Part shown: piece by piece, positions 1 through 64,000 of the stretch | Layout of the letters: every line of letters begins with the position of its first letter | Numbering within the stretch: the stretch's first letter is position 1 | NCBI RefSeq assembly: GCF_024970185.1 | Contig: NZ_CP103965.1 | Location: 6,405,001 to 6,469,000, forward strand | DNA length: 64,000 nucleotides | Reading direction: 5' to 3' | DNA from: Pseudomonas sp. N3-W | Lineage (GTDB): Bacteria; Pseudomonadota; Gammaproteobacteria; Pseudomonadales; Pseudomonadaceae | The notes under the pieces: model-generated | Seen by the model: the letters and a program-made list of their open reading frames with translations, nothing else | What the model was told of the DNA's origin: nothing | The model's database searches: none | Translations under genes and position numbers: made by a program

Positions 1-2
1 AG

Positions 3-260
3 AAGAACATTGTGGTCGGTGCCATGCGCGTCGCCCGTGAAAACGGCTTCATGACCGTCAATGTGCAGCTGAGCAACACCAGCTACTACAACAAGACCAT
101 GTACTACCGCTTCGCCTGGCTTGGCCAGGAAGGCTTTCCGGTGGCCGATGAAGAGGTCTGGAAAAGCATGACTATGTACGGCGCGCAGACCAGCTTCGTT
201 CAAGCCATTGCTCCGACCGCCAAAGCCGTGGACTTCCGTCTCGAAATCAAGACGCCTTAA
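3..260 (+). CDS. YcfL-like (DUF1425) protein, 3' part
   Basis: The reading frame is already open at the left edge, so the N-terminus (with the expected lipoprotein signal) lies outside the window; 85 codons are visible before TAA. The text resembles YcfL/DUF1425 envelope proteins: a beta-rich domain with the Tyr-rich stretch SYYNKTMYYRFAWL and FPVADEEVW. In enterobacteria ycfL sits directly before lpoB, and here an LpoB-like gene starts 39 bases downstream, which supports the assignment. Function is unknown; a periplasmic lipoprotein linked to peptidoglycan synthesis control is an inference from the neighbour. Confidence 0.7.
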   Translation, partial: KNIVVGAMRVARENGFMTVNVQLSNTSYYNKTMYYRFAWLGQEGFPVADEEVWKSMTMYGAQTSFVQAIAPTAKAVDFRLEIKTP

Positions 261-299
261 GCCCGACACCCTATTCGCTCATTTCCAGAGAACACTCAC

Positions 300-890
300 A
301 TGTTTGCACGCTTTTCGTTCATCGCCGTCATCGCCCTGCTGGCCAGCGGCTGCGCCAACAACACCTCTCCGACCCTGGGCAGCAAGAACATCAGCTACGG
401 TGACACCAAGGCCGTGGAAACCGTGACCAACGAATTCGGTTCCACCGACCTGCAGATGATCGCCGAGTCCATGACCCGCTCCCTGGCCCAGTCCGGTGTT
501 CTGCAGGGTCGCCCGGTGGTTCAGGTCTACGACGTGAAGAACAAGACCAGCGAGTACATCGATACCCGTGAAATCACCACCAGCATCAAGACCCAGCTGA
601 TGAAGAGCGGCACTGCCCGCTTCGCCAGCGACAACACCGCCATGCAGAGCCAGGTTGACCAGCTCAAGCTGCAAAACCAGAGCGGCCTGTACAAGAAAGC
701 CACCGTGGCCAAGACCGGCAACATGATCGCCGCCAAGTATCGTCTTGAAGGTTCGATCAGCTCGATCGTCAAGCGCAGCAGCGATTACAAAGACGTCTTC
801 TACAAATTCAGCCTGCAATTGATCGACGTTGAAAGCGGTCTGGCCGAGTGGATGGACGAAAAAGAGATCCGCAAAACCACGGAGCGTTAA
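300..890 (+). CDS. lpoB: LpoB-like outer-membrane lipoprotein, PBP activator
   Basis: A 196-residue lipoprotein. The N-terminus has a hydrophobic signal segment ending in a lipobox-like LASGC with Cys18 as the acylated residue. The following domain (about residues 45-190) matches the LpoB/CsgG-N-like fold, with QSGVLQGRPVVQVYDVKNKT and an RLEGSISSIVKRSSDYKDV strand region. LpoB in E. coli reaches through the peptidoglycan to stimulate PBP1b. The upstream ycfL-like gene repeats the enterobacterial ycfL-lpoB order. The next gene begins 3 bases after the stop, so the three genes probably form one transcript. Whether it activates PBP1b in Pseudomonas, which also has a different activator (LpoP), is not shown by the sequence. 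Confidence 0.8.
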   Translation: MFARFSFIAVIALLASGCANNTSPTLGSKNISYGDTKAVETVTNEFGSTDLQMIAESMTRSLAQSGVLQGRPVVQVYDVKNKTSEYIDTREITTSIKTQLMKSGTARFASDNTAMQSQVDQLKLQNQSGLYKKATVAKTGNMIAAKYRLEGSISSIVKRSSDYKDVFYKFSLQLIDVESGLAEWMDEKEIRKTTER

Positions 891-893
891 GCA

Positions 894-1640
894 ATGCGCG
901 CATGGATTGGCATGATGGCCCTGGCTTGCGCGTTCAGCGTGCAAGCGGCCCCGAAAGTCGCGGTAGCGGACCTGGCGTATCAGGAACGGGTGGAGCAGTA
1001 CATCCACATCGTTTCGGCACAGAGCAACTACAACCAGAGTTACTACGGCGCCAGCGGTTCTTCGAACTACAACGAGATCGAAGCAACCAGCAGTTACATC
1101 GAGCAAGGCGAGCTGCGTAAATTCACGGGCGACATCAAGGGCGAGATTTTGCGCACCGGCATGTTCCAGTTGATTCAGGGCACGCCCTACACCGCGTCGT
1201 CCAAGGGTGACGTCTATGACGTGATCAAGCGGATCAAGGCTGGCAGCTTCAAGGGTGCCGACTACGTGCTGTTCGGCACCGTGTCGGACATCGACTTCAC
1301 CCGCGACATGAACGAGCTGGCCAACACCGACAGCTATTCGGCGGTGCTGGCCTTGACGCTGGTGGCGGATTTCAGCCTGATCAACACCAAGACCTTCGAA
1401 ATCACCTCGGCCTTCACGGCGATGGGCGAAGGTCAGGACACCAAACTGGTGAATGGCCGGGACATCAAGATTTCGCTGAACCGCCCACGGGTGGTGCGTG
1501 ATGTGTCCAAGGCGTTGGGTGAAGACGTTGCCGCGCAACTGCGTCAACAGCTCGGTGGTGGCGGTGGCTATGAGCAGCCGGGGCAAGCGCCACTGCGCAA
1601 CAACCTGCCACGGGATACGGCGCCGGTGATTTTGCGCTGA
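894..1640 (+). CDS. CsgG/LpoB-related secreted protein
   Basis: A 248-residue protein with an N-terminal signal peptide, best cleaved after SVQA to leave a mature start at APKVAVADL. That opening, an ADYVLFGTVSDID strand in the middle and a late DVAAQLRQQL helix resemble the CsgG/LpoB fold (a repeated nucleotide-like alpha/beta unit). A Tyr/Ser/Asn-rich insertion lies at about residues 40-60 (YNQSYYGASGSSNYNE). No convincing lipobox is present, unlike the preceding gene. It is translationally close-coupled: ATG lies 3 bases after the lpoB stop, and a GGAG lies inside the lpoB end. A Gly-rich stretch (GGGGG) precedes a proline-rich tail. Role unknown; probably an envelope partner of the two upstream lipoproteins. 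Confidence 0.65.
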   Translation: MRAWIGMMALACAFSVQAAPKVAVADLAYQERVEQYIHIVSAQSNYNQSYYGASGSSNYNEIEATSSYIEQGELRKFTGDIKGEILRTGMFQLIQGTPYTASSKGDVYDVIKRIKAGSFKGADYVLFGTVSDIDFTRDMNELANTDSYSAVLALTLVADFSLINTKTFEITSAFTAMGEGQDTKLVNGRDIKISLNRPRVVRDVSKALGEDVAAQLRQQLGGGGGYEQPGQAPLRNNLPRDTAPVILR

Positions 1641-1651
1641 TCCCTGAAACG

Positions 1652-1790
1652 AAAAAAGGCGACCCCTGGGTTTAATGCCGATCAGTCAAGACACAAAACC
1701 TGTGGGAGCGAGCCTGCTCGCTCCCACAAGGTTTACGGTGTTCAAATCCTTGACTGACCGGCATCAACCCCAAGGGTCGCCTTTTTTTTG
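1652..1790. terminator. Bidirectional terminator interrupted by a REP
   Basis: Arms of about 38 bases (1652-1690 and 1750-1789) are near-perfect inverted repeats flanked by an A-run on the left and a T-run on the right, as expected for a terminator serving two converging genes. Between the arms is a separate perfect REP palindrome with 13-base arms (1701-1713/1716-1728). Confidence 0.85.
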
Positions 1791-1800
1791 CCCGACGTCC

Positions 1801-2433
1801 TTACTCCGCCGCTTTACGCAACGTCGCCATGAACGCCGCCGCGCCGATGAACAGCCCGGCAAAGGTGCGGTTCATGCGTTTCTGCTGCCTGGGTGTACGC
1901 AACAGGCGCAACACCTTGGACGCAAGCCCGGTGTAGCCGGCCATGACGATCAGGTCGACCACCACCATCGTCACACCGATGATCAGGTACTGCGCCAGCA
2001 GCGGCGCATGCGGATTGATGAACTGCGGCAACACCGCAAGCATGAACACCAGGGCCTTGGGGTTACTGATGTTCACCAGGAAACCACGGAACACCAGCGC
2101 CAGGGGTTTGCCGATCGGCCGCACCGCCGGGTCATCGCTCATGTCCGTTGGCAGCGCACGCCATTGCTTGATCGCGAGGTAAACCAGATAGCCCACGCCA
2201 AACCACTTGATGACATGGAAGGCCGTGGCCGAGGCAGTGAGGACCGCGCCGACACCGGCACCGACAATCGCAATCTGCAACGCCAGGCCCAGTTGCAGGC
2301 CCAGGGCGTTCCAGTAACCGCGCCAGAAACCGTAGCGCAGACCGCTGGACATCGACGCAATGGCGCCAGCACCAGGAGACAGACTGATTACCCAGCAAGC
2401 GGCGAAAAACGCCAGCCATGTATGTAGCACCAT
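1801..2433 (-). CDS. LysE/RhtB family amino-acid exporter
   Basis: A 210-residue inner-membrane protein with about six hydrophobic segments and the LysE/RhtB family signature SLSPGAGAI near residue 18, followed by SSGLRYGFWRG. The conserved NISNPKALVFMLAVLPQF stretch sits near residue 120. Length is normal for the family, whose members export homoserine, threonine, lysine or other amino acids by proton exchange. The product converges with the lipoprotein genes on the opposite strand, and no adjacent LysR regulator is present, so the substrate cannot be read from context. RhtB-like is the closest fit by memory. Confidence 0.85.
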   Translation of the reverse strand: MVLHTWLAFFAACWVISLSPGAGAIASMSSGLRYGFWRGYWNALGLQLGLALQIAIVGAGVGAVLTASATAFHVIKWFGVGYLVYLAIKQWRALPTDMSDDPAVRPIGKPLALVFRGFLVNISNPKALVFMLAVLPQFINPHAPLLAQYLIIGVTMVVVDLIVMAGYTGLASKVLRLLRTPRQQKRMNRTFAGLFIGAAAFMATLRKAAE

Positions 2434-2540
2434 TGCACACCTCGACTCGGACTCGTGACAGACGTCAAAGCTAATGCGGCTTGGGGCTGATGGCTATCGA
2501 TTTTTTGTCGGAGGGGGTTACTGCCTATGGCTGCAGGCCC

Positions 2541-2775
2541 CTTCGCGGGCAAGCCCGCTCCCACATTGGATCGCTGTCGAACGCCAGTGCTGTGTTCACC
2601 CAAGATCACTGTGGGAGCGGGCTTGCCCGCGAAGGCGGTGGGTCAGTCAACGGCAATGGTGGCTGACGAATGGTGTGGCTAAGACAGTTGCTCCCACATT
2701 GGATCGTCGGTGAACACAAAATCTGTGAGCAACCGAGATAACCTGTGGGAGCGAGCCCGCTCGCGAAAGCGGTGG
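2541..2775. repeat. Cluster of REP/REPIN palindromes
   Basis: The 359-base gap between 2434 and 2792 has no gene. It holds one full REPIN (2541-2635: two REP cores in inverted orientation around a roughly 45-base interior) and a second, partly degenerate one (2688-2774) whose left REP has kept only GCTCCCACATTGGATC. The second copy shares the interior motif ATTGGATC...ACAAAATCTGTG with other REPINs in the window. Confidence 0.85.
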
Positions 2776-2792
2776 ATCAGACAGCAGAAGGC

Positions 2793-3374
2793 CTACTTTT
2801 CAAACCCGCTCGAAGGAAACACATCACTCCCCCGCCACCGCCGAACCGAACGCTGGAAGAACAGGCTGTTCGGCACCTGCACCATGGCGCTCCCGGTGCC
2901 CGCTTCCTCGGCTTCGATCAGCGTGGTGTACAGCAGATTGATCGCCACCACCCGGCCTTTGACGCCAGGCTTGTCGAGGGTGTCCACCAACTCGACCACA
3001 TCACCGATGCGGAACGGGCCGACGGTGAAGATCAGAATCGCGCACAACAGATTGGACAGCACGCTCCACATGGCGAAGAACGCCACGGCTGCCACGGCAA
3101 CGAAGCCGGACAACGCGGTCCACAACACCGTCGCCGAAACGCCCAGGCGCTCCAGCACAAAGATCAGTGCACTGCCCATGATCAGCCAGCGCAACCCACC
3201 ACGCAGGGGCATCAGCAACTGCGGCGGAAACGGGTAACGCTCGCCCAGACGGGTCAGGCCCTTGGCAACGAAGCGCTGGGCGAAGTACCCGGCCAGCAGG
3301 ATCAGCAGGATTTGCACGCCGAGCAAGATCGGTTCGACCCATACCGCTGGCAACGGCAATTTGAAGGCGTCCAT
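2793..3374 (-). CDS. Small MscS-family mechanosensitive channel
   Basis: A 193-residue inner-membrane protein with three hydrophobic segments (about residues 10-32, 58-78, 85-115) followed by the MscS beta domain, recognisable from GPFRIGDVVELVDT and GRVVAINLLYTTL and from the conserved VPNSLFF. The pore-lining TM3 is of the Ala/Gly-rich kind (LSGFVAVAAVAFFAMWSVLSN has been split here by description). It lacks the larger C-terminal cage of E. coli MscS. Its ATG overlaps the TGA of the upstream ABC-F gene (ATGA), so the two are co-translated. Predicted to open under hypo-osmotic stress. Confidence 0.85.
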   Translation of the reverse strand: MDAFKLPLPAVWVEPILLGVQILLILLAGYFAQRFVAKGLTRLGERYPFPPQLLMPLRGGLRWLIMGSALIFVLERLGVSATVLWTALSGFVAVAAVAFFAMWSVLSNLLCAILIFTVGPFRIGDVVELVDTLDKPGVKGRVVAINLLYTTLIEAEEAGTGSAMVQVPNSLFFQRSVRRWRGSDVFPSSGFEK

Positions 3375-5284
3375 CAGGACAGCGCCTCCAGCTCCGCCTG
3401 CATGCTTTCCAGCAGTTCCAGCGCTTCCATCCAGGCTTCTTCCAGTTCCGCTTCACGCACTTTCAACCTGGCCTGTTCAGCCAGCAGGTCACGCAGTTCG
3501 TTCTTGCGCGCCGGCTCGTAGATATCGCTGTCGCCGAGGCTGGTATCGATTTTCGCCAGCTTCTCGTGCAGCTTGCCCAACTCGGCTTCGAGCTTGTCGG
3601 CTTCACGCTTGTGCGGTGCCAGTTGCTGACGCAACGCCGCCGCTGCCTGGCGCTGGGCCTTCTTGTCGGTCTTGTCCGGGTTCACCGGGGTGTTGCTGAC
3701 CGGCGCGTTGCGCTGACGGTATTCCACCAGCCAGCGGGCATAGTCTTCGAGGTCGCCGTCGAACTCCTCGACCTTGCCGTCCGCCACCAGATAGAAATTG
3801 TCAGTGGTGCTTTTGAGCAAATGACGATCGTGGGAGACCACCAATACCGCGCCACTGAATTCCTGCAAGGCCATGGTCAGCGCCAGGCGCATTTCCAGGT
3901 CCAGGTGGTTGGTCGGTTCGTCGAGCAGCAACAGGTTAGGCCGCTCCCAGGCGATCAACGCCAGTGCCAGACGGGCCTTCTCGCCACCGGAGAAGTTCAG
4001 CACCGGCTCATCGATGCGCGCGCCACGGAAGTCGAAACCGCCGAGAAAATCGCGCAGGGTCTGCTCGCGCTCGGTCGGCGCCAGACGCTGCAAATGCAGC
4101 AACGGGCTGGCCTTGGAGTCGAGAGAATCCAGCTGATGCTGGGCGAAGTAGCCGACCACGGTGTTCTCGCCACGGGTCACGCGACCAGAGAGGGGTGTCA
4201 GCTCACCGCAGAGGTTTTTGATCAGGGTCGATTTACCGGCACCGTTCGGGCCGAGCAAGCCGATCCGCGCGCCGGGAGTCAGTTGCAGCTTGACCTTCTC
4301 CAGCACGGTTTTATCGCCATAGCCCAAACGCACATCGGACAGATCGATCAGCGGGCTGGAGATTTTCGTCGATTCACGGAAGACGAAGTCGAACGGCGAG
4401 TCGACGTGAGCGGCAGACAGTTCTTCCATCCGCTCCAGGGCCTTGATCCGGCTCTGGGCCTGGCGGGCCTTGGTCGCCTGCGCCTTGAAGCGGGCGATGT
4501 AGCTTTCCATGTGCGCCCGTTGCACCTGCTGCTTCTCGTAGGCCTGTTGCTGCTGGGCCAGACGTTCGGCGCGTGCGCGTTCGAAAGCGCTATAACCACC
4601 GCGATACAGGGTGATCTTGCGCTGATCGACATGGGCCACGTGATCGACCACGGCATCGAGGAAATCCCGGTCGTGGGAAATCAGCAACAAGGTGCCGGGG
4701 TAGCCTTTGAGCCAGTCCTCGAGCCAGATGATGGCGTCGAGGTCCAAGTGGTTGGTCGGTTCGTCGAGCAACAACAGGTCGGAGGGGCACATCAATGCCT
4801 GCGCCAGATTCAGACGCATCCGCCAGCCACCGGAGAAATCTCCTACTTGCCGATCCATCTGCTCATTGGTGAACCCCAGGCCGGCCAGCAACTTGCGCGC
4901 CCGCGCATCGGCAGTGTAACCGTCGGCGCTGTCGAGTTCGGCATGCAGGCGGGCCTGAGCGGCACCGTCATGGGCCGCTTCGGCGGCGGCGAGGTCACGT
5001 TGCACCTCACGCAGGCGCAGGTCACCATCGAGCACGTAGTCGACTGCGAGGCGATCGAGGGTGTCGATTTCCTGGCGCATGTGGGCGATGCGCCAGTCAG
5101 CCGGCAGGAAGCAGTCACCCGAGTCCGGGTGCAGTTCACCCAGAAGCAAGGCGAACAGGCTCGATTTGCCGGCGCCGTTGGCACCGATGAGGCCGGCTTT
5201 GTGGCCGGCGTGCAGGGTCAGCTCGGCGTCTTCTAGCAGACGTTGCGGGCCACGCTGTAAAGTCAGGTTCTGAAGTCGAATCAT
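3374..5284 (-). CDS. ABC-F family ATPase (YheS-like)
   Basis: A 636-residue soluble protein with two ABC ATPase domains and no membrane segment. Domain one has Walker A GANGAGKSS, signature SGGWRMRLNLAQAL and Walker B LLLDEPTNHLD; domain two has GPNGAGKST, SGGEKARLALALI and again LLLDEPTNHLD. An arm/linker of basic and Gln-rich helices lies between them (about residues 230-300), and the C-terminal 100 residues are a predicted coiled coil. This is the layout of ABC-F proteins, which act on ribosomes; YheS is the closest match. I chose the ATG giving MIRLQNLTL; an upstream in-frame start would add 11 residues with no homology. The stop overlaps the channel gene start. Confidence 0.9.
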   Translation of the reverse strand: MIRLQNLTLQRGPQRLLEDAELTLHAGHKAGLIGANGAGKSSLFALLLGELHPDSGDCFLPADWRIAHMRQEIDTLDRLAVDYVLDGDLRLREVQRDLAAAEAAHDGAAQARLHAELDSADGYTADARARKLLAGLGFTNEQMDRQVGDFSGGWRMRLNLAQALMCPSDLLLLDEPTNHLDLDAIIWLEDWLKGYPGTLLLISHDRDFLDAVVDHVAHVDQRKITLYRGGYSAFERARAERLAQQQQAYEKQQVQRAHMESYIARFKAQATKARQAQSRIKALERMEELSAAHVDSPFDFVFRESTKISSPLIDLSDVRLGYGDKTVLEKVKLQLTPGARIGLLGPNGAGKSTLIKNLCGELTPLSGRVTRGENTVVGYFAQHQLDSLDSKASPLLHLQRLAPTEREQTLRDFLGGFDFRGARIDEPVLNFSGGEKARLALALIAWERPNLLLLDEPTNHLDLEMRLALTMALQEFSGAVLVVSHDRHLLKSTTDNFYLVADGKVEEFDGDLEDYARWLVEYRQRNAPVSNTPVNPDKTDKKAQRQAAAALRQQLAPHKREADKLEAELGKLHEKLAKIDTSLGDSDIYEPARKNELRDLLAEQARLKVREAELEEAWMEALELLESMQAELEALS

Positions 5285-5334
5285 AATGGCGGCGGAGTCT
5301 ACCAGCTTCGCTCGCAACTGGCGCGAGTAGCACT

Positions 5335-5799
5335 ATGTCCTCTGACCTGTGGAGCTTTTCCCTGAACACGTACGCCCGCCCCGGCGTCGAAGCCACCTGC
5401 CTGGATTTGCAGGCGGCGGGAGTCAATGTGTGTCTGTTGTTGTGTGGACTGTGGTTGGAGCAACGTGGCGTCACCTGCAACGAACAACGCTTGCAGCAAC
5501 TTTTCCAGTTGGCCAGCCCTTGGGAACTGAACGTCGTGCGACCGCTTCGGTTTTTACGCACGCAATGGAAAACCGCCGCGGCGAATGATGTGCAACTCAC
5601 TGCATTACGGGAACGGGTCAAATCGCTGGAGCTGGAAGCTGAACGGCATCTGTTACTGCAACTGGAACGTTGCGCACAGGATTGGCCGCAGGCTGAGTCG
5701 ACCGGACTATCGGTCTGGCTTGAAGGTTTGGCGGCAGGCGCCGCCAACCTGAATCGCGATGCGCTGCATCAGCTGCGCATCGCGGTAACCGACACTTAG
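5335..5799 (+). CDS. TIGR02444 family protein
   Basis: A 154-residue protein opening MSSDLWSFSLNTYARPGVE and continuing with a Cys/Leu-rich CLDLQAAGVNVCLLLCGLWLE helix, as in TIGR02444 proteins of gammaproteobacteria. No enzyme motif is visible; it is largely helical. It starts 50 bases from the divergent ABC-F gene and its TAG overlaps the TAA of algP on the other strand. Function unknown. Confidence 0.8.
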   Translation: MSSDLWSFSLNTYARPGVEATCLDLQAAGVNVCLLLCGLWLEQRGVTCNEQRLQQLFQLASPWELNVVRPLRFLRTQWKTAAANDVQLTALRERVKSLELEAERHLLLQLERCAQDWPQAESTGLSVWLEGLAAGAANLNRDALHQLRIAVTDT

Positions 5800-6896
5800 G
5801 AAGCGCTGGTCGGCGTAGTAGCGGTACTCGACGCAACTGCCGGAGTTGGCGCAGAGGTCGATGCCGAGGTGGAGGCTGGAGCAGATGGCGTGGTCGCTGT
5901 CGCTGGCTTGGCAACTGGGGCAGCAGCCGGTTTGGCAGTTGAAGCAGCGGCAGGCTTGGCGGCAACCGGCTTTTTCACGGCAGGCTTGGTTGCCGGTTTG
6001 GTGGCTGGCTTTGCAGCCGGCTTTGCAGCAACAGGCTTGGCTGCGGGTTTTGCAGCGGTCGCTGGTTTGGCAGCAGCTGTTTTTGCAACGGGCTTGGCCG
6101 CAGGTTTTGCCGCCGTCTTGGCTGCAGGTTTTGCAGCAGTTTTAACCGCGACAGGTTTGGCGGCCGGCTTGGCAGCAGGTTTCGCCGCTGCGGTTCTGGC
6201 AGCTGGTTTGGCGGCGGCCGGTTTTGCGGCAGCTTTGGCCGCTGGCTTGGCAGCCGTTCTCGCCGCCGGTTTTGCAGCTGCGGTTTTTGCCGCAACCGCT
6301 TTGGCGACAGGCTTGGCAGCAGTGGTTTTAGCGGCCGGTTTTGCCGCGCTGGCGGCAGCCGTTCTTTTCGAAGCAGGTTTTGCAGCCGCTTTGACCGGCG
6401 CCTTGGTAGCCGGTTTGGCAGCAGCCTTGGCCGGTGCTTTGGCAGCAGTCGGCTTGGCAGCAGCTTTCTTGGCAGGTGCGGCAGCAGGCTTGGCCGAGCG
6501 CAGGTGCAACGCCTTGCCGACAGCCTCTTGTACACGACCAATGCCCTGGGCCAGTTTCAGGCTTTCCTGAGCATCACGCTTGAGTTGCAGAATGTAGCCC
6601 CGAGTATCGGATTGACGATCCTTGAGGGCATCGAGCAGGTCTTCAAGTTCTTTCACCGCGCCCTTGGCCTTGGCTTGAGCCTTGGCTTTGCCGGCCGCCG
6701 CAGCGTCCTGCAATTTGGTACGCGACTTGTGCAATTTTTCCTGCGCTTTTCCGCGCTGCTTTTCCAACTTGGCGAGCAGTTTTTCAGCATCAGCCAAGGC
6801 TTCGGAACAAGCGGTTTCCAAATGTTCGAGCAGGCTGCCCGAGAGCTGTTGGAGTAAGTGCAACGGAGTGTTTACAGGCTTCTTGGTGGCCGACAT
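5796..6896 (-). CDS. algP: Histone H1-like regulator AlgP (AlgR3)
   Basis: A 366-residue protein in two parts. The first 130 residues are a charged coiled-coil-like domain (LLAKLEKQRGKAQEKLHKSR and KELEDLLDALKDRQSDTRG). The rest is an extended Lys-Pro-Ala tail built from imperfect KPAA/KTAA tetrads, like eukaryotic histone H1 tails, ending in a Pro/Thr/Ser-rich stretch. A strong GGAGG precedes the ATG. In P. aeruginosa AlgP (AlgR3) binds DNA and was linked to alginate gene expression; its repeat tract is known to vary in length by slippage. The stop overlaps that of the converging TIGR02444 gene, with no room for a terminator. Confidence 0.92.
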   Translation of the reverse strand: MSATKKPVNTPLHLLQQLSGSLLEHLETACSEALADAEKLLAKLEKQRGKAQEKLHKSRTKLQDAAAAGKAKAQAKAKGAVKELEDLLDALKDRQSDTRGYILQLKRDAQESLKLAQGIGRVQEAVGKALHLRSAKPAAAPAKKAAAKPTAAKAPAKAAAKPATKAPVKAAAKPASKRTAAASAAKPAAKTTAAKPVAKAVAAKTAAAKPAARTAAKPAAKAAAKPAAAKPAARTAAAKPAAKPAAKPVAVKTAAKPAAKTAAKPAAKPVAKTAAAKPATAAKPAAKPVAAKPAAKPATKPATKPAVKKPVAAKPAAASTAKPAAAPVAKPATATTPSAPASTSASTSAPTPAVASSTATTPTSAS

Positions 6897-7088
6897 GGTT
6901 TACCTCCTGGCTGACGTGGGTGCGGCTCATACTAGACCTCTGCTGCTACTGCCGCTAGGTCATGTTGACAGTATCCAAAGCACTGCGTTGCAACGGATTG
7001 AAAATGTTCTGCTCCTGGGTAAAACCAGTTCACCGTTGAAGCCGTTCCGACTGGCATAATCCACCGCATCTCAGGGGGGAGATTGCCC

Positions 7089-7754
7089 ATGTCGCGTTAC
7101 TTTTTTTTATCACTGTTCCTGTTTTTTTCTGCCGCTCAGGCCGACGAAAAACCCACGGAAAATAACGCTCACGATCTCGCCTACAGCTTGGGTGCAAGCC
7201 TGGGCGAACGCTTGCGCCTGGAGGTTCCGGACCTGCAGCTGGCAGCGCTGATCGAAGGTTTGCAACAGGCTTATCAAGGCAAGCCCCTGGCACTGAAAGA
7301 CGCGCAGATCGAACAGATTCTGGCCGAGCACGAAGCCCAGGTCGCCGAGCAACCCGCCGTGCCGCAAAGTGAAGTGGCCATGGAAAAGGAGCAGCGTTTT
7401 CTCACCGAAGAAAAAGCCAGACCGGGTGTTCGCGAATTGGGCGACGGGATTCTGCTGACGGAACTGACGCCAGGCACGGGCGCCAAGGCCGGGCCGAATG
7501 GCAAGGTGCAGGTGCTTTATATCGGTCGCTTGCCGGACGGCACGGTGTTCGACCAGAACAGCCAGCCGCAATGGTTCAGCCTCGATAGCGTGATCACTGG
7601 CTGGCGTACCGCGCTGCAAAACATGCCGGTGGGCGCGAAGTGGCGACTGGTGATTCCATCGGCTCAGGCTTATGGCGCCGACGGAGCCGGCGACCTGATC
7701 GCACCGTTCACACCGCTGGTATTCGAAGTGGAATTGCGCGGCGCTACCAGTTGA
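7089..7754 (+). CDS. Exported FKBP-type peptidyl-prolyl isomerase
   Basis: A 221-residue protein beginning with a signal peptide (MSRYFFLSLFLFFSAAQA, cleavage before DEKP). Residues about 25-110 form the dimerisation helices typical of FkpA/Mip proteins, and the C-terminal 110 residues are the FKBP domain: GKVQVLYIGRLPDGTVFDQN, then VITGWRTALQNMPVGAKWRL and IPSAQAYGADG, ending FEVELR. It folds proline-containing proteins in the periplasm. The ATG at 7089 lies eight bases after a GGGGGGAG ribosome site; an upstream TTG is possible but would add only two residues. Divergent from algP, as in other pseudomonads. Confidence 0.9.
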   Translation: MSRYFFLSLFLFFSAAQADEKPTENNAHDLAYSLGASLGERLRLEVPDLQLAALIEGLQQAYQGKPLALKDAQIEQILAEHEAQVAEQPAVPQSEVAMEKEQRFLTEEKARPGVRELGDGILLTELTPGTGAKAGPNGKVQVLYIGRLPDGTVFDQNSQPQWFSLDSVITGWRTALQNMPVGAKWRLVIPSAQAYGADGAGDLIAPFTPLVFEVELRGATS

Positions 7755-7765
7755 ACGACGGAAAC

Positions 7766-7797
7766 GAAAAACGGTGCGCAATGCGCACCGTTTTCAG
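7766..7797. terminator. Bidirectional terminator
   Basis: Stem of about 12 bp (7768-7779 with 7783-7794, AAAACGGTGCGC and its complement) with a 3-base loop, bordered by A and T tracts. It separates the converging FKBP and algQ genes. Confidence 0.85.
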
Positions 7798-7833
7798 TTT
7801 GTTGCAGCAAGACGCAATCTTGCAGGAAAGAAC

Positions 7834-8292
7834 TCAAGCCTGAACCGTATCTTCTTCCTTGTGAGCGGTGTGCAGCACTTCGATCAGACAGTCTTCCAGC
7901 TCGAAACGCTCGTGCAACAGGCCACCCAGCTCTTTGAATTTTTCCGCCACACACTTGCCTTCATCGCACAGATCGTTGAACGCGAGCAGTTTCTCGGTAA
8001 TGACGTCGATACGCGGATAGATCGTCTCGGCCAGCTCCAGACCGCGGGTATCGCCAAAAGCCTTGGCCTCTCCGGTCAGCTGTTCGTAGATTTCGAAATG
8101 CCCGGCGGACACATAGTCGACCAACACACCACAGAACTCCTGCAACGGCGTGCGGCTCTCGCTCAGTGCCTCAGGCTTGGCGCCGAGAGCATCATAAGCC
8201 CGAACCAGTTCGTGACGCTCCTGCAACCAGCGATCGATCAGCAGATGCACTCCACCCCAGCGTTCCTGAGCATTCTGACAACTTTCGAGCAT
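7834..8292 (-). CDS. algQ: Anti-sigma-70 factor AlgQ/Rsd
   Basis: A 152-residue all-helical protein of the Rsd/AlgQ family, starting [20 protein letters not shown] with the family's conserved RWGG and WLQERHEL, and later [16 protein letters not shown] and [16 protein letters not shown]. Rsd/AlgQ binds region 4 of sigma-70 and shifts RNA polymerase towards alternative sigma factors; in P. aeruginosa AlgQ influences alginate and siderophore genes. The start at MLES is chosen over an in-frame upstream start because it matches the family N-terminus. It lies between dsbB and the FKBP gene. Confidence 0.93.
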
Positions 8293-8514
8293 GGTGATCT
8301 CTCTTCCCTTGTGGGTCATGCTGCCCTACACCTGCCGCGCACTTGAGGGTCAAGAGCCGGTCAGGCAGAGCGCCATCGAGCAACATAATTCCAATGACAC
8401 GTGCGGGCCAGATTATGCCCGCGCGACTGTGGCTTCAAGGTACGCAGGAGATAAAGTTCATACAAGTGTTTAATCGCCCACCCGCATCCGGTGCGACGAC
8501 ACGCCGCTGGACGG

Positions 8515-9018
8515 TCACCGGCAAGCGATCCAGACAAGACGCAGCAACTGATAAACCGTCAGGATCAGCAGCGCAACGAAGAACAGCAGGCTCCACTCCG
8601 GGATGCTCAGGTCGAACAGGGTCCAGGAAATCTCCGCGCAATCGATGTCCCCCTTGAACCAGCGCTGCAAGGCACACATCCACTGCGCGCTTGAAGACAA
8701 CGTACCCGGCTCGGGCGAGCAGTCGGCAAATTGCTCAGGGTCACTTTGCAGCAATACCTGCCTCCAGGCCGTAACAGTACCGCCCAGGCAGGCCAGCAGA
8801 GCGAGCATCCAGTAAACAAAAGAACCGAGGCGCTGCGGACCGTGTACCGACGCCAGCAGGCAAACACCCGTCAGCACTACCAGGAAAACCCGCTGCACCA
8901 GGCACAGTCCGCACGGCGTCAGGCCGATCGCATATTCGAGGTACCAGGAAGCTCCCAAGGCCAGGGTACCCGCCATGAAAACCATGAAGAACAAGGAGCG
9001 TGAGCAGGCCAAAGACAT
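8515..9018 (-). CDS. dsbB: Disulfide bond formation protein B
   Basis: A 167-residue inner-membrane protein with four hydrophobic segments. The first periplasmic loop carries TPCGLCLVQR (CxxC near residue 36-39) and the second carries the other redox cysteine pair, in FADCSPEP and WMCALQRW. It reoxidises DsbA and passes electrons to ubiquinone. Pseudomonads usually have two DsbB proteins; this copy beside algQ corresponds to the one often called DsbH. A 7-bp inverted repeat (9026-9032/9047-9053) lies just upstream of the start. Confidence 0.92.
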   Translation of the reverse strand: MSLACSRSLFFMVFMAGTLALGASWYLEYAIGLTPCGLCLVQRVFLVVLTGVCLLASVHGPQRLGSFVYWMLALLACLGGTVTAWRQVLLQSDPEQFADCSPEPGTLSSSAQWMCALQRWFKGDIDCAEISWTLFDLSIPEWSLLFFVALLILTVYQLLRLVWIACR

Positions 9019-9216
9019 GGCTTATCCGTAACAAAAGAGACAAGCAGTTACGGTAGAGGAAAGCGCGCCAGCCTTTCAAGGCGGCCAGCCACGGACACTT
9101 CACCAGAGGCGTAGGGAATTCCCGACAGGAGCGAGAGGATTGAATGTAATTCTTTGTAGGAGATTGCCAGCCAAGGACTGCAAAGGCTAAACACTCGACA
9201 ATAAAGCACACATTGT

Positions 9217-9244
9217 GTGGCGGGGGAGCATGCTCCCTCGCCAC
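9217..9244. repeat. Compact GTGGCGAGGGAGC palindrome
   Basis: The arms GTGGCGGGGGAGCA and TGCTCCCTCGCCAC pair almost perfectly. It follows hemY by 16 bases and could act as its transcription end on neither strand clearly, since no T-run follows. It is the short form of the second repeat family seen in longer copies at 21413 and 40297. Confidence 0.75.
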
Positions 9245-9259
9245 CGGTGAAGACAGTTG

Positions 9260-10498
9260 TCAGACGCGGGTAGGCACCGGCAGCGGTGCTGCCAGCAAGC
9301 GCTCATCGAGCAACACCAGGCCTTCCTGGAACAGCTGGTTACTGCGCTCGGTGTCACCGAGCTGCGCCAGCAACCGCGCAAGTTCCGCACAGGCTTCTGG
9401 GTTACGCTGCAAACGCAGACTGCTTTCCAGATAATCCCGGGCTTTACCCCACAGGCTGCTTTGAAGGCATAGACGACCCAAGGTCAGCAACAGGCTTGGG
9501 TCCGCCGGATGTGCCTTGAGCCAACCCTCGGCTGTTTGCAGTTGCCGCGCCGGATCGCTACCGCGAACCAGACCGTACAAGCGGGCAAGATGGCTGTCGT
9601 AGTTGCGCTTGAGTGCGGCCCGCAGAACTTCTTCGGCTTCGACCTGCGCCCCCAGTTGCCGTAGCTGCTCGGCATAGGCCAGCACCAGCTGCGGCTCCTG
9701 ACGCTGGGGCGAGGTAAGTTGCTCCCACGAACGCTTGAGAGACTGCAACCGCGCGGCTCCGTCCTCTTCGCGGTGCGCGGCCAGGCTGAGATTTGCACCC
9801 CAGGCCCGACGCTCCAGTTCCGCCAGTTCTGTCGACGGCAGGACCTTGTCCTTGCGCAGTTCCGGCAGCAGGCGAATCACTGCCGGCCAGTCGCCGCGCT
9901 GCTGATGCAGACGCTGCAACTGGCGCAGGGTCTGCACGCTATGCGGGTGACGCTCATGCATGGCTTGCAGGGTTGCCAAGGCGCCATCCGTGTCACCGCG
10001 ATCGGTCTGCAATTGTGCGTGGCTCAAGGCAATCGCCAGTTCGGCCTGGGGTTGGCGCTCAAGCGCGCGCTCCAGCAGGCTGTCGCATTCCTCGTAATGA
10101 CCCTGTTCGTTCGCCGCACGCGCGGCGCCGAGGTAGTACAGCAGCGGCTGGCGTTCGGCCTCGGCAGCGCGATGCAGATGGCGCTGGGCACTGGCCCAGC
10201 GTCCTTCGGCAAGGTCCAGCTGACCGTGTTCAATCGCCACTTGCACCCGCCGACTGCGGTTGCGCCGCGACCACGGATTGACCACACCACTTGAGGTCGT
10301 GACCAGCTCGATCAGCGCCTTGATTCCCCAGAACACCAGCCACAACACCGCCACCAGCGCCAGGGTTGCCCACAAACTCGATTCGTAGCGGAAGCTCTTG
10401 TAGGCGATCAGCACGTAACCGGAATGCTCGGCAATCGCCAGCCCCAACGCCGCTGCGGCCGCGATGACCAGGAACAGGATCACGTAGAGGCGTTTCAT
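9260..10498 (-). CDS. hemY: Heme biosynthesis-associated TPR protein HemY
   Basis: A 412-residue inner-membrane protein. Two hydrophobic segments occupy residues 3-25 and 40-62 (HemY_N: LFLVIAAAAALGLAI and TLALVAVLWLVFWGIKAL), followed by TPR-type helical repeats to the end. It is the proteobacterial HemY of the hemCDXY cluster, not the Bacillus protoporphyrinogen oxidase of the same name; its biochemical role is still uncertain. Its start overlaps the end of hemX by 4 bases (ATGA), so hemX and hemY are co-translated. Length is usual for the family. Confidence 0.92.
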   Translation of the reverse strand: MKRLYVILFLVIAAAAALGLAIAEHSGYVLIAYKSFRYESSLWATLALVAVLWLVFWGIKALIELVTTSSGVVNPWSRRNRSRRVQVAIEHGQLDLAEGRWASAQRHLHRAAEAERQPLLYYLGAARAANEQGHYEECDSLLERALERQPQAELAIALSHAQLQTDRGDTDGALATLQAMHERHPHSVQTLRQLQRLHQQRGDWPAVIRLLPELRKDKVLPSTELAELERRAWGANLSLAAHREEDGAARLQSLKRSWEQLTSPQRQEPQLVLAYAEQLRQLGAQVEAEEVLRAALKRNYDSHLARLYGLVRGSDPARQLQTAEGWLKAHPADPSLLLTLGRLCLQSSLWGKARDYLESSLRLQRNPEACAELARLLAQLGDTERSNQLFQEGLVLLDERLLAAPLPVPTRV

Positions 10499-11637
10499 GG
10501 CGTGGCCTCCTGCGCCGTGTTAGTGGCGGGTCTGGCCATTGGCTTGATGGAGTCCTCGGCATTGACGTTACGCCGCTCGAGATAAGCCTGAACCGCGCTC
10601 AGCGTGCCGGTCAGATCAGGCGTAACCACCGTCACGGGTTGCTTGCCCAGTTCCCCCACCTGCTCAAGCATCACTTTGCTTTGCGGGTTGTCCGGGTTGA
10701 AGTTGCCCTTGAGCACATCCCGCGCCTCCGTCAACGCTTGGGTGTACACCGGCGCCTGACCATTGAGCGCCGCCCACTGCGCTTGTTCCAGTGCCAGGCT
10801 CAGGGCCAGACGCACCTGGCTCAGGCCCTGGCCGGCCAGCAACGGGCGCACATTTTTATCGGCGTTGAAATCAATGCGGATGTAACGTGAAATCTTGTCC
10901 CACCACTGCTCCCAACGGCTCGCGCCATCGCCGTCGGCAGTCAGGCCGAGCAGGGATTCGCCGTGGTCTTTGTATTCGGGTGCCAGTTCCGTCAGGTTGA
11001 TCACCTGATCACGCAAGGCGCCCAATTGCAGGAACAGCCCGGTGCGGTCCGGCTGCTCTGTGCTGCGCAGCGCCACCAGGGTTTTCGCCACTTGTTCGCG
11101 GGCGGCAAAGGAACCGGGGTCGTTTTGTTCACGAAGAATTTCGTCGGCGCCCTGCACCAGTGCCTGAGCGCTGCTGATGTCCTGCAGGGCCGACAGACGC
11201 AGGCTGGCCAGACGCAGCAAGTGCTCGGCCTCAGCCAGACGCCAGTCCTTGCGGCTGGCACCCAGGACGGTTTCCAGACGCTGGTTCAAGCGCTGCTGAT
11301 CGCCTTGCAACTGCGTCACCAGGCGACTGCGGGCATCCAGTTCTTCGGCGGCGGGCAGCTGCTCCAGGCGCGCAGTCAAGCGCTGGTCGTTGAGTTTCAA
11401 ACTCTGGGCCTGATCATTCAAGGCCTGGAACTGGTTCAACTGCTGCTGGCTCTCGGCTTGCAGGTGACGCACCTGCCAGACACCCCAACCGCCCACCGCG
11501 ACACCCGCGGCGCCCAGCAACAATGCGACGATTGCCAGGCCATTGCCTCGACGCTGCACGACCGCAGGTGGAGGAGTTTCAACGGGTGCGTCCAGCACGG
11601 GTTGGGCATCATCTTTCGGCAAGGCTGTTTCGCTCAC
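10495..11637 (-). CDS. hemX: HemX membrane protein
   Basis: A 380-residue protein with a proline-rich cytoplasmic N-terminus, one transmembrane helix (about residues 33-55, IVALLLGAAGVAVGGWGVW) and then a long Gln/Leu-rich coiled-coil (about 60-150). The remainder is helical. It is routinely called uroporphyrinogen-III C-methyltransferase because the E. coli gene carried that name, but no SAM-binding tetrapyrrole methylase motif is visible, so that enzymatic label should not be trusted. It lies 16 bases after hemD and overlaps hemY, within one heme-synthesis transcript. Confidence 0.9.
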   Translation of the reverse strand: MSETALPKDDAQPVLDAPVETPPPAVVQRRGNGLAIVALLLGAAGVAVGGWGVWQVRHLQAESQQQLNQFQALNDQAQSLKLNDQRLTARLEQLPAAEELDARSRLVTQLQGDQQRLNQRLETVLGASRKDWRLAEAEHLLRLASLRLSALQDISSAQALVQGADEILREQNDPGSFAAREQVAKTLVALRSTEQPDRTGLFLQLGALRDQVINLTELAPEYKDHGESLLGLTADGDGASRWEQWWDKISRYIRIDFNADKNVRPLLAGQGLSQVRLALSLALEQAQWAALNGQAPVYTQALTEARDVLKGNFNPDNPQSKVMLEQVGELGKQPVTVVTPDLTGTLSAVQAYLERRNVNAEDSIKPMARPATNTAQEATP

Positions 11638-11653
11638 GTATCCATCCTTTGCA

Positions 11654-12421
11654 TTAGAGAACGGGCACGGGGTGCTCCCGTAACGCCGTCAGCAAAGCCG
11701 TGGCACTGGCGCCACGACAATCCACAACTGTTTGAGCCCCGGCGGCATGTGCCAGCTCGGCGACTCTGGGGCTTGGAACAAACAACGGCAGTTGCGCCAA
11801 TCGGGGCCAGGCATCGCCGGCCAATTGCCGCAGGTGCACAAAACCCTGTCCACTGCTGACCACCAGCCCGTTCAAGCGTTCCGCTTCGATCCGGTCCGGC
11901 AGCACCGCCGTCGCGTAGTGCGGCAGGCTACGACGATACAGTTCCAGATACTCGACACTAGCACCAAGCTCGCGCAAACGCTCAGCGAGCAGTTCACGCC
12001 CGCCTTCTCCGCGCAGGATCAAGACCCTCGCCCCAGGCTGCGCAATAGCCTCGCGCAAAGCCGCAAGTTCAAGCAAGGCTTCGCTGTCGTCGCCATCCGC
12101 CGGGAAGCTGACATCCAGACCATGATCATCAAGAATCTGCGCGGTCGCGGCGCCCACGGTGAACCATTTCAGGCGCGGTGGCTGCGGCCAGTACTGGCTG
12201 ACAAGCTCAACGCCGATTCTGGCTGCTGGCTTGCTGACCACAATCACCGCGCAGTAGTGATCCAGATCCTGAATCACTTTGCGCATTGTGTCAGAGGCTG
12301 CAACTGGCGCTATTTCCAAAAGCGGCAGACAACTGCTGAAAATCCCGTTTTCGGCCAGTACGTTACTCAGCGCCACCGATTCGTCGGCGGGGCGCGTGAG
12401 CAGCAGGCGCCAGTCTGTCAC
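11654..12421 (-). CDS. hemD: Uroporphyrinogen-III synthase
   Basis: A 255-residue cytoplasmic enzyme that closes and isomerises hydroxymethylbilane to uroporphyrinogen III. It starts [12 protein letters not shown], has the two alpha/beta lobes of the family, the hinge region and [20 protein letters not shown] near residue 130, then [15 protein letters not shown]. These loosely conserved patches are typical of HemD. Its start overlaps the end of hemC by 4 bases (ATGA), so both enzymes of consecutive steps are made together. Confidence 0.95.
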
Positions 12422-13359
12422 TCGTGACCTGCCTCGCCGTACACCGCTTTCAGAATATCGTCGGCGCCCTGACTCAGCAGATCTTCGGCGACTCGCACGC
12501 CCAAGGCTTCGGCATCACTGCGCGGCGCACGGGCGTCGGCACTGAGCAGCAGGCCGCCACTCGGGTCACCGACCAGACCACGCAACCAGATCTGCTCGCC
12601 TTCGAGCACGGCGTAGCAGGCGATTGGTACCTGGCAGCCGCCATTCAAGTGTTTGTTGAGCGCACGTTCGGCGGTGACGCGGGTAGCCGTGTCTACATGG
12701 TGCAGCGGGGCCAGCAGGGCGTGGATTTCGCTGTCGGCAGTGCGGCATTCGATACCCACCGCACCTTGGCCACCGGCCGGCAAACTGTCGTCGACGCTGA
12801 TTGCCGAGGTGATGCGATCCTCGAAGCCCAGACGAATCAAACCCGCCGCCGCGAGAATAATGGCGTCGTATTCGCCCGCATCGAGTTTGGCCAACCGAGT
12901 ATTGACGTTGCCGCGCAGGAAGCGGATTTGCAGATCCGGTCGGCGGGTCAGCAACTGGGCCTGACGGCGCAGGCTGGAGGTGCCGACGATGCTGCCCTCT
13001 GGCAGGGCGTCGAGGCTGGCATAGGTGTTGGAGACGAAGGCATCGCGCGGGTCTTCGCGCTCGCAGATGCAATACAGGCCAAGGCCTTCAGGGAAGTCCA
13101 TCGGCACATCTTTCATCGAGTGCACGGCGATGTCGGCTTCGTGTTCCAGCAACGCGGTTTCCAGTTCCTTGACGAACAGGCCCTTGCCGCCGATTTTCGA
13201 CAGCGGCGAGTCCAGCAGCTTGTCGCCGCGACTGACCATGGGCACCAGCGTCACCAGAAGACCAGGATGAGCCTGCTCCAGACGAGCCTTGACGTATTCG
13301 GCCTGCCAGAGGGCCAGAGCACTTTTGCGGGTGGCGATGCGGATTTCGCGAGAGGACAT
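12418..13359 (-). CDS. hemC: Porphobilinogen deaminase (hydroxymethylbilane synthase)
   Basis: A 313-residue enzyme polymerising four porphobilinogens. Hallmarks are [18 protein letters not shown] at the N-terminus, [21 protein letters not shown] with [14 protein letters not shown], and [11 protein letters not shown] near residue 240, whose Cys carries the dipyrromethane cofactor. First gene of hemC-hemD-hemX-hemY and 138 bases downstream of algR on the same strand, the conserved Pseudomonas arrangement. Confidence 0.97.
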
Positions 13360-13497
13360 GGATCAATCCGTACTGAATAGATACGGCGGATAATAACAGC
13401 TCAGCCAAATCCACTTTGACTTGTATCAGAAACTGCGCGGCCTCCCTGGCCTTGAACGTCCGGGTATTGAGTAGTGAGTCCGCCGATAAGCAGCGGA

Positions 13498-14244
13498 TTA
13501 AAGCTGTTGCATCATCTTGCGCACGCCCGCCACATGACGCCGGCTGACAATCAGCGCATCGCCATTAAGGCCTTTGAGAAACAGCTGGAAGTGCCCCAGC
13601 GGCGTACGTTGCAAGCGTTCGATACGTTCACGGGCGACCAGGGCGTTGCGGTGGATACGCACGAAACGGTCGCCAAATTCGTCTTCAAGGGCCTTGAGCG
13701 GCTCGTCCAGCAGCACTTCGCCGCCTTCGTGGCGCAAGGTCACGTACTTGTGGTCGGCGATGAAATAGACCACCTGACCCAAGGGAATCAGCTCGATGCC
13801 TTTGCGGGTGCGGGCACTGATATGGCTGCGTGGACCGCTACCGGTTTCGGCGGCTGGACGGGTCAGGGCTGCGAGCTGGATACGATTGGGGCGCTCGGCC
13901 TTCTTCAAGGCTTCAAGCAGTTGCTCGGCGCGAAGCGGTTTGAGCAGATAACCGACGCCACTGGCCTGCAAGGCTTCAATGGCAAATTCTTCGGGGCTGG
14001 TGCAAAACACCACGGCGGGCGGTGATTCGCGCTCGCACAACCGGGCAGCCACCTGCAGGCCGTCGAGGCCGGGCATGCGGATATCGAGCAAAACGATATC
14101 CGGCTTATGGCTGTCGATCAGCGCCAACGCCTCTTCGCCGTTCGTGGCGCTGGGCTCCAGGACACTGTATCCCTCGAGCTCGCCGACCATGCGGTTCAGG
14201 CGCTCGCGGACCAGGGGTTCGTCATCAACGATCAGGACATTCAT
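13498..14244 (-). CDS. algR: LytTR response regulator AlgR
   Basis: A 248-residue regulator. The receiver domain (1-115) has the acidic pair D7/D8 and phospho-acceptor D54 in VLLDIRMPG, and Lys in YLLKPLRAEQ. The LytTR DNA-binding domain covers about residues 140-245 (RKGIELIPLGQVVYFIADHKYVT split around residue 165; RIHRNALVAR). In P. aeruginosa AlgR controls alginate, twitching motility and rhamnolipid genes and is paired with the sensor AlgZ/FimS. The chosen start overlaps (ATGA) the stop of an upstream frame that looks like the very end of AlgZ; the rest of that sensor gene is missing here. A longer in-frame start would add 20 residues lacking homology. Confidence 0.95.
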   Translation of the reverse strand: MNVLIVDDEPLVRERLNRMVGELEGYSVLEPSATNGEEALALIDSHKPDIVLLDIRMPGLDGLQVAARLCERESPPAVVFCTSPEEFAIEALQASGVGYLLKPLRAEQLLEALKKAERPNRIQLAALTRPAAETGSGPRSHISARTRKGIELIPLGQVVYFIADHKYVTLRHEGGEVLLDEPLKALEDEFGDRFVRIHRNALVARERIERLQRTPLGHFQLFLKGLNGDALIVSRRHVAGVRKMMQQL

Positions 14245-14375
14245 ATTGCGCTGGATTCCTGCGTGAGTCTCGCACAAGGATAGCGTAGACAGGTGAAGTG
14301 ACATCCGTCACCGCGATCCACGCTAAGACTGGCGCGAGGGCCAAAAAGTGCCGCGAGACCAGCGGCTAAATTTTC
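14241..14375 (-). pseudogene. algZ: 3' remnant of sensor kinase gene algZ (fimS)
   Basis: A frame ending in TGA that overlaps the algR ATG reads GLAALFGPRASLSVDRGDG and then CHFTCLRYPCARLTQ. That is how the ATPase domain of LytS/AlgZ kinases ends (a RLAALFGPRASL-like helix then a strand of the last sheet). Only about 40-45 codons can be recognised; upstream codons in the same frame (to 14561) do not look like a kinase, and the whole gap to argH is 458 bases, far too short for a roughly 350-residue AlgZ. Seen: the C-terminal text and the coupling to algR. Inferred: deletion of the rest of the gene. Confidence 0.6.
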
Positions 14376-14702
14376 ATCTGCCGGGCACTGGGCGGCCCGG
14401 GCCTGCGTTCGCGAGGCGTCGCCATAGGGTTTGCCGATACACAATATGAACACCCCCCTCTTCTTATAGTCAGCCGCCGTTCTAAACGCACGCTGTTCTA
14501 CTGTCCAACTGTAGACGGTTGCCGGGACGATATTGCTCAATTGAAAAATATCGTTGCGCATTTTCCGCAGGCTTCACCTCGAGTATGGCCCCAGTGATGA
14601 GAAAAAAACGTATCGACCAGTGTCAGCGACAGGATTGGCAACCCTGTTATTATTCGCAACAGCTTTAAACGCCATCTTTCTTCAGCCGATACGAGCGAAT
14701 TC
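14376..14702. other. Gap between algZ remnant and argH
   Basis: No supportable gene. It is more AT-rich than its surroundings, especially at 14440-14700, and must contain the argH promoter. The deletion junction of algZ presumably lies near its left end. A short frame on the minus strand to 14561 has no recognisable family. Confidence 0.5.
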
Positions 14703-16097
14703 ATGAGCACTGACAAGACCAATCAGTCCTGGGGCGGCCGCTTCAGTGAACCCGTGGACGCCTTCGTCGCCCGCTTCACCGCCTCCGTCACCTTCGACCA
14801 GCGTCTGTATCGCCACGACATCATGGGCTCCATCGCCCACGCCACGATGCTGGCCAAGGTCGGCGTGCTGACCGATGCAGAGCGCGACAGCATTGCCGAT
14901 GGCCTGAAGACCATCCAGGGCGAAATCGAGGCCGGCCAGTTCGACTGGCGCATCGACCTGGAAGACGTGCACATGAACATCGAAGCGCGCCTGACCGACC
15001 GCATCGGCGTGACCGGTAAAAAGCTCCACACCGGCCGTAGCCGGAATGACCAGGTCGCCACCGACATCCGTCTGTGGCTGCGCGACGAGATCGACCTGAT
15101 CCTGGCCGAAATCACTCGCCTGCAAAAAGGCCTGCTGGAACAGGCCGAGCGCGAAGCCGGCAGCATCATGCCTGGCTTCACGCACCTGCAAACCGCACAG
15201 CCAGTGACCTTCGGGCATCACATGCTGGCCTGGTTCGAAATGCTCAGCCGCGACTACGAGCGTCTGGTGGATTGCCGCAAGCGCACCAACCGCATGCCGC
15301 TGGGCAGCGCCGCGCTGGCGGGCACCACCTACCCGATCGATCGCGAATACACCGCGCAGTTGCTGGGCTTCGACGCCGTCGGTGGCAACTCGCTGGACAA
15401 CGTCTCGGACCGCGACTTCGCCATCGAATTCTGCTCGGCCGCCAGCATCGCGATGATGCACCTGTCGCGCTTCTCCGAAGAGCTGGTGCTGTGGACCAGC
15501 GCGCAATTCCAGTTCATCGATCTGCCGGACCGCTTCTGCACTGGCAGCTCGATCATGCCGCAAAAGAAGAACCCGGACGTGCCGGAGCTGGTTCGCGGCA
15601 AGACTGGCCGCGTGTTTGGCGCACTGATGGGCCTGCTGACCCTGATGAAAGGCCAGCCGCTGGCCTACAACAAGGACAACCAGGAAGACAAGGAACCGCT
15701 GTTCGACGCCGCCGACACCCTGCGCGATTCGCTGCGGGCATTTGCCGACATGATCCCGGCGATCAAACCCAAGCACGCGGTGATGCGCGAAGCAGCCCTG
15801 CGTGGCTTCTCAACCGCCACTGACCTGGCGGACTACCTGGTACGCCGTGGCCTGCCGTTCCGCGACTGCCACGAAATCGTTGGCCACGCGGTGAAATACG
15901 GCGTGGAAAGCGGCAAGGACCTGGCCGAAATGAGCCTGGAAGAACTGCGCAAGTTCAGCGACCAGATCGATCAGGACGTATTTGCGGTGCTGACCCTGGA
16001 AGGCTCGGTGAATGCGCGCGACCATATCGGCGGGACTGCGCCGGCGCAGGTCAAGAAGGCTGTGGCTCGCGGTCAGGCGCTGATCGCAATCCGCTAA
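14703..16097 (+). CDS. argH: Argininosuccinate lyase
   Basis: A 464-residue cytoplasmic enzyme splitting argininosuccinate to arginine and fumarate, the last step of arginine synthesis. It starts with the family text [14 protein letters not shown], has [13 protein letters not shown] near residue 110, [16 protein letters not shown] near 160 and the fumarase-superfamily signature [11 protein letters not shown] at about 281-291. Full length and intact. Transcribed away from the algR-hem block. Confidence 0.97.
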
Positions 16098-16108
16098 ATC
16101 GCCAAGAG

Positions 16109-16205
16109 CTTCGCGAGCAGGCTCGCCCCCACATTGGATCTGCGTCGTACACAAAATCTGTGTTCACTGAAGATCCAATGTGGGCGCGGGCCCGCTCGCG
16201 AATGC
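16109..16205. repeat. REPIN
   Basis: Two inverted REP cores (16109-16132 and 16180-16205) around an interior with ATTGGATCTGCG...AGATCCAAT complementarity. It lies between the ends of the converging argH and GST genes and may serve as their joint transcript end. Confidence 0.85.
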
Positions 16206-16228
16206 AATCTTGAGAACGCTGCAAAACC

Positions 16229-16888
16229 TTACTTCTTGCTCGCAACCATCTCCAGGAACGCCGGCATCGCCGCCTCCTTGTCCCTGGCAATCCGCTGCAC
16301 ATGCGGGTTCTGCTCCAGCCGCTCCAGCAACGCCTTCGCCGCTGGTATCTCGGCCAGCAAATCAATCCCGAACAGCTTCTGCCCCACGGCACAGGCCAGC
16401 GGCACGCTGTACAAAAAGTAAACATCGGCAATGCTCAGACTGTCGCCCGCCACATAAGGGGCAAACTTGCCGTGCCTGCCCAACGAGGCAAACCCGAGCA
16501 GCAACTCGGCCTTGGTCTTGTCCTTGATCGCATCCGGCACCGGCATGCCGAAAAACGCTTCGCCATAGCAAGCACGGCCCGGCAACTCGATATACAGCTC
16601 GATCTCCTTGGCCAGCGCCAGCACTTGCGAGCGAGCAAACGGATCTTTCGGCAGCAGTGGCGTGCCTGCCTGGCTCTGCTCGATGTACTCGAGAATCACC
16701 GCCGTTTCGTTGATAAAGCCCTGATCGATGCCCAGTACCGGCACCTTGCCGCGCGGGCTGATGGCCAGCGCCTCGGGACTTGGCCCCGGGTAAAACAGCA
16801 CTTCTTCGAACGGCAAGCCCTTCTCCAGCAGCGCCAGTTTCACCATGTTGTAGTAGTTGCTGACGGAAAATCCATAAAGCTTGAGCAT
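16229..16888 (-). CDS. Glutathione S-transferase family protein
   Basis: A 219-residue soluble protein with an N-terminal thioredoxin-like domain (MLKLYGFSVSNYYNMVKLAL, then PRGKVPVLGIDQGFINETAVI with the cis-Pro and the glutathione-binding E-[ST]) and a helical C-terminal domain containing DSLSIADVYFLY, the N-capping Asp motif of GSTs. A GGAGG lies seven bases before the ATG at 16888; an in-frame GTG one codon earlier is less likely. Substrate unknown, probably detoxification. Confidence 0.9.
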   Translation of the reverse strand: MLKLYGFSVSNYYNMVKLALLEKGLPFEEVLFYPGPSPEALAISPRGKVPVLGIDQGFINETAVILEYIEQSQAGTPLLPKDPFARSQVLALAKEIELYIELPGRACYGEAFFGMPVPDAIKDKTKAELLLGFASLGRHGKFAPYVAGDSLSIADVYFLYSVPLACAVGQKLFGIDLLAEIPAAKALLERLEQNPHVQRIARDKEAAMPAFLEMVASKK

Positions 16889-17012
16889 CACAAAGCCTCC
16901 AGGCCGTGCGGGGTTGGCAGTGGCTGTTTATAGAACGCTGCAGCGTTTCTTGCCAGCAGCATCACAGCGCTGAATGCAGGTAAACTGGCTGCCTTAACTT
17001 GAGGAGCCTGCC

Positions 17013-17297
17013 ATGAGCGAGCCAACTGATATCGAAATGGACGAAGAAGAGTTCGCCGAGAACACCCTGATCGAAGCGATTGAGAACCAGATCGAAAGTG
17101 ACAATCCACCAGCGGCGAAGGCAACGTTCAACAAGTTGACCCTGGTCGGTTACGAGCGTGAAGAAATCCTCAACCTGATGGCCCACGTGCTGGCAGTGGA
17201 AATCGACGCAATCCTCGAAGAAGACCGCGCGTTCAATACCCAATGGTATGAAACAGCCCTGCGTGCGCTGCCTGAGTTGCCGCCGGAAAAGAAGTAA
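17013..17297 (+). CDS. Conserved small acidic hypothetical protein
   Basis: A 94-residue, strongly acidic protein: SEPTDIEMDEEEFAENTLIE, then IENQIESDNPPAAKATFNKL and EREEILNLMAHVLAVEIDAI. A GAGGAG ribosome site precedes the ATG. No domain recognised; the sequence looks helical and soluble. It resembles short proteins encoded near cyaA in other pseudomonads (recalled, not checked). The middle 'PAAKATFNKLTLVGYEREEIL' pattern recalls small proteins that pair with a helicase or nuclease, but this is too weak to assign. Confidence 0.75.
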   Translation: MSEPTDIEMDEEEFAENTLIEAIENQIESDNPPAAKATFNKLTLVGYEREEILNLMAHVLAVEIDAILEEDRAFNTQWYETALRALPELPPEKK

Positions 17298-17324
17298 GCC
17301 CTGCCTGACTAAACGGGCTCTTGG

Positions 17325-17352
17325 GGCGAGGGAGCTTGCTCCCTCGCCACAG
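17325..17352. repeat. Compact GGCGAGGGAGC palindrome
   Basis: Arms 17326-17336 and 17339-17349 pair perfectly around TT. It is the short form of the second repeat family and sits 28 bases after the stop of the upstream gene, so it may also protect or end that transcript. Confidence 0.75.
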
Positions 17353-17555
17353 ATGGCCATCCACACACAGATTGTCACTAATCCTTCCTGCCTTGCCCCA
17401 GACCCTGACTACACTGCAACGCACCCCGCTGCCGCACCTCCCGCCGGGGAACGCATCCCGAGGCGAAAAACCCTGCTTCCAGCACTGGACATGCCGCGCA
17501 AGTGGGCTCACCTTAGGGGCGCTATCGACCAATTCCTAGAAAGTCTGGAGTCCTT

Positions 17556-17801
17556 ATGTCGCTTACCCCTGAGCTGGTTGCCGAACTGGAAATCCTCGCA
17601 CTCTTCAACCTGGACAGTTCCCAGGAAGGTTTGAAAATTCATCAGACCGCTGCCCCGAAAGCCATTGCTGCTGCCCAACGCCTGTTTGAGAAAGAGCTGA
17701 TCGACCAGCCCGATGGTGGTTATCTGACCAGCCTGGGTCGTGACGCCGCGCAAAATGTGCAAACCCTGTTGACCATTCTCAGCGTCGAAGAAACCGCCTG
17801 A
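17556..17801 (+). CDS. TIGR02647 family small protein
   Basis: An 81-residue protein, SLTPELVAELEILALFNLDS then AAPKAIAAAQRLFEKELIDQ and DGGYLTSLGRDAAQNVQTLL. This matches the TIGR02647 family of pseudomonads. The central pattern of helix, LIDQPDGGYLTSLGRDAA resembles the recognition helix and wing of a winged-helix protein, so DNA binding is possible but unproven. GGAG precedes the ATG. Confidence 0.85.
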   Translation: MSLTPELVAELEILALFNLDSSQEGLKIHQTAAPKAIAAAQRLFEKELIDQPDGGYLTSLGRDAAQNVQTLLTILSVEETA

Positions 17802-17982
17802 TCCATACCGAATCGCCCACGGAAACCCCTGTTACGGGATTTCCGCGGGCCATCTGTCGCCACGCGATAGAAATCTGACGCCAGAAATACAAATACAGCT
17901 TAAAAGTCCAAGGGCCGAGGCGCTAAACTGCCCGTCATTCTGAGCCCCTACGTCCGAGCCTCACGCGCCGGTTTGAGCCGAC

Positions 17983-20829
17983 ATGACCCGCACCCATGAA
18001 ATCCGCCCCGATCTGGACGAGGGAATCGACCGCAAGGTACTCAGCCAACTGCGCGCACGTTTTCTCAAGCTCAACGAAGGCCGCATGGCCCGCGCCATGG
18101 AAGGGCTATCGACCCGTCAGCAAGGCGTCCTGACCCTGCTGCCGCTGTTTTTCCACGTCAATCATCCGCTGTTGCCCGGCTACGTCTCCGGCAGCACCCC
18201 GGCGGGCCTGTCGAATTTCGAGCCCGACGCCAACGTCCTCGCCGAAGCCCAGCGCCTGACCCGCTCGTTCTCCTACAAGACCCGGCACGGCAGCAATCCC
18301 CCGCGACCGATCCACGGCCTGTTCCTGATGGGCAGCCTCGGCACCCTGGCGCAGGCCGATCAAAGCGACATGGACGTGTGGGTCTGCCATGCACCGGACC
18401 TCAGCGAAAACGAACTGGCCGAACTGCGCAAAAAGTGCCAACTGCTGGAAGTCTGGGCCGCCAGCCAGGGCGCCGAGGCGCATTTCTTCATGATCGACCC
18501 GAGCCGTTTCGTGCGGGGCGAGCGCGACACGCAACTGAGTTCGGAAGACTGCGGCACCACCCAGCACTATCTGTTGCTGGACGAGTTTTACCGCACGGCC
18601 ATCTGGCTCGCCGGACGCACGCCGATCTGGTGGCTGGTGCCGGTCTACGAAGAGTCCGGCTACGACCAGTACACCCACACGCTGATTTCCAAGCGTTTTA
18701 TCCGCGCCGACGAAACGCTCGATCTGGGGCATCTGGCGCACATTCCGCCGGGCGAATTCATCGGTGCCGGGCTCTGGCAGTTGTTCAAGGGCATCGAGTC
18801 GCCCTACAAGTCGGTGCTCAAGCTGCTGCTGACCGAGGTCTATGCCAGCGAACACCCCAAGGTGCAGTGCCTGAGCCTGCGCTTCAAACGGGCGGTGTTT
18901 GCCAACCAGCTGGACCTCGACGAACTCGACCCGTACATCGTGGTATACCGGCGCATCGAGGAGTACCTGACCGCCCGTGGCGAGCCGGAACGGCTGGAGC
19001 TGGTGCGCCGAGCGCTGTACCTGAAGGTCAATCGCAAGCTGACCGGCAACAGCAGTCGCACCCAGAGCTGGCAGCGTTCGCTGCTGGAGCGCCTGGCCCA
19101 CGAGTGGCATTGGGATCAGCGACAACTGGCGCTGCTCGACAGTCGCAGCCAGTGGAAAGTGCGCCAGGTCAGCGCCGAGCGCCGGGCGCTGGTCAACGAA
19201 CTGAATTACAGCTACCGCTTCCTGACCCAATTCGCCCGCACCGAACAAACCGTCAGCCTGATCAACAAGCGCGACCTCAATGTGCTGGGTCGCCGGCTGT
19301 ACGCCGCTTTCGAGCGCAAGGCCGACAAGGTCGAATTCATCAACCCCGGCATCGCCCCGGACCTGGCCGAAGACACCTTGACGCTGGTACAGGCGCCGAA
19401 CAAAAAGGAACCGGGACAAACCCAGTGGGGCCTGTACAACGGCAGCCTGAGTGCCCATGAATGGGAGCACTTCGCGCCGATCAAGCGCAGCCGTCAGTTG
19501 CTGGAACTGCTGACCTGGTGTCACCGCAACGGCGTGATCGACAGCAGCACCCGGCTGGCCTTGCACCCTGGCACCAGCGACCTGAGCGAGTTCGAACTGT
19601 TCAACCTGCTTGGCAGCCTGCAACAGAGCATCGCCCTGCCCCTGGCCACTGTCGCCGAAGAGCCGCTGCTGCGCGCCAGCGTGCCGAGCGAAGTGCTGAT
19701 CCTGGTGAACGTCGGCGTTGATCCGCTCAAGCATCATCGCGACCTGAATATCCTGATGACCACCGAACGCACCGACTCCCTGAGCTACGCCGGCGTGCGG
19801 GAAAATCTGGTGCTGACGCTCGATCAGGTCACCCTTAACAGCTGGAACGAAGTGCTGGTCAACCGCTTCGACGGGCCTCACGCCCTGCTCGACTGCCTGT
19901 GCGACTACCTCAACAATTTGCCAAAGGGCGCCCAGCAACCGCGTTTGCGGGTCCGTTGTTTTTGCCACAACCGCGCGCAATTCATCGCGCAGCGGGTCGA
20001 GGAAATTCTCGACACTGCGCAGAATCTGCTGCTGAGCAACCTCAATCACCGCTACCTGGTGCAGGTCCAGCAGCATTATCACGTACTGGAACTGGTGCCC
20101 GGCCAGGTCAACCACGTCGCCCTGGCCACCCTGCCTGCGCTGTTCGATTACCTCGGGGAAGAGCTGGCGAGCTACAGCCCGCTGCACCTGGACCCGATGG
20201 CCCTGGAAGAACACGACTTGGCGCTGATCCTGCCCATGGGTCAGCCGGAGTGCGTGCAAGTGTTCTACCGAATCAACGAGCAGCAGGCCGATTTGTATGT
20301 ACTGGATGAGTTCAACGCCCTGTGGCAACAGCGCCTGCCCTTCCACGATGAGCAAAGCCTGCTGGTGCCGCTACAACGTTTCCTGCAATCGATACTCTAT
20401 CGCCGGGACGCGCTGTTACCAATGGACGCCGCCCAGCCCCTGAGCCTCGACACGTTGTATTACCAACTGTTGCCATCCGGCCCTGGACGCGCGCGGCGAG
20501 TCGAAGCCCGGCCAGCGCCGCAGACGCCGGTCAACAAGCCGTTCTACGACGTACAGGCGATCATCGGCAAAGCCGCACCGGGACAGGTGCAGGTCACGCT
20601 GTATTGCAATCAACGGGAATTTTCAGAGCTGGAGCATGGTGACCAGCTGTTCAGCGTGGTCGCCCGGCAAATCATCGAACAACGCCGGGAGACCGAACGC
20701 TATCGCTGCTACATCACCGACCTGGACCTGTCGGGCCTGCTCGGTGATGGTCAGAGTTCAAGCAATCTGTACCTGCGTTACAAGGCCGACCTTGAGCGCG
20801 CACTGAACGAGGCGCTCGAACAGGTCTGA
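17983..20829 (+). CDS. cyaA: Class I adenylate cyclase
   Basis: A 948-residue enzyme making cAMP from ATP. The N-terminal catalytic half holds the enterobacterial-type cyclase motifs GLFLMGSLGTLAQADQSDMD and DVWVCHAPDL near residue 110-140, with HYLLLDEFYRTAIWLAGRTP near 190 and WWLVPVYEESGYDQY. The C-terminal half corresponds to the regulatory domain that in E. coli responds to glucose-PTS EIIA. Pseudomonads lack that sugar PTS control, so the input may differ. Gene intact; ends 7 bases from the stop of rnk on the other strand, with no visible terminator. Confidence 0.96.
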   Translation: MTRTHEIRPDLDEGIDRKVLSQLRARFLKLNEGRMARAMEGLSTRQQGVLTLLPLFFHVNHPLLPGYVSGSTPAGLSNFEPDANVLAEAQRLTRSFSYKTRHGSNPPRPIHGLFLMGSLGTLAQADQSDMDVWVCHAPDLSENELAELRKKCQLLEVWAASQGAEAHFFMIDPSRFVRGERDTQLSSEDCGTTQHYLLLDEFYRTAIWLAGRTPIWWLVPVYEESGYDQYTHTLISKRFIRADETLDLGHLAHIPPGEFIGAGLWQLFKGIESPYKSVLKLLLTEVYASEHPKVQCLSLRFKRAVFANQLDLDELDPYIVVYRRIEEYLTARGEPERLELVRRALYLKVNRKLTGNSSRTQSWQRSLLERLAHEWHWDQRQLALLDSRSQWKVRQVSAERRALVNELNYSYRFLTQFARTEQTVSLINKRDLNVLGRRLYAAFERKADKVEFINPGIAPDLAEDTLTLVQAPNKKEPGQTQWGLYNGSLSAHEWEHFAPIKRSRQLLELLTWCHRNGVIDSSTRLALHPGTSDLSEFELFNLLGSLQQSIALPLATVAEEPLLRASVPSEVLILVNVGVDPLKHHRDLNILMTTERTDSLSYAGVRENLVLTLDQVTLNSWNEVLVNRFDGPHALLDCLCDYLNNLPKGAQQPRLRVRCFCHNRAQFIAQRVEEILDTAQNLLLSNLNHRYLVQVQQHYHVLELVPGQVNHVALATLPALFDYLGEELASYSPLHLDPMALEEHDLALILPMGQPECVQVFYRINEQQADLYVLDEFNALWQQRLPFHDEQSLLVPLQRFLQSILYRRDALLPMDAAQPLSLDTLYYQLLPSGPGRARRVEARPAPQTPVNKPFYDVQAIIGKAAPGQVQVTLYCNQREFSELEHGDQLFSVVARQIIEQRRETERYRCYITDLDLSGLLGDGQSSSNLYLRYKADLERALNEALEQV

Positions 20830-20836
20830 CGCAGGG

Positions 20837-21247
20837 TCATTCGCGGAATTCGCCGCCATTGGCCGGCTGCGATTCGACTTCCAGCAAGGTCAGCTTCAGC
20901 GTCTTGCCGCCCGGAGCCGGCCAGTCGATGTGCTGGCCGACTTTCAGGCCCAACAACGCGCTGCCCACAGGTGCCAGGATGGAAATCCGGCCTTCGTCGG
21001 CATTGGCGTCCTTTGGATAAACCAGGGTCAGGTGGTAGTCCTTGCCGCTGCTTTCTTCACGGCAATGCACTGTGGAGTTCATGGTCACGACATCGGCTGG
21101 CACATCTTCGTGACCGACCAGAGTATCGGCGCGATCCAGTTCGGTTTGCAGCGCGATAACGCCCGGCAGCGAGTCATCCAGGCTGTCGATCAGGCGTTCC
21201 AGACGTTGCACGTCCAGACGGGTAAGGGTGATGGAAGGTGCGGTCAT
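20837..21247 (-). CDS. rnk: Nucleoside diphosphate kinase regulator Rnk
   Basis: A 136-residue protein. The N-terminal part is a short coiled coil (TRLDVQRLERLIDSLDD) and the C-terminal part is a GreA/GreB-like FKBP-fold domain with ISILAPVGSALLGLKVGQHI near residue 95. Rnk binds RNA polymerase near the secondary channel and was originally found as a regulator of Ndk and alginate in P. aeruginosa. The ATG giving MTAPSITL is chosen; the longer frame upstream covers a terminator and is not coding. Confidence 0.93.
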   Translation of the reverse strand: MTAPSITLTRLDVQRLERLIDSLDDSLPGVIALQTELDRADTLVGHEDVPADVVTMNSTVHCREESSGKDYHLTLVYPKDANADEGRISILAPVGSALLGLKVGQHIDWPAPGGKTLKLTLLEVESQPANGGEFRE

Positions 21248-21280
21248 GATTGAGGCAGACTCCTTTCTTCTGCACAGAAA

Positions 21281-21317
21281 AAGCAAAACCCCGCCAGAAA
21301 CAGGCGGGGTTTTCACG
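21281..21317. terminator. Rho-independent terminator
   Basis: AAAACCCCGCC and GGCGGGGTTTT (21286-21296 and 21303-21313) form an 11-bp stem. It lies between the rnk start and the upstream leftward genes and works in that direction, probably ending the cyaY-DUF1289 transcript. Confidence 0.75.
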
Positions 21318-21412
21318 GGCCTCGATGAGTTGAGGCATTTCTGGACACTATCACAGCTCAATAAATATACAAGCGGGGCACAAAGCGCAGCTCGAGGCGA
21401 ATCGAGAAACCC

Positions 21413-21507
21413 TGTGGCGAGGGGGCTTGCCCCCGTTGGGTCGCGAAGCGGCCCCATAAACTTACGACTGCTTCGCAGCCGAACGGGGGGCAAGCCCCCT
21501 CACCACA
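21413..21507. repeat. Long GTGGCGAGGGGGC palindromic element (family B)
   Basis: Outer arms GTGGCGAGGGGGCTTGCCCCC and its near-complement enclose about 50 bases. The interior (TCGCGAAGCGGCC ... GACTGCTTCGCAG) matches, in reverse orientation, the interior of the element at 40297-40391. Confidence 0.8.
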
Positions 21508-21515
21508 AAAGCCCT

Positions 21516-21734
21516 TTATACCGAAGCTTTGCGCTGCACAGCCTGGGCACAAATCACCCGCCGACGCTCATCGTCCGCCGAACGCCACTCGCGAATATCC
21601 TCGACATGGCGAAAACACCCCAGGCAAACCTTTTGCTCATCCAGCCGACACACACCGCTGCACGGCGACGCAACTGCAGGGCTGACGTTGCTGTAAAGCG
21701 GCTTGGGCGGGCGAACGGTGGCAGGCTGAGTCAC
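21516..21734 (-). CDS. DUF1289 small cysteine protein
   Basis: A 72-residue protein beginning at GTG (TQPATVRPPKPLYSN) with the DUF1289 core SPCSGVCRLDEQKVCLGCFR followed by EDIREWRSADDERRRVI. The four cysteines suggest a metal site (iron-sulfur or zinc). It starts 4 bases after the cyaY stop, so it is co-transcribed with the iron donor gene, which fits a role near Fe-S chemistry, though this is inference. The ORF extends upstream in frame but that overlaps cyaY. Confidence 0.85.
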   Translation of the reverse strand: MTQPATVRPPKPLYSNVSPAVASPCSGVCRLDEQKVCLGCFRHVEDIREWRSADDERRRVICAQAVQRKASV

Positions 21735-21738
21735 GGTC

Positions 21739-22071
21739 TCACAGGCCTTCGAAATCGAATTCGGCGCCGGCCTGCTGCTGGACGATGCGTTCCAGCATCT
21801 CGCCCAGTTGCTCTTCGCTCTTGTCACACATCCAGCGCTCGCTCTCTTCGTCGTAGTCGAAGTGGAAGCCACCGGACACCGCCGCCAGCCACAGCTGACG
21901 CAGCGGCTCCTGGCGGCTGAAGATCAACTGGCTGCCATTTTCGAACTTGACGGTGAGCACACCGGCCGAGCTCTCCAGGTCGATATCCAGGTCACTCTCG
22001 TCAAAAATGTCCTCCAGCGTTTGCTGGGTGGCATCGACGAGGTCGTGGAAACGGGCTTCGGTCAAACTCAT
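21739..22071 (-). CDS. cyaY: Frataxin-like iron donor protein CyaY
   Basis: A 110-residue protein of the frataxin family: SLTEARFHDLVDATQQTLED, then the acidic ridge DIFDESDLDIDLESSAGVLT and the sheet text EPLRQLWLAAVSGGFHFDYD. It binds iron and modulates the IscS-based Fe-S cluster machinery. ATG at 22071 chosen from the conserved N-terminus. First gene of a two-gene transcript with the DUF1289 gene and divergent from lptM, as is common in gammaproteobacteria. Confidence 0.95.
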   Translation of the reverse strand: MSLTEARFHDLVDATQQTLEDIFDESDLDIDLESSAGVLTVKFENGSQLIFSRQEPLRQLWLAAVSGGFHFDYDEESERWMCDKSEEQLGEMLERIVQQQAGAEFDFEGL

Positions 22072-22184
22072 TGTGGCAACCTCAAAAAATGTCTGATCAC
22101 GCTCAAGCGCCGCAAGATACGGGCGAGCCCCGGCGATTGCAAAGGATAACGACCAAGGGGCCTGCCGGTACATCAAACAGTGTA

Positions 22185-22276
22185 CCTGTGGGAACGGGCT
22201 TGCCCGCGAAGAGGCCGGCCCATTCAACATCTTTGTCGACTGAACCGACGCCTTCGCGGGCAAGCCCGCTCCCACA
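22185..22276. repeat. REPIN
   Basis: REP cores at 22185-22209 and 22252-22276 in inverted orientation. The interior is of the GAGGCC...CATTCAACAT kind, shared with the copies at 45026 and 58681. It lies in the divergent cyaY-lptM promoter gap, an unusual site because REPs more often sit after genes. Confidence 0.85.
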
Positions 22277-22389
22277 GTGATCGATTCGCATCAAGTCAAG
22301 GCCCGCCGGACGGGAGCCGCGTCACATAGGCAAGCTGCCGGGTGGCCGGTATACTCCGGCGCAATTAACGCATTTTCAAGGATTTCGCC

Positions 22390-22572
22390 ATGAAGCGCCT
22401 GATCTCTTCCCTTGCTGCGCTCGTCGCGGTTGCCTGCCTTGTATCGGCCTGTGGTCAAAAAGGCCCGCTGTACCTGCCAGATCCCAGCCAGGACCCTGCA
22501 GAGCAGGCCAAGTCGTCGCAGAAATCGCCGTCGAAAGCACATCAGCACGACGCCGAAACCTCCTCTTACTAA
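22390..22572 (+). CDS. lptM: LPS translocon maturation chaperone LptM (YifL)
   Basis: A 60-residue lipoprotein. The signal segment ends in the lipobox SACG (Cys21), directly followed by the family motif [10 protein letters not shown]; the rest is a hydrophilic tail. LptM assists oxidative folding of LptD in the outer-membrane LPS export complex. It is 9 bases upstream of lysA, a position conserved across gammaproteobacteria (lptM-lysA-dapF or lptM-dapF). Confidence 0.92.
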
Positions 22573-22581
22573 GGGAACGCC

Positions 22582-23829
22582 ATGGACGCTTTTAACTACC
22601 GTGGCGGGGAGCTGTTCGCGGAAGGCGTGGCCCTGTCCGCCATCGCCGAACGCTTTGGCACGCCGACCTACGTCTACTCCCGCGCTCACATCGAAGCCCA
22701 GTACCTGGCGTACGCCGATGCGCTGGCCGGCATGCCGCACCTGGTCTGTTTTGCGGTCAAGGCCAACTCCAACCTCGGCGTCCTGAATGTCCTGGCCCGT
22801 CTCGGCGCCGGTTTCGACATCGTTTCCCGTGGCGAACTGGAACGCGTACTGGCCGCTGGCGGCAGCCCCGATAAGATCGTCTTCTCCGGTGTCGGCAAGA
22901 CCCGTGACGACATGCGTCGCGCCCTGGAAGTCGGCGTGCACTGCTTCAACGTCGAATCCACCGACGAGCTGGAACGCCTGCAAGTGGTCGCCGCCGAACT
23001 GGGCGTTCGCGCGCCGATCTCGTTGCGCGTGAACCCGGACGTCGATGCTGGCACCCACCCGTACATTTCCACCGGTCTCAAAGAGAACAAGTTCGGCATC
23101 GCCATTGCCGACGCCGAAGACGTGTACATCCGCGCAGCCCAATTGCCCAACCTGGAAGTCGTCGGTGTCGATTGCCACATCGGCTCGCAACTGACCAGCC
23201 TGCCTCCGTTCCTCGATGCGCTCGACCGCCTGCTGGGTCTGGTCGATCGGCTGGGCGACTGCGGCATCTACCTGCGTCACATCGATCTCGGTGGTGGCCT
23301 GGGCGTGCGTTATCGCGATGAAGAGCCGCCATTGGCTGGCGACTACATCAAGGCTGTGCGCGAACGTCTCGACGGTCGTGACCTGGCGCTGGTGTTCGAG
23401 CCAGGCCGCTTCATCGTCGCCAACGCCGGCGTGCTGCTGACCCAGGTCGAGTACCTCAAGCACACCGAACACAAAGACTTCGCCATCGTCGATGCGGCCA
23501 TGAACGACCTGATCCGCCCGGCGCTGTATCAGGCCTGGATGGACGTCACTGCCGTGCGCCCTCGCGATACCGCGACGCGCGCCTACGACATCGTCGGCCC
23601 GATCTGCGAAACCGGCGACTTCCTGGCCAAGGATCGTCAGCTGGCCCTGGAAGAAGGCGACTTGCTGGCCGTGCATTCGGCGGGTGCCTACGGGTTTGTC
23701 ATGAGTTCCAACTACAACACGCGCGGTCGTACCGCCGAAGTGTTGGTGGACGGTGATCAGGCATTCGAAGTGCGTCGCCGTGAAACGGTAGCCGAGTTGT
23801 TTGCTGGCGAAAGCCTGCTGCCGGAGTAA
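22582..23829 (+). CDS. lysA: Diaminopimelate decarboxylase
   Basis: A 415-residue PLP enzyme converting meso-diaminopimelate to lysine. The alanine-racemase-like barrel carries the PLP lysine at about residue 60 in [13 protein letters not shown], with [14 protein letters not shown], and [10 protein letters not shown] for phosphate binding. The second domain has [13 protein letters not shown] and [11 protein letters not shown], the latter with the active-site cysteine from the neighbouring subunit. Followed after 4 bases by dapF, the preceding enzyme of the pathway. Confidence 0.97.
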
Positions 23830-23833
23830 AACC

Positions 23834-24664
23834 ATGCTGCTGCGTTTTACCAAGATGCACGGCCTGGGCAATGACTTCATGGTCCTCGACCTGGTCAGCC
23901 AGCACGCGCACATCCTGCCCAAACACGCCAAGCAATGGGGCGACCGGCACACCGGTATCGGTTTCGACCAGTTGCTGATCGTCGAAGCGCCGAGCAACCC
24001 GGACGTGGATTTCCGTTACCGGATCTTCAACTCCGACGGCTCCGAAGTGGAACAGTGCGGCAACGGTGCGCGCTGCTTCGCCCGTTTCGTGCTCGACAAA
24101 CGCCTGACCGCCAAACGGCAGATTCGCGTCGAGACCAAAAGCGGCATTATCGAACTGGATATCCGCAGCGACGGTCAGATCAGCGTCGACATGGGCGCGC
24201 CGCGCCTGGTGCCGGCCGACATCCCGTTCGAAGCCCAGGGCCAGGCCCTGAGCTACCCGCTGGAAGTCGATGGCACCACCGTGGAACTGGCCGCCGTGTC
24301 CATGGGCAACCCCCATGCCGTGCTGCGGGTCAGCGACATCAACAACGCACCGGTGCATGAACTGGGACCGAAAATCGAACACCATCCGCGCTTCCCGGCG
24401 CGGGTCAATGTCGGTTTTCTCCAGGTCATCGACCGGAACCGCGCGCAATTGCGCGTCTGGGAACGTGGCGCAGGGGAAACCCAGGCCTGCGGCACCGGCG
24501 CCTGTGCAGCTGCGGTGGCTGCGATCAGCCAGGGGTGGATGGATTCGCCGCTGTTGATCGACCTGCCCGGCGGGCGTCTGTCCATTGAATGGGCAGGCCC
24601 TGGCCAACCGGTGATGATGACCGGCCCGGCAGTGCGCGTATACGAAGGACAAGTGCGTCTTTGA
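23834..24664 (+). CDS. dapF: Diaminopimelate epimerase
   Basis: A 276-residue enzyme interconverting LL- and meso-diaminopimelate, for lysine and peptidoglycan. Two homologous halves each give one catalytic cysteine: [13 protein letters not shown] near residue 75 and [13 protein letters not shown] near 218. It begins [19 protein letters not shown], the expected start; an in-frame start further up would lie inside lysA. Part of lptM-lysA-dapF-DUF484-xerC. Confidence 0.97.
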
Positions 24665-24677
24665 GAGAGCCAAATCC

Positions 24678-25403
24678 ATGAAAGATAAGCCCCAGGTCCC
24701 CGCCCGACAGCCCGACGAATCCCCTTCCGAAAGCCTTGAGGCGGCGGCGATTGCCGCGTACCTGGAGGCTCATCCGGATTTCTTCGTCGACCACGAAGAA
24801 CTGCTCCCGGCCCTGCGCATTCCGCACCAGCGCGGCGACACCGTGTCGCTGGTAGAACGCCAGATGACCATCCTGCGCGACCGCAATATCGAACTGCGTC
24901 ATCGCCTCTCGCACTTGATGGACGTCGCTCGCGACAACGACCGGCTCTTCGACAAGACCCGCCGCCTGATTCTCGCGCTGATGGACGCCACCAGCCTGGA
25001 AGAAGTGGTGATCAGTGTCGAAGACAGCTTGCGCCAAGACTTCCAGGTGCCCTTCGTCAGCCTGATCCTGCTGGGTGACAACGCCCTGCCCGTGGGCCGC
25101 TGGGCCACCCACGCCGACGCGCAAACCGCCATCGGCGGGCTGCTCTCGGAAGACAAAAGTGTGTGCGGCAGCTTGCGCGAACACGAACTGGACTTCCTGT
25201 TCGGCGAAGACCAGCGCAAGCAGATCGGCTCGACCGCTGTCGTCGCTATCAGCTATCAGGGCATCCACGGTGTCCTGGCCATTGCCAGCCGCGATCCGCA
25301 GCACTACAAGAGTTCGGTGGGCACGCTGTTCCTCAGCTACATCGCCGAGGTCATGGGCCGCGTGCTGCCACGGGTCAATAATTCCCTGCGCTCGGTACGC
25401 TGA
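24678..25403 (+). CDS. DUF484 (GAF-like) protein
   Basis: A 241-residue cytoplasmic protein. An N-terminal helical part ([20 protein letters not shown], then [20 protein letters not shown]) leads into a GAF-like domain (about 90-230; [19 protein letters not shown]). This is the YigA/DUF484 protein that always lies between dapF and xerC in gammaproteobacteria. Function unknown; conserved synteny with xerC suggests a link to cell division or chromosome resolution. Ends 2 bases before xerC. Confidence 0.92.
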
Positions 25404-25405
25404 CC

Positions 25406-26302
25406 ATGGAACGGCAACTGGACGCTTACTGCGAACACCTGCGCAGTGAGCGGCAGGTGTCGCCGCACACGCTGGACGCCTACCGCCGCGACCTCGACAA
25501 AGTGCTGGGCTGGTGCATCAAACAGAATATCGGCAGTTGGGCCGCACTGGACATCCAGCGCTTGCGCAGCCTGATTGCGCGCCTGCATTCGCAGGGCCAG
25601 TCGTCCCGCAGCCTGGCGCGCCTGCTGTCCGCAGTGCGCGGGCTTTATCACTATTTGAACCGCGAAGGCCTGTGCGATCACGACCCGGCCAATGGCCTGG
25701 CGCCGCCCAAGGGTGAACGCCGACTGCCGAAAACCCTCGACACCGACCGGGCGTTGCAACTGCTGGAAGGCGCTGTGGAAGACGACTTTCTCGCCCGTCG
25801 GGATCAGGCGATTCTGGAGCTGTTCTATTCCTCGGGCCTGCGCCTTTCGGAGCTGACCGGGCTCAACCTTGATCAGTTGGACCTGGCCGACGGCATGGTT
25901 CAGGTACTCGGTAAAGGCAGCAAAACCCGACTGCTGCCAGTGGGTAAAAAAGCGCGTGAAGCACTGGAGCTGTGGCTGCCGCTACGCGCCATGAGCAACC
26001 CGACGGACGACGCGGTGTTTGTCAGCCAGCAGGGGCGACGCCTCGGTCCGCGTTCGATTCAACTGCGGGTCAAGGCCGCTGGCGAGCGCGAACTGGGCCA
26101 GAATCTGCACCCGCACATGCTGCGACATTCGTTCGCCAGCCACTTGCTCGAATCCTCTCAGGACCTGCGCGGCGTGCAGGAATTGCTCGGGCACTCGGAC
26201 ATCAAGACCACTCAGATCTATACCCATCTGGACTTCCAGCACCTGGCGACGGTCTACGACAGCGCCCACCCACGGGCCAAACGCATGAAAGGCGACGATT
26301 GA
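25406..26302 (+). CDS. xerC: Tyrosine recombinase XerC
   Basis: A 298-residue recombinase that, with XerD at dif, resolves chromosome dimers. The SAM-like core-binding domain covers residues 1-90 ([20 protein letters not shown]). The catalytic domain shows the tetrad region: Arg in [11 protein letters not shown] near residue 147, [12 protein letters not shown] near 237-248, [16 protein letters not shown] with the second His near 263 and the nucleophilic Tyr near 272. It is the chromosomal housekeeping XerC, judged by its neighbours, not an integrase. Its stop overlaps the start of the next gene (TGATG). Confidence 0.96.
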
Positions 26303-27006
26303 TGACTGTGCAACTGATCACCTTCGACCTCGACGACACGCTGTGGGACACCGCCCCGGTGATCGTCAGCGCCGAAGCGATATTGCGTGAATGGCTGGGC
26401 GTTCAGGCGCCGAATCTGGGCGCAGTGCCGGTGGAGCATCTGTGGGCGATTCGCGAGCGGGTGCTGAGCAATGAACCTGGTCTCAAGCATCGCATCAGCG
26501 CGCTGCGCCGACGGGTGTTGTTTCATGCACTGGAAGAAGCCGGCTACGATCACGGTCAGGCATCGGATTTGGCCGATCAGGCGTTTGAAGTCTTTTTGCA
26601 TGCTCGGCATCAGATCGACGTGTTCCCCGAGGTCGTGCCGACCCTGGAAATACTCGCCAACCACTACGCACTGGGCGTGGTTACCAACGGCAACGCCGAT
26701 GTGCGTCGGCTGGGGCTGGCGGATTACTTCAAGTTTGCGTTGTGCGCTGAAGACATCGGTATCGCCAAACCGGATGCACGCCTGTTCCACGAGGCGCTGC
26801 ACCGGGGCGCAGCGACGGCTGAGACGGCAGTGCATATCGGTGATCATCCGGGTGATGACATTGCCGGGGCGCAGGAGGCGGGGTTACGGGCCATCTGGTT
26901 CAACCCGGCGGGCAAGGCCTGGGAGGCGGACCGACTGCCGGATGCGGAGATTCGCAGCCTGACCGACTTGCCAGCGTTGTTGGCGCGGTGGAATGCCCAG
27001 CACTGA
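26302..27006 (+). CDS. HAD-family hydrolase (YigB-like)
   Basis: A 234-residue haloacid-dehalogenase phosphatase. Motif I is TFDLDDTLWDT at residues 6-16, motif II VVTNGNADV near 125, motif III Lys in IAKPDAR, and motif IV GDHPGDDIAGAQ near 178. In enterobacteria the gene after xerC is yigB, encoding a phosphatase active on FMN and other phosphates, so flavin dephosphorylation is plausible. The start overlaps the xerC stop. A larger in-frame ORF beginning inside xerC is not real coding sequence. Confidence 0.88.
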   Translation: MTVQLITFDLDDTLWDTAPVIVSAEAILREWLGVQAPNLGAVPVEHLWAIRERVLSNEPGLKHRISALRRRVLFHALEEAGYDHGQASDLADQAFEVFLHARHQIDVFPEVVPTLEILANHYALGVVTNGNADVRRLGLADYFKFALCAEDIGIAKPDARLFHEALHRGAATAETAVHIGDHPGDDIAGAQEAGLRAIWFNPAGKAWEADRLPDAEIRSLTDLPALLARWNAQH

Positions 27007-27058
27007 GCCCGCTCCCACAGGGGAACAGTGCCCAGCCCTGGGTTTTATTTCACCCATG

Positions 27059-27088
27059 AAAAAGCCCGCAGCGACGGCGGGCTTTTTC
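27059..27088. terminator. Bidirectional terminator
   Basis: AAAAAGCCCGC and GCGGGCTTTTT enclose a short loop (27059-27070 with 27077-27087), located between the converging HAD and sutA genes. Confidence 0.85.
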
Positions 27089-27107
27089 AGCAAGCAAGGG
27101 CAGTGGC

Positions 27108-27434
27108 TCAGATAGGCCGGCTGCCATACTTGTTGTCAGGCTTCTTGGGCGGATCGGCGACCACATTGGCCTCCACTTCCTGCACCTTGCCGCCTTTGGC
27201 CAGGAACTCTTCCATGGCCTTGGCCAGGGCATCGCGTTCCTTGTTCTTGGCTTCGACGCTCGGCAGTTCGTCAACCGACACCGCTGCCTTGGCTTTGCCT
27301 TTGGCGGTCGGGGCCGGTGTATCGTCACCACCGTCGTCTTCAGCAACGTCTTCCGCTGCTGCTTCCAGGCCTTCTTCGGCCTCGTCTTCGTCGCCTACTT
27401 CGAGGTCGTCGTTTTCCAGATCATCGTCGCTCAT
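27108..27434 (-). CDS. sutA: RNA polymerase-binding regulator SutA
   Basis: A 108-residue acidic protein. Its first half is a low-complexity Asp/Glu/Ala region (DDDLENDDLEVGDEDEAEEG), the central part PSVEAKNKERDALAKAMEEFLAKG is a helix, and the tail is PPKKPDNKYGSRPI. This is the organisation of P. aeruginosa SutA, which binds the beta subunit of RNA polymerase and raises ribosomal and maintenance gene transcription in slow growth. Length matches. A GAGGT precedes the ATG. Confidence 0.9.
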   Translation of the reverse strand: MSDDDLENDDLEVGDEDEAEEGLEAAAEDVAEDDGGDDTPAPTAKGKAKAAVSVDELPSVEAKNKERDALAKAMEEFLAKGGKVQEVEANVVADPPKKPDNKYGSRPI

Positions 27435-27536
27435 GTTCTACCTCATGACTTGCGAAAAGCAGATTAGTTATAGCCCAGCTTCGCCATCTGTCGAAGGCTG
27501 CCGGAAAAAATTCAACAACCGCTGCTGACCAGCGGC

Positions 27537-27962
27537 CTATGCCCCTTCACCGTGCACGGTGGCGAGGACTTTACGGGCACCGCCATGATCACGGTGCTCG
27601 CCCAGATAAACGCCTTGCCAGGTTCCCAACGCCAGTCGGCCCGCCGAAATCGGCAGACTGAGCTGACAGCCAAGCACGCTGGCCTTGAAGTGCGCCGGGA
27701 GGTCGTCCAGGCCTTCGTCGTTATGCTCATAGCCGTCTGATCCTTGTGGGATCAGTCGATTGAAAAATCGTTCGAAGTCGCGACGTACCGCCGGATCGGC
27801 GTTCTCGTTGATGGTCAACGACGCCGAGGTATGCTGCAGCCACAAATGCAACAGACCGACCCGGCAAGCCTTGAGTTCAGACAGGCCGGCGAGTAACTCG
27901 TCCGTTACCAGATGAAAGCCCCGAGGCCTTGGCCGCAGGGTAATCAGAGTCTGTTGCCACAT
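27537..27962 (-). CDS. YjbQ family protein (UPF0047)
   Basis: A 141-residue protein of the UPF0047/YjbQ family: [34 protein letters not shown]-like text, and the [19 protein letters not shown] region, ending [20 protein letters not shown]. Conserved His residues (LQHTSAS, DDLPAH, GEHRDHG) suggest a metal or phosphate site. YjbQ has weak thiamine-phosphate synthase activity in vitro, and the true role is unclear. I used the ATG giving MWQQTLITL. Confidence 0.9.
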
Positions 27963-28132
27963 ACAGTTCTCCGCACGTTCGGGGCGCATTCTAGCGCGCT
28001 CTGGGAAAAAACAAAGGCCCTAATATTCCTTCAATCATGTAAGCCATTGGCCGTACAAAAACACCTGCTGTAAACGCGACTTAAGCCGTAAGAAAAAACC
28101 TTCCAGCCATGCCTTCAGTGACAAACGCCAGA

Positions 28133-28165
28133 CAAAAAAATGCCCGGCAAGCCGGGCAAGTTTTT
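28133..28165 (-). terminator. Terminator after amtB
   Basis: TGCCCGGC AA GCCGGGCA (28141-28158) forms an 8-bp stem, followed in the leftward direction by a run of seven T. It is 12 bases past the amtB stop. Confidence 0.85.
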
Positions 28166-28176
28166 GGGTACGCGTC

Positions 28177-29514
28177 TTACAAGTTGTAGCCGCGTTCGTT
28201 GTGTTGTGCCAGATCGAGGCCAACCGCCTCTTCTTCATCGGTCACACGCAGCCCCATGACGGCGTCCAGTACCTTGAGGATGATGAACGTGACGATCGCG
28301 GTGTAGATCACCGTGAAGCCCACGCCTTTGCATTGAATCCAGACTTGCGCGGCAACATCGGTCACGGTGCCGAAGCCACCCAGGGCCGGTGCGGCGAACA
28401 CACCGGTCAGGATCGCGCCGAGAATACCGCCGATACCGTGCACGCCGAAGGCGTCCAGGGAGTCGTCGTAGCCGAGTTTGCGTTTCAGGGTGGTGGCGCA
28501 GAAGAAGCACACCACGCCTGCGGCCAGGCCGATGATCAGCGAGCCCATCGGGCCCACGGTGCCGGCAGCCGGCGTGATTGCCACCAGACCGGCGACCACG
28601 CCCGATGCGATACCCAGTGCACTTGGTTTGCCGTGGGTGATCCACTCGGCGAACATCCAGCCCAGTGCAGCGGCAGCGGTCGCGATCTGGGTGACCAGCA
28701 TCGCCATACCGGCAGTGCCGTTGGCCGCGGCGGCGGAACCGGCGTTGAAGCCGAACCAGCCGACCCACAGCATGGCCGCGCCCATCAAGGTGTAACCGAG
28801 GTTATGCGGTGCCATCGGCGTGGTCGGGAAGCCTTTGCGCTTGCCCAGTACCAGGCAGCAGATCAGGCCCGCCACACCGGCGTTGATGTGCACCACGGTG
28901 CCACCGGCGAAGTCCAGTACGCCCCAGTCACCCAGCAGCGAACCCGGACCGCTCCAGACCATGTGTGCAATCGGCGCATAGACCAGGGTGAACCAGATGC
29001 CCATGAACACCAGCATCGCGGAGAACTTCATCCGCTCGGCGAATGCACCGACGATCAGCGCCGGAGTGATGATGGCGAACGTCATCTGATAGGTAACGAA
29101 TACCGCTTCAGGGAACAGCGCCGTCGGGCCGGTAATGCTGGCCGGGGTGATACCGGCGAGGAAGGCCTTGGCAAAGCTGCCGACGAAGGAGTTGAGGTTG
29201 ACGACGTTGGCTTCCATCCCGGTGGTGTCAAACGCCATGCTGTAGCCATAAAGGAACCACAGGATGGTGACCAGGCCGGTAATGGCGAAGCACTGCATCA
29301 TCACGGAAAGAATGTTTTTGGACCGAACCATGCCGCCGTAGAACAGCGCCAGACCCGGAATCGTCATGAACAGGACGAGGGCAGTAGAGGTCAACATCCA
29401 GGCGGTATCGCCGGAGTTGAGGACTGGAGGCGCCACCGGATCTGCCGCCAAAGCCAGGCCGGGCATTACGATGGACAACAGGGCTCCTAGCCCTGCGAAT
29501 TTACGCAGAGTCAT
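28177..29514 (-). CDS. amtB: Ammonium transporter AmtB
   Basis: A 445-residue inner-membrane channel with an N-terminal signal peptide (about 23 residues, ending ALAAD) and eleven hydrophobic segments. Family text includes ALFYGGMVRSKNILSVMMQ, GGTVVHINAGVAGL with one pore histidine of the twin-His site, and GVHGIGGILGAILTG with the other. The glnK gene ends 35 bases upstream, so GlnK and AmtB are made together; GlnK binds AmtB to block uptake when nitrogen is plentiful. Confidence 0.97.
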   Translation of the reverse strand: MTLRKFAGLGALLSIVMPGLALAADPVAPPVLNSGDTAWMLTSTALVLFMTIPGLALFYGGMVRSKNILSVMMQCFAITGLVTILWFLYGYSMAFDTTGMEANVVNLNSFVGSFAKAFLAGITPASITGPTALFPEAVFVTYQMTFAIITPALIVGAFAERMKFSAMLVFMGIWFTLVYAPIAHMVWSGPGSLLGDWGVLDFAGGTVVHINAGVAGLICCLVLGKRKGFPTTPMAPHNLGYTLMGAAMLWVGWFGFNAGSAAAANGTAGMAMLVTQIATAAAALGWMFAEWITHGKPSALGIASGVVAGLVAITPAAGTVGPMGSLIIGLAAGVVCFFCATTLKRKLGYDDSLDAFGVHGIGGILGAILTGVFAAPALGGFGTVTDVAAQVWIQCKGVGFTVIYTAIVTFIILKVLDAVMGLRVTDEEEAVGLDLAQHNERGYNL

Positions 29515-29549
29515 ATTGTTTTCTCCTGGGGCGTTGGGTTTGTGGCGGC

Positions 29550-30303
<754 letters not shown>

Positions 30304-30564
30304 ATGCTCGCGCCCAAAGACTTCCTCGACGCCCTGAGCGGCACCGCCTCCCGCCTCTTCAGCGGCGAAACCCCACTGCCGAAAAGCGAAATCGAAAGCC
30401 AGTTCAAGGCTTTGTTGCAAAGCGGCTTCAGCAAACTGGATCTGGTGAGCCGGGAAGAGTTCGATAGTCAGATGGTTGTGCTGGCGCGCACACGGGCACG
30501 GCTGGAGAGTCTTGAGACGAAGGTTGCAGAACTGGAAGCGAAGCTGAACCCGCCAGCCGAGTAA
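30304..30564 (+). CDS. ubiK: Ubiquinone biosynthesis accessory factor UbiK
   Basis: An 86-residue protein, formerly YqiC/BMFP. The N-terminal half is amphipathic (LAPKDFLDALSGTASRLFSG) and the C-terminal half is a trimeric coiled coil (SREEFDSQMVVLARTRARLE then VAELEAKLNPPAE). UbiK binds UbiJ and lipids and aids ubiquinone synthesis under oxygen. Standing alone here, in the usual Pseudomonas position after the glnK-amtB pair and before comM. Confidence 0.92.
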   Translation: MLAPKDFLDALSGTASRLFSGETPLPKSEIESQFKALLQSGFSKLDLVSREEFDSQMVVLARTRARLESLETKVAELEAKLNPPAE

Positions 30565-30586
30565 CGCCACCTGACCACGCAATCCC

Positions 30587-30612
30587 CCTGTGGGAGCGAG
30601 CCTGCTCGCGAA
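30587..30612. repeat. Single REP
   Basis: One REP core, CCTGTGGGAGCGAGCCTGC then TCGCGAA, without a partner in inverted orientation. It lies between the ends of ubiK and the converging HigA-like gene. Confidence 0.8.
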
Positions 30613-30617
30613 TAGCG

Positions 30618-30932
30618 TCACCTCGGTCTATCTGCCGTCCCACGTTGGCCAGACCCGGTTTCCAATCGATGGCCATGCTCGCTTTCGGCTTTTCGCAAAT
30701 CGTCGGTCGACTGCAAATTCAGCCAGAACCCGGGTGAAGTTTTCAGGTAAATCGAACGCTTATTTGCCAGCTCAGGACTGACGCTTCCCTTTTGCATCAC
30801 CAGATCACTCAGATCGCACGCCTGCTCATTCAACGAACGAGCCAACACCGCAATGGTGATACCTGGCGGCTCAAGAAATTCCTCTTTGTGGATTTCAGCA
30901 GGATGAACCGGTCGCATTTTACTTTTGCTCAT
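30618..30932 (-). CDS. HigA-like antitoxin, apparently orphan and diverged
   Basis: A 104-residue protein. The start MRPVHPAEIHKEEFLEPPGI and the later TSPGFWLNLQSTDDLRKAE are clear matches to the HigA/VapI helix-turn-helix antitoxins. However, the helix-turn-helix between them is diverged: the usual INDIVRGRRGIT-type text is replaced by LSDLVMQKGSVSPELANKRS, and the RLARYFG helix is not recognisable. No HigB toxin ORF is found: only 173 bases separate it from the divergent comM. A GGGGAAG precedes the ATG at 30932. It could be a remnant of a toxin-antitoxin pair or a domesticated regulator. Confidence 0.65.
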   Translation of the reverse strand: MSKSKMRPVHPAEIHKEEFLEPPGITIAVLARSLNEQACDLSDLVMQKGSVSPELANKRSIYLKTSPGFWLNLQSTDDLRKAESEHGHRLETGSGQRGTADRPR

Positions 30933-31105
30933 TCTTCCCCTGTTCTCTGCGAACATTTTGCATCGCAGGCTAAGGCTCCATACGACGGGCCGCAAACCAG
31001 TCATTGATACTTCTTGTAAACCTCTACTCAGGCGCCGTCCCGCTGCTCGACTACCGTGAAAATACCCGCAGGAAGCGGTCCCGTTGTCAGCTCAAGGAAC
31101 GACCC

Positions 31106-32599
31106 ATGTCCCTCTCCATCGTCCACAGCCGCGCACAAGTCGGCGTCGATGCCCCTGCCGTCACCGTAGAAGTTCATCTGGCCAACGGCTTGCCATCGCT
31201 GACGATGGTCGGCCTGCCCGAAGCGGCCGTGAAGGAAAGCAAAGATCGGGTGCGTAGCGCGATCATCAACTCCGGCCTGCAGTTTCCGGCGCGGCGTATC
31301 ACGTTGAATCTTGCTCCGGCGGATTTGCCGAAGGACGGCGGTCGTTTCGATCTGGCGATTGCCCTGGGGATTCTCTCCGCCAGCGTGCAGGTGCCGACAC
31401 TGACGCTGGATGATGTGGAGTGCCTGGGGGAGTTAGCGTTGTCGGGCGAGGTGCGGGCGGTTCGCGGGGTGTTGCCGGCGGCGCTGGCAGCACGCAAGGC
31501 CGGGCGGGCGCTGCTGGTGCCGCGGGCCAATGCCGAGGAGGCCTGTCTCGCCTCGGGGCTAAAGGTGTTTGCGGTGGATCACCTGCTGCAAGCGGTGGCG
31601 CATTTCAACGGCCATACGCCCGTGGAGCCCTATGTTTCCAATGGTTTGCTGCACGCCAGTAAACCTTACCCCGACTTGAATGAGGTGCAGGGCCAACTCG
31701 CGGCCAAGCGGGCGTTGCTGATCGCGGCGGCGGGTGCTCATAACTTGTTGTTCAGCGGGCCACCTGGAACCGGGAAAACGTTGCTGGCCAGCCGTTTGCC
31801 CGGGCTGTTGCCGCCCTTGGCCGAGAACGAAGCGCTGGAGGTTGCGGCGATTCAATCGGTGGCCAGTTGTGTGCCGTTGAGCCATTGGCCGCAACGCCCT
31901 TTCCGTCAACCGCACCACTCCGCCTCAGGGCCGGCGCTGGTCGGTGGCGGCTCGAAACCACAACCCGGCGAGATCACCCTCGCCCACCATGGCGTGCTGT
32001 TTCTGGACGAACTGCCGGAGTTTGATCGCAAGGTGCTGGAGGTCTTGAGGGAGCCGCTGGAATCCGGGCACATCGTGATTTCCCGTGCACGGGACCGGGT
32101 TCGTTTCCCGGCACGCTTCCAGCTGGTTGCCGCGATGAATCCCTGCCCCTGTGGATATCTTGGCGAGCCCAGCGGCAAATGCAGTTGCACGCCGGACATG
32201 GTGCAGCGTTATCGCAACAAACTGTCGGGGCCGCTGCTGGATCGCATCGATCTGCACCTCACCGTTGCCCGGGAAGCCACAGCGTTGAACCCGGCCCCCA
32301 AACCCGGTGACGACACTGTCACTGCCGCGTTGCTGGTCGCCAATGCCAGGGAGCGCCAGCAAAAACGTCAGGGTTGTGCCAATGCTTTCCTTGATCTGCC
32401 GGGCCTGCGCACTCACTGCACGTTATCCACAGTCGATGAAAAATGGCTGGAATCGGCCTGTGAACGCCTGACGTTATCGTTACGTGCCGCCCATCGACTG
32501 CTCAAGGTAGCCCGCACCTTGGCGGACCTTGAGCAAGTCGACGGCATCACTCGCGAGCATCTGGCCGAAGCGCTGCAGTACCGCCCGACAGCGAGCTGA
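31106..32599 (+). CDS. comM: YifB-family AAA+ ATPase ComM
   Basis: A 497-residue protein of the Mg-chelatase-like family. An N-terminal Lon-like domain (SLSIVHSRAQVGVDAPAVTV then GLPEAAVKESKDRVRSAI) precedes the AAA+ module with Walker A SGPPGTGKTLLA near residue 217, Walker B LFLDELPEFDRKVLEVLREP and a Cys-rich CPCGYLG...GKCSC insertion. ComM is a hexameric helicase that helps branch migration in natural transformation. The start giving MSLSIVHS is chosen. It ends 6 bases from the stop of the next, converging gene. Confidence 0.94.
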   Translation: MSLSIVHSRAQVGVDAPAVTVEVHLANGLPSLTMVGLPEAAVKESKDRVRSAIINSGLQFPARRITLNLAPADLPKDGGRFDLAIALGILSASVQVPTLTLDDVECLGELALSGEVRAVRGVLPAALAARKAGRALLVPRANAEEACLASGLKVFAVDHLLQAVAHFNGHTPVEPYVSNGLLHASKPYPDLNEVQGQLAAKRALLIAAAGAHNLLFSGPPGTGKTLLASRLPGLLPPLAENEALEVAAIQSVASCVPLSHWPQRPFRQPHHSASGPALVGGGSKPQPGEITLAHHGVLFLDELPEFDRKVLEVLREPLESGHIVISRARDRVRFPARFQLVAAMNPCPCGYLGEPSGKCSCTPDMVQRYRNKLSGPLLDRIDLHLTVAREATALNPAPKPGDDTVTAALLVANARERQQKRQGCANAFLDLPGLRTHCTLSTVDEKWLESACERLTLSLRAAHRLLKVARTLADLEQVDGITREHLAEALQYRPTAS

Positions 32600-32605
32600 C
32601 ATAGC

Positions 32606-33820
32606 TCACTCCTTACTCAAATCCACCAACGGCGTCTGCCGAACCTCAGTCTCGCGCCCAGCCTGAATGTCACCAACGCGTTTCAGCGCGTTATCCACAG
32701 CCCCCTTATCCGCCAACAAGCTGTAGTTGATCTGGAACTGCTTCTGCTCTTTCGGGCCAATGGTTGGCACCAGGCCCAGTGGTCTTTGATACCGACGGTT
32801 GTAGGAAAAACTCGTGCCCGGCTCCAATCCGGTCACATAACCCTGCCCTTGGGTATCGGTGTTTTTCCACAGCGAGAACACTGGCAACTGTTGGGTATTG
32901 AAGCCGACAGAGACGCCGAGACTGGCGGCCTTGTTGTGCAACACGGCGAGCGTGTCGCCCTTGGCATCGGCGTAGGGCACGACGTTGTAAACCGTCTCGT
33001 CGTAATCCTTGGTCGGGGCGCGATAGGTTTGCCAGTCCGGCAAATCGCCTTTGGCCTTGTCGTTGAAGGGCGACACCTGTTTAACCGGTACGGCAAAACG
33101 GGCGCCCTGCTCCAGGAACGGAGTGCTGAAGTTGCTGTGGTACAGCGCCTGGTACTCCTTCGGATAGTCACCGTTGTTGGTCAACGTGTCGTTGAGGGCG
33201 AAAGCTGCGCTGCCGGGTTGGGTGACCAGTTCGGTGGCGACCGAGAAGTCGACTTTCTTGAATGCCTGCTCCTTGAGTTCGCCGCGCAGGCTGATGGTAT
33301 ACGGCGGCTTTTCGTCGATGTGCAGGCTGACTTTGCTGGCCGGGATGTTGGCGGCACGACCATGCAGGGTCAGCAGCTCGCCATTGTCCATGCCTGGGTG
33401 GCCGACCCATTCGTAGCCGCAGCGTGCGACCATTTCGTTGAAGCCTTCCAGCCAGCCCAATCCACCACGGCCATTGAGTTCGATGAAGGACGGATTGACC
33501 ACATCCTTGACCGGCGAATCCCAACCCATGCGCACATCGCCGACCGAGGCACGCAGGACGTTCATCCCGCGTGTCGGCACCACTGAGAGCTTCATCGTGC
33601 CGTTATCGATGTCGACAATGCTGACGCCCTCCTGTCGGCCACCGTGCAAGGTGCGCAGCGTCACGGAGAACGGTTTGTCGGTTTTTACGCCGAGCTGTTG
33701 ACTGGTGATCTGCCAGTTCTGGGCGGCCTTGTCGGTGTCGAGCAGGACGTAGTCCCAGGCCATGGCGTGTGAGGCAGCGGACAACGCGCTGAGTGCAACA
33801 ACGAGTTTGAGCGGAGTCAT
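32606..33820 (-). CDS. Exported aldose-1-epimerase-like protein (DUF4432)
   Basis: A 404-residue protein with a signal peptide of about 21 residues (LKLVVALSALSAASHAMA, cleaved before WDYV). The rest is a galactose-mutarotase-like beta fold: IDNGTMKLSVVPTRGMNVLR, then NGELLTLHGRAANIPASK and YQALYHSNFSTPFLEQGARF. The histidines in LLTLHGR and YHSNFSTP are in positions used for catalysis or sugar binding in DUF4432 and aldose epimerase proteins. Substrate unknown; location in the periplasm is unusual because most DUF4432 proteins are cytoplasmic. Confidence 0.85.
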   Translation of the reverse strand: MTPLKLVVALSALSAASHAMAWDYVLLDTDKAAQNWQITSQQLGVKTDKPFSVTLRTLHGGRQEGVSIVDIDNGTMKLSVVPTRGMNVLRASVGDVRMGWDSPVKDVVNPSFIELNGRGGLGWLEGFNEMVARCGYEWVGHPGMDNGELLTLHGRAANIPASKVSLHIDEKPPYTISLRGELKEQAFKKVDFSVATELVTQPGSAAFALNDTLTNNGDYPKEYQALYHSNFSTPFLEQGARFAVPVKQVSPFNDKAKGDLPDWQTYRAPTKDYDETVYNVVPYADAKGDTLAVLHNKAASLGVSVGFNTQQLPVFSLWKNTDTQGQGYVTGLEPGTSFSYNRRYQRPLGLVPTIGPKEQKQFQINYSLLADKGAVDNALKRVGDIQAGRETEVRQTPLVDLSKE

Positions 33821-33909
33821 GGTGGAAGCCTTTCTTGGAGTTATGCCATTTTTATAGACTTGAAGAATCGTTTCAGCAAGTCAAAAAACAGCACATCTAC
33901 TGCAAACGC

Positions 33910-34494
33910 TCAATCCACGACTTCAATATCCAGCAACAGCCCCACCACTTCCATCACCTCATCCAATGCCGCCGCCGCGGCTTCAAGGGATGGCTGCAAC
34001 AACAGATCATCGGCATAGCCCATGGTCTGGGCGAAGATCTGCCGTGCGGCGCGTTCGGGGGAAGCACAACGGCATACGCCCGCCGCCACCCCCTGCTCGA
34101 TGATCCCGGCCAGCATTGCCTGCCATTGGGCGTTAACGATCAGGTAAGCCGCCGCCAGGTCGGCGTCATGCATCGCCTCGTCCCAGGCGTCGAGCCACAG
34201 CGCCCACCCGGCATCAGCCGAAGACGGCAGGCAGTCCGTGAGAAAAGCCTGCAATGCTTCCAGTGGCGGCAAATCCGCCAGCGGTGCGCGGACTTCTTCA
34301 AGCTGTTCATTGGCAAATCGCACAAACGCTTCCCGGCGCAGTTCTTTCCAGTCGGTGAAGTAGTGATAGACGTGGCTGCGCGACAGCCCGGCGTGTTCCG
34401 CCAGATCCCGGGTGGAGACGTCGGCGAACCCCTTGCTGCGGAACAGCTCCAGGGCGGCGGCGATGATCTGGTCTTTGCGGTCGATGCGCGACAT
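33910..34494 (-). CDS. TetR-family repressor
   Basis: A 194-residue regulator. The helix-turn-helix is at residues 6-50 (SRIDRKDQIIAAALELFRSK then GFADVSTRDLAEHAGLSRSH and VYHYF). The ligand domain (55-190) contains a TetR_C-like helix bundle with DCLPSSADAGWALWLDAWDE. It is divergent from the adjacent orphan ABC membrane gene, and a perfect double-palindrome operator lies between them, so it almost certainly regulates that gene and itself. The start MSRIDRKD is preferred over an upstream in-frame start that would run through the operator. Confidence 0.9.
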   Translation of the reverse strand: MSRIDRKDQIIAAALELFRSKGFADVSTRDLAEHAGLSRSHVYHYFTDWKELRREAFVRFANEQLEEVRAPLADLPPLEALQAFLTDCLPSSADAGWALWLDAWDEAMHDADLAAAYLIVNAQWQAMLAGIIEQGVAAGVCRCASPERAARQIFAQTMGYADDLLLQPSLEAAAAALDEVMEVVGLLLDIEVVD

Positions 34495-34540
34495 TTGGAA
34501 ATAACCTCGTGGCGTCGTACAGATGGACGGCGCTTGCTTC

Positions 34541-34578
34541 TTGAGCGACTGCTCAAGGATACTTGAGCAGTCGCTCAA
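34541..34578. promoter_or_regulatory. Double-palindrome TetR operator
   Basis: Two 17-base arms (34541-34557 and 34562-34578) are exact inverted repeats around GATA. Each arm is itself a palindrome, TTGAGCnnnnGCTCAA. The site lies 47 bases before the TetR gene and 32 before the ABC gene, so it can control both. Confidence 0.85.
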
Positions 34579-34609
34579 TAGTAGCGTTTATCTTTCATTT
34601 GGTGCACCC

Positions 34610-35533
34610 ATGACAGCCGTCACCCCACAAATTCTTGTCGAGCAAAGCCAAAAGATCGGCCAGCAATCCGCCAGCCAGACGCTCAAGGCCATTGCCAAAG
34701 CTTACCCCGGCAAGCTGTTTTTCACGCTGTCGCTGGTCGCGCTGGAGAATGCGTTGCTGCTGGCCTACCCGCTGTTCGCAGGCTTCGCCGTGGACTCGAT
34801 CATGCGTGGCGATGCCAGCAGCGCGCTGTTTTACGCCTTGGTTGTGCTGGCGTTCTGGGTGGTGGGTGCGGCACGCCGGGCAGTCGACACCCGGACGTTC
34901 ACGCGGATCTATGCCGATCTTGCGGTGCCGGTGATCCTCAACCAGCGCCTGCAAAATCAGAGCACTTCCACCTCGGCGGCACGAGTGGTGCTGGCCCGGG
35001 AGTTTGTGGATTTTTTCGAGAAGCATGTGCCGACCATTGCCACGGCCCTGGTGTCGATTGTCGGTGCGGCGGTGATGTTGCTGGTGATCGAGCCGTGGAT
35101 CGGCCTGGCCTGCCTGGCGGCGCTACTGCTGTGTATGACTCTGTTGCCGCGTTTTGCTCGGCGCAACCAGCAGTTGCATGAGCGCTTGAATGACCGGCTG
35201 GAGAAAGAAATCGGCCTGGTGGAAAAGGTCGGACCTGACACTTTGCAACGCCACTATCGGGTGCTGTCGCGACTGCGCATCGGGTTGTCGGACCGTGAAG
35301 CGGCGGCCTTTCTGTTTATCGGCTCGGTCGCGGCGGTGTTGTTCGTGATTGCGATCAGTCAGTTGGCACTGTCGCCAGCGGTGAAGGCCGGGCATGTGTA
35401 TGCGGTGATGACGTATTTGTGGACGTTTGTCAGCAGCCTGGATGAGGCGCCGTCGATGGTGGATCAGTTGGCGCGGCTCAGGGATATCGGGAAGCGGGTT
35501 GATCCGGGGCTTGGGGACACGTCTGAAAATTGA
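34610..35533 (+). CDS. ABC transporter six-TM membrane domain, no ATPase
   Basis: A 307-residue membrane protein with five to six hydrophobic segments of the ABC exporter type-1 layout: KLFFTLSLVALENALLLAYP, then ALFYALVVLAFWVVGAARRA, ALVSIVGAAVMLLVIEPWIG and ACLAALLLCMTLLPRFARRN, FLFIGSVAAVLFVIAISQLA. The ATP-binding domain normally fused to such a half is absent: there is a stop soon after the last helices and no separate ATPase gene nearby. The gene is intact, with the TetR operator 32 bases upstream. Function unknown; it may need a partner ATPase elsewhere. Confidence 0.8.
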   Translation: MTAVTPQILVEQSQKIGQQSASQTLKAIAKAYPGKLFFTLSLVALENALLLAYPLFAGFAVDSIMRGDASSALFYALVVLAFWVVGAARRAVDTRTFTRIYADLAVPVILNQRLQNQSTSTSAARVVLAREFVDFFEKHVPTIATALVSIVGAAVMLLVIEPWIGLACLAALLLCMTLLPRFARRNQQLHERLNDRLEKEIGLVEKVGPDTLQRHYRVLSRLRIGLSDREAAAFLFIGSVAAVLFVIAISQLALSPAVKAGHVYAVMTYLWTFVSSLDEAPSMVDQLARLRDIGKRVDPGLGDTSEN

Positions 35534-35540
35534 GGTGCTG

Positions 35541-35620
35541 CCTTCGCGAGCAGGCTTGCTCCCACATGAGATCCTGGGTGAATCCGAGATCAAATGTGGG
35601 AGCGAGCCTGCTCGCGAAGC
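35541..35620. repeat. REPIN
   Basis: Two inverted REP cores (35541-35565 and 35595-35620) around a short interior of about 29 bases, between the ends of the ABC gene and the chemoreceptor gene. Confidence 0.85.
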
Positions 35621-35635
35621 TATTTCAGCGGCACC

Positions 35636-37612
35636 TCAACGAAACCGGTCAACCTCTTGCCGCAATTCCGCCGCCAGCGATTCCAGCTCCTTGGCGGTAA
35701 TGGCCAGGTTGGACACCACTTCACGCTGCTCGCTGTTGGCCAACGCAATACTCTGCAAATTGCTGCTCAGCAAAGTCGCCGTGCTGCTCTGTTCCTGAGT
35801 GGCCGTGGTGATCGCCGCAAACTGCTGACCCGCCGAACGGCTTTGCTCGTCAATCCGCGCCAGCGCCGAGGCCACGTTGGCATTACGCGACAGGCCTTCC
35901 TGCATCAGCACATTGCCTTGCTCCATGGTGCTGATGGCGTTGCCGGTTTCCTGCTGGATGCTCTGGATCATCCCGGAAATTTCGTCGGTCGCCTGACGCG
36001 TGCGCGAAGCCAGGTTGCGCACCTCATCCGCCACCACTGCAAAACCACGGCCCTGCTCACCGGCACGGGCCGCTTCGATGGCGGCGTTCAGCGCCAGCAG
36101 GTTGGTCTGTTCGGCAATCGCAGTGATCACGCCGACGATGCCGCCGATTTCCTGGGAGCGCTGCCCCAGAGTGTTGATGACCGTCGCGGTGCTGTTCAAG
36201 GCGCCGGCAATCTGCTGCAGGGACGAGGACGCTTCGTCCATCGATGTACGACCGATCTGAGTTTGCTGTGCGTTTTCCTGGGCCAGACGCTGAGTGCTGC
36301 CCATGTTGTCGGCGATGTCCAGCGACGTGGCGCTGAACTCTTCTACAGCACCGGCCATGCTGGTGATTTCGCCGGACTGCTGCTCCATCCCCTCGTAGGC
36401 GCCGCCGGAAAGACCCGACAAGGCCTGAGCACGGCTGTTGACCTCTTCCGAAGCCTTGCGAATGTGCTCGACCATGGTCGACAGCGCTTGGCTCATCTGG
36501 TTGAAGGCGCGGGCCAATTGACCGATTTCATCATTGCTCGACACGTTCAGACGCACGCTCAAATCACCAGCGCCCAAGGCTTCGGCCTGACGTACCAGAT
36601 CAGCCAACGGCGCCAGTTTGCTGCGCAACAACCAGACTGCCGAGCCCACCGCGATCAACATCGCCAGCAGGCTGCCGATGGCCAATTGAATGCCGACACT
36701 CCAGGTTACAGCGCTGATTTCATCCTGCGGCATGCTCGCCACCACGGACCATGGCCCACCGTCGAATGGCACGGCGACGCTGTAGAAGTCTTCCGATTTG
36801 TCGGTCCAGAAAGCCCCCTTGCCCGGCGTTTTCGCCAGACTGGAGATGGCCGTCACTGCCTGGTCTTGAGCTTCGACACCGGCAATCGGCACCAACCATT
36901 TATTCTGCTCGTCAAGCAACGCCAGGGAGCCGGTCTGGCCGATGCGGAAACGCTTGAGATTGGCGAACTGCGCATTCTGCGCGTCGGTGTAATCAAATCC
37001 TACGAACAGCACGGCAATCACCTTACCGCTGGCGTCGCGAACCGGGGTGTATTGGGTCATGTAGGAGCGATCGAAGAGCAACGCGCGACCGACATACCCC
37101 TGGCCCGACATCAGGCGTGCATAGGCCGGGTGTGCGTGATCGAGCATGGTGCCGATGGCCCGGTTGCCGTCCTGTTTGCTCAACGATGTACTGACGCGGA
37201 TGAAGTCCTCGCCACTGCGCACGAACAGCGTCGCAACCCCGGCGGTCATTTGCTTGAACTCATCCACTTCCTTGAAGTTGTTGTTCAACACTTCGCTGCC
37301 CAGGTGCAGGCCTGGCGTTTGCACACCCGCCACGCTCACTGGCTCGTCCGGGTGCACGCTGAGGCCGGCGCTGAAGCGTTTTTCAAACAGCCCGCTCAGG
37401 CGCTGGGTACTTTCGCGCAGGGTGCCGTGGAAAGTGCTCAGCTGGTCGGCCAGCAGACGGGCCTCACTGGCCAGGTGCTCTTCGCGGGTGGCGAGGTTGG
37501 CGGTGTCCAGCGAGCGCAAGGCGAACACGGTACTGCCGCTGATGACAATCGCCAGAATCACGGCAAGTGCGAGACCAAGCTGTGAGGCGATCCGGGCACG
37601 GGGTTGAGACAT
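35636..37612 (-). CDS. Methyl-accepting chemotaxis protein with Cache sensor
   Basis: A 658-residue chemoreceptor. A first transmembrane helix (about 10-32, [20 protein letters not shown]) is followed by a large periplasmic Cache_3-Cache_2-type sensor (40-325, with [20 protein letters not shown] and [14 protein letters not shown]), a second helix (about 333-355), a HAMP domain ([20 protein letters not shown]) and the signalling hairpin with [20 protein letters not shown] and [18 protein letters not shown]. No C-terminal methylesterase-tether pentapeptide is visible. GGAG precedes the ATG at 37612. Ligand cannot be told; Cache_3-Cache_2 sensors often bind organic acids or polyamines. Confidence 0.93.
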
Positions 37613-37795
37613 GACAGCTCCTGGCCCAGCAATCGAATCCTCCCTGATCGACTGCTCGGCAAAAAATCCAATAAATGGGGGGTGACGCGGAACCGGCACG
37701 AAGGTCCCACTTGCAGATTTTCGGCGGCAACGCTGAATACTTGAGTAATTAGCGGGGTTATCGCTCAGCAGCCTCGGCATGACCGCCTCACCGAT

Positions 37796-38716
37796 TCACC
37801 GCTGACGCTCGACCACCGGCAGTTCCATGGCGTTCACCTCACTCTGAAGAAAATCGCTGAGGCGGCGCAAACGTTCGCCTCCAGGGCGGGTTTTAGGCCA
37901 CACCAGGTAATAATTCTCACCACTGGCGACGGCGGTCGGCCACGGCAAACTCAGACGCCCTTGGGCCACGTCTTCGGCCACCATCAACAGATCCCCCATG
38001 GACACGCCGTAACCTCGGGCTGCGGCAATCATGCCCAGCTCCAGCGTGTCGAACACCTGACCGCCCTTGAGCGACACCTGATCGGCCAGTCCCATGCGCT
38101 CCAGCCAATTACGCCAGTCGCGTCGATCGGGCGTGGGGTGCAGCAGTTCGGTGCTGGCCAGACGCGCAACGTCCCAGGGTGGGTCCTTCAGGAGATTCGG
38201 TGCCCCCACCGGAATCAGCTCCTCGGGAAACAGGAAAGTCGCCTCCCAATCCGGGGGGAAATTCCCGTTGCTGAGGATGACAGCGCAGTCGAACGGCTCG
38301 TGGTTGAAGTCCACGGTGTCGATGTCCATCCAGGCGCTGGTCAGTTGCACCTCGTTGCCGGGCTGCAAATGTCGGAAACGACTGAGCCGCGCCAGCAGCC
38401 AGCGCATGGTCAAGGTCGACGGGGCTTTCATGCGCAGGATGTCGTCTTCGGCGCGCAAGGTATTGCAGGCCCGCTCCAGCGCGGTAAAGCCTTCGCGGAT
38501 GCCGGGCAGGATCAGCCGCGCCGACTCGGTCAGTTGCAGGTTGCGCCCGCTGCGATGAAACAGGCGGCAGGCAAAATGCTCTTCGAGTGTACGAATGTGC
38601 CGGCTCACCGCACTTTGAGTGATTGACAGCTCTTCGGCGGCGCGGGTGAACGAACTGTGTCGCGCCGCGGCTTCAAATGCGCGCAGGGCATACAAGGGAG
38701 GAAGACGACGAGACAT
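37796..38716 (-). CDS. LysR-family regulator (GcvA-like)
   Basis: A 306-residue regulator. The winged helix-turn-helix at 1-65 has LYALRAFEAAARHSSFTRAA and EELSITQSAVSRHIRTLEEH, the GcvA-type opening. The substrate domain covers 90-300. It is divergent from the MATE gene 160 bases away, the typical LysR arrangement, so it probably controls that exporter. The effector is unknown. Confidence 0.9.
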   Translation of the reverse strand: MSRRLPPLYALRAFEAAARHSSFTRAAEELSITQSAVSRHIRTLEEHFACRLFHRSGRNLQLTESARLILPGIREGFTALERACNTLRAEDDILRMKAPSTLTMRWLLARLSRFRHLQPGNEVQLTSAWMDIDTVDFNHEPFDCAVILSNGNFPPDWEATFLFPEELIPVGAPNLLKDPPWDVARLASTELLHPTPDRRDWRNWLERMGLADQVSLKGGQVFDTLELGMIAAARGYGVSMGDLLMVAEDVAQGRLSLPWPTAVASGENYYLVWPKTRPGGERLRRLSDFLQSEVNAMELPVVERQR

Positions 38717-38875
38717 TCAGAAAGCTCCTACAGCGGGACTTTTCCAACTTAGCAGAAACTCCGCTAGATGAGTTTTAATCATGCCACCCATCTTTTTTAT
38801 CCCTTTGTGCAAACCCCGCAGAGCGCCGAAAATCGACGCTTTCCCTGCTCTCTTCACCCATGGAGCGTGATGATC

Positions 38876-40273
38876 ATGCAGCATCCAGCGCGTACCGAAC
38901 TCTGGGCCATCCTGCGGCTGGCGGGGCCGTTGATTGCCTCACAGTTGGCGCACATGCTGATGGTCCTCACTGACACCTTGATGATGGCCCGCCTCAGTCC
39001 TGAAGCACTGGCCGGTGGCGGTCTGGGCGCGGCGACTTATTCGTTCGTGTCGATTTTCTGCATCGGCGTGATTGCAGCGGTCGGCACCCTGGTGGCTATC
39101 CGTAAGGGCGCCGGCGATATTGTTGGCGCCACGCGGCTGACCCAGGCCGGGCTGTGGCTGGCGTGGATCATGGCGCTGGTGGCCGGCCTGCTGCTGTGGA
39201 ACCTCAAGCCAGTGCTGCTGTTGTTCGGCCAGACTGAAACCAACGTGCACGCCGCCGGGCAGTTCCTGACGATCCTGCCGTTCGCCCTGCCCGGCTATTT
39301 GAGCTTCATGGCCCTGCGCGGTTTCACCAGCGCCATCGGCCGCGCGACGCCTGTGATGGTGATCAGCCTGTGCGGCACCGTGGCCAACTTCGTCCTCAAC
39401 TACGCATTCATCACCGGCATGTTCGGATTGCCGAAAATGGGACTGATGGGCATCGGACTGGTCACGGCGATCGTCGCCAACCTGATGGCGCTGGCGTTGG
39501 CGCTGCACATTCGCCGGAGTCGGGCCTACGATGCCTATCCATTATGCCAAGGCTTGTCGCGGCCCAACCGGCAATACCTGAAAGAACTGTGGCGCCTGGG
39601 CCTGCCGATTGGCGGCACGTATGCGGTGGAGGTCGGGCTGTTTGCCTTTGCAGCGCTGTGCATGGGCACCATGGGCAGCACGCAACTGGCGGCGCATCAG
39701 ATCGCCTTGCAGATCGTCTCGGTGGCGTTCATGGTGCCGGCCGGGTTGTCCTATGCGATCACCATGCGCATCGGTCAGCACTATGGTGCCGGGCAGTTGC
39801 TGGATGCGCGGCTGTCCGGGCGGGTCGGGATCGCCTTCGGGGCGGCGTCGATGCTCGGGTTTGCCATGGTGTTCTGGCTGTTGCCGAATCAGTTGATCGG
39901 GCTGTTCCTGGATCACAACGACCCGGCCTTCCGCCCGGTCATCGATCTGGCCGTGAGCCTGCTGGCGGTGGCGGCGTGGTTCGAGCTGTTCGACGGCACG
40001 CAAACCATCGCCATGGGCTGCATTCGCGGGCTCAAGGATGCCAAGACCACATTCCTGGTCGGGCTCGGTTGCTACTGGCTGATTGGCGCGCCGGCCGCGT
40101 GGATGATGGCCTTCCACCTGAACTGGGGGCCGACGGGCGTCTGGTGGGGGTTGGCGCTGGGGCTGGCGTGCGCGGCGGTGAGTCTGACGCTGGCGTTTGA
40201 GTGGAAGATGAAGCGGATGATTCGGCGCGAGCCTGCGTCAGGGGCAAGCTTCCAAGTCGCCCAGCCTGACTGA
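38876..40273 (+). CDS. MATE-family multidrug exporter
   Basis: A 465-residue protein with twelve hydrophobic segments and the MATE hallmarks LAGPLIASQLAHMLMVLTDT in TM1, then AVGTLVAIRKGAGD and LMAHQ-like LAAHQIALQIVSVAFMVPAG in TM7. NorM-type drug/sodium or proton antiporter. The start used is the ATG after GTGATGATC; a second in-frame ATG lies two codons earlier with a GGAG spaced four bases, so the true start is uncertain by two residues. Divergent from the LysR gene. Confidence 0.93.
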   Translation: MQHPARTELWAILRLAGPLIASQLAHMLMVLTDTLMMARLSPEALAGGGLGAATYSFVSIFCIGVIAAVGTLVAIRKGAGDIVGATRLTQAGLWLAWIMALVAGLLLWNLKPVLLLFGQTETNVHAAGQFLTILPFALPGYLSFMALRGFTSAIGRATPVMVISLCGTVANFVLNYAFITGMFGLPKMGLMGIGLVTAIVANLMALALALHIRRSRAYDAYPLCQGLSRPNRQYLKELWRLGLPIGGTYAVEVGLFAFAALCMGTMGSTQLAAHQIALQIVSVAFMVPAGLSYAITMRIGQHYGAGQLLDARLSGRVGIAFGAASMLGFAMVFWLLPNQLIGLFLDHNDPAFRPVIDLAVSLLAVAAWFELFDGTQTIAMGCIRGLKDAKTTFLVGLGCYWLIGAPAAWMMAFHLNWGPTGVWWGLALGLACAAVSLTLAFEWKMKRMIRREPASGASFQVAQPD

Positions 40274-40280
40274 GATCCCT

Positions 40281-40407
40281 GTAGGAGCGAGGCTTGTGTG
40301 GCGAGGGAGCTTGCTCCCGCTCGACTGCGCAGCAGTCGCAAAGATTTTGTGGCCGCTACGCGCCCAAGCGGGAGCAAGCTCCCTCGCCACAAGAGCCCGT
40401 CCCACAG
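40281..40407. repeat. Nested palindromic repeats (REP around family B)
   Basis: An outer imperfect REP-like pair (left CTGTAGGAGCGAGGCTTGTG, right complement of CTGTGGGACGGGCTCTTGTG) encloses a 93-base family-B element (40297-40391) with arms GTGGCGAGGGAGCTTGCTCC. The interior matches the element at 21413 in reverse orientation. Confidence 0.75.
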
Positions 40408-40416
40408 ATTTCGCGT

Positions 40417-42090
40417 TTAACTCACGATTTCGAGGGCGGGCTGCTGGCTGCTGCCAAAGGTCAAATACTCAACCAGCTCCGCCAACGGCAACGGCTTGCT
40501 GATCAGATAACCCTGCACCTGATCGCAACCAAATCCGCGCAGCAGATCCAGTTGCTCCACCGTTTCCACGCCCTCAGCCACCACTTCAAGATTGAGGTTA
40601 TGCGCCAGGTTGATCATGGCGTGGACCAGTTTACGGTTCTCTTCGCGCTCTTCCATGCCGCCGACAAAGCTTTTATCGACCTTCAACAAGGTGATCGGCA
40701 GGCTGTTGAGGTGCACGAACGAGGAGAAACCAGTGCCAAAATCATCCAGGGAAAAGCGCACGCCGAGGCGCCCAAGAGCGTCCATCGTCTGCTTGACCAG
40801 ATCGCTGCGGCGCATGACGGCGGTTTCAGTCAGTTCGAATTCCAGCCACTGCGCCTCTACACCACGCTCGGCGATCAGGCGGCTGAGCGTCGACAACAAC
40901 TGGCTGTCCTGAAACTGGCGGAACGACAGGTTGATCGCCATGTGCAACGCCGGCAAACCCCGTTCACGCAGCGCCTGCATGTCGCGCAGGGCCCGGGAAA
41001 TCACCCAGTAACCCAGCGGCACGATCAGCCCGCTCTGCTCGGCCAGCGGCACAAACTCGCTCGGTGCCAGCAAGCCGCGCTCGGCATGACGCCAGCGCAC
41101 CAGCGCTTCAAGGCCGACGATCTGGCCGTCGTCCATGTTCAGCCGTGGCTGGTAATGCAGCTCCAGTTCATCGCGGCGCAAGGCCCGGCGCAGTTCGCTT
41201 TCCAGATCCGCCATGCTGCGGGCGTTGCGGTTGATGCGTTCGTTGAAGATATGAAAGGTGCAGCCCTGAGTGCTTTTGGCTTGCTGCATGGCGATGTGCG
41301 CGTGCCACATCAGCGGGTCGGCACCGGCCTGGGCCCGGGCGTGGGCGATGCCCAGGCTGGAGCCGATCAACAGGCTTTCGCCATCGACCCAATACGGTTC
41401 GGAAAGGGCTTCGGTAATACGTTCGGCCATCCATTCGGCGCGTTGTGGCGCGCGACGGGTGTCGATCAGCAGGGCAAATTCATCGCTGCCCAGCCGTGCC
41501 AGCTGATCGCCGGCTTCGAGCTGGCTTTTCAGCCGGGCGACAACTTGCAGGATCAAACGGTCGCCGGCCTGATGGCCGAGGGCATCGTTGGCGTGTCGAA
41601 AGTTGTCGAGATCGAGGTGCCCGAGGGCCAGGCCGCGACCGTCGTTGTCCGCCAGACGCGCCGCCAGCAGGGTCTGGAAGCCCTGGCGGTTGGCAATGCC
41701 GGTCAGCGGATCTTGCTCGGCCAGGCGTTGCAAAGTGTTTTCCAGCACGCCGCGCTCGCGCACATGGCGCAGGCAGCGCCGCAACATGCCGCTGTCCAGC
41801 GCATCACGCACCAGCCAGTCGCTGACGCCGTCGGGCGGCAACGGCGGTTCGTGTTCGAGCAGCAACACCGTCGGCAGGCTGCAACGGCCTGGCATCGGCT
41901 GGAGTGCCGGGATCGTCAACAACACCGCACTGCGGTTGTCATCGAACAGACTGCTGACCGACTCCCAACTCGGCGCGCTGATCAGCACTGCCGAGCTCCC
42001 CATCGGAGCCAGACACTCGCGCAACAACGCTGTCCACGCTGGCTCTTCGGCCAGTAGCAGCAAACGCAAGGGTTCGACAGGCGTAGACAA
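40417..42090 (-). CDS. c-di-GMP phosphodiesterase with degenerate GGDEF (ProE-like)
   Basis: A 557-residue protein: an N-terminal receiver-like region without clear phospho-Asp (1-110), a GGDEF domain (120-285) and an EAL domain (300-550). The cyclase motif reads LGSDEFALLI, i.e. GSDEF, and is probably inactive. The EAL domain has GLEALVRWRH, the NLS-type AINLSFRQFQ, ELTETAVMR, the loop-6 DDFGTGFSS and KVDKSFV, so it should hydrolyse c-di-GMP. It begins at TTG with GGGAG five to six bases before. Position next to rep matches P. aeruginosa ProE (PA5295, recalled). Confidence 0.9.
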   Translation of the reverse strand: MSTPVEPLRLLLLAEEPAWTALLRECLAPMGSSAVLISAPSWESVSSLFDDNRSAVLLTIPALQPMPGRCSLPTVLLLEHEPPLPPDGVSDWLVRDALDSGMLRRCLRHVRERGVLENTLQRLAEQDPLTGIANRQGFQTLLAARLADNDGRGLALGHLDLDNFRHANDALGHQAGDRLILQVVARLKSQLEAGDQLARLGSDEFALLIDTRRAPQRAEWMAERITEALSEPYWVDGESLLIGSSLGIAHARAQAGADPLMWHAHIAMQQAKSTQGCTFHIFNERINRNARSMADLESELRRALRRDELELHYQPRLNMDDGQIVGLEALVRWRHAERGLLAPSEFVPLAEQSGLIVPLGYWVISRALRDMQALRERGLPALHMAINLSFRQFQDSQLLSTLSRLIAERGVEAQWLEFELTETAVMRRSDLVKQTMDALGRLGVRFSLDDFGTGFSSFVHLNSLPITLLKVDKSFVGGMEEREENRKLVHAMINLAHNLNLEVVAEGVETVEQLDLLRGFGCDQVQGYLISKPLPLAELVEYLTFGSSQQPALEIVS

Positions 42091-42353
42091 GCTAGCTCCC
42101 TAGACTCTGCAATGATGTAGGCGGCGGGCATTATGCCGCGCAGCCAACCAATGACCAAATGACATCGGTTATCAAGCGCGGCTTTGTATCTGGAATAACA
42201 AACATTAGACGCAATTTCGCCGCACATCCTGCGTGAAAGTAGCAAAACCGGCAAATAGAGATAGCGTGTTGCGTCACAAGTCGGACAAAGCAGCACAATT
42301 CGCTGAGCCTGTTAAAATGCCGGCCCATTTCGTCAATGACTCCCTGATTCCGT

Positions 42354-44363
42354 ATGTCCCGACTCAATCCCCGGCAGCAAGAAGCCGTGAGCTACGTCGG
42401 CGGCCCTCTTTTGGTGCTCGCCGGTGCAGGCTCCGGCAAGACCAGCGTGATCACGCGCAAAATCGCGCACCTGATCCAGAACTGCGGCATCCGTGCCCAG
42501 TACATCGTCGCCATGACCTTCACCAACAAGGCCGCGCGCGAGATGAAGGAGCGGGTCGGCACGCTGCTCAAGGGTGGCGAGGGTCGCGGCCTGACGGTCT
42601 GCACCTTCCACAACCTGGGCCTGAACATCATCCGCAAGGAACACGTGCGGCTGGGCTACAAACCGGGCTTCTCGATTTTCGACGAGACCGACGTCAAAGC
42701 CCTGATGACCGACATCATGCAGAAGGAATACTCGGGCGACGACGGCGTCGACGAGATCAAGAACATGATCGGCGCCTGGAAAAACGACCTGATCCTGCCG
42801 CCCGAAGCCCTGGAAAACGCGCGCAACCCCAAGGAACAGACCGCCGCCATCGTCTACACCCACTACCAGCGCACGCTCAAGGCGTTCAACGCGGTGGACT
42901 TCGACGACCTGATCCTGCTGCCGGTCAAACTGTTCCAGGAACACGCCGACATCCTCGAAAAGTGGCAGAACAAAGTCCGCTACCTGCTGGTGGACGAATA
43001 CCAGGACACCAACGCCAGCCAGTATCTGCTGGTGAAATTGCTGATCGGCACGCGCAACCAGTTCACCGTCGTGGGCGACGACGACCAGTCGATCTACGCC
43101 TGGCGCGGCGCCCGCCCGGAAAACCTGATGCTGCTCAAGGACGATTACCCGTCCCTGAAAGTGGTGATGCTGGAGCAGAATTACCGCTCCACCAGCCGCA
43201 TCCTGCGCTGCGCCAACGTGCTGATCTCGAACAACCCCCACGAGTTTGAAAAACAACTGTGGAGCGAGATGGGCCACGGCGACGAGATCCGCGTGATCCG
43301 CTGCCGCAACGAGGACGCCGAAGCCGAACGCGTGGCCGTGGAAATCCTCACCCTGCACCTGCGCACCGACCGGCCCTACAGTGATTTCGCCATTCTGTAT
43401 CGCGGCAACTACCAGGCCAAGCTGATCGAGCTGAAGCTGCAACACCACCAGATTCCGTATCGCCTGTCCGGCGGCAACAGCTTCTTCGGGCGTCAGGAAG
43501 TCAAAGACCTGATGGCTTATTTCCGCCTGATCGTGAACCCGGACGACGACAACGCCTTCCTGCGGGTGATCAACGTGCCGCGCCGGGAAATCGGCTCGAC
43601 CACCCTGGAAAAGCTCGGCAACTACGCCACCGAACGCAAGATCTCGATGTACGCCGCCACCGACGAAATCGGCCTGGGCGAACATCTGGACGCGCGGTTC
43701 ACCGATCGCCTGGCGCGCTTCAAGCGCTTCATGGACAAGGTCCGCGAGCAGTGCGCCGGCGAAGACCCGATCAGCGCCCTGCGCAGCATGGTCATGGACA
43801 TCGACTACGAGAACTGGCTGCGCACCAACAGCTCCAGCGACAAGGCCGCCGACTACCGCATGGGTAACGTGTGGTTCCTGATCGAGGCGTTGAAAAACAC
43901 CCTCGAAAAAGACGAAGAAGGCGAGATGACTGTCGAGGACGCCATCGGCAAACTCGTTTTGCGCGACATGCTCGAACGTCAGCAGGAAGAGGAAGACGGC
44001 GCCGAAGGCGTGCAGATGATGACCTTGCATGCCTCCAAGGGCCTGGAATTCCCCTACGTATTCATCATGGGCATGGAAGAGGAAATCCTGCCGCACCGCT
44101 CCAGCATCGAAGCCGACACCATTGAAGAAGAGCGCCGGCTGGCCTACGTGGGCATTACCCGCGCCCGCCAGACCCTGGCCTTCACCTTTGCCGCCAAGCG
44201 CAAACAGTACGGCGAAATCATCGATTGCGCGCCCAGCCGCTTCCTCGATGAGCTGCCGCCGGACGATCTGGCATGGGAAGGCACTGACGACACGCCGACC
44301 GAAGTCAAAGCGGTGCGCGGCAACACTGCATTGGCGGATATACGCGCGATGTTAAAGCGCTAG
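42354..44363 (+). CDS. rep: ATP-dependent DNA helicase Rep
   Basis: A 669-residue superfamily-1 3'-5' helicase. Walker A is LAGAGSGKTSVITRK near residue 23-30, followed by AMTFTNKAAREMKERVG, the motif DEYQDTNASQYLLVKLL, VVGDDDQSIYAWRGA, and the C-terminal VQMMTLHASKGLEFPYV and RRLAYVGITRARQTL. It helps forks pass protein blocks. Intact, usual length. A broad gap upstream (42091-42353) separates it from the divergent phosphodiesterase gene. Confidence 0.97.
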   Translation: MSRLNPRQQEAVSYVGGPLLVLAGAGSGKTSVITRKIAHLIQNCGIRAQYIVAMTFTNKAAREMKERVGTLLKGGEGRGLTVCTFHNLGLNIIRKEHVRLGYKPGFSIFDETDVKALMTDIMQKEYSGDDGVDEIKNMIGAWKNDLILPPEALENARNPKEQTAAIVYTHYQRTLKAFNAVDFDDLILLPVKLFQEHADILEKWQNKVRYLLVDEYQDTNASQYLLVKLLIGTRNQFTVVGDDDQSIYAWRGARPENLMLLKDDYPSLKVVMLEQNYRSTSRILRCANVLISNNPHEFEKQLWSEMGHGDEIRVIRCRNEDAEAERVAVEILTLHLRTDRPYSDFAILYRGNYQAKLIELKLQHHQIPYRLSGGNSFFGRQEVKDLMAYFRLIVNPDDDNAFLRVINVPRREIGSTTLEKLGNYATERKISMYAATDEIGLGEHLDARFTDRLARFKRFMDKVREQCAGEDPISALRSMVMDIDYENWLRTNSSSDKAADYRMGNVWFLIEALKNTLEKDEEGEMTVEDAIGKLVLRDMLERQQEEEDGAEGVQMMTLHASKGLEFPYVFIMGMEEEILPHRSSIEADTIEEERRLAYVGITRARQTLAFTFAAKRKQYGEIIDCAPSRFLDELPPDDLAWEGTDDTPTEVKAVRGNTALADIRAMLKR

Positions 44364-44394
44364 AATCGGCCACTTTTTATCCAAACACTTTTAA

Positions 44395-45009
<615 letters not shown>

Positions 45010-45025
45010 CCCGTTGCACCACTGA

Positions 45026-45122
45026 ACCTGTGGAAGCCGGGCTTGCCCGCGATGGCGGCGCAACATCCAACATCAATGTTGCATGTTATGGCCTCATCGC
45101 GGGCAAGCCCGCTCCCACAGGG
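45026..45122. repeat. REPIN
   Basis: Two inverted REP cores (45026-45051 and 45097-45122) with the interior AACATCAATGTTG, itself a short palindrome. Located between the ends of xpt and the next converging gene. Confidence 0.85.
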
Positions 45123-45136
45123 TTTTGTGATGGTTG

Positions 45137-47059
45137 TTACTGCGCGGTGGCCTTTAGACCGGTGAGCAGCAGGCGTTGAAACAAATCCTCTTTTAGCCCT
45201 TCAGGGTTGCTCAGTTGCATCCTCTCCAGATGCTCGGGAAACGCCGAAGGCTCCGGCGCATCCAGCGCAGCTTTGCCCAGTTCCAGAATCTCGGTCAGTT
45301 TGAACTTGCTCTTCAGCCAGTTCAGCGCCCGCAGCACATCACGCTCCACCTCGGTGAAATCACAGCCCAATGGATACTCCGGGAACAACTGCGGATGGCG
45401 TGCCTGTATCGCCTGCAAGCGCTGCGGGCTGTTGTCGGCAAACCGCGGATCAAGACGGAAATTCTTCGGCAATTTGTCGGCCTTCTGCGCCTGCTCGATC
45501 AAGCCCGGCTGGAAGCGTGAGTCGCTGATGTTCAGCAGTGCCTCGATCACCGCCGAGTCGGTTTTGCCCCGCAGGTCGGCGATGCCGTACTCGGTGACCA
45601 CCATGTCGCGCAGATGGCGCGGAATCGTGCAGTGGCCGTACTCCCAGACGATGTTCGAACTGACGTCCCCACCGGCCTCGCGCCAGCTACGCAGGATCAG
45701 GATCGAGCGCGCGCCTTCCAGCGCATGGCCCTGGGCAACAAAGTTGTATTGGCCGCCGACACCACTGAGCACCCGCCCGTCTTCCAGTTGATCGGCCACG
45801 CCGGCGCCCATCAAGGTCATTGTAAACACGGTGTTGATGAAGCGCGCATCGAGACGCTGCAAACGCTTGAGTTCTTCCTGACCGTACAGCTCGTTGATGT
45901 AGCTGATGCGGGTCATGTTGAATTCGAAGCGCTTGTGTTTCGGAATCTCGTGCAAACGCTCATAGAAACTGCGCGGCCCGAGGAAGAAGCCGCCGTGCAC
46001 CGAGATACCGTCAGTCTGTGCCGCTTCGTCGAGGGTCCCGGCATTGGCCTGCTCTTGCGTCGCGACGTCGGGATAGACCTTGCGCCGCACGATCCCGGCA
46101 TCCGCCAGCACCAGCAGGCCGTTGACGAACATTTCGCTGCAACCGTAAAGCCCTTGGGCGAACGGCTCCGTGCCGCCTTCACGGTCGATCAACTGGGCCC
46201 ACTGGCTGAGATTCACATCCGGCAGCAGTGCCTTGTAACCACTGTTGTCGGCCTGACGGGCGAGCAACGCAGCGGTCAGGGCGTCGCCCATGGAGCCGAT
46301 GCCGATCTGCAACGTCCCGCCGTCGCGCACCAACGTGCTGGCGTGCAACCCAATGAAGTGATCCTGAAATCCCACCGGCATGTTCGGCGTGGAAAACAGC
46401 GTGCTGTTGTCCTTCTCGTCGATCAGCAGGTCGAAGGTGTCGATGCCGACTTCGGCGTCACCGGGCATGTAAGGCAAGTCATTGTGCACCTGGCCAACGA
46501 TCAGGATCGTCTCCCCCGCCGCCCGGCGCTTGGCGATCATGGGAAACAGGTCGAGGGTGATGTCCGGGTTGCAGCTCAGGCTCAGGCGGTCCGGGTGATC
46601 TTCGTGGCTGGCCACCAATTGCGCCACCAGATTCAAACCGGCACCGTTGATGTCCCGCGCCGCGTGGCTGTAATTGCTGCTGACGTAATCCTGCTGGGCC
46701 GAAGCGCTGTGCAACAGGCTGCCGGGTTGCATGAAGAACTGCTGGACGTGGATATTGCTCGGCAGGCTGTCCTTGTGCAGATCCGCGAGGAAATCCAGCT
46801 CGGGGTAATCACCGAAAACTCGTTCGATAAAGGGTTCCAGGAAACGCTTTTGCAAGCCATCACCCAGAGACGGACGGCCCAGGCACAGCGCGGTGTAGAT
46901 CGTCAGTTGCCGCTCGGGCAGTTGCGCGATGCGGCGGTACAACGCATTGGCGAAGTGATTGGGTTTGCCCAGGCCCAGCGGCATGCCCAGGTGAATATGC
47001 GCCGGCAATTGCGCCAGGACGTCATCGACCGCTTGTTCGATAGAACACAACTGCACCAT
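45137..47059 (-). CDS. Acetyl-CoA hydrolase/transferase family protein
   Basis: A 640-residue CoA transferase-superfamily protein. The N-terminal half includes IHLGMPLGLGKPNHFANAL and DRLSLSCNPDITLDLFPMIA; the C-terminal half carries the acetyl-CoA hydrolase C domain with GGTLQIGIGSMGDALTAALL, GAHFLGPRSFY-like GGFFLGPRSFYERLHEI, and GGQYNFVAQGHALEGARSIL. The catalytic Glu expected in this family is within the GIGSMGD or later GVGGQYNF region and was not assigned with certainty. Could act on succinyl-, acetyl- or propionyl-CoA; longer than simple family members by roughly 100 residues at the N-terminus. Confidence 0.8.
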   Translation of the reverse strand: MVQLCSIEQAVDDVLAQLPAHIHLGMPLGLGKPNHFANALYRRIAQLPERQLTIYTALCLGRPSLGDGLQKRFLEPFIERVFGDYPELDFLADLHKDSLPSNIHVQQFFMQPGSLLHSASAQQDYVSSNYSHAARDINGAGLNLVAQLVASHEDHPDRLSLSCNPDITLDLFPMIAKRRAAGETILIVGQVHNDLPYMPGDAEVGIDTFDLLIDEKDNSTLFSTPNMPVGFQDHFIGLHASTLVRDGGTLQIGIGSMGDALTAALLARQADNSGYKALLPDVNLSQWAQLIDREGGTEPFAQGLYGCSEMFVNGLLVLADAGIVRRKVYPDVATQEQANAGTLDEAAQTDGISVHGGFFLGPRSFYERLHEIPKHKRFEFNMTRISYINELYGQEELKRLQRLDARFINTVFTMTLMGAGVADQLEDGRVLSGVGGQYNFVAQGHALEGARSILILRSWREAGGDVSSNIVWEYGHCTIPRHLRDMVVTEYGIADLRGKTDSAVIEALLNISDSRFQPGLIEQAQKADKLPKNFRLDPRFADNSPQRLQAIQARHPQLFPEYPLGCDFTEVERDVLRALNWLKSKFKLTEILELGKAALDAPEPSAFPEHLERMQLSNPEGLKEDLFQRLLLTGLKATAQ

Positions 47060-47152
47060 CTGATTGCTCCCGCCCGTTCCATGAATTGGGGTTGGACCGA
47101 GCTTGCCGGGTCTTTACTGCAATGAACAGTCTCAGTCGCGAATCGCAGGCAC

Positions 47153-47180
47153 AAAAAAGCCGCTAACAAGCGGCTTTTTG
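47153..47180. terminator. Bidirectional terminator after cytochrome c5 gene
   Basis: AAAAAGCCGCT AACA AGCGGCTTTTT (47154-47164/47169-47179), an 11-bp stem with A/T tracts. It lies 15 bases past the cytochrome gene and upstream of the CoA-transferase gene, separating the two transcripts. Confidence 0.85.
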
Positions 47181-47194
47181 CTGGAGATGGCGGC

Positions 47195-47623
47195 TTATTT
47201 CAGGCCGGACATCTTCTGGATCGCGCCTTTGAGCTCTTCATCCGCGCAATCGGCGCAGGTGCCTTTTGGCGGCATGGCGTTCAAACCGGTAATCGCCTTG
47301 GCCAACAGACCGTCCAGACCACCCTGGTGATCGGCGCGGTCTTTCCATGCAGCTGTGTCACCAATTTTCGGCGCACCCAACAGGCCAGTGCCATGGCAAG
47401 CGTTGCAATGTTTTGCAATCACTTCATCAGGGGTTTTGGCACCGCCACCGCCGCCTGCCGAAGCAGCGACTTCCATCCCTTTGCATTCCTGACCTTGTAC
47501 ACAGACCTGACCGACCGGCGCGAGGCGCTTGGCGATGTCGTCGGTGGTTGTCGCTTGAGCGCTGGCAGCCCATAGGGCCAGTACGGTTGCTGGTGCAGCC
47601 AGCATTTTCATAATTAGGTTCAC
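47195..47623 (-). CDS. Cytochrome c5 family protein
   Basis: A 142-residue periplasmic c-type cytochrome. The signal peptide (about residues 5-25, MLAAPATVLALWAASAQA) is followed by the heme site HCNACHGTG near residue 72, with a Met ligand in GLNAMPPKGTC, and a second Cys pair CADCADEE typical of c5. The frame begins at GTG 47623, where a GAGGG lies seven bases before; an ATG four codons later has no well-spaced ribosome site. Soluble electron carrier for terminal oxidases, known as CycB in P. aeruginosa (recalled). Confidence 0.9.
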   Translation of the reverse strand: MNLIMKMLAAPATVLALWAASAQATTTDDIAKRLAPVGQVCVQGQECKGMEVAASAGGGGGAKTPDEVIAKHCNACHGTGLLGAPKIGDTAAWKDRADHQGGLDGLLAKAITGLNAMPPKGTCADCADEELKGAIQKMSGLK

Positions 47624-47791
47624 GCGTTCACCCTCAATGGTGGCTATTCACGCCCACGCCACGGTTCGCAGGCGGGCGCAAGTATAACGGTAAGCCCGCC
47701 GCACCGAAACAACCCCAAAGTCGAAGGGGTCTTGTTGCGCGGCGGAAACCAGCCTGGGTGCCTCCGCGATACTGGCAGGACGCCTCTTTCC

Positions 47792-48340
47792 CTAGAAATT
47801 CGCCGGCGTGGCTGCGCTGATTAGTCGCGCCGGGGCATCGAACGGATTGCGGAAACGGTGCGGCTTGGTACTTTCAAAGTAGTAGCTGTCGCCGGCTTCG
47901 AGCACAAAAGTTTCAAGCCCGACCACCAGTTCCAGTCGTCCTTCCACCAGGATGCCGGTTTCCTCGCCCTCATGGGTGAGCATCTCTTCACCGGTATCGG
48001 CACCAGGCGGGTAGATTTCATTGAGGAACGCGATGGCGCGGCTCGGGTGCGCCCGGCCGACCAGTTTCATGGTCACGGCACCATCGGAAATATCGATCAG
48101 CTCGTTGGCCTTGTAGACGATCTGAGTCGGTTTTTCCTGCAGGATTTCTTCGGAAAAGAACTCGACCATGGACATGGGAATCCCGCCCAGTACTTTCCTC
48201 AGCGAACTGATCGAGGGGCTGACGCTGTTCTTCTCGATCATCGAAATGGTGCTGTTGGTGACACCCGCACGTTTGGCGAGCTCCCGCTGGGAAAGGCCTT
48301 TGAGCTTACGGATCGATTGCAGTCGTTCACCGACGTCCAA
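47792..48340 (-). CDS. XRE regulator with C-terminal cupin
   Basis: A 182-residue regulator. The N-terminal helix-turn-helix (VGERLQSIRKLKGLSQRELA, then KRAGVTNSTISMIEKNSVSP) is joined to a cupin domain (about 110-180: EEMLTHEGEETGILVEGRLE and SYYFESTKPHRFRNP). This layout is found in PuuR-like regulators of polyamine and amino-acid use. The start is TTG, eight bases after GGAGG. Adjacent to alr, ridA and dadA, all on the same strand, so it may link the dad genes to nutrient state; target unproven. Confidence 0.9.
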   Translation of the reverse strand: MDVGERLQSIRKLKGLSQRELAKRAGVTNSTISMIEKNSVSPSISSLRKVLGGIPMSMVEFFSEEILQEKPTQIVYKANELIDISDGAVTMKLVGRAHPSRAIAFLNEIYPPGADTGEEMLTHEGEETGILVEGRLELVVGLETFVLEAGDSYYFESTKPHRFRNPFDAPARLISAATPANF

Positions 48341-48468
48341 TACTGGAGCCTCCAGGAATTCAGGTTGTGTGGATATTGAGCGTTATCATGGCGACAGCGT
48401 TCATTATTTACAACACTTGGACCTGAATCCTGTTCAGCGGGTCGACTTTCGGTGCTGACCGCTTGTGG

Positions 48469-49542
48469 CTAACCGCCGGAATAGAGCAGCGGCACCCGGC
48501 GCAGGTTGCAGAATATCTGGTAAGGAATCGTGTCGGCGGCGGCGGCAACGTCACTGGCCAGCACGTTTTGGCCCCACAGCTCGACCGTCGAACCGAGACC
48601 GGCTTGCGGTACATCGGTCAGGTCGATGCACAGCATGTCCATCGATACCCGGCCCAGCAATTGGCTACGCTGCCCGGCTACCAGCACTGGCGTACCGGTC
48701 GGCGCGTGACGCGGATAGCCATCGGCATACCCCATGGCCACCACGCCAATGCGCATCGGCTTTTGCGTGACGAAATTCGCGCCATAACCCACTGGCTCAC
48801 CGGCCGGCAGTTCACGCACGCAAATAACTTTGGATTCCAGGGTCATCACTGGCTGCAAGCGCGAGGCCACAGCATTGGTTTCTTCGAAGGGCGTCGAGCC
48901 GTAAAGCATGATGCCCGGACGCACCCAATCGCTTGGAATCTGCGGCCAGCCCAGTACGGCCGGCGAGTTGCGCAGGCTGACTTCGGCGGACAAGCCCAGG
49001 CGCGCCGCCTCGAACACGGCAACCTGCTCGGTGCTGCTTTGTTCGTGCAGCTCATCGGCCCGGGCGAAGTGGCTCATCAGGACGATTTTTGCCACTTTGC
49101 CGCTGGCCAGCAGGCGCTGATAGCCAGCCTGATAATCCTTGGGGTGCAGGCCAACCCGGTGCATGCCGGAGTCCAGCTTGAGCCACACCGTGATCGGCTT
49201 GCCCAATGTTGCGTTCTCGATGGCTTCCAACTGCCACAACGAATGCACGACGCACCAAAAATCATGCTCGACGATCAGCGGCAATTCGCTGGCCTCGAAG
49301 AAGCCCTCCAGCAGCAGCACCGGCGCCCGAATGCCCGCCGCCCGCAACTCCAGCGCCTCTTCGATACAGGCCACGGCGAACCCGTCCGCCTCGGCCTCAA
49401 GTGCCTGGGCACAGCGCACGGCGCCATGGCCATAGGCATCGGCCTTGATCACGGCGAGGGCTTTTGCCCCGGTGATTTCACGAGCGATCCGGTAATTGTG
49501 ACGCAGGGCTTGAAGGTCGATCAGGGCACGGGCAGGACGCAT
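48469..49542 (-). CDS. dadX: Alanine racemase (DadX type)
   Basis: A 357-residue PLP racemase. The PLP lysine lies in [20 protein letters not shown] near residue 33 (K33), the phosphate-binding strand includes [11 protein letters not shown], and the catalytic tyrosine in IMLYGSTPF near residue 256. Because it is beside dadA and the Lrp-type regulator, it is the catabolic racemase feeding D-alanine to DadA. The biosynthetic Alr would be elsewhere. Full length. Confidence 0.94.
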
Positions 49543-49642
49543 GGCGGCAGACTTCTAGGCGGTCATTGGAGGAAGAAAAACCGGCGCTGACTGACGGCGT
49601 GAACCGCCAACAGCACCGGGAGAGGGATCGTTACAAAAACAA

Positions 49643-49996
49643 TTATGGCAGTGCGGCAACCACCGACAGCTCAACCAGGATTTGCGGTTCGCACAGCTTC
49701 GATTCAACCGTCGCGCGGGCCGGCGCGACGCCTTTTGGCAGCCATTTGTCCCACACGGCGTTCATGCCTTCGAAGTGCGCATCGATGTCTTTCAGGTAGA
49801 TCGTGACCGACAGGATATGGCTGATGTCAGTGCCGGCCAGGTCCAGCAAACGCTCAATGTTGGCGAGGGTTTCGCGGGTCTGTTGTTCAATCCCGGCGCT
49901 CATGTCGTCACCGACCTGCCCTGCCAGATACACGGTGCCGTTGTGAGCGACGATCTGACTCATGCGTTCATTGGTGAGCTGGCGCTGGATTGCCAT
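49643..49996 (-). CDS. RidA/YjgF family imine deaminase
   Basis: A 117-residue protein with [40 protein letters not shown] and the catalytic Arg/ALEU region [19 protein letters not shown]. It hydrolyses reactive 2-aminoacrylate-type imines, which DadA and other oxidases produce. Its ATG overlaps the dadA end by 29 bases in a different frame; an AGGAGT nine bases before the ATG sits inside dadA. A dadA-linked RidA is common in pseudomonads. Confidence 0.92.
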
Positions 49997-51272
49997 GTTT
50001 TGCGGACTCCTGAGGTGTGTTGCCGTAACGAGAAATATCGAGGCCTTCGGCGCTGATCTGCGGGGTTTTCTTCGCCATCAGGTCAGCCAGCAAGCGCCCG
50101 GAACCACAGGCCATGGTCCAGCCGAGTGTGCCGTGACCGGTGTTCAGAAACAGGTTGCTGAATGGCGTTGCACCCACGATCGGCGTGCCGTCCGGCGTGG
50201 TCGGACGCAGACCGGTCCAGAAACTCGCCTGGGCCAGATCGCCGCCCTGAGGATAAAGGTCGTTGACGATCATCTCCAGGGTTTCGCGCCGACGCGGGTT
50301 CAGCGACAAGTCAAAACCGGCGATTTCCGCCATGCCGCCCACGCGAATGCGGTTATCGAAACGGGTGATCGCGACCTTGTACGTCTCGTCGAGAATGGTC
50401 GAAGTTGGCGCCATCGCCGGGTTGGTGATCGGCACCGTCAGCGAATAACCCTTGAGTGGATACACCGGGGCCTTGATGCCCAGAGGCTTGAGCAGTTGCG
50501 GCGAGTAGCTGCCGAGAGCCAGCACGTAGCGGTCGGCGGTTTCCAGCTTGCCGTCGATCCAGACACCGTTGATGCGGTCACCGGCGTAGTCGAGGCGCTG
50601 AATGTCCTGGCCGAAACGGAATTCCACACCCAGCTTCACGGCCATTTCGGCCAGGCGGGTGGTGAAGATCTGGCAGTCGCCGGTCTGGTCGTTCGGCAGG
50701 CGCAGGGCACCGGCCAGAATATCAGTGACGTTGGCCAGCGCCGGCTCAACGCGAGCAATGCCGGCGCGGTCGAGCAGTTCGAATGGCACACCGGATTCTT
50801 TCAATACGGCGATGTCCTTGGCGGCGCCATCGAGCTGAGCCTGAGTGCGGAACAGCTGGGTCGTGCCGAGGCTGCGGCCCTCGTAGGCAATGCCGGTTTC
50901 GGCGCGCAGTTCGTCAAGGCAGTCACGGCTGTACTCGGACAGCCGCACCATGCGCTCCTTGTTCACCGCATAACGGCTGGCGGTGCAGTTGCGCAGCATC
51001 TGCGCCATCCACAGGTATTGGTCGATGTCGGCGGTGGCCTTGATCGCCAATGGCGCGTGGCGCTGCAACAGCCACTTGATGGCCTTGAGCGGCACACCCG
51101 GCGCGGCCCATGGCGAGGCATAGCCCGGCGAGACCTGCCCGGCGTTGGCGAAACTGGTCTCCATGGCAGCAGCCGGCTGACGGTCCACGACCACCACTTC
51201 AAACCCGGCACGCGCCAGATAGTAAGCACTGGCGGTACCGATGACGCCGCTACCCAAGACCATGACGCGCAT
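49968..51272 (-). CDS. dadA: D-amino acid dehydrogenase small subunit DadA
   Basis: A 434-residue FAD enzyme that oxidises D-alanine and other D-amino acids to keto acids and passes electrons to the respiratory chain. The Rossmann motif is [20 protein letters not shown] at residues 4-24, with [17 protein letters not shown]-terminal FAD motif: [17 protein letters not shown] and [21 protein letters not shown] downstream RidA gene overlaps its tail, and the promoter gap is shared with lrp. Confidence 0.95.
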
Positions 51273-51427
51273 TTTCTATCCCTCATCGCGGCGAGCCGCT
51301 GACGTTTGTTGTTCAGACCAAAGATGTGCGCAGTTTAAGAAAGATTAGGCAGTGCTTTTCACTATATAAGTGCCTATATTTGGCGACAATTCTCGGCAAA
51401 AACCCTTTTCACGGAGGCGCATCCCCT
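51273..51427. promoter_or_regulatory. dadA-lrp divergent promoter region
   Basis: 155 bases between divergent starts. It is AT-rich at 51335-51385 and contains TAGGCA and TGCCTA (51346-51351 and 51371-51376) as an inverted repeat around a TATATAA tract; GTGC repeats in the same span could be Lrp-type half-sites. Likely site for Lrp/DadR control. Confidence 0.5.
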
Positions 51428-51916
51428 ATGCGTACCAACACTCAGACCAAACGTGAGCTGGACAAGATCGACCGCAACATCCTGCGGATCCTGCAAGCGG
51501 ACGGGCGCATCTCCTTCACCGAACTCGGGGAAAAGGTCGGGCTGTCGACCACCCCCTGCACCGAGCGGGTTCGGCGCCTGGAGCGCGAGGGGATCATCAT
51601 GGGCTACAACGCCCGGCTGAATCCGCAGCATCTCAAGGGGAGCTTGCTGGTATTCGTCGAGATCAGCCTCGACTACAAATCCGGCGACACTTTCGAAGAG
51701 TTCCGACGCGCGGTGCTGAAACTGCCGCATGTGCTGGAATGCCATTTGGTGTCAGGGGATTTCGACTATCTGGTGAAGGCGCGGATTTCCGAGATGGCTT
51801 CGTACCGCAAACTGCTGGGCGATATCTTGCTCAAGCTGCCCCATGTACGGGAATCGAAGAGCTATATCGTGATGGAAGAGGTGAAAGAGAGTTTGAGTCT
51901 GCCGATTCCGGATTGA
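51428..51916 (+). CDS. lrp: Lrp/AsnC-family regulator (DadR-like)
   Basis: A 162-residue regulator. The helix-turn-helix lies at residues 10-60 (RELDKIDRNILRILQADGRI, then SFTELGEKVGLSTTPCTERV and RRLEREGIIMGYNARL) and the RAM ligand domain at 65-155. Its position divergent from dadA is that of DadR in P. putida and PA5308 in P. aeruginosa, which activates dadAX in response to L-alanine. The ATG at 51428 gives the normal family start. Confidence 0.94.
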   Translation: MRTNTQTKRELDKIDRNILRILQADGRISFTELGEKVGLSTTPCTERVRRLEREGIIMGYNARLNPQHLKGSLLVFVEISLDYKSGDTFEEFRRAVLKLPHVLECHLVSGDFDYLVKARISEMASYRKLLGDILLKLPHVRESKSYIVMEEVKESLSLPIPD

Positions 51917-51935
51917 GTGATGCGACGTCGGCGCG

Positions 51936-51971
51936 GCCATCTTCGCGAACAAGCCTGCTCGCGAAGATGGC
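51936..51971. repeat. Isolated REP-core palindrome
   Basis: GCCATCTTCGCGA and its exact complement (51936-51948/51959-51971) enclose ACAAGCCTGC. Only the TCGCGA tail of a REP is left; the GTGGGAGC head is missing. Between the ends of lrp and the YkgJ gene. Confidence 0.6.
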
Positions 51972-51994
51972 GACTCGGTAGAACCAGATGACCG

Positions 51995-52348
51995 CTACAC
52001 CAACACCTGCCGGGTAGAAGCCATGTACTCATGAATCTGCTTCTCCACCCGCGGATGGATCAGCTCCACCGGCCCGCGACCATTGGGGCATGGCAGCGTC
52101 TTGGTCGTACCAAACAAGCGGCAGATCAGCGGCCGCTCGTCATACACCGTGCAACCGTTCGGCCCCAGGTGCACGCAGTTGAGTTCATCCATTGCCGCAT
52201 CCTGCTCGGCCCGGGTCTTGCGCGGCAGGCGGGACATTTCTTCGGGCGAGGTGGTCACCGGCCCACAGCAGTCATGGCAGCCGGGCACGCACTCGAACGA
52301 GGGGATCTGCTGACGCAGCGTGCGGATTTTCTGGCTGTTGCAGCTCAT
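51995..52348 (-). CDS. YkgJ-family cysteine-cluster protein
   Basis: A 117-residue protein with clustered cysteines: SCNSQKIRTL then FECVPGCHDCCGPVTTS, LNCVHLGPNGCTVYDERPLI and CRLFGTTKTLPC. The YkgJ (Fe2-cluster-like CxxxCxxCC) pattern suggests a metal centre. Function unknown. The start MSCNSQ is preferred over an upstream in-frame start. Divergent from the FAD oxidase gene. Confidence 0.9.
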   Translation of the reverse strand: MSCNSQKIRTLRQQIPSFECVPGCHDCCGPVTTSPEEMSRLPRKTRAEQDAAMDELNCVHLGPNGCTVYDERPLICRLFGTTKTLPCPNGRGPVELIHPRVEKQIHEYMASTRQVLV

Positions 52349-52495
52349 CGAAACGGTGACCAAAAGCGGAATAGAGCGCAATTGTGCGGCATACGGCCCG
52401 ATCCATACAGCCGCAACCGACCAGTGTTGCCCACGCCGGAAGGTCCGGCTTATCCTCCGTCAAATTTTCCAAACACACGCATCAGGAAAACACGC

Positions 52496-53788
52496 ATGAA
52501 TGCCCCTGCCCGGCACACCGACTCTTATTACGCTGCCAGCAGCCTGCCGCAGCCCACTCATCCGGTGCTCCAGGGCGAGTTGATCGCGGATGTGTGCGTG
52601 GTCGGCGGCGGTTTTTCCGGGTTGAACGCAGCCATCGAACTGGCTGAGCGTGGCCTCAGCGTGGTGCTGCTGGAAGCACGCAAGATCGGTTGGGGCGCCA
52701 GCGGACGCAATGGCGGGCAATTGATTCGTGGGGTCGGCCATGGTCTTGATCAGTTTGCCAACATCATCGGTGCGGACGGCGTACGCCAGATCAAACTCAT
52801 GGGCCTGGAAGCGGTGGACATCGTCCGCCAGCGGATCGAGCGTTTTCAGATCCCTTGCGACCTGACCTGGGGCTACTGCGACCTGGCCAACAAACCCAAG
52901 GACCTGCAAGGCTTCGCCGAAGACGCGGAAGAATTGCGCAGCCTCGGTTACCGCCATGAAACCCGTCTGCTGCAAGCCGACGAGATGCACAGCGTGGTGG
53001 GTTCAGAACGCTACGTGGGCGGCTTGATCGACATGGGCTCGGGGCATTTGCACCCGCTCAATCTGGCCTTGGGCGAGGCGGCAGTCTCGCAGCAGTTGGG
53101 CGTGCAGCTGTTCGAACAATCGGCTGTCACTCGCATCGACTATGGCACCGAGGTCAAGGTACACACCGCCCAGGGCTCGGTCCGCGCCAAAACCCTAGTG
53201 CTGGGCTGCAACGCCTACCTCAACAACCTCAATCCCGAACTCAGCGGAAAAGTCCTGCCCGCCGGCAGTTACATCATCGCCACCGAGCCCTTGAGCGAGG
53301 AACAGGCCCACGAGTTACTGCCGCAAAACATGGCGGTGTGCGATCAACGGGTGGCGCTGGACTACTACCGGCTCTCGGCGGATCGGCGCTTGCTGTTTGG
53401 CGGCGCCTGCCATTATTCCGGTCGCGACCCGAAAGACATCGCCGCGTACATGCGACCCAAGATGCTTGAAGTGTTCCCACAGCTGGCGGCGACCAGGATC
53501 GACTATCAGTGGGCCGGCATGATCGGCATCGGTGCCAATCGCCTGCCACAGATTGGCCGGCTCAAGGATCAGCCGAATGTGTATTACGCCCAGGCGTATT
53601 CAGGTCATGGGCTGAATGCCACGCACCTGGCGGGCAAGCTGTTGGCCGAAGCGATCAGTGGGCAGCACAGTGGCGGGTTTGATCTGTTTGCTCGGGTGCC
53701 GCATATCACCTTTGCGGGTGGTAAACATTTGCGCTCGCCGTTGTTGGCGTTGGGGATGTTGTGGCATCGGATGAAGGAGTGGGTCTGA
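52496..53788 (+). CDS. FAD-dependent amine oxidase (PuuB-like)
   Basis: A 430-residue flavoprotein of the DAO/PuuB family. FAD-binding motif: DVCVVGGGFSGLNAAIELAE near residue 32-50, with RGLSVVLLEARKIGWGASGR; the C-terminal region has YYAQAYSGHGLNATHLAGKL. It resembles gamma-glutamylputrescine oxidase, PuuB, or PauB polyamine oxidases of pseudomonads, which release an aldehyde for further oxidation. A fitting aldehyde dehydrogenase lies 5 kb downstream. AGGA lies eight bases before the ATG. A longer in-frame extension upstream is not coding. Confidence 0.87.
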   Translation: MNAPARHTDSYYAASSLPQPTHPVLQGELIADVCVVGGGFSGLNAAIELAERGLSVVLLEARKIGWGASGRNGGQLIRGVGHGLDQFANIIGADGVRQIKLMGLEAVDIVRQRIERFQIPCDLTWGYCDLANKPKDLQGFAEDAEELRSLGYRHETRLLQADEMHSVVGSERYVGGLIDMGSGHLHPLNLALGEAAVSQQLGVQLFEQSAVTRIDYGTEVKVHTAQGSVRAKTLVLGCNAYLNNLNPELSGKVLPAGSYIIATEPLSEEQAHELLPQNMAVCDQRVALDYYRLSADRRLLFGGACHYSGRDPKDIAAYMRPKMLEVFPQLAATRIDYQWAGMIGIGANRLPQIGRLKDQPNVYYAQAYSGHGLNATHLAGKLLAEAISGQHSGGFDLFARVPHITFAGGKHLRSPLLALGMLWHRMKEWV

Positions 53789-53810
53789 GGTAACTGTGGC
53801 GCTCTTTTGA

Positions 53811-53914
53811 GCGCCTTCGCGAGCAGGCTCGCTCCCACAGGATTTCTCGGTTGTTCACACATTCTGTGTCCGCTGAAGATCCAATGTGGGAGCGAGCCTG
53901 CTCGCGAAAGCGCC
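53811..53914. repeat. REPIN
   Basis: Inverted REP cores (53814-53840 and 53884-53910) with the interior TTCACACATTCTGTGTCCGC ending in GAAGATCCAATG, of the GATCCAAT kind. It separates the ends of two converging genes. Confidence 0.85.
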
Positions 53915-53933
53915 TGTTCATCCAGCACAAAAC

Positions 53934-54176
53934 TCAACCACGCCAAAACGGCTTGAGCCCCTCCTCCTGCGCCTGTTCAAGGCTCAACCCGACATCCCGA
54001 AGTTGCTCCGGCGTCAATGCCAGCAACGCCCTGCGCGTTTGCAGACGATGCCAGAACAGACCCCAGCGGCCCAGGCAGGACGGCGCGTTGCGCATCACTT
54101 CGCGCGGGCCGTTGATCTGCCCCGCCGTCAGTTCCTGACTGTGTAACGTCAGCCGCACATCGCTCAAGCCGTTCAT
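53934..54176 (-). CDS. DUF1127 small basic protein
   Basis: An 80-residue protein whose C-terminal half fits DUF1127: LGRWGLFWHRLQTRRALLAL then TPEQLRDVGLSLEQAQEEGL and KPFWRG. Short DUF1127 proteins may bind RNA and influence phosphate or polyamine metabolism in some alphaproteobacteria; here function is unknown. Two in-frame ATG codons are possible at 54182 and 54176; the second is better spaced (eight bases) from AGGAG. Confidence 0.85.
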   Translation of the reverse strand: MNGLSDVRLTLHSQELTAGQINGPREVMRNAPSCLGRWGLFWHRLQTRRALLALTPEQLRDVGLSLEQAQEEGLKPFWRG

Positions 54177-54239
54177 TTTCATTGCTCCTGTTTACTTGGG
54201 TAGCGAGAGATTCCATGATGCGCGGGCAGCAAAAAGCAT

Positions 54240-54332
54240 TACAGATCCAAAGTATCTGTATTAACCCCATACAGATTTAGCATTCTGACCTCTGAATCCA
54301 GTATTTTTGCCCCATCTGTACCGGTTAACCGG
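54240..54332. promoter_or_regulatory. Putative MocR operator with four TACAGAT sites
   Basis: The heptamer TACAGAT or its complement ATCTGTA occurs at 54240-54246, 54254-54260, 54270-54276 and 54314-54320, in alternating orientation; a 12-base perfect palindrome CCGGTTAACCGG lies at 54321-54332. It sits between the divergent DUF1127 and MocR genes. Confidence 0.7.
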
Positions 54333-54355
54333 ATCACTTGCACCGAGGCAGTACC

Positions 54356-55789
54356 ATGACCCTTTACGTGAATCTCGCCGAATTGCTCGGCACGCGCATT
54401 GAACAGGGCTTTTATCGCCCCGGTGACCGACTGCCGTCGGTGCGGGCCTTGAGCGTCGAGCACGGGGTCAGCCTGAGCACGGTGCAACAGGCCTATCGAG
54501 TCTTGGAGGACGGCGGGCTGGCAACGCCCAAACCCAAGTCCGGCTACTTCGTTCCATCGAGCCGGGAACTGCCCGAATTGCCCGCCGTCGGCCGCCCGGC
54601 CCAGCGGCCAGTGGATATTTCCCAGTGGGATCAGGTGCTGGAGCTGATTCGCGCGGTGCCCCGCAAAGACGTCGTGCAACTGGGTCGCGGCATGCCGGAC
54701 ATCACCACACCGACCATGAAACCGCTGCTGCGCGGCCTGGCGCAGATCAGCCGGCGGCAGGACATGCCCGGTCTGTATTACGACAATATTTACGGCACCC
54801 TCGAACTGCGCGAGCAGATCGCCCGGCTGATGCTCGATTCCGGCTGCCAATTGGGGTCCAACGACCTCATCGTCACCACCGGTTGCCATGAGGCGCTGTC
54901 CACCAGCATCCGCGCCGTCTGTATGCCAGGTGACATCGTGGCAGTGGATTCGCCGAGCTTCCACGGCGCCATGCAAACGCTCAAGGGCCTGGGCATGAAA
55001 GCCCTGGAAATCCCCACCGATCCAATCACCGGCATCAGCCTCGATGCGCTGGAACTGGCATTGGAGCAGTGGCCGATCAAGGCCATACAGTTGACCCCCA
55101 ACTGCAACAACCCGCTGGGCTACATCATGCCGGAGTCGCGCAAGCGGGCGCTGTTGACCCTGGCCCAACGCTTTGACGTGGCGATCATCGAGGACGATGT
55201 GTATGGCGAACTGGCCTACACCTACCCGCGCCCACGCACGATCAAATCCTTCGACGAAGACGGTCGCGTACTGTTGTGCAGTTCGTTTTCCAAGACCCTC
55301 GCACCGGGGCTGCGTATCGGCTGGGTGGCGCCGGGACGGTATCTGGAGCGCGTGCTGCACATGAAATACATCAGCACCGGCTCGACCGCACCGCAACCGC
55401 AGATCGCCATTGCCGAATTTCTCAAGGCCGGCCACTTCGAGCCACATTTGCGGCGGATGCGCACTCAATACCAGCGTAATCGCGACGTGATGATCGACTG
55501 GATCAACCGTTATTTCCCCGCCGGCACCCGCGCCAGTCGGCCGCAAGGCAGCTTCATGCTCTGGGTTGAACTGCCAGAGGGCTTCGACACGTTGAAACTT
55601 AATCGTGCGTTATACGATCAAGGTGTACAGATTGCCGTGGGCAGTATCTTTTCCGCGTCGGGCAAATACCGTAATTGCCTGCGCATGAACTACGCTGCCA
55701 AGCCAACCGCGCAGATCGAAGAAGCGGTACGCAAGGTCGGCGCGATGGCAACCAAACTGCTGGCTGAAAACCACTGCGCCAGCGACTGA
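54356..55789 (+). CDS. MocR-type regulator (GntR plus aminotransferase fold)
   Basis: A 477-residue protein. The winged helix at 1-75 has LAELLGTRIEQGFYRPGDRL and PSVRALSVEHGVSLSTVQQA. The remainder is a class-I aminotransferase domain (100-470) with the PLP lysine in SSFSKTLAPGLRIGW near residue 313 and TGCHEALSTSIRAV. MocR/GabR regulators sense PLP and amino compounds such as GABA or putrescine and bind direct heptamer repeats. It probably controls itself and its divergent neighbour. The start MTLYVNLAELLG is chosen. Confidence 0.92.
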   Translation: MTLYVNLAELLGTRIEQGFYRPGDRLPSVRALSVEHGVSLSTVQQAYRVLEDGGLATPKPKSGYFVPSSRELPELPAVGRPAQRPVDISQWDQVLELIRAVPRKDVVQLGRGMPDITTPTMKPLLRGLAQISRRQDMPGLYYDNIYGTLELREQIARLMLDSGCQLGSNDLIVTTGCHEALSTSIRAVCMPGDIVAVDSPSFHGAMQTLKGLGMKALEIPTDPITGISLDALELALEQWPIKAIQLTPNCNNPLGYIMPESRKRALLTLAQRFDVAIIEDDVYGELAYTYPRPRTIKSFDEDGRVLLCSSFSKTLAPGLRIGWVAPGRYLERVLHMKYISTGSTAPQPQIAIAEFLKAGHFEPHLRRMRTQYQRNRDVMIDWINRYFPAGTRASRPQGSFMLWVELPEGFDTLKLNRALYDQGVQIAVGSIFSASGKYRNCLRMNYAAKPTAQIEEAVRKVGAMATKLLAENHCASD

Positions 55790-55849
55790 CCTTCATCCGG
55801 AAACCATCGCCCATATGCCGACAATTGCCGCCACCCGGAACGATCACAC

Positions 55850-57418
55850 TTGAGCGTCAGACAGCCCCTGCTCGCGCTTCTGCTACTCGCCTCGCTCCTG
55901 GGTGGCTGTGCCAGCTTCGATGTGCCACGCGAGCCGAGCCAGGCACTGCCGGCGGCAAGTTCGGCGTTCGGCCGTTCGATCCAGGCTCAGGCCGCGCCGT
56001 ATCAGGGCCGCTCGGGCTTCCGCCTGCTGTCCAACAGCACCGAGGCGTTCATGGCCCGGGCCGAGCTGATCCGCAACGCCCGGACCAGCCTCGACTTGCA
56101 GTACTACATCGTCCACGACGGCATCAGCACCCGAATGCTTGCAGAGGAGTTGCTCAAAGCGGCGGATCGCGGCGTGCGCGTGCGCATCCTGCTCGATGAC
56201 ACCACCAGCGACGGCCTGGACCAGATCATCGCGACGCTGGCGGCCCACCCGCAGATCCAGATCCGCCTGTTCAACCCGCTGCACCTGGGCCGCAGCACCG
56301 GCGTCACACGGAACATGGGCCGGCTGTTCAACCTGTCGCAGCAACACCGGCGCATGCACAACAAGTTGTGGCTGGCGGACAACAGCGTGGCCATCGTCGG
56401 AGGGCGCAATCTGGGCGACGAGTATTTCGATGCCGAGCCCAACCTGAATTTCACCGACATCGACATGCTCAGCGTCGGGCCGGTGGCCGAACAGCTGGGA
56501 CACAGTTTCGATCAGTACTGGAACAGTGCCCTGAGCAAGCCGATCGGCGAATTCCTCTACAGCCAGCCGACGGCCAAAGACCTGCAAAACACCCGCACGC
56601 GGCTGGAAGAATCGCTGGAGGAATCCCGCAAGCAGAACCATGCCCTGTATCAGCAATTGATGACATACACCCAACACCCACGCATGGACATCTGGCGTCA
56701 GGAGCTGATCTGGGCCTGGAATCAGGCCTTGTGGGATGCGCCGAGCAAGGTGCTGGCCAAGGATGAGCCCGATCCGCAACTGCTGCTGACCACACAACTG
56801 GCGCCCGAGCTGCGCGGGGTCAGCAAGGAGCTGATCATGATCTCGGCGTACTTCGTACCCGGCCAGCCGGGGCTGGTGTATCTCACGGGTCGAGCCGATG
56901 CCGGTGTGTCGGTGAGTTTGCTGACCAACTCACTGGAAGCTACCGATGTACCGGCGGTGCATGGCGGTTATGCGCCGTATCGCAAGGCACTGCTGGAACA
57001 CGGGGTGAAATTGTACGAGATGCGGCGCCAGCCCGGTGAAGGCGGCGGCAGCGGCCCACATCTGTTCCGGCGCTCGGCCTATCAGGGGTCCGACTCCAGC
57101 CTGCACAGCAAGGCGATGATTTTCGATCAGCAGAAGTCGTTTATCGGCTCGTTCAATTTCGACCCGCGTTCGGTACTGTGGAACACCGAAGTGGGCGTGC
57201 TGGTAGACAGTCCCGAACTCGCCGCCCACTTGCGCGAACTGGCGTTGCAGGGCATGGCGCCAGCATTGAGTTACCAGGCAAAACTGGAGGGCGGGAAGAT
57301 TGTCTGGGTGACAGAGGACAATGGTCAGGTGCATACGCTGACCCGGGAACCGGGAAGCTGGTGGCGGCGGATCAACGCGTGGTTCAGCACCACGGTGGGG
57401 CTGGAACGGATGCTGTAA
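55850..57418 (+). CDS. Phospholipase D-family lipoprotein (ClsC-like)
   Basis: A 522-residue protein starting at TTG. A signal segment ends in a lipobox, LLGGCASF (Cys at about 20). Two HKD motifs are intact: MHNKLWLADNSVAIVGGRN near residue 168 and LHSKAMIFDQQKSFIGSFNF near 423. This bipartite enzyme resembles cardiolipin synthase C or a phosphatidyl hydrolase. It is 60 bases after the MocR gene; the TTG has a weak ribosome site (CGGAA). Confidence 0.85.
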   Translation: MSVRQPLLALLLLASLLGGCASFDVPREPSQALPAASSAFGRSIQAQAAPYQGRSGFRLLSNSTEAFMARAELIRNARTSLDLQYYIVHDGISTRMLAEELLKAADRGVRVRILLDDTTSDGLDQIIATLAAHPQIQIRLFNPLHLGRSTGVTRNMGRLFNLSQQHRRMHNKLWLADNSVAIVGGRNLGDEYFDAEPNLNFTDIDMLSVGPVAEQLGHSFDQYWNSALSKPIGEFLYSQPTAKDLQNTRTRLEESLEESRKQNHALYQQLMTYTQHPRMDIWRQELIWAWNQALWDAPSKVLAKDEPDPQLLLTTQLAPELRGVSKELIMISAYFVPGQPGLVYLTGRADAGVSVSLLTNSLEATDVPAVHGGYAPYRKALLEHGVKLYEMRRQPGEGGGSGPHLFRRSAYQGSDSSLHSKAMIFDQQKSFIGSFNFDPRSVLWNTEVGVLVDSPELAAHLRELALQGMAPALSYQAKLEGGKIVWVTEDNGQVHTLTREPGSWWRRINAWFSTTVGLERML

Positions 57419-57426
57419 CTGCTGCA

Positions 57427-57469
57427 CACATAACCCCTGTGTGGGCTTGCCCCCACAGGGGGCTATGTG
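57427..57469. terminator. Extended hairpin between two converging genes
   Basis: CACATA and TATGTG (57427-57432/57464-57469) form the outer stem of a 43-base hairpin with CCCCTGTG/CACAGGGG and a GGG...CCC inner stem around CTTG. No T-run follows, so it may act as a stabiliser or rho-dependent end. Confidence 0.6.
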
Positions 57470-57487
57470 CTGATTCGCAGTCCCGCG

Positions 57488-58633
57488 TCAGGCGGGCTCA
57501 GCCGCCGCCCCAAACGCCCCCTGTCGCATCAACAGAATCACCAGCCCCAACGCCCCCGCTGCCATCAGCAACGGCAACGCATGCCCGCTGATCCACTGAC
57601 TGCCAGCACCCGCCGCCAGCGGTCCGATCAGGCAGCCGATCCCCCACAACTGCGCGATATGCGCGTTGGCCCGCACCAGTGCATCGTCGCGATAGCGCTC
57701 GCCGATCAGGATCAGCGACAGGGTGAACAAACCACCAGCACTGGCGCCGAACAACACCCACAACGGCCAGATCAGCAGTGTGTCGAGTAACAGCGGAATC
57801 GCCAGGCTCGACAGCAGCAGGATCACCGCACAACCGCTGAACAAGGTGCGTCGGGACAGGTGATCAGCCAGCGCGCCAATCGGCAACTGCAACAAGGCAT
57901 CGCCGACCACCACGGTGCTGACCATCGCCAAGGCAATTTCCGGGCTGAAGCCCTGTCGCAGATAATAGACCGGTAACAACGTCAGGATCATTGCCTCAAA
58001 TGCAGCAAACAACGACACCGCCCAGGCAATCGCCGGCAGACCGCGGCAGAAAGCCAGCAAGTCGCCGAATGTCACGCTCATGGCTTCGCTGCTCGGCGCG
58101 CCACTGCGGCCCAGCAGCAACAGCGGCGAAATCAGCAGCAAGGCGACGCCGACCCAAAAGCCGTAATCCTGCTCAGTGCCCAGCACCCCCAGCAACAGCG
58201 GCCCGGCCAGCTGACTCAACGCATAACTGCTGCCATACAGCGCCACCAAACGCCCGCGCCATTGCTCGACCACCAGTTGGTTGATCCAGCTTTCGCCGAG
58301 AATGAAGACGATGGTCAGGATCACCCCGATCATCAGCCGCAGCACCAGCCACACCGGATAACTCGGCAACAGCGCCAGCAGACCGATGGACAACGCCCCC
58401 GCCCACAGACACAACCGCATCAGGTTGGCCGTGCCGAAACGTGCCGCCAGATGACTGGAAATCTTCGCGCCCAGCAACACGCCGAGGGCCGGCATCGCTG
58501 CCATCACGCCAATGGCAAACGAACCGTAGCCCCAGCTCTCCAGACGAAACGACACCAGCGGCATGCTGACACCCAGGGCCAGGCCGACACTCAAGACAGA
58601 CGCCAACACGGCGAAATACGTCGCCCAACGCAT
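57488..58633 (-). CDS. MFS transporter
   Basis: A 381-residue membrane protein with twelve hydrophobic segments and MFS text: GVLLGAKISSHLAARFGTAN near residue 52, then GESWINQLVVEQWRGRLVAL and LYGSSYALSQLAGPLLLG. It is of the sugar/drug efflux kind (YcaD-like). AGGAG precedes the ATG by seven bases. Converges with the phospholipase gene and is followed upstream by a REPIN. Confidence 0.88.
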   Translation of the reverse strand: MRWATYFAVLASVLSVGLALGVSMPLVSFRLESWGYGSFAIGVMAAMPALGVLLGAKISSHLAARFGTANLMRLCLWAGALSIGLLALLPSYPVWLVLRLMIGVILTIVFILGESWINQLVVEQWRGRLVALYGSSYALSQLAGPLLLGVLGTEQDYGFWVGVALLLISPLLLLGRSGAPSSEAMSVTFGDLLAFCRGLPAIAWAVSLFAAFEAMILTLLPVYYLRQGFSPEIALAMVSTVVVGDALLQLPIGALADHLSRRTLFSGCAVILLLSSLAIPLLLDTLLIWPLWVLFGASAGGLFTLSLILIGERYRDDALVRANAHIAQLWGIGCLIGPLAAGAGSQWISGHALPLLMAAGALGLVILLMRQGAFGAAAEPA

Positions 58634-58680
58634 GTTCCACGCTCCTGTGGATGATTATTTTCAGGGCACCACAAAACAAA

Positions 58681-58770
58681 GTGGGAGCGAGCCTGCTCGC
58701 GAAGAGGCCAGTACATTCAACATCAATGTTGAGTGGTACACCGTCTTCGCGAGCAGGCTCGCTCCCACAG
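58681..58770. repeat. REPIN
   Basis: Inverted REP cores (58681-58702 and 58746-58770), interior with ACATTCAACATCAATGTTGA, shared with 45026 and 22185. It is in the gap between the starts of MFS and the end of the aldehyde dehydrogenase gene. Confidence 0.85.
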
Positions 58771-58797
58771 AGGATCTGCGTCGTCAGGGAAACCGAC

Positions 58798-60291
58798 TTA
58801 CAGCTTGATCCAGGTCGCCTTCAGCTCGGTGTACTTGTCGAACGCGTGCAGCGACTTGTCGCGACCGTTGCCGGACTGCTTGAAGCCACCAAACGGTGCG
58901 GTCATGTCGCCGCCATCATATTGATTGACCCATACGCTACCGGCGCGCAGTGCCTTGGCGGTCAGGTGAGCCTTGGAAATGTCTTTGGTCCATACCGCTG
59001 CGGCCAGGCCGTACGGCGTGTCGTTGGCGATCTGGATCGCTTCCTCGGCGGTATCGAACGCGAGCACCGACAGCACAGGGCCGAAGATCTCTTCCTGGGC
59101 GATTTTCATCGCATTACTCACGCCGTCAAAAATCGTCGGCTCAACGTAAGTGCCACCGGTTTCCTGAAGAATGCGCTTGCCGCCCGCGACCAGTTTGGCG
59201 CCGTCGGCGTGGCCGGATTCGATATAGGACAGTACGGTGTTCATCTGCTGGGTATCCACCAACGCGCCGACATTGGTCGCCGGGTCCAGCGGGTTGCCCG
59301 GCTTCCAGGTTTTCAGCGCTTCGATCACCAGCGGCAGGAACGTGTCCTTGATCGAACGCTCGACCAGCAGGCGCGAACCGGCGGTGCAGACTTCGCCCTG
59401 GTTGAAGGCGATGGCACTGGCCGCCGACTCCGCAGCGGCTTGCAGATCAGGGGCATCGGCGAACACGATGTTCGGGCTCTTGCCACCGGCTTCGAGCCAG
59501 ACGCGTTTCATGTTCGATTCGCCGGAGTAAATCAGCAATTGCTTGGCGATCTTGGTCGAACCGGTGAACACCAGGGTGTCGACATCGTTGTGCAGGGCCA
59601 GGGCCTTGCCGACGGTGTGTCCATAACCCGGCAGCACGTTGAGCACGCCTTTGGGGATGCCGGCTTCAACCGCCAGTGCGGCAATGCGGATCGCGGTCAG
59701 CGGGGATTTTTCGGACGGCTTGAGGATCACCGAGTTACCCGTGGACAACGCCGGGCCGAGTTTCCAGCAAGCCATCATCAGCGGGAAGTTCCACGGCACA
59801 ATGGCAGCCACCACGCCGACCGGCTCGCGGGTCACCAGGCCCAGTTGATCGTGCGGAGTCGCGGCGACTTCGTCGTAGATCTTGTCGATGGCCTCGCCGC
59901 TCCAGCTCAGGGCTTGCGCCGCACCGGGAACGTCGATGTACAGGGAGTCGCTGATCGGCTTGCCCATGTCCAAGGTTTCAAGCAGGGCCAGCTCTTCGGC
60001 GTGCTGTTTGAGCAAGCCGGCGAAACGAATCATGGTGGCTTTGCGCTTGGCCGGTGCCAGGCGCGACCAGGCGCCGGAATTGAACGTGGCGCGGGCGTTT
60101 TCCACAGCGCGCTGGGCGTCGGCGGCGTCACAGCTGGCGATTTTGCCCAACAGACGGCCATCGACCGGGCTGATGCACTCGAAGGTCTCGCTGGAGACAG
60201 CGTCGGTGTATTCGCCATTGATGTAGGCGCGGCCTTCGATCTTCAGGTCGCGGGCGCGCTGCTCCCAATCGGCACGAGTCAGGGTGGTCAT
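58798..60291 (-). CDS. Aldehyde dehydrogenase (KauB/PuuC-like)
   Basis: A 497-residue NAD(P)-dependent enzyme with the family motifs PWNFPLMMACWKLGPALSTG near residue 165, VFTGSTKIAKQLLIYSGESN, the general-base Glu in WLEAGGKSPN near 266, the catalytic Cys in GEVCTAGSRLLVERSIKDT near 301, and EEIFGPVLSVLAF. It is close to 4-guanidinobutyraldehyde or gamma-glutamyl-aminobutyraldehyde dehydrogenases used in polyamine catabolism. An AGGAGG lies before the ATG. Confidence 0.92.
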   Translation of the reverse strand: MTTLTRADWEQRARDLKIEGRAYINGEYTDAVSSETFECISPVDGRLLGKIASCDAADAQRAVENARATFNSGAWSRLAPAKRKATMIRFAGLLKQHAEELALLETLDMGKPISDSLYIDVPGAAQALSWSGEAIDKIYDEVAATPHDQLGLVTREPVGVVAAIVPWNFPLMMACWKLGPALSTGNSVILKPSEKSPLTAIRIAALAVEAGIPKGVLNVLPGYGHTVGKALALHNDVDTLVFTGSTKIAKQLLIYSGESNMKRVWLEAGGKSPNIVFADAPDLQAAAESAASAIAFNQGEVCTAGSRLLVERSIKDTFLPLVIEALKTWKPGNPLDPATNVGALVDTQQMNTVLSYIESGHADGAKLVAGGKRILQETGGTYVEPTIFDGVSNAMKIAQEEIFGPVLSVLAFDTAEEAIQIANDTPYGLAAAVWTKDISKAHLTAKALRAGSVWVNQYDGGDMTAPFGGFKQSGNGRDKSLHAFDKYTELKATWIKL

Positions 60292-60527
60292 TCGAGTGTC
60301 CTCCTCTTGTTGAATACGAGCGCCCCGCGTTGTTCGCGGGCGTTCTCAGGAATTCTGCCCGGCCAGCCTGCTTTCGGCCCAAGGCACCTGCCACCCTAAA
60401 CCAGCGACAGGTGAAGTTTCAATATATTTGACATAAGGGCGGTAAACGGCCTTGCGATGTTCATTTTAATAAACATAGACTTTGGGCTTTCCAGCCAGTC
60501 GAGCCGTATTCACGGGGGATTACAAGA

Positions 60528-60890
60528 ATGAAGATCCAGGATGTCGTCGATTTCAGCCAGGCCACCACTCAGCCCGACCGCTATCGGCCAGACCCGGCGA
60601 AAGTCCTCAAGGGCGACCCCGAGCAAGCGGTGTACAACCACTACAACAGCCCCTGCGGACAGATGAGCGCAGGTGTATGGGAAGGCGAGATAGGCCAGTG
60701 GCACGTGAACTACACCGAGCACGAATACTGCGAAATCGTTCAGGGCGTTTCAGTGCTGCGCGACAACGACGGCAACGCCAAGACCCTGCGCGTGGGTGAT
60801 CGCTTCGTGATTCCGGCCGGGTTCCGAGGGACGTGGGAAGTGCTGGAGGCGTGTCGCAAGATTTATGTGGTGTTTGAACAGAAGACTTGA
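60528..60890 (+). CDS. Cupin domain protein
   Basis: A 120-residue single-cupin protein: SAGVWEGEIGQWHVNYTEHE, then YCEIVQGVSVLRDNDGN and RVGDRFVIPAGFRGTWEVLE. Histidines and glutamates (HVNYTEHEY) form a probable metal site. It is divergent from the aldehyde dehydrogenase gene and may be an accessory of polyamine use; function unproven. Confidence 0.88.
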   Translation: MKIQDVVDFSQATTQPDRYRPDPAKVLKGDPEQAVYNHYNSPCGQMSAGVWEGEIGQWHVNYTEHEYCEIVQGVSVLRDNDGNAKTLRVGDRFVIPAGFRGTWEVLEACRKIYVVFEQKT

Positions 60891-60910
60891 GAATTCGTGT
60901 TGTCCGGGCT

Positions 60911-61013
60911 GGCCTCTTCGCGAGCAAGCCCGCCCTCCACAAGGGATAGTCGCCGGATACAAACTTTGTGTTCACTGAAGATCAACGGTGGCGGGCTTGC
61001 TTGCGAAGAGGGC
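60911..61013. repeat. REPIN
   Basis: Two inverted, slightly diverged REP cores (60914-60937 and 60988-61013) with the interior ACAAACTTTGTGTTCACTGA. It lies after the cupin gene. Confidence 0.8.
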
Positions 61014-61043
61014 CTGACAGCCGACACAAAACCCACAGGCAAC

Positions 61044-61080
61044 AAAAAAGGCCCGTATCTCGCGATACGGGCCTTTTTCG
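61044..61080 (-). terminator. Terminator after rpmG
   Basis: GGCCCGTATC and GATACGGGCC (61050-61059/61064-61073) form a 10-bp stem with T-runs in both directions; it is 18 bases past the rpmG stop. Confidence 0.88.
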
Positions 61081-61097
61081 TAAGAGGGAAAAATCAA

Positions 61098-61253
61098 TTA
61101 CTTGATTTTGCCTTCTTTGTAGATCACGTGCTTGCGAACAACCGGATCATATTTCTTGATCTCGATTTTGTCCGGGGTAGTACGCTTGTTCTTGTCGGTA
61201 GTGTAGAAGTGACCAGTACCGGCGCTCGAGATCAAACGAATCAATTCACGCAT
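61098..61253 (-). CDS. rpmG: Ribosomal protein L33
   Basis: A 51-residue protein, [20 protein letters not shown] followed by [20 protein letters not shown] and [11 protein letters not shown], the normal L33 sequence. It has no CxxC pairs, so it is a zinc-independent (C-minus) form. It is 11 bases downstream of rpmB, the conserved rpmB-rpmG pair. Confidence 0.96.
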
Positions 61254-61264
61254 GATTATCTCCC

Positions 61265-61498
61265 TTAGATCTTGCCGGCTTTGCGGATTTCGGCCAGCAC
61301 GACAGTGATGCCACGCTTGTCGATGATACGCATGCCTTTGGCAGATACGCGCAGACGCACGAAACGTTTCTCTTCTTCAACCCAGAAGCGGTGATGCTGC
61401 AGGTTCGGCAGGAAACGACGACGGGTTTTGTTGTTTGCGTGGGAAATGTTATTCCCAGTCACCGGACCCTTACCGGTAACTTGACATACTCTCGACAT
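61265..61498 (-). CDS. rpmB: Ribosomal protein L28
   Basis: A 77-residue protein, [20 protein letters not shown] then [20 protein letters not shown] and [19 protein letters not shown], the L28 family. First gene of rpmB-rpmG. Confidence 0.97.
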
Positions 61499-61943
61499 GC
61501 CTCAGCCCTCTAAAACCACATGCCCAACCCGGCATGGGTTGGCCGCTTAATCTCTCAGTCATTTGGCGCCAGGCGCCGCGTTTCTTTAGAGGTCTTACCG
61601 GCTACACCTACAGTGAAGGAACCGGGCCCCTAGAAAAGAGCGCTGCTTTATACCAGAAAGACTGAAGAGCAACAACAATCGGTGTGCATTGAATTCATAA
61701 AAACCCCGTTTTACGGGCTGCGAGAGCCTTGGACAAAGGCTGTCATGGAAGACGACCACTCGTCGCAGAGAATCCGCCAACACCCCGAATTCAGGTTTCG
61801 CCAACCGCCGCACAGCGAAATCAGCCGCTCATACTCCCCCCAAAATGAAAAAGGGGATAGTCATTTGCAAAAGAGCCCTCTAGGGTAGGCCTTTTCCAGA
61901 CTGCACAGGCAGATGGTCCTTCAATCTGCAAAGGAAACCCGAT
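61499..61943. other. Gap between rpmB and the peptide-binding gene
   Basis: 445 bases without a supportable gene. On the rpmB side it holds a leader with CCAACCC/GGGTTGG (61526-61544) and GGCGCCTGGCGCC-like palindromes, and a TATAAA near 61650 that could be a minus-ten region. The rest shows no repeat or clear motif; two short frames have no family resemblance. Confidence 0.5.
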
Positions 61944-63530
61944 ATGCGCCTCGCCGCCCTTCCACTGCTGCTCGCCCCGTTTCTACTGAGCCCGCAAGCC
62001 ATGGCTGCCGCCCTGAGCGTCTGCACCGAGGCCAGCCCTGAAGGGTTCGATGTGGTGCAATACAACTCGCTGACCACCACCAACGCCTCGGCCGACGTGC
62101 TGATGAATCGCCTGGTGGAATTCGATACGGCCAGCGGCAAAGTGATCGCCAGCCTCGCGGACAGCTGGGAAGTCAGCCCCGACGGCCTGACGTACATCTT
62201 CAAACTGCACCCGAAGGTGAAGTTCCACCGCACCGAGTACTTCAGCCCGACCCGGGACCTCAGCGCCGAAGACGTCAAATTCAGCTTCGACCGCATGCTC
62301 GACCCGGCCAACCCGTGGCACAAAGTGGCCCAGAGCGGCTTCCCGCACGCGCAATCGATGCAGTTGCCGGCGCTGATCAAGAAGATTGACGCCCTCGACC
62401 CGCTGACCGTGCGTTTTACCCTCGACCACCCGGACTCGACGTTCCTCGCGACCCTGAGCATGGGTTTCGCCTCGATCTACTCCGCCGAATATGGCGACAA
62501 ACTGATGAAGGCCGGCACCCCGGAACAACTCAACAGTCAGCCGATTGGCAGCGGCCCGTTCATTTTCACGCGCTTCCAGAAGGACGCATCGGTTCGCTAC
62601 AGAGCCAACGCCGAGTACTTCGGCGGCAAGCCATCGGTGGACCCGCTGATCTTCGCCATCACCCCGGACGCCAACGTGCGACTGCAAAAGCTGCGGCGTA
62701 ACGAGTGCCAGATCGCCCTGTCGCCCAAGCCGCTGGACGTACAGGCTGCGATGCTGGAGCCGACGCTGAAGGTGGAAAGAACTGACGCGTTCATGACCGC
62801 TTTCGTCGGCATCAACAGCCAGCATCCGCCGCTGGACAAACCTGAAGTGCGCCAGGCGATCAACCTCGCGTTCGACAAGGCCCATTACATCAAGGCGGTG
62901 TTCGAAGACACCGCCGAACCTGCCAATGGCCCCTACCCGCCCAACACCTGGAGTTCTGCCAAAAACCTGCCGGGCTACCCTCACGACGTGGAAAAGGCCA
63001 AGGCATTACTGGCCAAGGTCGGGCTCAAGAACGGCTTCCAGACCACCATCTGGACCCGTCCTTCAGGCAGCCTGCTGAACCCCAACCCGAGCCTCGGCGC
63101 GCAACTGCTGCAATCTGACCTGGCGCAAATCGGCATTCAGGCGGAAATCCGCGTGATCGAGTGGGGCGAGCTGATTCGACGCGCCAAGGCCGGCGAGCAC
63201 GACCTGCTGTTCATGGGCTGGGCGGGTGACAACGGCGACCCGGACAACTTCCTCACGCCGCAGTTTTCCTGCGCCGCGGTCAAGTCCGGGACCAACTTCG
63301 CCCGTTACTGCAATCAGGACCTGGACAAGCTGATCAGCGCCGGCAAGACCACCACCGAGCAAGGGGTGCGTACCAAGCTGTATGAACAGGCCCAGGCACA
63401 GATCCAGCAACAGGCCCTGTGGCTGCCGCTGGCCCACCCGACTGCCTTCGCCCTGACACGCAAGGACGTGCAGGGTTATTCGGTCAGCCCGTTTGGCCGG
63501 CAGGATTACTCCAAAGTCAGCCTGAAATAA
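61944..63530 (+). CDS. Peptide/nickel-type ABC substrate-binding protein (DppA-like)
   Basis: A 528-residue periplasmic protein of SBP family 5, with a signal peptide of about 23 residues (ALPLLLAPFLLSPQAMA). Family text includes SVCTEASPEGFDVVQYNSLT near the mature start, PLTVRFTLDHPDSTFLATLS and TPDANVRLQKLRRNECQIAL. It is like DppA, which binds dipeptides or heme. There is no permease or ATPase gene after it; a REP and the radC end follow. It may serve a transporter encoded elsewhere. Confidence 0.92.
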   Translation: MRLAALPLLLAPFLLSPQAMAAALSVCTEASPEGFDVVQYNSLTTTNASADVLMNRLVEFDTASGKVIASLADSWEVSPDGLTYIFKLHPKVKFHRTEYFSPTRDLSAEDVKFSFDRMLDPANPWHKVAQSGFPHAQSMQLPALIKKIDALDPLTVRFTLDHPDSTFLATLSMGFASIYSAEYGDKLMKAGTPEQLNSQPIGSGPFIFTRFQKDASVRYRANAEYFGGKPSVDPLIFAITPDANVRLQKLRRNECQIALSPKPLDVQAAMLEPTLKVERTDAFMTAFVGINSQHPPLDKPEVRQAINLAFDKAHYIKAVFEDTAEPANGPYPPNTWSSAKNLPGYPHDVEKAKALLAKVGLKNGFQTTIWTRPSGSLLNPNPSLGAQLLQSDLAQIGIQAEIRVIEWGELIRRAKAGEHDLLFMGWAGDNGDPDNFLTPQFSCAAVKSGTNFARYCNQDLDKLISAGKTTTEQGVRTKLYEQAQAQIQQQALWLPLAHPTAFALTRKDVQGYSVSPFGRQDYSKVSLK

Positions 63531-63546
63531 TCAAGCCGCCACAAAA

Positions 63547-63601
63547 CCTGTGGGAGGGAGCCTGCTTGCGAAGGCGGCGGGCAAGACGATGCTCCCACAT
63601 G
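63547..63601. repeat. Degenerate REP pair
   Basis: A left REP (CCTGTGGGAGGGAGCCTGC then TTGCGAA) and a shortened right partner ending GCTCCCACA, only 55 bases in all. It is after the substrate-binding protein gene. Confidence 0.65.
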
Positions 63602-63622
63602 GGTTTTGAGTCGCCCCCCGCC

Positions 63623-64000
63623 CTACATCCACCCATACTCGGCCATCGACAGCGGATCACCGTCGCCGATAATGAAATGGTCGAGCACCCGCACATCGAC
63701 CAGCTCCAGCGCCTCTTGCAGGCGCCTGGTCAGCGTTCGGTCCGCCTGGCTTGGGTCGGTACTGCCCGAGGGGTGGTTGTGGCACAGGATCAACGCTGCG
63801 GCGTTGTGAGCAAGGGCGCGCTTGACCACCTGCCGTGGATAAACACTGGTGCAGTCGATAGAACCGCGAAACAACGCCTCAAATGCCAGCACCCGGTGTT
63901 TCGAGTCCAGAAACAGGCACCCGAACACCTCGTGCGGTTCGTGGCGCAACATCGCCTTCAGGTAGTCGCGTACTGCCAGCGGATTTTCGAGTACCGGCTT
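63623..64000 (-). CDS. radC: RadC-family JAB-domain protein, C-terminal part
   Basis: The last 125 residues of RadC are visible; the start is beyond the right edge. The zinc site of the JAB domain is intact: [18 protein letters not shown] with the HxH...D pattern. Text begins [20 protein letters not shown] and [20 protein letters not shown]. The function of RadC is not settled; it is often linked to recombination or mobile DNA, but here it is in its normal chromosomal place near rpmB-rpmG. Confidence 0.93.

Follow-up and report, generated by a model that had tools for sequence, protein, structure and literature searches.

Recurrent loss of the AlgZ kinase gene beside algR in Pseudomonas, with a putative algR promoter in the surviving 3' end and a diverged AlgR receiver

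The window analyzed here, a 64,000-nucleotide stretch of the genome of Pseudomonas sp. N3-W, contains the gene of the response regulator AlgR (13498..14244, minus strand, ATG at 14244) and its divergent neighbor argH (14703..16097, plus strand; Pfam PF00206 and PF14698), separated by a gap of 458 bases. The AlgR protein contains a receiver (REC) and a LytTR domain (PF00072, 2e-27, and PF04397, 2.3e-20, respectively) and possesses the acid pocket residues D7, D8 and D54 (codon at 14085-14083) along with K102. The genes following algR, which we take to be hemC and then, judging from open frames, hemD-hemX-hemY, lie at 9260-13359 (minus strand), and a frame beyond argH (17983-20829, plus strand) presumably encodes a cyaA-like class I adenylate cyclase. 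The argH side of the gap includes a block conserved in alignments (14638..14700, no strand assigned) which, from its position, is presumed to be the argH promoter.

The minus strand of the gap bears two pieces of algZ (fimS). With the 360-aa AlgZ of a relative (L006) as the query, residues 276-360 matched 14244-14501 at 65% identity (E 3.5e-26), which is far above the chance level, and residues 222-249 matched 14485-14568 at 68% (E 5.5e-4). The C-terminal remnant (14241..14501, minus strand, codons ~276-360 and the stop) ends in the old algZ stop codon TGA (14243-14241), which shares the sequence ATGA with the algR start; the internal remnant (14485..14568, minus strand, codons ~222-249) lies in another frame. 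At the DNA level, the pieces match gap bases 229-458 (79%) and 137-205 (87%), numbered from argH, and comparison with the intact locus of G006 places the deletions at algZ codons 1-222 and ~246-284, with which the membrane sensor, the H-box and the N-box (LLENALIYG, in the missing codons ~246-284) are gone. Pfam detects no domain in the 106-aa open frame of the remnant. The locus thus retains the C-terminal AlgZ/FimS homology beside algR but neither the His_kinase domain PF06580 with its H-box nor the N-box and, judged by the absence of these boxes, the kinase is dead. The same eroded structure is common to a group of 92 genomes around the window. The first-pass annotation had described algZ as cut to a 3' remnant beside an intact algR that retains D54, with an ATGA overlap and a 458-base gap to argH at these same coordinates, all of which holds, but it put the remnant at about 40 codons, well below its actual extent, and it missed both the putative algR promoter inside the surviving 3' end and the divergence of the AlgR receiver, which are described below.

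The extent of algZ loss was assessed in 298 genomes of the genus, each representing a different species and sampled evenly out of a larger group. AlgR is present in all but one of these, the exception being a genome of 73% completeness (G223), and in each of the other 297 the stretch between algR and argH was inspected (in G232, AlgR is split over two contigs, and one piece was used). AlgZ is found in 89 of the 297 genomes, with gaps of 1157-1482 bases, and is missing from 208 (about 70%), with gaps of 295-656 bases. Given that the order argH-algZ-algR, assumed in the first-pass annotation to be usual in pseudomonads, is confined to this minority of AlgR-bearing genomes, algZ loss is both widespread and repeated. 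On the tree of algR and argH, the genomes lacking AlgZ form 4 clades, namely 156 genomes including that of the window, 49 genomes, the pair G146 and G161, and G204 alone, whereas the argH-only tree yields 10 maximal clades and the tree of argH, LytTR and hemC yields 7, with several weak nodes. Because the trees disagree and several nodes are weak, we count at least 4 losses and, depending on the tree, up to 10. The 156-genome group is monophyletic on the algR and argH tree (support 0.837) but split on the two other trees, so that just one loss within it could not be upheld. At the family level, PF06580, a domain that is not specific to AlgZ, occurs in 18 of 19 genera (45 of 59 genomes), a spread which suggests that the presence of AlgZ is ancestral. 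In genus g13, three genomes without PF06580 are likewise without an AlgR match.

A set of 80 loci from named species and strains, which overlaps the genus set, is evenly divided into 40 with AlgZ (judged by a match longer than 300 residues) and 40 without. The former include P. tremae, P. viridiflava p4.B4, P. fuscovaginae, P. jinjuensis, Stutzerimonas and P. oryzihabitans, and the latter include three P. fluorescens isolates, P. brassicacearum, P. jessenii, P. frederiksbergensis, P. lundensis, P. putida W15Oct28, P. entomophila, P. mosselii, P. quercus and Azotobacter chroococcum. Two isolates labelled P. viridiflava (p4.B4 with and p11.D4 without AlgZ) have gaps of 1206 bases with the gene and 501 without it, and one of the two labels may be wrong. 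In Azotobacter chroococcum, as in four genomes from genus g17 (L408, L410-L413), algR stands without AlgZ at the locus, and the gap measures 229 or 483 bases; PF06580 is absent from all four g17 genomes, one of which shares the receiver stretch and the upstream sequence with A. chroococcum. For A. vinelandii, a table in the accessible part of a 2025 review gives AlgZ/FimS as the cognate sensor of AlgR (PMC12350332).

The part of algZ adjoining algR is strongly constrained. In the gap alignment of the 92-genome group, gap bases 351-456 are unchanged in length in all 92 genomes, and mean diversity at codon positions 1, 2 and 3 is 0.073, 0.025 and 0.065 over bases 351-400 and 0.019, 0.022 and 0.014 over bases 401-456. 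Just upstream, over bases 229-350, the corresponding values are 0.316, 0.358 and 0.330, and lengths differ in 76 of the 92 genomes, in 64 of them by frame-breaking amounts. For comparison, pairwise identity at fourfold sites is 0.65 over 43 sites of algR and 0.76 over 125 sites of argH. Because all codon positions are nearly invariant and free of indels in this block while the adjoining part of the remnant drifts, the last 108 bases of algZ (14245..14352, minus strand), which extend across the leader as far as the algR start codon, are constrained as DNA rather than as a peptide.

The edge of this constraint is sharp and falls at -108, that is, at the -35 box of a putative AlgU-dependent algR promoter, GCACTT-N17-TCTTA, located at -107 to -80 from the ATG (GCACTT, 14346..14351, and, after 17 bases, TCTTA, 14324..14328, both minus strand). 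According to the accessible part of a review, the AlgU promoter of algR in P. aeruginosa is GCACTT-N17-TCTGA, with its start at about -73 from the ATG (PMC4064291); the site in the window occupies the corresponding position and differs by one base; promoters within algZ/fimS are reported, in the available text of three sources, to serve algR alone and to respond to AlgU and RpoS (PMC13001225, PMC8787478, PMC10134789), with RpoS input at PalgR stated in one of them (PMC10134789). GCACTT at -107 together with TCTnA at -84 is found in 86 of 89 genomes with AlgZ, in 156/156 of the window's group, in all of which GCACTT stands at -107, and in 3/3 of the other losers outside the 49-genome group. In intact algZ, the codons that overlie the boxes are synonymously frozen (GCA in 86/89, CTT in 88/88, AGT in 84/86), most spacer codons being close to expectation; synonymous identity in the last two 15-codon windows is 0.90 and 0.75 against an expected 0.39, and the synonymous excess averages 0.17 over the gene and 0.44 in the last 30 columns. 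The genome also encodes a MucA-type protein (PF03872), adjoined by frames that, named from the frames themselves, are algU-like and mucB-like. Taken as sequence evidence, these observations suggest that the 3' end of algZ survives because the algR promoter sits in it, in other words, the remnant appears to be kept for holding this promoter. The same block includes TATCCT (14277..14282, minus strand), which from its resemblance is a candidate -10 box of a second algR promoter, and AGGA (14257..14260, minus strand), the likely algR ribosome-binding site.

The second change concerns AlgR codons 80-105 (13930..14007, minus strand; here FCTSPEEFAIEALQASGVGYLLKPLR), which encode the end of beta4, alpha4 and beta5 and are nearly fixed where AlgZ is present and diverged where it is absent. 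In the predicted model of the protein (mean pLDDT 83.6, pTM 0.55), beta4 spans residues 77-82, alpha4 89-95, beta5 98-101 and alpha5 106-116. The signature of AlgZ-paired receivers, TAHDEFA..AFxVSAVGYLVKP, is found exactly in 82 of 89 genomes with AlgZ and in none of the 207 genomes that lack AlgZ and have a full-length AlgR; the window has TSPEEFAIEALQASGVGYLLKP instead. Aligned with the consensus of the AlgZ-bearing genomes, FCTAHDEFALEAFQVSAVGYLVKPVR, residues 80-105 show 0-3 mismatches out of 26 in the 89 genomes with AlgZ and 4-18 in the 207 without it. In the named set, the ranges touch (0-3 in the 40 loci with AlgZ, 3-16 in the 40 without), strain MWU16-30317, which lacks AlgZ, having 3 mismatches, a number also reached by the most changed AlgZ-bearing loci, so the motif is an imperfect marker. 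H84 is present in 89/89 genomes with AlgZ as opposed to 3/207 without it (39/40 and 1/40, respectively, in the named set). T82 and Y99, which we take to be equivalent to the switch residues of CheY, behave differently among the groups: T82 is replaced by alanine in 53/64 and 19/91 genomes of two groups lacking AlgZ and in G146, and Y99 by F or H in 49/64 and by H in 37/49, with Y retained in 90/91 of the window's group. In the AlgR of the window itself, T82 and Y99 are retained; the residues lost are A83, H84, F92, V94, A96 and V101. D54 is present in 297/297 genomes, and K102 in 206/207 of those without AlgZ. The AlgR of L118 (G257) is strongly diverged and, with HIGRAPEP in the region of K102, is the sole aligned loss of this lysine among 296 full-length AlgRs.

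Tree-based measures localize the acceleration. Parsimony changes in lineages with and without AlgZ number 26 and 281 at residues 81-100, 269 and 828 in REC, and 159 and 203 in LytTR, the Fisher test on these counts treating changes as independent. Relative to ArgH, tree length in lineages with and without AlgZ is 0.99 and 4.40 for REC and 1.42 and 2.29 for LytTR; over 40 site bootstraps, the acceleration is 4.45 (2.83-7.53) for REC and 1.81 (0.88-2.69) for LytTR, and that of REC relative to LytTR is 2.41 (1.27-5.17). A tree built without REC gives similar values (REC/ArgH of 0.98 and 4.64; 27 and 273 changes at 81-100). By group, REC/ArgH is 3.16 (92 genomes), 6.88 (64 genomes), 4.00 (49 genomes) and 4.87 (G204). 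In the pooled lineages without AlgZ, the receiver has evolved about 4 times faster on the ArgH scale, the changes being concentrated in alpha4, beta5 and the final part of beta4, and the LytTR domain has changed less than the receiver, in which D54 is kept.

As for the order of events, G204, which has the largest remnant (a 656-base gap), retains CTAHDEFA, and isolate PS723 (626 bases) retains TAHDEFALEAL with 4 mismatches; both fit a succession in which AlgZ would have been lost first and the receiver drifted afterwards. G071, also with a large remnant (628 bases), has 11 mismatches. Remnant size was considered as a clock of receiver change and rejected given that larger remnants come with more mismatches: in the 156-genome group, gap length and receiver mismatches rise together (Spearman 0.53), a correlation that we read as mostly a difference between two subgroups of that group.

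algZ has been lost at this locus, and taken together the results make it probable that its retained end carries the algR promoter, that AlgR became an orphan regulator under a stress promoter, and that its receiver changed after the loss of AlgZ. The 3' end of algZ would double as the algR control region; with the kinase no longer needed, the gene would have eroded down to this region and a few other stretches, and erosion would have halted at the 3' end because its deletion would harm algR expression. The AlgR dose would then follow stress, with AlgR acting as an orphan DNA-binding regulator, as it does when made from the internal promoter of P. aeruginosa. AlgZ may formerly have held the switch face of the receiver fixed, this face now being released or refitted, and the receiver would work without AlgZ either independently of phosphorylation or with phosphate from another source. 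That pseudomonads have several times converted a kinase-driven regulator into one gated differently, keeping the acid pocket with D54 while each lineage rebuilt the threonine-aromatic switch and dimer face (82-105) in a way of its own, with a new phosphate input or none and the stress promoter carrying the signal, is put forward tentatively, at slightly less than even confidence. Three observations on individual lineages count against the favored scenario. The 49-genome group has GCACTT in 0/49 genomes, with GAATCT-N16-TCT conserved near that place in 48/49, so the promoter appears to have been rebuilt there; in the same group, LytTR is also fast, with LytTR/ArgH at 3.30; and on the terminal branches leading to G146 and G161, where REC/ArgH is 0.53 and 1.99, the receiver is hardly or not at all in excess.

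The most serious competing explanation is that AlgR is still a working phospho-switch that draws on a different kinase or on small-molecule phosphodonors, with the receiver face refitted to the new input. Its main argument, which also weighs against the favored scenario, is that D54, invariant in the 208 genomes lacking AlgZ, and K102 stay fixed in an otherwise fast receiver, so that phosphorylation or metal binding may still matter; moreover, A83G, G98S and Y99F/H recur in separate groups, and P. aeruginosa AlgR is reported, in the available text, to take phosphate from phosphoramidate and CheA in vitro (PMC8787478). The replacement of the switch threonine T82 and of Y99 in the groups listed above speaks against such a switch, as does the search of the window's own genome for the kinase family PF06580, which gave 0 matches (89 of the 298 genus genomes were positive in the same search). 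Because the receiver changes differ between lineages, they look more like release than adaptation to one common new partner. On balance, a retained phospho-switch is possible, although we would not quite give it even odds.

Other explanations fare worse. Given that PilY1, the type IV pilus tip protein, acts on AlgZ in P. aeruginosa, AlgZ could have become useless after an earlier loss of PilY1, and the distribution of PF05567 agrees with this in part, the domain being found in 85/89 genomes with AlgZ, in 3/64 and 0/49 of two groups without it, and not in G204. However, the window's genome (in a protein encoded at G000:C1:5724288-5725283), 81/92 genomes of its group, G146 and G161 all keep PF05567 without AlgZ, so that losing PilY1 is no precondition for losing AlgZ; this weakens PilY1 loss as a cause, which we regard as unlikely. 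The domain PF05567 cannot tell PilY1 types apart. A small functional peptide encoded by the remnant, i.e., a kept kinase tail, is highly improbable. The remnant frame is open for 110 codons in the window and over at least 59 codons in 92/92 relatives, which counts against the favored scenario, but diversity upstream of -108 is equal at the three codon positions, third positions vary no more than first and second ones within the final 108 bases, and open stretches in the 49-genome group have a median of 35 codons and a minimum of 1; on these grounds, and given the frame-breaking lengths noted above, a peptide-coding role was rejected. Least credible of all is a sequencing or assembly artefact or, as the first-pass annotation also considered, a sensor moved elsewhere, in favor of which the analysis yielded nothing. 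The genome is complete in a single contig of 6.67 Mb, and the AlgZ search of the full genome proposed there found the relative's AlgZ only at the algR-argH locus, in two pieces, in addition to the negative PF06580 search; the proposed alignment with related strains yielded the deletion ends given above, and the like structures in 92 relatives and the absence of AlgZ from 208/297 genomes make an assembly error very unlikely.

The AlgZ/FimS-AlgR system of P. aeruginosa resembles the present one in having an AlgR with REC and LytTR domains and D54 and, in the accessible text, an AlgU promoter upstream of algR (GCACTT-N17-TCTGA) as well as promoters within algZ (PMC4064291, PMC13001225, PMC8787478), and differs in that here the kinase is missing, the -10 box is TCTTA and the motif CTAHDEFA..AFxVSAVGYLVKPV is broken. 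In P. aeruginosa, AlgR has two modes. It is phosphorylated when expressed together with the kinase; when produced from the internal AlgU/RpoS promoter, it is described in the available part of one source as unphosphorylated for the most part and as acting at nrdJ and the alginate genes (PMC10134789). The unphosphorylated mode is one state of an intact system in that species; in the window's genome, where AlgZ is concerned, it would be the only mode possible. Another published parallel is a 2025 table in which algR of P. putida KT2440 (PP_0185) is listed with algZ "nd", a table entry that the accessible text leaves without deletion structure, promoter retention or receiver change (PMC12112638). 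The literature covered, which is partial, contained no paper on AlgZ loss as such.

AlgR has been studied as half of a kinase-regulator pair, yet it occurs without AlgZ in more than two-thirds of the genus sample. Orphan response regulators in general are regulators without a linked kinase; here, by contrast, the remnant of the lost kinase and several independent losses are visible, so that the states before and after loss can be compared, residue by residue, for the hold of a kinase on its regulator. The expectation of the first-pass annotation that the locus is a natural experiment in two-component rewiring was sound. The residues seemingly held by AlgZ are A83, H84, F92 and V101, with T82 and Y99 in some groups, and those held by something else are D54 and K102. 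The locus would also be a case of a promoter inside a coding sequence that outlives its gene.

Two further elements of the gap deserve mention. The stretch E1 (CGTCTACAGTTGGACA, 14502..14517, minus strand), identified by conservation, is a second constrained stretch inside algZ: in intact genes its codons CTA, CAG and TTG hardly vary (83, 88 and 85 of ~88), and in genomes without AlgZ its distance from algR varies, with at most one mismatch in 49/49 genomes of the 49-genome group and at most two in 60/64 and 71/92 of the other two groups, a conservation that counts against the favored scenario. The algR leader contains the dyad GTGAC-N4-GTCAC (14298..14311, minus strand), a possible operator whose spacing, we presume, is like that of a CRP/Vfr site. 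GTGA-N6-TCAC occurs in 91/92, 64/64 and 8/49 genomes of the groups lacking AlgZ, in 43/89 with AlgZ, and in 5/5 Azotobacter-type loci, in which the AlgU-box pattern gave no match. An RNA hairpin in the leader was considered and set aside, the folding z-scores of 22 leaders being -1.6 to +0.6 save for two (-2.1 in Azotobacter L408 and -3.2 in G307), so we favor a dyad that functions at the DNA level. Only in the window's group is an RsmA-like GGA loop common.
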